Shown here: positions 1-16,721 of the stretch, piece by piece | Layout: each line of letters starts with the position of its first letter | How positions within the stretch are numbered: the first letter of the stretch is position 1 | Notes under the pieces: model-generated | Told to the model about the DNA's origin: nothing | Seen by the model: the letters and a program-made list of their open reading frames with translations, nothing else | Databases searched by the model: none | Assembly: GCF_000717715.1 (NCBI RefSeq) | Contig: NZ_JOAI01000079.1 | Span: 1-16,721 of the forward strand | Length of the DNA: 16,721 nt | Source of the DNA: Streptomyces sp. NRRL B-24484 | Lineage (GTDB): Bacteria; Actinomycetota; Actinomycetes; Streptomycetales; Streptomycetaceae | Reading direction: 5' to 3' | Made by a program: the position numbers and the translations under genes

Positions 1-195
1 CGGCATGAGCTTTTTGAGCCACACCCGGCGCCCCTGGGTCTCCCGATCGTACGAATGACCGGACCGAACCCACGCACGAAGGTAAGGAGCCTTTTCAGCT
101 GTAACCCGCAGGGGTGGCGGACGCTCGGCTGTTGACAAGGGAGGGACCTGCACCGGGGCGTTCGCGAGCGCTGCCTCATGCCACCCTGCCGTCAC
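1..195 (-). CDS. Possible partial gene of unknown function running off the left edge
   Basis: A minus-strand frame stays open from a GTG at 195 to the window edge (65 codons, no stop). It reads through VTAEKAPYLRAWVRSGHSYD (about residues 31-50) and RRVWLKKLMP at the edge. The composition looks protein-like, but I do not recognise a family. No clear Shine-Dalgarno sequence precedes the GTG, and codon third positions are less GC-biased than in the neighbouring genes. The frame passes through the left arm of the 21-bp inverted repeat at 78-98. It could therefore be part of another mobile element or a chance open frame. The C-terminal portion lies outside the window. Confidence 0.25.
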   Translation of the reverse strand, partial: MTAGWHEAALANAPVQVPPLSTAERPPPLRVTAEKAPYLRAWVRSGHSYDRETQGRRVWLKKLMP

Positions 196-232
196 CCGAT
201 CGGTGGGCGCTCTGAAAAGGCTCCTTACCTTC
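78..232. repeat. 21-bp perfect inverted repeat flanking a 113-bp core
   Basis: Positions 78-98 (beginning GAAGGTAAGGAGCC) are exactly the reverse complement of 212-232 (ending GGCTCCTTACCTTC). The 113-bp core has no convincing gene of its own. The right arm ends close to where the IS110 transposase reading begins without its N-terminus. This arrangement suggests terminal repeats of a small non-autonomous element, or a duplicated and inverted stretch left by a rearrangement. Both arms read EKAPYL in opposite directions, so a duplicated coding piece is possible. No clear target-site duplication is visible next to the arms. Confidence 0.75.
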
Positions 233-1255
233 TTGGTGGGTTTGTTCCGCTCATTCGTCGCCCTGCTTGCCGGCCACGGGCAGAAGCTGCTCTACATTCC
301 CGGCCGCACCGTGCACCACGCCTCCGGCAGCTACCGCGGCGACGGCAAGACGGATGCCAAGGACGCCTACGTCATCGCCGACCAGGCCCGCATGCGCCGC
401 GACCTGCAGCCCCTGCAGATACCGGACGAGATCGCCGTCGACCTGCGGATCCTCATCGCCCGCCGCTACGACCTCACCGCCGACCGCACCCGGGCGATCA
501 ACCGCCTGCGCGCCCAGATCCTGGAGTACTTTCCGGCCCTCGAGCGCGCCTTCGACTACAGCACCTCCAAGGCCGCCCTCGTCCTGCTGACCGGCTACCG
601 GACACCCGCCGGCCTCCGCAGAATCGGCGAGGCCCGCCTCGCCGCCTGGCTGGCAAACCGCAAGGTCCGAAACGCCAAAGCGGTGGCTGCCACCGCGCTG
701 GAGGCGGCACGCGCCCAGCACACGGCGATCCCCGGAGAGAAGACCGCCGCGGCCATGGTGCACACCCTGGCCAGGGCCGTGATGGCCCTGGACGAGGAGA
801 TCGCTGCCACCGACACGGCGATCGAGGCACGGTTCCGAGAACACCGGCACGCCGAGGTGATCACCAGCATGCCCGGCATCGGCACCATGCTCGGCGCCGA
901 GTTCATCGCCTGCACCGGCGGCAACCTGGACGCCATCGGCACATCCGGCCGCCTGGCCGGCATCGCCGGCCTGGCACCCGTTCCCAAGGACTCCGGACGC
1001 ATCAGTGGCAACGTGCGCCGTCCCCACCGCTACCACCGCCGTCTCCTGCGCGTCTTCTATCTCTCCGCCCAGGTCGCCGCCCGCTGCTGCCCAACCTCCA
1101 AGGCCTTCTACGAACGCAAGAGGAGCGAAGGCAAGTCCCACAAGCAGGCCGTCCTCGCCCTCGCTCGTCGCCGCCTCAACGTCCTCTGGGCCCTCATACG
1201 CGACCAGCGCACCTTCACCACCGAGCCACCCCGACGCGATCTCGCAGAGGCGTAA
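233..1255 (+). pseudogene. IS110-family transposase, 5'-truncated
   Basis: The frame up to the TAA at 1253-1255 encodes an IS110-type recombinase. The N-terminal DEDD (RuvC-like) domain is present only from its second half, including GDGKTDAKDAYVIADQAR with the two late acidic residues. A helical middle follows, then the C-terminal domain with MPGIGTMLGAEFIACTGGN and KDSGRISGNVRR, where the serine of SGN is the likely catalytic Ser. Family members of this type have about 400 residues. Here roughly the first 60-80, holding the first acidic residues, are missing and replaced by sequence from the inverted-repeat element. The frame is formally open from a GTG at 203, but that N-terminus (MGALKRLLTF) is not native. 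The left non-coding end, where IS110 elements encode their guide RNA, is also lost, so the copy should be inactive. Confidence 0.8.
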
Positions 1256-1304
1256 CCCCGTCGCCGCCCGCTACCCAGGCCCTTGACAAACCCGATTGGG
1301 AATC

Positions 1305-1834
1305 AGTGACCGGGCGGTGGGGTGGTGGGTGTGGAGGAGGGCTTGGCTGAGCGGTTCGATGGCGGCTTCGGGCTGGATGAGCCAGATGGACTGGTAGGCG
1401 AAGTCGGAGAGGATCCCCGCGCCGAGGCCGCGGTCGCGGGCGGCGTGCGCGCTGGTGGGGGCGGCGTTCCAGAGCTTGCCCGTTGCGAAGTGGTGGCCCT
1501 GGTCGAAGTGGTGCCAGCCGCAGGCGCTGGCCAGGGTGGCGGCAAGCGCATGCAGCCGTCGGCCGACAGGCTCGGTGTAGCAGCCGTATTCGAGCAGGTC
1601 CGTCACCGTTTCCAGTTGGGCGCTCATCAGTTTCGCGGTGTGCTGGCGCTGCGCGGGTGGCAGGGCGGTCAGCCTGGCGTGAGTGTCCTCCAGCCAGTCG
1701 ACCAGTTCGGAGTCGACGGACTTGCCGTTCAGCGCGGTGGTGAGACGGTCCGGTTCCCAGGTAGCCCATTGGGCTGCGAGCGCAGCCAGTGCGAGCGCGC
1801 TGAAGGTCATGAAAGTGCGGCGGCGGTGATCCAT
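1305..1834 (-). pseudogene. Fragment of a Streptomyces-type regulator, truncated at both ends
   Basis: The minus-strand frame reads DHRRRTFMTFSALALAALAA, then WEPDRLTTALNGKSVDSEL and, near the end, LGAGILSDFAYQSIWL and PEAAIEPLSQALLH. This is the helical middle of proteins that in Streptomyces usually carry an N-terminal XRE-type helix-turn-helix and C-terminal TPR-like repeats. Here the DNA-binding part is gone: upstream of about 1834 the sequence becomes the opposite strand of an IS3 transposase. The C-terminus stops after HHPTARSL at about 1305, where the right end of the IS110 copy begins. Codon use is typical of a real gene, so this is a decayed native fragment, not a shadow frame. The family name comes from memory of similar proteins. 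No function should be assumed. Confidence 0.6.
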
Positions 1835-2167
1835 ACCGACAACGGCGGACCATTCCGCTCGTTCCGGTTCGAGGCGTTCATCGCCACCCGCCCGGAGTTG
1901 CGGCACGTCCGCACCCGGGTCCGCACGCCCGGCCAGAACGGCTCACGCGAGCGCGGCTTCGGCTCGCTCAAGTACGAGAAGCTGTTCCTGGAGGAGATCC
2001 CCGACGCCCTCGACCTCGCCCGGCACGCCGAGGACTACCGGCGCGAGTACAACACCGTCCGACCGCACGAGGCCCTGGCCTGGAACCGGCCCCACGACGT
2101 CCACACCGGCGCCGCGGACCCGCTCGTCCCCAACTTTCCCGAACCCGAAAACTCGCCAACTGCTTGA
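1826..2167 (+). pseudogene. IS3-family transposase, C-terminal fragment of the integrase core
   Basis: The frame from about 1826 to the TGA at 2165-2167 reads VIHTDNGGPFRSFRFEAFIA, then RTPGQNGSRERGFGSLKYE and EDYRREYNTVRPHEALAWN. This is the second half of an rve-type (DDE) integrase core as found in IS3 elements: the second catalytic Asp is in TDNG and the Glu in the NGSRERGFGSLKYE segment. The first Asp and the whole N-terminal helix-turn-helix (OrfA) part are missing. Upstream the frame stays open only because it is antisense to the regulator fragment. The element's right tip probably ends near 2176 (sequence GCGGGACA), inside the 3' end of the adjacent small gene. Confidence 0.75.
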
Positions 2168-2498
2168 CGCGGGACACGAAGGTGCGTCTGGTTGGCTGTC
2201 CTGGGAAGCTTCGGGCGGCCAGCCAGAGGATGAGGTCGCGAGCGATTGTGCCGATGCTGGTCTCGGTTGCCACGTGGTGTTCGCGGCGGCTCGCGTCGCG
2301 GCGGACGATCTCGTAGCCGCCTTCGTCGAGGACGGCCACCGAGACGTACCAGACCGGGTCGTCTTCGTCGGGCTGGATGACGACGAATGTGTTGTCGGTG
2401 TCGTTGAGGTCGTCTACCAGCATGAAGATGGCGTCCTCGGACGGGTCGTCGATGTGGTCGCCGTTCTCGCTGTCGGCGCAGTAATAGTCAGCGGCCAC
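1968..2498 (-). CDS. Small acidic protein of unknown function with IS-derived 3' end
   Basis: The GTG at 2498 is preceded by a good ribosome binding site (GGGGAGAG, 4 nt upstream of the start). The first ~106 residues look native: acidic, starting VAADYYCADSENGDHIDDPS, then DDLNDTDNTFVVIQPDEDDP, WYVSVAVLDEGGYEIVRRD and IARDLILWLAARSFPG. I do not recognise it firmly. The fold pattern (beta-rich, acidic, about 110 residues) recalls Imm1-like immunity proteins or the conserved hypothetical proteins common in Streptomyces, which is only an impression. After about residue 106 (near 2178) the frame enters the IS3 element on its opposite strand and continues as an Arg-rich tail of about 70 residues to a stop at 1968. 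The natural C-terminus has probably been cut off by the insertion. Confidence 0.5.
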   Translation of the reverse strand: MAADYYCADSENGDHIDDPSEDAIFMLVDDLNDTDNTFVVIQPDEDDPVWYVSVAVLDEGGYEIVRRDASRREHHVATETSIGTIARDLILWLAARSFPGQPTRRTFVSRVKQLASFRVRESWGRAGPRRRCGRRGAGSRPGPRAVGRCCTRAGSPRRAGRGRGRRGSPPGTASRT

Positions 2499-2527
2499 CG
2501 GTCTCTCCCCTTGTGCGACGCCAGGCC

Positions 2528-2559
2528 CGGGCTCGCGGCCAGCATGGCACGCGAGCCCG
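2528..2559 (-). terminator. Hairpin downstream of the IS5 transposase fragment
   Basis: CGGGCTCGCG at 2528-2537 pairs perfectly with CGCGAGCCCG at 2550-2559 across a 12-nt loop. It lies 12 bp beyond the stop codon of the minus-strand transposase fragment (2572) and upstream of the small gene that starts at 2498. There is no T-run after the stem on the minus strand, so it is either a weak terminator or part of the IS end. Confidence 0.4.
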
Positions 2560-2571
2560 ACACCGTGGGCC

Positions 2572-2907
2572 TCACAGCCACTGGGTGATCGCGGCGACGA
2601 GGACAACAGCCTCGAAGCGGACGGCGAGTTTGTCGAAGCGGGTGGCTACCGCCCGGTGCTGCTTCAGCCGGTTGATGCCGCACTCGACAGCATGGCGGGC
2701 CTTGTAGTCCTCGCGGTCGAAGCGGGGCGGACGTCCACCGCTCGCACCGCGCCGCTTGCGGTTGCGGATCTGGTCGGCCGGCTCCGGGATGGTGCACCGG
2801 ATGCGGCGTCTGCGCAGGTAGGCCCGGTTGGCCTTGGACGAGTACGCCCTGCCGCCCCGCACCCGAAGCGGGCGGGTCCGGGGCCGACCCGGACCAGTCC
2901 GGGCCAC
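2572..2907 (-). pseudogene. IS5-family transposase, C-terminal fragment
   Basis: The minus-strand frame reads [20 protein letters not shown], then [55 protein letters not shown] and AAITQWL at the TGA (2572-2574). This is the well-conserved end of an IS5-group DDE transposase; the Glu in HAVECGIN is the third catalytic acid, and the usual DKAYSS is here GRAYSS. The N-terminal half, including the first catalytic Asp, is absent. Around 2892-2907 the sequence switches to the pflA-like fragment on the other strand. The nominal ATG at 2907 is not a native start. Confidence 0.8.
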
Positions 2908-3149
2908 CCGTATTCGTCCTCGTCCCCGGGCTCACCGACCTTCCCGAGAACATCGAGGGCGTCGCCTCCTTCGCCGCCTCCCTCGGCAACGTCTCCCGGG
3001 TCGACGTGCTGCCCTTCCACAAGCTCGGCGCCACCAAATGGCGTGCACTGGGCCTGGAGTTCACCCTCGCCAACACGCTGGCGCCGACCCGCGACCAGAT
3101 GTCCGCGGCCCGCGCGGTGTTCGCCGCCCACGGCTTGCACGCCGTCTGA
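2892..3149 (+). pseudogene. pflA: 3' fragment of a pyruvate formate-lyase activating enzyme-like gene
   Basis: A plus-strand frame too short for a start codon reads [20 protein letters not shown], then SLGNVSRVDVLPFHKLGATK, WRALGLEFTLANTLAP and ends RAVFAAHGLHAV at the TGA 3147-3149. This is the C-terminal part of the radical-SAM glycyl-radical activase PflA: the [18 protein letters not shown] and GxxKW segments are characteristic. The N-terminal CxxxCxxC iron-sulfur motif and about two thirds of the protein are missing, cut by the IS5-family element at about 2890-2900. The remnant suggests that a pfl-type locus once stood here. It cannot be functional. Confidence 0.75.
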
Positions 3150-3370
3150 CCGAACCTGTCACACCCGCTCCCCCGGTACGGTCGAGCCCCACAGCTCGCC
3201 ACCGACCGAGGAGCTTCGTCGTGCCCGCGCCGCGTGCAAGTGATGAAGCGCCAGCGTGGCTCGAGACGCGCGTGAATGCGGCTGACGCCGAGGGGATATC
3301 CGTGACGCGCCTCCGGGTTGCAGGACCGGATTCATGGCCGTGGGGCAGCGGACGAGATCCGTTCGACGCA

Positions 3371-3415
3371 AAAGCGCAGTGGCCGGCCGCGATCGTGTCG
3401 CGGCCGGCCACTGCG
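3371..3415 (-). terminator. Strong intrinsic terminator after the ohyA-doxX unit
   Basis: CGCAGTGGCCGGCCGCGA at 3375-3392 pairs perfectly over 18 bp with 3398-3415, around a 5-nt loop. On the minus strand the stem is followed by CTTTTGCG, a short T-run. It begins 14 bp beyond the stop codon of the DoxX gene (3429), in the right place and orientation to end that transcript. Confidence 0.85.
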
Positions 3416-3428
3416 GGTGCGGTGGGGG

Positions 3429-4052
3429 TCAGCGCAGCCAGGGGTGGTCGCGCACGACCGGGAGGGCGCCCCAGCGGCGGCCCAGCCCCCAGCTGTTGCC
3501 GGAGGCGGTGGCGGCCAACACGATCAGCAGCAGGGCGTAGACGAGGTGGTAGTCGGCGACGGGGTTGGTGGATCCGCTGGCGGCGCCGTTCGCCAGGTGG
3601 CGGGCGGGCGGCCACTCGGCGGTCCACATCATCGCCAGCAGCAGGGTCCCGCTCGCCGCGGCGATCCGCAGGCCGATCCCGCCGATGAGAGCGAGGCCGA
3701 TGCCGAGCAGGCCGAGCATGAACAGCCAGTCAGACCAGGCCTGTCCAGCCCACTGATGGAAGGCGGACTGCAGCGGGCCGGCCGAGACGTGGCTGAGGAA
3801 GCCCTTGGTGGGCGAGCCTCCCCTGACCCAGGCGGCGGCGCTCTTGGTGGCGTAGCCCAGGCCGAAGACCTTGTCGAGGAAGGCCCACAGGAACACGAAA
3901 CCGAGGGCAACCCGGGTGGCGGCCAGGGCGGTGGCCGTGGCGGTGGTCGCCGCGGTGGTGGCGGCACGGTCGGCCGGCTGCGCGGTGCGGCGGTGGAGCC
4001 TGGCCGTGAGGCGGCGGGGCATCCGGGGGGTGTGAGCGTGGTGGACGGCCAT
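3429..4052 (-). CDS. DoxX-like integral membrane protein
   Basis: This 207-residue protein starts at the ATG at 4052, chosen because AGAGGAG stands about 6 nt upstream. An Arg/His-rich N-terminal tail (MAVHHAHTPRMPRRLT) precedes hydrophobic segments: around ALAATRVALGFVFLWAFLDK, then a long stretch DWLFMLGLLGIGLALIGG...LLLAMMW that can make two helices, and YHLVYALLLIVLAATAS. The four-helix layout, with WAFLDKVFGLGY in the first helix region, fits the DoxX/TQO-small-subunit-like family, whose members are often tied to quinone or redox-stress functions in the membrane. The precise substrate is unknown. It lies 119 bp downstream of ohyA on the same strand with no obvious terminator between them, and is followed by a strong terminator, so the two may be co-transcribed. 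Confidence 0.8.
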   Translation of the reverse strand: MAVHHAHTPRMPRRLTARLHRRTAQPADRAATTAATTATATALAATRVALGFVFLWAFLDKVFGLGYATKSAAAWVRGGSPTKGFLSHVSAGPLQSAFHQWAGQAWSDWLFMLGLLGIGLALIGGIGLRIAAASGTLLLAMMWTAEWPPARHLANGAASGSTNPVADYHLVYALLLIVLAATASGNSWGLGRRWGALPVVRDHPWLR

Positions 4053-4171
4053 GATGGGCTCCTCTGCTGGTTCTACTGCCGGACTGGCGTTAATGATTTG
4101 CGGGTGCGTGCTGCGGTGGGCGCGAGGCCGCGGGCGGCCGCTGGGAGGGCCGGGGCCAGGCCCTCCTGCCG

Positions 4172-5740
4172 TCACTTACGGTGCATGGTGTGCAGGGCCC
4201 GGGCCAGGACGTGCGGGTCGTGGTGGCCCTTGTGGACGGCCGGCGGCTGTCGGTCAAGGCCGAGGAGCTGCGCCACCGCGGCCCAGGCGGTGCGCACGGA
4301 GTACTCGACGGTGAAGACGACGTCGTCGGGAACCTCGGCGAACTGGCCGATGAAGGCGAGGTTGGTGGAGCCCTTCGGTACGACCTGCGGCCGGTCGCCG
4401 TGGCTGCGGACCAGGAACTGGCTGGTGATGTAGGGCATCAGGCAGGGGATGACGGTGGATGCCTCGGCGACGCGCTCTGCGGTGGTGGCATCCACGGCCA
4501 GGTGGTGCAGAACTTCCTGGAGGATCTCCTCCCCGCTGCACTCCCGCATGGGCTTCTGGACGTACGTCCCGGGCTTGTCGGGGAAGAGGCCGTAGCCCCA
4601 CCAGACGGACACGTCCTTGGGCTGCTGCTGGTAGACCGGCTGGCGGTTGACCACGACGGTGAGCAGCCAGGGGGAGTCGGTCAGGGTGAGCAGGCCGCCG
4701 CGGCCGGTAGCACGACCGGTGAACTTCTCCATCCAGTCCAGGAAGGCCGGGTCCTTGGCGGTGACGGTGAAGGACTCCCAGGTGGAGTCGGCGACACTGC
4801 GGTCGAACACTTCCGGGCGGCCGAAGTCCTCGCGGCCGCGGGCGATGCGGTGCCAGAGCAGGAAGGAGGAGGGACTGCGTGAGGTGCTCGGGCCTTCCGG
4901 CGGGGCGGTGTGCGAGCCGAGGGTGGAGTCGGCGGTCATCGAGCCGTTGGTGACGAACACCAGGTCGTCCGGGGCGACCGGAAGGTCGGCGTGGGCACCA
5001 GCGAAGTGGATGCGCTCGACGCTCGTGCCCGGCTCCGCCCGGAAGGACAGGTCGGTCACCCGACGGCCGGTGTGGATCCGCACGCCGCGCTCCAGCAGCC
5101 AGCCGGTCAGCGGGCGGACGATCGAGTCGTACTGGTTGTACCGGGTGCGGTAGATCCCGGACATCGTCTCGAACTCGGGGAACAGATGCACGAAGCGCCT
5201 GAGGTAGCGGCGGAACTCGATCGCGCTGTGCCAGGGCTCGAAGGCGAAGGTGGTGCACCACATGTACCAGAAGTCGGTGGTGAAGAAGTCCTCGCGGAAG
5301 CAGTCGGTGATCCGCTTGCCGTCCAGCATCCGTTCCGGTGTGGCCAGGCACTTGACCAGCTGAAGGCGGTGCTGCTCGGAGAAGCCCATGGCATGGCCGT
5401 CGCGGATCTCCCCGCCCGCGCCCACCAGCCGGGTGGCGTCGTCCCACGGTGACTCCTGGTGGGAGTCGTAGACGTCCTGGGTGGCGGAAGTCGACGGGTC
5501 GTCCAACGACGGGATGCCGGACAGCAGGTCGTAGGTGCAGCGGAACTGGGCCTCGAACATCCGCCCGCCGCGCATCGTGTAGCCCGCGTCCGGCGTGCCG
5601 CCCGCGTCCAGGCTGCCGCCGACCTCCTCCTGCTCCTCGAAGAGGTAGATGTCGCTGCCGGCGAAGCCGCCGTCGCGGATCAGGAACGCCGCGGCGGACA
5701 GGGCGGCTATGCCACTGCCGACCAGATATGCCTGTGCCAT
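4172..5740 (-). CDS. ohyA: Oleate hydratase (MCRA family, FAD-dependent)
   Basis: This 522-residue protein belongs to the myosin-cross-reactive-antigen family, which adds water to the cis-9 double bond of oleate and related fatty acids to give 10-hydroxy fatty acids. FAD plays a structural role. The start ATG at 5740 has GAGGAG 7-8 nt upstream. The N-terminal Rossmann motif LVGSGIAALSAAAF is at about residues 6-19, followed by EEQEEVGGSLDAGG (35-48). RGGRMFE (57-63) supplies Glu63, the likely equivalent of the catalytic glutamate. WCTTFAFEPWHSAIEFRRYL (161-180) is strongly conserved in the family, and Tyr179 is a candidate for the catalytic tyrosine. The length is at the short end of the family's usual range of about 520-650. 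Its role is probably detoxification or modification of unsaturated fatty acids at the membrane. A palindrome 44 bp upstream suggests repressor control. Confidence 0.92.
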   Translation of the reverse strand: MAQAYLVGSGIAALSAAAFLIRDGGFAGSDIYLFEEQEEVGGSLDAGGTPDAGYTMRGGRMFEAQFRCTYDLLSGIPSLDDPSTSATQDVYDSHQESPWDDATRLVGAGGEIRDGHAMGFSEQHRLQLVKCLATPERMLDGKRITDCFREDFFTTDFWYMWCTTFAFEPWHSAIEFRRYLRRFVHLFPEFETMSGIYRTRYNQYDSIVRPLTGWLLERGVRIHTGRRVTDLSFRAEPGTSVERIHFAGAHADLPVAPDDLVFVTNGSMTADSTLGSHTAPPEGPSTSRSPSSFLLWHRIARGREDFGRPEVFDRSVADSTWESFTVTAKDPAFLDWMEKFTGRATGRGGLLTLTDSPWLLTVVVNRQPVYQQQPKDVSVWWGYGLFPDKPGTYVQKPMRECSGEEILQEVLHHLAVDATTAERVAEASTVIPCLMPYITSQFLVRSHGDRPQVVPKGSTNLAFIGQFAEVPDDVVFTVEYSVRTAWAAVAQLLGLDRQPPAVHKGHHDPHVLARALHTMHRK

Positions 5741-5783
5741 CGGAATACTCCTCAACTCTGCTGGGGAAAAATGCTGTTCGTGC

Positions 5784-5799
5784 CTGACCGGCCGGTCAG
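5784..5799. promoter_or_regulatory. 16-bp perfect palindrome, candidate repressor operator for ohyA
   Basis: CTGACCGGCCGGTCAG is its own reverse complement. It sits 44-59 bp upstream of the ohyA start codon, between the end of the IS110 remnant and the ribosome binding site. The size and symmetry fit a TetR-type operator, and oleate hydratase genes in actinobacteria are often controlled by such repressors (from memory). No regulator gene is present next to it; the upstream neighbour has been replaced by IS debris. Confidence 0.55.
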
Positions 5800-5962
5800 A
5801 AAGTGGCGCTGCGCTGATCGGGTTCGCCGTTCGAGCTGTTGGTGCCAGCCTGCTCTGGGCCAGCCGCTTGGGGCTTTGGGCCATTGGTCACTGGTGGGGG
5901 AACAACGGTCCCGGCGGCACGGCCTTGGGGTGCTCGGCGCGGATTGCGGGTGTCCTCGGCGG

Positions 5963-6457
5963 TCAGGTGACCGGGCGGGCTGCGGGCGGGTTGGTGCTCA
6001 GGGAGCCAGGTCCCGGCGCAGCAGCAGCGGGGTCGAGGACCGCGGTCAGCGAGGTGGCGAGGCTGGGGACGATCAGCGCGGCGGCCTCGGTCCCGGGGAC
6101 GACGACGGTCTGCTCGTCGAGGGCGGTGAAGATGTCCTCGACCAGGCGCTCGGCCATGCGCGGGGCCCTGGGCCGCAGCAGTGTGATCAGTCGCCGTCGG
6201 CCGGCCTTCCTCAACTGGCTTGGCGAGAAATGGCGTTCGAGTATGGCGAGGACGGCCGGGTGGTCGAGCCGTGGGCCCAGGACGCGTTCGAGTGAGGGAT
6301 GGAGCTGGGTGAGCAGGCCGCGCGAGCGGTTCTTGATCCGGGTCGATTCGCCGGCGAGGTCGTCGTCGAATCCGGCGATCATCTCGAGTTCGGCGACGGT
6401 CTCGGGGCTCCGCCCTTCCAGCGATCGCACACACCGCTGCCGTGGCCCGGCCGACAC
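5963..6457 (-). pseudogene. IS110-family transposase, central fragment
   Basis: The minus-strand frame contains VAELEMIAGFDDDLAGEST, RGLLTQLHPSLERVLGPRLD, HPAVLAILERHFSPSQLRKA, RAPRMAERLVEDIFTALDEQ and VVVPGTEAAALIVPSLATSL. This is the middle (helical linker) region of an IS110-type transposase, from a different lineage than the copy at 233-1255. Homology stops at LTAVLD near 6032; the remaining 22 residues to the stop at 5963 are unrelated. Both the N-terminal DEDD domain and the C-terminal catalytic-serine domain are missing. On the other side, near 6440, it meets another IS remnant. Confidence 0.7.
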
Positions 6458-6489
6458 GCCGGGAACGTCACCCGCCCGGCTGCGCAGCT

Positions 6490-6773
6490 TCGCCCGGTTT
6501 GGTCTGGGCGGTGCTACACCGGGGCGGGAGGGTCCGCGGACGGGACGGCCCGGGTGCCGCTGGTGGCGGTCTACTACCGGGCCAACCTGACCATGCGGCA
6601 GCCGGCGCCGCTGTTCGGGATCTCCACCGCCACGGTGTGCCGCACCATGCAGTGGCTCCTTCGCCCGGATGAGGAACTACAAGATCCTTCGCGACTGCTG
6701 GCAGAAAGGCGACGGCCCGCACCACGCAGTGCAGGCCGTTGCCCACATGCACAACCTCGCACTTGGCGGGTGA
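6490..6773 (+). pseudogene. IS5-family transposase reduced to its two ends by internal deletion
   Basis: The first part reads ADGTARVPLVAVYYRANLTM and RQPAPLFGISTATVCRTM (about 6537-6653), the helix-turn-helix start of a DDE_Tnp_4/IS5-type transposase. From 6669, in a different frame, the sequence reads MRNYKILRDCWQKGDGPHHA, then VQAVAHMHNLALGG and TGA (6771-6773), the typical C-terminus of the same kind of protein. About 150-200 residues with the catalytic core are missing between them. The two pieces are in the right order and on the same strand, so this is one copy with an internal deletion, not two insertions. Confidence 0.7.
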
Positions 6774-6868
6774 AACGCCAGATCAGAACACACACCGGCA
6801 TGCCCACTCACCGCCTACTGCAACAGGCTTCAGAACCAGGAAGCCACCCGGCCATGGAACCGTTGGAT

Positions 6869-6900
6869 GCCCACGCCCGCTCGGCGTGCGCGTGGTGGGC
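6869..6900 (-). terminator. Hairpin directly after the class I terpene synthase stop
   Basis: GCCC at 6869-6872 pairs with GGGC at 6897-6900, and ACGC at 6873-6876 pairs with GCGT at 6890-6893, leaving a 3-nt bulge and a 13-nt loop. The stem starts at the base after the stop codon of the last diterpene gene, where an operon end is expected. No T-run follows on the minus strand, so the call is tentative. Confidence 0.35.
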
Positions 6901-7869
6901 TCAGGCCTTCTTGTAGCGGGCGTGGTTGATGTGCCAGATGTAGGAACAGGCGATGGATTCCAAGGCTCCGGCATGTTCCGTTAGCGGGGCCGAGTCGCTG
7001 GTCGCGAGTGCGCCGATCCCGTGCCGGGCAGCCGCGGCGTGCTCTTCCCCCAGAAGGGAAGCTGCTGCGTATGCGGTGGGGATGTCGCAGCTCTGCTCTC
7101 TCGTGATCAACGATACGAGGTTCAGCGAGTTCGGGACGCCCTTGGCGGATTCCCTCGCGTAGGAGCCGAGGTCGTTCAGCACGCCGGCGAGGTCGGCCAC
7201 GGCCGACTCCGCTTGCCGCACTGCCTGGGAGTTTCGCGCCTCTTCCGGCAGCTCGTACCGCAGGACGACTTCGGCGACGGCGATGAGGGTCCGCACGAGC
7301 ACGGTGTGGGGGCGCATCGCGAGGTAGTCGTGCAACCTGACGTGATCGGGTTCGGCCAGGTGGTGCGCTTCCCAGAGGATGCCGAAGAGGACGTCCCTGA
7401 GACAGCAGCTGACCCGCAGGTACTGGGCGGCCGTGGCCCGGGTCCGCAGCCTCACGAGGAGGTCTTGGAGTGCTTCGTCGAAGGGGTCGGCGTCACCGGG
7501 AGGCTCGCCGTCGGCCAGGACGTGGAGGCAACCCTGGATTCGGCGCACCAGTTGGGCCGGGCTGCCTGCCGCCGTCGCCTCGCCGTAGGTGTCGTCGAAC
7601 GCGGTGAGCCACAAGAAAAGGTCCGCGCACAGGAAGAGGCCGTCCGGCTCGGCGGTGGGAAAGGTCCGGGCCACCCCGTGCGCCACGATGTCGCAGAGGG
7701 TGCGCCGTGCGTCGGGTGGACCAAGGAGCGGGAACCGGTGGAGCCATTGCCCCACGTGCGCCTGGATGTGGTCCGCGTGCGGGCTGCTCGGGAAGGGGCC
7801 GGGGAAGGTGGGGGAGAGGTCGGGCATGGGCAGCACGGTGACGCCTGCCGACCGGTCGGTGGTGGTCAT
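6901..7869 (-). CDS. Class I terpene synthase (diterpene synthase, labdane-related type)
   Basis: This 322-residue protein is a single alpha-domain terpene synthase. The metal-binding Asp motif is DDTYGE at 92-97, the NSE motif is NDLGSYARE (Asn232, Ser236, Glu240), and the C-terminal Arg-Tyr pair is R319-Y320. All three are intact, so it should ionise a prenyl diphosphate with Mg2+. With a class II cyclase in the same operon, its likely substrate is a bicyclic copalyl-type diphosphate, from which it makes a diterpene hydrocarbon or alcohol. The ATG at 7869 overlaps the P450 stop as ATGA and has GGGAGG 4 nt upstream, implying translational coupling. A farnesyl-using sesquiterpene role cannot be excluded by motifs alone, but the neighbours argue against it. 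Confidence 0.88.
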   Translation of the reverse strand: MTTTDRSAGVTVLPMPDLSPTFPGPFPSSPHADHIQAHVGQWLHRFPLLGPPDARRTLCDIVAHGVARTFPTAEPDGLFLCADLFLWLTAFDDTYGEATAAGSPAQLVRRIQGCLHVLADGEPPGDADPFDEALQDLLVRLRTRATAAQYLRVSCCLRDVLFGILWEAHHLAEPDHVRLHDYLAMRPHTVLVRTLIAVAEVVLRYELPEEARNSQAVRQAESAVADLAGVLNDLGSYARESAKGVPNSLNLVSLITREQSCDIPTAYAAASLLGEEHAAAARHGIGALATSDSAPLTEHAGALESIACSYIWHINHARYKKA

Positions 7870-9230
7870 GCTGCCTCCCGTGCCGCGGCGTGTCCTCGTG
7901 CCTCGGCGATCATGTGGAGGGAGGACGGGTGGACGGTGATGGCGGGTACGGGCCGGACGGTGGCGCCGGGTGCGTGCCGTAGGGTCCAGCGGGAGGCGAT
8001 GAGGGCGGTCAGGACCGCTGTCTCCGTCCAGGTGAAGCCGTCGCCGATGCACATGCGATTTCCGGCGCCGAACGGGATGTACGCGCCCCTGCGGGGTTGC
8101 GGTCGTTCGGGAAGCCAGCGGTCCGGGTCGAACCGCAGCGGGTCGGGGTAGAGCTCCGGGTCTCGGTGGAGCGCGTACGGGCTCCACACCAGGTCGGCCC
8201 CGGCGGGAAGGTGCGCGCTGCCGAGCCGCACCGGCACATTGGCTCGGCGGGTCACGATCCAGGCGGGGTTGTGCAGGCGCAGGGTCTCGGTGACGAGCCT
8301 GCGGGTGAGAACCAGCTGGGGAAGGTGCTCCGCGGTGAGCCGACCGCCGGCCAGTACGGTGTCCACCTCCTGGTGCAGGTGTTCCTCGATACCGGGGTTG
8401 CGGCCCAGTTCGTGGAAGAGCCACGCCATGGTGACCGCGGCGGTCTCGGTGCCCGCGGCCAGCAGGCCGGTGATCTCGGACAGGATCTCCTCCTCGTCCA
8501 ACGGCCGGCCGTCCTCGTCGCGGGCGTCGAGGAGCAGGGAGACGAGGTCATCGGGGCGTTCGGGGTCCGCCCGGTGAGCGGCGACGATGTCGCTGACCGT
8601 CCCGCGCAGCAGCGTGTTCGCGGCCCGGACCTTGCGCTTGCCGGGGAGGGGCAGCTTCTCCCAGCCGGAAACCGGCGTGACGGCGCGCCGGATGGCGGCC
8701 TGGAAGAGGGTGTCGACGCCGTTCATGACGGCTTGCGCCGGACCGCGGTCGAGGTCGGAGGAGAGCAGCGCCGACAGGACGACGCCTTGGGTCATGAGCT
8801 GCACCTCGTTCTGCACGTCGAGTCGTGCCCCGTGTTCCCAGGTCCGGAGTGCGGTCTCCGCGGTGGTGATCATCCGGTCGACGTAGGAGTTGATGCGCTC
8901 GCTGTGGAAGGCGGGCTGCACCAGGCGGCGGCGTTTCAGGTGCCGCGGTCCGCCCTCGGTGACCGGCAACGGCGATCCGCCGAACAGGCGGAGCTTCTCG
9001 AAGAGCCGGCCCTTGCCGAAGTTTGCGTGCTGGGCGGTGAGTGTCTCCCAGATGAGTTCGGGTGAGTTGACGACGAACACCGGCTTCGGGCCGAACCCGA
9101 TCTGCACCACGTCACCGTGGCGGCGAAGTCGTTGCATGAACTCCAGCCGGTCCCGGAGCATCGGCAGCAGGTGGCCGACGACGGGCAGGCGCCCCGGTGC
9201 ATGCGGAATGGGCGTTGCGTCGGCGGTCAC
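7866..9230 (-). CDS. Cytochrome P450, diterpene-tailoring
   Basis: This 454-residue P450 has all canonical motifs: I-helix AGTET at 259-263, K-helix ETLR at 315-318, RFDPDRWLPERP before the heme loop, and FGAGNRMCIG with the heme-ligating cysteine at 394. Start is the GTG at 9230 (VTADATPIPHAPGRLPVVGH), which overlaps the class II cyclase stop as GTGA and has GGAG 8 nt upstream; the longer open frame to 9584 runs antisense-like through the cyclase. The AGTET I-helix and the PERF-like RW segment resemble the longer-chain terpene or fatty-acid hydroxylating bacterial P450s. It sits between the two cyclases, so oxidation of the diterpene scaffold (hydroxylation or epoxidation) is the natural role. 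Redox partners are not encoded in the window. Confidence 0.9.
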   Translation of the reverse strand: MTADATPIPHAPGRLPVVGHLLPMLRDRLEFMQRLRRHGDVVQIGFGPKPVFVVNSPELIWETLTAQHANFGKGRLFEKLRLFGGSPLPVTEGGPRHLKRRRLVQPAFHSERINSYVDRMITTAETALRTWEHGARLDVQNEVQLMTQGVVLSALLSSDLDRGPAQAVMNGVDTLFQAAIRRAVTPVSGWEKLPLPGKRKVRAANTLLRGTVSDIVAAHRADPERPDDLVSLLLDARDEDGRPLDEEEILSEITGLLAAGTETAAVTMAWLFHELGRNPGIEEHLHQEVDTVLAGGRLTAEHLPQLVLTRRLVTETLRLHNPAWIVTRRANVPVRLGSAHLPAGADLVWSPYALHRDPELYPDPLRFDPDRWLPERPQPRRGAYIPFGAGNRMCIGDGFTWTETAVLTALIASRWTLRHAPGATVRPVPAITVHPSSLHMIAEARGHAAAREAA

Positions 9231-10855
9231 GGGCGGTGCTCCGTTTCGTGGCGGGTGTGCAGCAGGTGGCGGGCGGCGAGGACCTCGGCCTGGATCATCG
9301 CCTCCGGTGCGTAGAGGGTCTTGTCGTGCCAGCGGGCGGGGTGCCGGTGGCCGGATGTACGGGCCGTCTCGTCCAGGAAGGCCTCGGCGCGGTCCAGCGT
9401 GCGCCCGTCGGCGATCCCCGGCGTGCGGAGCAGGATCTTCACCGCGTACGCGGTCTCCTCGGCGGTGCCGCCCCAGATGCCCCAGGACCCGTCGGGCTGC
9501 TGGGTGGCCAGCACCCATTCGGCGGCGGCCCGGACGGCCTGGCGCGCCCGGGGACCGGGTATCGCGGACAGTGCGGTGACGCACCGCTCAGTGGCGTAGT
9601 ACGGGGATGCGTGCCACTTGTCGGTCCAGTGGCCCTGCGGCAGTTGATGCTCCGTCATCCAGTCGGCCACCCGCCGCATCACCGGCAGGTGCGTCTGGGC
9701 CTCCTCGGGGCGGTGGCGGAGGTGGGCCTGCAGGGCCTGGAGGGCGTGCGCGTTGGCGCTCAGGGACTTGGTGTCCTCGCCGACGTAGCAGTCGTAGTGG
9801 CGGCCGTTGTCGAAGACGGCGAGCGGGGCGGGGTCGCGGGGCCGGTCGACCAGGGCTGCGACGAGTACGGCCATGGCGGTGTCGTCGGCGTCCACCATCA
9901 GCCCTGGTGCGCCGCGGACGCCCTCGGGGTCGTAGAGGTGGTCGGCCCACTTTCGCAGGGTGAGCAGGCCGGAGGACGCCAGGCCGGAACGCGCCAGCGC
10001 AGCCGCGACCCAGAGCCGCTCGAACACCGTGATCGGTGCTGCCTCCGGGAGGAGGCCGCCATAGCGGTGCGCCACGGCGGCGAGCTCGTTGGCGGCACGC
10101 CGCTGCAACCCGGAGAGGCCTGCGGCGGCGAGCCAGGCCGCGGTGGCGGCCGGGGAACTGCCGACCAGCCCGTCCGCCTCGGGCCGCAGCACGTCCGGGA
10201 GGTGCCCGGCGACACCTTCGAAGGTGTGGTGCAGCTTGAACGGGACCCCGCCGGCAGCCAGGCACTTGCGGGCGACCGCTTCGGGCGCCGCGGCGTGGTA
10301 GCCGCGCGGGACGGCGGGACGCGTGCCGCGGTGCCAGGGCCCGAGGTGCGTGAGATCCGCGACACCGGGCCGGTCGAGGCGCTCGTTGACGGCGGCGACC
10401 AGGCCCGGGACGAGAATCTCCGCGGCCGCGGTGTCCGGCCACAGCCCGGCCGACGGCAGACGACCGAGCGCGGCGAGCCCCCTGGCCGCCACCGCGGCGA
10501 GCCGGCCCCCCGCACCGCTGGCCAGTGGCTCCCGCTGCAGCACCGCAAGTACGGCCTCGACAGCACTCAGCGTCGGCAGGAGCCGGTAGGGCGCGGGCCC
10601 ATCGCCCCAGCTGCCGTCGGCGGCCTGCTCACGGAGCAGGTATTCGACCCGGGCCTGTTCGCCGGGCAGCCACGGCGCCGCTGACAGCACACGGGCCGTC
10701 TCGTACAGGGACGGGCGGACATCGCCCCAGGGGTCGGCGTCGACCGCACTGATCAGCCTCGCCGCTGCATCGACGCAGGCGTCGCTCGCCGATCGGTGCT
10801 CGACGGGCGCCGTCGCCAGGGATGTCCCGCTCCCGCTGTGCTGGTGCTCGTTCAT
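9227..10855 (-). CDS. Class II diterpene cyclase (copalyl-diphosphate-synthase type)
   Basis: This 542-residue protein has the beta-gamma fold signs of class II cyclases. The general-acid motif DxDD is DADD at 322-325 (MVDADDTAM). QW-like repeats appear at about 77-84 (QAADGSWG) and near 450 (QQPDGSWGIWGG), and HDKTLYAPEAM lies near the C-terminus. No class I DDxxD motif is seen, so it should protonate and cyclise geranylgeranyl diphosphate while keeping the diphosphate, giving a bicyclic CPP of unknown stereochemistry or a hydroxylated labdanyl diphosphate. The length of about 520-550 matches bacterial class II enzymes, which lack the plant alpha domain. Its ATG at 10855 overlaps the prenyltransferase stop as ATGA, with GAGG 5 nt upstream, and its own stop overlaps the P450 start. 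Confidence 0.92.
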   Translation of the reverse strand: MNEHQHSGSGTSLATAPVEHRSASDACVDAAARLISAVDADPWGDVRPSLYETARVLSAAPWLPGEQARVEYLLREQAADGSWGDGPAPYRLLPTLSAVEAVLAVLQREPLASGAGGRLAAVAARGLAALGRLPSAGLWPDTAAAEILVPGLVAAVNERLDRPGVADLTHLGPWHRGTRPAVPRGYHAAAPEAVARKCLAAGGVPFKLHHTFEGVAGHLPDVLRPEADGLVGSSPAATAAWLAAAGLSGLQRRAANELAAVAHRYGGLLPEAAPITVFERLWVAAALARSGLASSGLLTLRKWADHLYDPEGVRGAPGLMVDADDTAMAVLVAALVDRPRDPAPLAVFDNGRHYDCYVGEDTKSLSANAHALQALQAHLRHRPEEAQTHLPVMRRVADWMTEHQLPQGHWTDKWHASPYYATERCVTALSAIPGPRARQAVRAAAEWVLATQQPDGSWGIWGGTAEETAYAVKILLRTPGIADGRTLDRAEAFLDETARTSGHRHPARWHDKTLYAPEAMIQAEVLAARHLLHTRHETEHRP

Positions 10856-11970
10856 GCCTGCCTCGTAGTGGCGGATCCGGCGATGTCCCGCAGCGCCGCG
10901 ACAGCAGCGGCCGGGAAGGGGGCGTGGTCGAGGGATGCCAGGGCTTCGTCCCGCCGGATCCGGATCATCTCCTCCACGGCCTGCCGGGCTCCGGTGCGCT
11001 CGAGGATGCTCCGGACCACGTCTGCATCCCGCTCGGTGAGACTGGGTCTGCCGAACCGTGCGCGCAGCGACCGCAGCTCGCTCCGGGACGCCCGCTGGAC
11101 GGCGAGAGCCATGAGAACCGTGGCCTTGCCCGCCCGCACGTCGTCCAGCACCGGCTTGCCCGTTTCCCGGGGATCACCAAAAACCCCGAGGAGATCGTCC
11201 CGGAGCTGGAAGGCGTCACCGAGCGGCAGCGCGAACCCGCTGAGAGCTGCTTCGACCCCCGCGGTTGCGCCGGCCAGCGCCGCGCCCATGTGCAGAGGCC
11301 GCTCGACGGTGTACTTGGCCGTCTTGTATCGGATCACCCGCAGGGCGGTCTCGACATCGCCGGACAGCCGCCCGGTGGTCTGCAGGTCGAGGAACTGGCC
11401 GTAGACCACTTCGCTGCGCATCTCGTCCAGGAGCGGCAGGAGCCGTTCGGAGCCCTGGACTGTCAACCCCGCTCCGTGCAGGAGTTCGTCGGACCAGATC
11501 AGTGCCAGGTCCCCGAGGAGCACGGCGGCGCCTACGCCGTGCTCCTCGGCCCGGGAGACCGGGCCGCCGCCCGCGGTGTAGGCAGCGGCCAGTGCCCGGT
11601 GGGCCGAGGGCCGGCCGCGGCGGGCGTCGCTGGCATCCATCACGTCGTCGTGGATGAGGGCGAACGCCTGAAAGAGTTCGAGGCCCGCCGCCGCGCGGAC
11701 AGCCGGCGAGTGGTCGACCTCGCCGCCACCGGTGTACCAGCCGCACACACACAGCAGGGGGCGAAGGCGCTTTCCGCCAGTCAGGAATGTGCGCAGCTGG
11801 GCTATAAGGAACGGCAGTTCAGGGCCGGGCGCGGACTGCTCCTTGGCGTCCAGGAACGTGGCCAGCGCCGTATCGACCTCCCGCCGCACGGCCTGGAGGT
11901 CCAGTGCGGCGGGAGGGGGCACGACGTCGAGTGCGAGCGCTGCGCGTCTCTTGTGGTCAAGAACAGCCAA
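10852..11970 (-). CDS. Polyprenyl diphosphate synthase, probably geranylgeranyl diphosphate synthase
   Basis: With the TTG start at 11970 the protein has 372 residues. The first Asp-rich motif is DDVMD at 108-112 followed by ARRGRPSAH. GQFLDL and YKTAKYTVERP follow, and the second Asp-rich region is LRDDLLGVFGD (D258-D259), with Gly in place of the third Asp, as is usual for actinobacterial GGPP synthases. Phe at the fifth position before DDVMD could influence chain length, so C15 cannot be ruled out from motifs; the class II cyclase downstream makes C20 by far the most likely. I chose TTG because AAAGGAA lies 6 nt upstream; an in-frame ATG at 12012 has no good ribosome site and abuts an inverted repeat. 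This is the first gene of the diterpene block and feeds all later steps. Confidence 0.9.
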   Translation of the reverse strand: MAVLDHKRRAALALDVVPPPAALDLQAVRREVDTALATFLDAKEQSAPGPELPFLIAQLRTFLTGGKRLRPLLCVCGWYTGGGEVDHSPAVRAAAGLELFQAFALIHDDVMDASDARRGRPSAHRALAAAYTAGGGPVSRAEEHGVGAAVLLGDLALIWSDELLHGAGLTVQGSERLLPLLDEMRSEVVYGQFLDLQTTGRLSGDVETALRVIRYKTAKYTVERPLHMGAALAGATAGVEAALSGFALPLGDAFQLRDDLLGVFGDPRETGKPVLDDVRAGKATVLMALAVQRASRSELRSLRARFGRPSLTERDADVVRSILERTGARQAVEEMIRIRRDEALASLDHAPFPAAAVAALRDIAGSATTRQA

Positions 11971-11976
11971 TGCATG

Positions 11977-11983
11977 TTCCTTT
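11977..11983 (-). promoter_or_regulatory. Ribosome binding site deciding the prenyltransferase start
   Basis: AAAGGAA on the minus strand stands 6 nt upstream of the TTG at 11970. An overlapping ATG at 11975 is out of frame and gives only a shadow frame. The farther in-frame ATG at 12012 has only CTGGGG directly against it. Confidence 0.5.
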
Positions 11984-12014
11984 GGCGAGCAGGTGTGGTC
12001 ACGAACGCACATCC

Positions 12015-12040
12015 CCAGGCGTTCCGACCGTCACGCCTGG
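12015..12040. promoter_or_regulatory. Inverted repeat in front of the diterpene operon, candidate operator
   Basis: CCAGGCGT at 12015-12022 and ACGCCTGG at 12033-12040 are exact reverse complements with a 10-nt spacer. The centre is about 57 bp upstream of the proposed TTG start of the prenyltransferase, a typical place for an operator or a leader hairpin. I could not assign a convincing -35/-10 pair around it. Confidence 0.5.
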
Positions 12041-12071
12041 TGCCGATGTGGCGGAAAACACTCCGTCAGTA

Positions 12072-12094
12072 CGCTTCGACCCGTGGGCGAAGCG
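12072..12094 (-). terminator. Weak hairpin between the P450 and the diterpene genes
   Basis: CGCTTCG at 12072-12078 pairs with CGAAGCG at 12088-12094 around a 9-nt loop, 38 bp after the stop of the conservon-linked P450 (12133). On the minus strand TTTT comes only about 13 nt after the stem, so it may be a leaky terminator or attenuator, not a full stop. A 10-bp palindrome GCGTGCACGC lies next to it at 12110-12119. Confidence 0.3.
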
Positions 12095-12132
12095 CCGAGG
12101 CCGGGCAGTGCGTGCACGCGCTGTCGACGTCG

Positions 12133-13407
12133 CTAGCCCGGCAGGCTGACCGCGACCGCTGCGGCCGGTTTGGGCGACTGTCGCTGGGACGGGCTCTCGT
12201 GGCGTCGCGGGTGAAGCGGAGTGAACCGGGCGGGCAGTGCAGTCAGGCTCCGGTAGATGGGACCGCCCCGGTAGGCCAGTTCCGCTGAGGACACCGCAAG
12301 TTTGATGTCGGGCAGGTAAGAGGTGAGCCGTTCGATCGCCGCGGTGGCGACAAGGACGGCGGTGGAACGCGCCGGGCAGGCGTGCGGGCCTGCGGCGAAG
12401 GCCAGGTGGGCCTTGTTGCCGGAACGGTGGCCCTCGTTCGGCGGGTTGCTGTGTGGGCAGGAGTTGGCGGCCGCGTAGGAGACCATCACCGGTGAGCCAG
12501 CCGGAATGACCGTGCCGTAGAACTCGACCTCCTGCCGAGGGAAGTGAAGGCTGTAGTTCGCCAGCGGGGAATCGTTCCACAGCGCCTCGTCGATCGCGTG
12601 CTGGATCGGCAGACTCCCGGTGGTGAGGCTACCGAAGTAGCGGTCGTCCGAGAGCATGCGCGCGAGCGTGCTGGCGATCAGGTTGGTCAGCGGCTCGTTG
12701 CCCGCACCGAGAACGATGATGACCTGCTGGAGGACGTCTTCCGGACTCAGCCCATTCGGGTGGTCAATGAACCACGAGGTCAGGTCATGTCCGCGCTGCT
12801 GGGCCTTGGCGGCGTACAGGCTGGTGAGGTACTCGTTCAGCGACTGCGCACCCGCTGCCATCTGAGCGGGATCGGAGCTCACCATCCCGCTCAGCGCCTG
12901 CATGAGGCGGGGAGCGTACTCGTCGGGCATGCCGAACAGCGCGTTGAAAACCATCAGCGGGAGCTGCTGCGCGTACTGGGCGACCAGGTCGGCCTCACCG
13001 TCCATCGCGAACTGCTGGAGCAGCGTGTCGGCGTACCGGAAGGTCAGGTTGCGCACATCGTGGGGGTCGAGAAGGCGGAAGCTGTCCGTGATGACGCTGC
13101 GCAGGTGGGCGTGCTGGGCGCCGTCGGCGAAGAACAGGCTGGGCCGCCACTGCACGTGCGGCATGAGAGGGCTGTCCGCCGGCACCTGGTCCATCCACGG
13201 GCGGGTGTCCTTGGACCAGGTGTCCGTGTCGTGGAGGAGGTCGAGTGCGGCGCGGTAGTCGGTGACCAGGTGGACGACGACGCCGGGGGAGATCTCCGCA
13301 AGGCCGACCGGCCCCTGCAGGCGCAGCAGGTCGTAGCTGCGCCGGGGGTCTGCGTCGTGTTCCGGCCCGTAGATGCGCACCGGGGAGGCGGGAGGAGTGG
13401 CGGTCAC
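12133..13407 (-). CDS. cvnE: Conservon-linked cytochrome P450 (CYP157-like) with degenerate K-helix
   Basis: This 424-residue P450 has its heme loop intact: FAAGPHACPAR with the cysteine at 344. The normally invariant K-helix ExxR is replaced by DEALW at 273-277, and the I-helix reads AGNEPLTN (from residue 235), with Pro where the usual Thr sits. CYP157 enzymes of Streptomyces, encoded in conservons, are known for a comparable EQSLW motif; here even the first Glu is Asp. Start is the GTG at 13407, overlapping the cvnD stop as GTGA, with GGAGA 9 nt upstream. The open frame to 13701 is an extension through cvnD. Its place as fifth gene of the operon is that of cvnE in conservons such as cvn9 of S. 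coelicolor. Its substrate is unknown, and it may act within signalling or on the diterpene. Confidence 0.85.
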   Translation of the reverse strand: MTATPPASPVRIYGPEHDADPRRSYDLLRLQGPVGLAEISPGVVVHLVTDYRAALDLLHDTDTWSKDTRPWMDQVPADSPLMPHVQWRPSLFFADGAQHAHLRSVITDSFRLLDPHDVRNLTFRYADTLLQQFAMDGEADLVAQYAQQLPLMVFNALFGMPDEYAPRLMQALSGMVSSDPAQMAAGAQSLNEYLTSLYAAKAQQRGHDLTSWFIDHPNGLSPEDVLQQVIIVLGAGNEPLTNLIASTLARMLSDDRYFGSLTTGSLPIQHAIDEALWNDSPLANYSLHFPRQEVEFYGTVIPAGSPVMVSYAAANSCPHSNPPNEGHRSGNKAHLAFAAGPHACPARSTAVLVATAAIERLTSYLPDIKLAVSSAELAYRGGPIYRSLTALPARFTPLHPRRHESPSQRQSPKPAAAVAVSLPG

Positions 13408-14024
13408 GACGATTCGTCTCCGGCTCGGGATATCAGGTGGGCGGTCAGGGCGATGAGCGCGTCCAGGGTGGAATTCTTGTCCCGGGCGTCGCAGGTCACC
13501 AGCGGGGTCCGTTCGTCCAGGTCGAGCTTGGAGCGCAGGGTTTCGAGGGTGTAGTCGGGCGAGGTCGGGAACGTGTTCACGGCGACCGCGTAGTCCAGGC
13601 CGCGTTCCTCGATGAGGTCCATGACCTCGAACGACTGGTCCAGGCGGCGGGTGTCGGCCAGGACAAGGGCGCCGATGGCGCCGTCGGCGATGTCCTCCCA
13701 CAGGGGCAGGAAGCGGCGCTGCCCAGGGGTGCCGTACAGGTACAGGACCACCTTGGCCTGCGGCACGGTCAGCCGGCCGAAGTCGATGGCGACCGTAGTG
13801 GTCGTCTTGCCTCGCAGGCCGTCCAGGGTGAGGTCGTCCGCCGATGCGGCAGCGTCGGTCATCACCTCGTCCGTGTGCAGCGTCGGGATCTCGGACAGAG
13901 TCCTGATCGCGGTGGTCTTCCCGATGCCGAGAGGGCCCGCCACGAGGATCTTCAGCCTCTGGTGGTCCTCCTCCGGCAGATAGACAGGACGCGGGCTAGT
14001 GCTGCCTGAGCGCACGGAGTCCAC
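13404..14024 (-). CDS. cvnD: CvnD: conservon small GTP/ATP-binding protein
   Basis: This 206-residue protein of the conservon GTPase family has a P-loop GPLGIGKT at 30-37, DFGRLTV at 81-87, a G3-like YGTPGQRRF at 97-105, and VNTF at 149-152 where small GTPases have NKxD. This pattern is typical for CvnD and resembles MglA/Ras-like switches. It is thought to cycle nucleotides in a membrane-associated complex with CvnA-C. The GTG start at 14024 has AGAGG 6 nt upstream and lies within the end of cvnC (29-nt overlap), which is usual for this gene pair. The stop overlaps the P450 start. Confidence 0.92.
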   Translation of the reverse strand: MDSVRSGSTSPRPVYLPEEDHQRLKILVAGPLGIGKTTAIRTLSEIPTLHTDEVMTDAAASADDLTLDGLRGKTTTTVAIDFGRLTVPQAKVVLYLYGTPGQRRFLPLWEDIADGAIGALVLADTRRLDQSFEVMDLIEERGLDYAVAVNTFPTSPDYTLETLRSKLDLDERTPLVTCDARDKNSTLDALIALTAHLISRAGDESS

Positions 14025-14379
14025 TCAGCACCTCTTCCAGGAGTTCTTTCGACGGACGCTCGGCGCCCGCGTCGGGGAGCAAGGCAGTGGGGGCCGGCAC
14101 GCGAACCTGCAGGTGCCCGCCGTCCAGGAGTTGAGAGATCAGGACCTTGCACACACTGGTCTGCAAACGGAGATACGCGGCCGTTTCACTGACGGTCAGA
14201 GCGCCTCCCGTCAACAGCGAGATGATCCGCTGATGCACCGGAGTGTGATGAGGGGCGGGCGGAAGACCCGTGGCGACCACGGCCATGAGCGAATGCAGAG
14301 TGTTGCGAGTCGGGGTCCCGATGCCCCGAGTAGCCAGATAGCTGGGGATCATCCGCCGACCCTGCGACGAGCGGCTCAT
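13996..14379 (-). CDS. cvnC: CvnC: DUF742 protein of the conservon
   Basis: This 127-residue protein begins MSRSSQGRRMIPSYLATRG, the Arg-rich, Pro-Tyr start common to DUF742. A winged-helix-like core follows, with HQRIISLLTGGALTVSETAA and YLRLQTSVCKVLISQLLDGG, and then the C-terminal helix LLEEVLSGLRAL. DUF742 proteins occur in conservons between the roadblock and GTPase genes and are thought to act as adaptors in the complex; DNA binding is not established. The ATG at 14379 overlaps the cvnB stop as ATGA, with GGGAGG 4 nt upstream. Longer open frames upstream are cvnB in another frame. Confidence 0.9.
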   Translation of the reverse strand: MSRSSQGRRMIPSYLATRGIGTPTRNTLHSLMAVVATGLPPAPHHTPVHQRIISLLTGGALTVSETAAYLRLQTSVCKVLISQLLDGGHLQVRVPAPTALLPDAGAERPSKELLEEVLSGLRALRQH

Positions 14380-14813
14380 GACGCCTCCCGTGTGCGGGCC
14401 GGGACGGACATGAGTTGCTCGCCGAGCTTCTTGGCCTGCCGGGCCATGATGTGCGCGACCGTACCCATGGGCATGTCGAGGCCTCCTGCCACGGCGATGA
14501 AGGTGTTGGTGCGGGCACCGGCAGGCATGATCATGTACGTGCCGTGGGTGTTCTGCACGGTGATGGTCGTGATGGGAGTCCCGTCCGAGGCGTCCAGCGC
14601 CGCGTTGGCCGCGGCTCGGGCCGCGCCGTGAAGGGCGGCCGTCATGGCGGAGATGCCTTCCGCGGCCTCCCGCAGGAGCCCTTCCGTCGCGCCGATGACC
14701 ATGCCGTCGCTGGACAGGATCAGGGCGTGCTTGACCTCGTTGCTCACTTCGGTGATGGGATTCAGGACCCACGACGGGTCCTCGATTGCAGGGCGCGAAG
14801 CGGAAAGGGTCAC
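14376..14813 (-). CDS. cvnB: CvnB: roadblock/LC7-domain protein of the conservon
   Basis: This 145-residue protein contains one roadblock/LC7 domain: EVSNEVKHALILSSDGMVIG at about 22-41, an alpha-helical stretch EGISAMTAALHGAARAA, then beta-strands ITTITVQNTHGTYMIMPAG and TFIAVAGG, ending MGTVAHIMARQAKKLGEQL. Roadblock proteins regulate small GTPases (as MglB does MglA), so it is the natural partner of CvnD. The GTG at 14813 overlaps the cvnA stop as GTGA and has AAGGA 6 nt upstream. Confidence 0.92.
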   Translation of the reverse strand: MTLSASRPAIEDPSWVLNPITEVSNEVKHALILSSDGMVIGATEGLLREAAEGISAMTAALHGAARAAANAALDASDGTPITTITVQNTHGTYMIMPAGARTNTFIAVAGGLDMPMGTVAHIMARQAKKLGEQLMSVPARTREAS

Positions 14814-16144
14814 TGATCTTCCTTCGAGTCGTTGGGGGCTTGACCTGCGGCGAGTCCCGCCTGGAACTGGCTCCAGGTGTCACGGGCCGTTTCCGGGTTC
14901 AGCTCTCGGGGCGCGACATCGGGGGCATCGCTGCGTGCGGGCTCCGTGCGGGCGCGCCGATGGCGCTGGGGAAGGTCGCTGCCGTCGTCCCGGGTGCTGT
15001 TCGAAGCCGCCGGAGTGGGCCACTGCGGTGCAGGAGGGGGTGCGGCAGGCAGGGGAGCCATCGCCGAGATCGGTTCCTTCTCTTCGTCGATCGTCGTCAA
15101 CAGGTGCGGGGGGATCGTGAGGACCGCGCGGACCCCGTTGTAGGGGGAAACCTGGTCGATCGAGACCTGGAAGCCGTGGTCGGCGACGAGCCGGCCGATG
15201 GCTGCGAGCCCCAGAGCGGGCGGATCGCCGAGCTCGGTCAGCAGCGTGTCCTGCTGCTCCACGACCGAGAGCAGGCGGACACCGCGACGGACGGCCTCCG
15301 CGCTCATGCCGGTGCCCGCGTCGTCGATGATGATGCAGACGCTGCCATTGCCGGTCTGGATCAGGCCGGCCTCCACCGCGAGGTCGTCCCGGGAGTGCTC
15401 CAGGGCATTGGCCATGAGCTCGGTGAGAGCCACCGCGATGGGCTCCGCCGCGCGACCGACGACCGCAAGGTTCGAATCGAGCAGCCGCGAACTGATCTTG
15501 ATGCGCTCGTAGCCGTGGAGCCGGGACGAGGCGCCGCTGACGATTTCGACGACGTAGGTGTCCGGACGCACGTGTCCGGGCCACGCGCCGCAGACGATCG
15601 CGGCCTTCTGCACCAGACGGATCGCCTGCTCGTTGAGGTGGTCGACCTTGAACAGACTGTCGAGCAGCCGCGGGTCGTCAAAGTCGCTCTGCAGGCCCTC
15701 GACCTGCGTCTGCAGCCGGTACGACAGCGCCTGGATGTCCTGGCACGCGCCACGCAGCGCCGCACGGGCGGAGGCATCGATCCGTCGGCGCTCCTTGGCT
15801 ACCGTGTCCGAGTAGTGGCCGAGCACGGCCTCGTAGAGGGAGGCGTACGCGGTCCCGGCCAGGGCCTCGTGCTTCAGACCCGGAACCGGGTGATGCGGAC
15901 TGACCAGATGCAGCGCCAGGCCAGGGAGACGGTTGGCGACCAGATGCTGAAGCTCGTCGCCGAACTGCTGGAGCTGTTCCTGGAGCGCCTGCTCTCGCTT
16001 TTGCGAAGCTTTCAGTGCCTCGGACTGCACGGCGCTTCGCGCGACCAGGGCGCGACGCGAGCGTGCCAGCAGTGCCGTGGCTACAGCGCCAGCTGCGGTC
16101 GTGGCGCCAAGCACCACTGCGGCAGTCTCGGGTATCGAGGTCAA
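14810..16144 (-). CDS. cvnA: CvnA: membrane sensor with histidine-kinase-like ATPase domain
   Basis: With the TTG start at 16144 the protein has 444 residues. One N-terminal membrane segment (about 7-27, ETAAVVLGATTAAGAVATAL) is followed by basic residues and a likely coiled coil (about 36-68). A dimerisation-type helix with LFKVDHLNEQAIRLV (H169) comes next, and then a HATPase domain: N-box ALTELMANALEHS (N246), DDAGTGM at 274-280 and LGLAAIGRLVADHG at 311-324. The tail after 355 is Pro/Ala/Arg-rich and disordered. Such proteins are the sensor kinase-like members of conservons, with no cognate response regulator nearby. TTG was chosen because AGGA lies 8 nt upstream and it puts the membrane helix at the N-terminus. 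An ATG at 16297 is in frame but lacks a ribosome site and would add a non-conserved-looking leader. First gene of the operon. Confidence 0.9.
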   Translation of the reverse strand: MTSIPETAAVVLGATTAAGAVATALLARSRRALVARSAVQSEALKASQKREQALQEQLQQFGDELQHLVANRLPGLALHLVSPHHPVPGLKHEALAGTAYASLYEAVLGHYSDTVAKERRRIDASARAALRGACQDIQALSYRLQTQVEGLQSDFDDPRLLDSLFKVDHLNEQAIRLVQKAAIVCGAWPGHVRPDTYVVEIVSGASSRLHGYERIKISSRLLDSNLAVVGRAAEPIAVALTELMANALEHSRDDLAVEAGLIQTGNGSVCIIIDDAGTGMSAEAVRRGVRLLSVVEQQDTLLTELGDPPALGLAAIGRLVADHGFQVSIDQVSPYNGVRAVLTIPPHLLTTIDEEKEPISAMAPLPAAPPPAPQWPTPAASNSTRDDGSDLPQRHRRARTEPARSDAPDVAPRELNPETARDTWSQFQAGLAAGQAPNDSKEDQ

Positions 16145-16639
16145 CGGTCGGGTCCTAGGGCTCGAGCCGGCTCCGGAGGCCAGACATGGCGGAGCCGCCC
16201 GTTCATGGTGAACGAGCTCCGACCCGTGGAGTCCCGGCAGATTGCGAACGGAAATCTGATCGATGGAGCAGCGCCGGGCATGGCCGGGCGTTGTCATTAT
16301 GTGGCATGCGCGCGACAAGTGTGTCACTTCGACCAATAGGCGCAGGCCTCGGTGTCAGCTCATCGCTGAGCTGTCGCTCCACAACACGATGGCGCTCCCC
16401 ATGGGACGTCCGATGCCCCGGCGTGCGATGACCTGGCAGTCGTGAGCATCATCCTGAACTCCGCGGGTCTTCCATCGGGGCCACGGGGCGACAACCGGTT
16501 TGACTCGCTCCGCATCTGACTGGTCATTAGATCATATTGACGACGAGGCGCACCATGCATGTCCATCCCGCGAGGACCTCCGCGATTTGGCACTTGCCCA
16601 TGCGTGCTTTCCAGCAGTAACCCGTCATAACTGATCATT
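16145..16639. other. Non-coding stretch upstream of the conservon
   Basis: About 495 bp without a gene I can support. It must hold the conservon promoter; a CATAAT on the minus strand near 16300 is the best -10 candidate, but no good -35 matches it. A small hairpin CAGCTCA/TGAGCTG lies at 16356-16373. Minus-strand open frames of 50-90 codons around 16360-16638 show no start with a ribosome site and no recognisable motif; they could be decayed coding sequence. The AT-richer part at 16500-16640 is the flank of the IS5-type element that begins at the right edge. Confidence 0.5.
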
Positions 16640-16721
16640 TCAGAATGAGGTCCGAAGCTTCCGCAGGCAGATGATGCTGCAGGCGAGTTGGAGCAGGCCC
16701 AGGTGGAGGTCGGCGCGTATC
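16640..16721 (-). pseudogene. C-terminus of an IS5-family-like transposase, cut by the window edge
   Basis: The last 26 codons before the TGA at 16640-16642 read IRADLHLGLLQLACSIIC then LRKLRTSF. The pattern (R)ADLHLGLLQLACxxICLRxLRxSF is the usual C-terminal end of a Streptomyces DDE transposase of the IS5 type. The rest lies to the right of the window, so it is unknown whether the gene is complete. The type is chosen as pseudogene only because other IS copies here are broken; it may be intact. Confidence 0.6.

What the first reader, a model, noticed from the sequence alone, without database searches (positions are those of the whole stretch)
6901..16144. Conservon fused in layout to a diterpene cluster: possible GTPase-type signalling control of a terpenoid pathway
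Nine consecutive minus-strand genes form two overlapped blocks: cvnA-B-C-D-P450, then the diterpene genes, separated by only about 160 bp. Conservons are membrane-linked sensor/roadblock/GTPase units whose outputs are poorly known. One placed directly before a complete biosynthetic unit suggests that it senses something linked to the product or controls its synthesis, or that its P450 modifies the diterpene.
Basis: inference. Interest (0 to 1): 0.75.

Follow-up and report, generated by a model that had tools for sequence, protein, structure and literature searches.

The report
G-protein signalling cassette tied to labdane genes
A bacterial small-GTPase signalling operon sits directly before the genes for a plant-like diterpene, and the two blocks were found together, in the same order, in every related locus examined, which makes it very likely that the signalling system serves that pathway.

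Summary
Nine minus-strand genes at 6901-16144 form cvnA-B-C-D-CYP157-like P450, a 120-162 bp gap, then GGPP synthase, class II cyclase, P450, class I cyclase. The source is Kitasatospora rather than Streptomyces. The second block is a labdane cluster of the published lrdABDC type.

Across 26 loci the order never differs; one is cut by its contig end. DNA homology to five sister loci stops within 24 bp of the last gene. A second conservon-terpene unit, with selinadiene synthase, occurs in 20 of 30 fetched loci.

Best reading: a dedicated control cassette in which a sensorless CvnA and a P450-fold CvnE without EXXR take the input, and the GTPase CvnD sets diterpene output. Dedication is strongly supported; signal, sign and output step are inferred. 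CvnE as tailoring enzyme is less likely. Conservons beside biosynthetic genes have precedents.

The parts
14810..16144 (-). cvnA: histidine-kinase-like protein, one hydrophobic N-terminal segment and no extracellular sensor region seen (by eye); C-terminal LPxR motif
   Evidence: HATPase_c E 9.9e-5, below cut-off; LPxR in 26 of 26 loci; His169 of DHLNEQ in 25 of 26, Gln in L106
14376..14813 (-). cvnB: roadblock/LC7 protein
   Evidence: PF03259 36.2 bits, cut-off 23; lowest score of 12 such places in the genome
13996..14379 (-). cvnC: DUF742 protein
   Evidence: PF05331 69.5 bits
13404..14024 (-). cvnD: small GTPase with GxxxxGKT and GTPGQ motifs
   Evidence: PF03029 72 bits; both motifs in 25 of the 25 loci whose protein exceeds 200 aa (L106 left out)
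12133..13407 (-). cvnE: CYP157-like P450, heme Cys kept, EXXR replaced by EALW, I-helix GAGNEP
   Evidence: one clade of 26 loci
11971..12132 (-). gap between the two blocks; no strong terminator found in this clade
10852..11970 (-). GGPP synthase (lrdA position); alternative start 12012
   Evidence: PF00348 162.9 bits; the 12012 frame is open
9227..10855 (-). class II diterpene cyclase with DADD motif (lrdB position)
   Evidence: best PDB match 5bp8 ent-copalyl diphosphate synthase, E 2.8e-96; DxDD in 26 of 26
7866..9230 (-). canonical P450, the likely diterpene oxidase (lrdD position)
   Evidence: PF00067 237.6 bits; I-helix, ExxR and Cys motifs in 25 of 25, L023 lacking the gene by contig end
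6901..7869 (-). class I diterpene synthase (lrdC position), 48% identical to (E)-biformene synthase LrdC; Leu at the Phe189 position
   Evidence: PDB 6oh6 E 5.5e-89
16145..16577 (-). upstream region of cvnA conserved with sister loci: likely promoter region of the cassette
   Evidence: blastn homology to L009 runs to 16577 and to L010, L100, L101, L102 to 16537-16557

Best explanation
A nine-gene cassette in which an actinobacterial G-protein system (conservon cvnABCDE) is dedicated to a labdane-type diterpene operon of the lrd kind. Shown: the two blocks occur together, in fixed order, in all loci examined. Inferred: CvnA has no outside sensor, so the input is taken inside the cell or in the membrane through CvnE, a P450-fold protein that has lost usual catalytic motifs and may bind the diterpene, an intermediate or a related lipid near CvnA's ATPase domain. 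CvnA then acts through CvnB/CvnC on the nucleotide state of the GTPase CvnD, and CvnD sets expression of the GGPS-cyclase-P450-cyclase operon, most likely through a DNA-binding protein encoded elsewhere. By analogy with Cvn8 and its neighbouring lan cluster, repression relieved by the signal is the more likely sign.
For: Dedication: 19 of 19 loci found with the cyclase carry the conservon; the same 14 of 394 genomes for cyclase, CvnE and LrdC-type synthase, complete cassettes seen in all 14; in 70 genomes of the genus the same 7; near-constant overlaps inside the conservon block; no flanking gene family common to four or more loci except one in five close relatives; DNA homology to five sisters ending at the block; one CvnE clade; distances of the two halves correlate at r 0.94. 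Mechanism: CvnE motif loss; published correlation that CvnE/CvnF go with CvnA proteins lacking sensory domains, with CvnE11 modelled against the CvnA11 ATPase domains (PMC13343842, abstract and passages); cvn8 deletions raise expression of the adjacent lan cluster (PMC8510531, passages). A histidine that may be the phospho-acceptor is kept in 25 of 26 loci, where the sister conservons have Phe in 19 of 20.
Against: No DNA-binding regulator lies in the cassette. In 16 of 26 loci, none in the window's clade, the 100 bases after cvnE fold strongly (z <= -2), so the blocks may be separate transcripts there. The lrdABDC block gave labdanes in heterologous Streptomyces hosts, with no conservon mentioned in the passages seen (PMC10301674), so the conservon seems not strictly required. 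CvnE positions that separate this clade from its sister are not enriched in my approximate substrate-recognition regions. Only 9 of 22 splits are shared by the two trees, some conflicts with high support. Loss of EXXR is general for CYP157. The locus nearest to LrdC, L106, has Gln at the CvnA histidine and a deviating CvnE I-helix.
Confidence: 0.5

Rival explanations
1. CvnE is a working enzyme of the pathway: the conservon P450 oxidises the diterpene, and cvnABCD is the neighbour that controls or localises it.
For: Heme Cys kept in 26 of 26; cvnE and the diterpene genes always occur together here; sequence relatives with structures include the hydroxylases PikC and vitamin D hydroxylase; for three heterologous hosts with the lrd cluster the review names only unoxidised (E)-biformene (PMC10301674, passages), which leaves room for a missing oxidase.
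Against: No EXXR in 26 of 26, GAGNEP in place of the usual I-helix threonine motif in 24 of 26; 20 conservons without diterpene genes carry the same type of P450; a second P450 with all motifs is present; lrdABDC gave an oxidised labdane in the S. cyslabdanicus delta-cld host according to the same review.
Confidence: 0.18
2. The conservon acts on proteins, not on transcription: CvnD-GTP or CvnE binds GGPP synthase or the cyclases and assembles or switches a membrane-bound diterpene enzyme complex.
For: In mycobacteria the protein encoded right after the conservon (MfpA) binds the GTP form of its GTPase (passage in PMC4316618); there is no regulator gene in the cassette; adjacency did not vary.
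Against: The lrd block is productive in heterologous hosts with no conservon mentioned (PMC10301674, passages), so such a complex is not obligatory; no interaction data.
Confidence: 0.15
3. Mere neighbours: the two operons travel together on a mobile segment without any functional link.
For: Patchy distribution, 14 of 394 genomes; little in common between flanks; transposase-like reading frames at 203-1255 in the window (by eye); supported conflicts between the two trees.
Against: The order is kept at 55-65% cyclase identity with not one separation among 26 loci, hardly any flanking gene stays with the block, and a similar link exists with selinadiene synthase.
Confidence: 0.07

Closest known systems
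Conservon upstream of indole prenyltransferase clusters (Ozaki et al. 2013, PMC3617294; passages read)
   Same: A conservon, some with an extra P450, is always upstream of the prenylating biosynthetic genes across actinomycetes; the authors suggested a signalling role
   Different: Other enzymes (IptA with tryptophanase or FMO) and another product class; here a complete diterpene pathway, with a CYP157-like CvnE in 26 of 26 loci
Cvn8 and the lan lanthipeptide cluster of S. coelicolor (PMC8510531, PMC13343842; passages read)
   Same: CvnA without sensor domain plus an accessory protein, next to a biosynthetic cluster
   Different: GAF-type CvnF instead of P450-type CvnE; lanthipeptide cluster; control shown there by deletions, not here
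lrdABDC labdane cluster of Streptomyces thermocarboxydus K155, with cyslabdan cld and raimonol rmn clusters (review PMC10301674, passages; LrdC structure 6oh6)
   Same: Genes for GGPS, class II cyclase, P450 and class I synthase (roles of A, B, D recalled; LrdC role); synthase 48% identical; of the sampled genomes the one nearest to LrdC (74%) has the conservon
   Different: The passages read do not mention a conservon and K155 itself was not available; the window's synthase has Leu at the position of LrdC Phe189, so its product may differ from (E)-biformene
fkmR1-R4 conservon in the frankiamicin type II polyketide cluster (PMC4383371; passage read)
   Same: Conservon inside a biosynthetic operon
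   Different: Polyketide, Frankia, no P450 accessory stated in the passage

Membership tests
Conservon / actinobacterial G protein system | Four core genes cvnA-B-C-D in order | tested here: met
   same order in 26 of 26 loci
Conservon / actinobacterial G protein system | CvnA histidine-kinase ATPase domain and C-terminal LPxR motif (PMC4316618 passage) | tested here: met
   HATPase_c E 9.9e-5 but below Pfam's cut-off; LPxR 26 of 26
Conservon / actinobacterial G protein system | CvnB roadblock, CvnC DUF742, CvnD small GTPase | tested here: met
   GTPase motifs in 25 of 25 counted
Conservon / actinobacterial G protein system | CvnE or CvnF accessory goes with a CvnA that lacks a sensory domain (PMC13343842) | tested here: inconclusive
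   no sensory region seen in the first 110 residues of 26 loci or in the window's full CvnA, by eye; no transmembrane predictor was available
Conservon / actinobacterial G protein system | GTPase cycle, membrane complex and regulatory output | not testable with these tools
   needs bench work
CYP157 (conservon P450) | Lack of EXXR, typically E-x-(x)-L-W (PMC3599690 passages) | tested here: met
   E or D, then x-L-W, in 26 of 26
CYP157 (conservon P450) | More than 40% identity to a named CYP157 member | not tested
   no named CYP157 sequence was compared; up to 55% to unnamed conservon P450s outside the clade
lrd-type labdane diterpene cluster | GGPS, DxDD class II cyclase, P450 and class I synthase together | tested here: met
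lrd-type labdane diterpene cluster | LrdC catalytic Phe189 and Tyr317 for (E)-biformene (PMC9814573 passages) | tested here: not met
   Tyr kept in 25 of 25; Phe189 is Leu in the window, L009, L010 and L109, Phe in the other 21 of 25. It is therefore filed as lrd-type by gene content, not as a biformene producer
lrd-type labdane diterpene cluster | Product (E)-biformene or an oxidised labdane | not testable with these tools
   needs expression and chemistry

The most novel reading that the evidence does not exclude
P450-type conservons are terpenoid receptors: CvnE is a P450 turned into a ligand-binding input subunit that reads the terpenoid made by the adjacent genes, and this G-protein feedback device has been attached at least twice independently to terpene pathways (labdane and selinadiene units).
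Probability: 0.2. Interest if true: 0.88.

Novelty: new member of a known kind. Interest (0 to 1): 0.6.

Why it matters
Inputs and outputs of conservons are poorly known. Here one is tied, without exception in the loci examined, to a pathway whose enzymes and product class are known, so both ends can be tested with one cluster: labdane as candidate ligand, lrd-type transcripts and labdane yield as readout. It may also offer a handle to switch on such clusters, and it points to a second terpene pathway with a similar layout.

Tried and rejected
Chance neighbourhood: rejected. A general excess of conservons near class I terpene synthases: in 13 genomes 2 pairs within 5 kb against 0.49 expected, 3 against 0.79 within 8 kb (one is the window), 7 against 1.48 within 15 kb (two of these share a conservon). 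Counted were 55 of 67 synthase matches (12 second domains of two-domain, probably geosmin-type, synthases dropped) and 99 of 101 DUF742 matches (two below cut-off dropped); expectation from uniform placement. Suggestive only.

A retuned ligand pocket in CvnE: 50 clade-separating positions, no excess in substrate-recognition regions whose limits I set by eye; negative. Terminator or promoter in the window's own gap: no promoter-like site; the one terminator-like site is on the other strand; folding z -1.15 and 0.08. Spread outside the family: the class I synthase matched 1 of 246 genomes drawn from the class, the window's own. Six genomes with more distant class II cyclases (31-43%): no match to cvnA, B, C or D in the fetched stretches, mostly about 9 kb each side and 6 kb on one side of L112; three of six show weak P450 matches of 24-26%.

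Print: no paper describing a conservon with a terpene cluster came up in 'conservon + terpene' (3 papers; passages opened in 2), 'roadblock + diterpene + Streptomyces', 'CYP157 + terpene', the six-term search (15 of 10,473 listed) and 'CYP157 + conservon'. Of 24 papers with conservon and Streptomyces I opened passages of 8. The search for the lrd original gave only citing papers. The library lacks most subscription papers.
Full report
What is there. The window is a complete 16,721 bp contig (C79) of a draft genome of 8.86 Mb. Its nearest relatives are Kitasatospora, not Streptomyces: the closest named locus, Kitasatospora sp. DSM 101779, is 92% identical in the class II cyclase, and 69 further genomes are listed as same genus. 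The nine genes of the finding are open, in the stated order and on the stated strand. Block one is cvnA, cvnB (roadblock), cvnC (DUF742), cvnD (small GTPase) and a P450. Block two is GGPP synthase, a class II diterpene cyclase with DADD, a canonical P450 and a class I synthase. In the window neighbours within each block overlap by 4 bases (29 for cvnC/cvnD).

Which pathway. The class I synthase matches one PDB sequence far above all others, the labdane-related synthase 6oh6 (E 5.5e-89; next best E 2.6e-24), which is LrdC, the (E)-biformene synthase (LrdC and its product from PMC10301674 passages; that 6oh6 is LrdC is recalled and fits the residues at 189 and 317). The class II cyclase is closest to an ent-copalyl diphosphate synthase (5bp8, E 2.8e-96). 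The lrdABDC cluster gives labdanes in heterologous hosts: (E)-biformene is named for three, an oxidised labdane for the S. cyslabdanicus delta-cld host. Two LrdC residues are reported as essential for biformene formation, Phe189 and Tyr317 (PMC9814573, passages). Tyr317 is kept in 25 of 25 loci. Phe189 is kept in 21 of 25 but is Leu in the window, L009, L010 and L109. The window's product may therefore differ from biformene.

The refutation test. A scan of genome contigs with the cyclase gave 19 loci at 55-92% identity, and 19 of 19 have the conservon in front, same order and strand; L023 ends with its contig after the cyclase. In 394 genomes of the window's family (Streptomycetaceae by its named relatives; an even draw from a larger group) the cyclase at 58% identity or more is in 14. 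CvnE at 61% or more is in the same 14, always 1,281-1,445 bp from the cyclase, the room of the GGPS gene. The next cyclase is at 43% and the next CvnE at 55%. A search with LrdC itself returned the same 14 of 394; the genome nearest to LrdC, G267 at 74%, has the whole cassette. Complete cassettes were seen in all 14. In 70 genomes of the genus both genes are in the same 7. Six genomes with more distant cyclases (31-43%) showed no cvnA-D match in the stretches fetched, only weak P450 matches of 24-26% in three. The next 20 of 27 listed CvnE places were fetched: 20 of 20 are conservons with two P450 genes and no match to the diterpene genes; cvnB gave no match in 3 of them. Joining both collections gives 26 loci that differ by contig: the window, L009-L027, L100, L101, L102, L104, L106 and L109.

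A unit with edges. In the 25 loci besides the window, cvnA and cvnB overlap by 4 bases in 24 and cvnD and cvnE in 25; the gap before GGPS is 38-177 bp, and spacing inside the second block runs from overlap to 92 bp (start codons chosen by script, wrong for GGPS in L018 and L019). No flanking reading frame family of 120 aa or more is shared by four or more loci except one in five close relatives; families in two or three loci were not listed, and the flanks held differ in length. DNA homology of the window to L009, L010, L100, L101 and L102 begins within 24 bp of the class I synthase stop and ends 393-433 bp before the cvnA start. This marks a cassette and, upstream of cvnA, its likely control region.

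One history or two. Trees of the joined conservon proteins and the joined biosynthetic proteins (25 taxa, L023 left out) have distances that correlate at 0.94, with 0 of 2000 permutations as high, but share only 9 of 22 splits, some conflicts well supported. Either parts were exchanged while adjacency was kept, or long branches (L106, L109) mislead. CvnE of the 26 loci forms one clade (support 0.954), sister to the 20 ordinary conservon P450s chosen as next-best matches.

A second unit. A class I synthase beside a conservon in G029 is a selina-4(15),7(11)-diene synthase (651.6 bits against a cut-off of 450; best PDB match 4okm). Of 35 matches in 34 of 394 genomes, 30 loci were fetched with 1,500 bp on each side. 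In 20 of 30 a CvnE lies upstream and a P450 downstream on the same strand (50% identity or more to those of G029); in 3 more cvnD lies upstream; in 7 neither was found. Their CvnEs lie in another part of the tree, mixed with CvnEs of conservons that have no such synthase directly beside them. The simplest reading is that the link between conservon and terpene genes arose at least twice; this is an inference.

The two P450s. In the cassette's CvnE the heme cysteine is kept in 26 of 26. The K-helix reads E or D, then x-L-W, without arginine in 26 of 26. The I-helix reads GAGNEP in 24 of 26, with L027 (GAGNET) and L106 as exceptions. Most of the ordinary conservon P450s compared look alike, and absence of EXXR is published for CYP157 (PMC3599690, passages). 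The second P450 has all three motifs in 25 of 25. So the diterpene oxidase is most likely the second one. Clade-separating CvnE positions are not concentrated in my rough substrate-recognition regions, so a retuned pocket is not shown.

CvnA. No CvnA of the 26 shows an extracellular sensor region in its first 110 residues; most show one N-terminal hydrophobic segment, judged by eye (in L013 and L014 the script's start lies downstream of it). A recent paper reports that CvnE and CvnF go with CvnA proteins lacking sensory domains and suggests that they act at the input (PMC13343842, abstract and passages). The histidine of the DHLNEQ stretch is kept in 25 of 26 loci here (Gln in L106), while the sister conservons have Phe in 19 of 20 and Gln in 1. 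Whether it is the phospho-acceptor was not tested.

The gap. In 15 of the 17 loci L012-L027 and L104, and in L011, the first 100 bases after cvnE fold with z of -2 or lower, through a GC hairpin. None of the six loci of the window's clade (window, L009, L010, L100-L102) nor L106 and L109 do. Before GGPS lies a short element with GAACCG and CGGTTC arms and a conserved tail; a pattern for its right arm and tail matches in 15 of 26 loci. It may be an operator or leader; unexplained. The two blocks are probably separate transcripts where the hairpin stands; in the window read-through is possible.

Mechanism. Shown: ordered coupling, without exception in the loci examined, of an intact G-protein system to an intact diterpene pathway. 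Inferred: input through CvnE and CvnA inside the cell, relay to CvnD, and control of the diterpene operon. Precedents are Cvn8 beside lan, where deletions raise expression (PMC8510531, passages), and the indole prenyltransferase clusters, where a conservon is always upstream (PMC3617294, passages). A direct action of CvnD on neighbouring proteins is possible, as for MfpB and MfpA (passage in PMC4316618). Against a strict requirement stands the heterologous production by lrdABDC.

Verdict. The finding is real and its functional link strongly supported; the control it proposes is untested. A conservon next to biosynthetic genes is a known kind. This pathway as its partner, the strictness of the coupling and the second terpene unit did not turn up in the papers searched.

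Noticed in passing
L147:7694-14851 and L151-L180: A second conservon-terpene unit: CvnE, selina-4(15),7(11)-diene synthase and P450 on one strand, 20 of 30 fetched loci.
   Followed up: partly
gap cvnE to GGPS in L012-L027, L104: GC hairpin after cvnE in most and a conserved GAACCG...CGGTTC element just before GGPS; only a weak trace (GTTCTTGACC) in the window near 11955-11964.
   Followed up: partly
6901-7869: Leu at the position of LrdC Phe189 in the window, L009, L010 and L109, which may change the diterpene product.
   Followed up: partly
CvnA residue 169 (14810-16144): DHLNEQ histidine kept in 25 of 26 diterpene-linked CvnAs but Phe in 19 of 20 sister conservons.
   Followed up: partly
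L106 and L109: The conservon tree pairs these two with support 100, while the biosynthetic tree puts L109 with the Kitasatospora loci: possible exchange of one half of the cassette, or long-branch attraction.
   Followed up: no
4172-5884 and 3429-4175: Oleate hydratase gene (658 bits, cut-off 567) overlapping by four bases a reading frame that looks like a DoxX-type membrane protein (by eye); neither was matched in the stretches of L009-L027.
   Followed up: no
203-1255 and about 1750-2910: A transposase-like reading frame and fragments of other transposase-like frames, judged by eye, on the side where homology to sister loci stops.
   Followed up: no
L148:124-4203: In another family (G397) a cvnB-C-D-E set lies tail to tail with a class I terpene synthase.
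   Followed up: no
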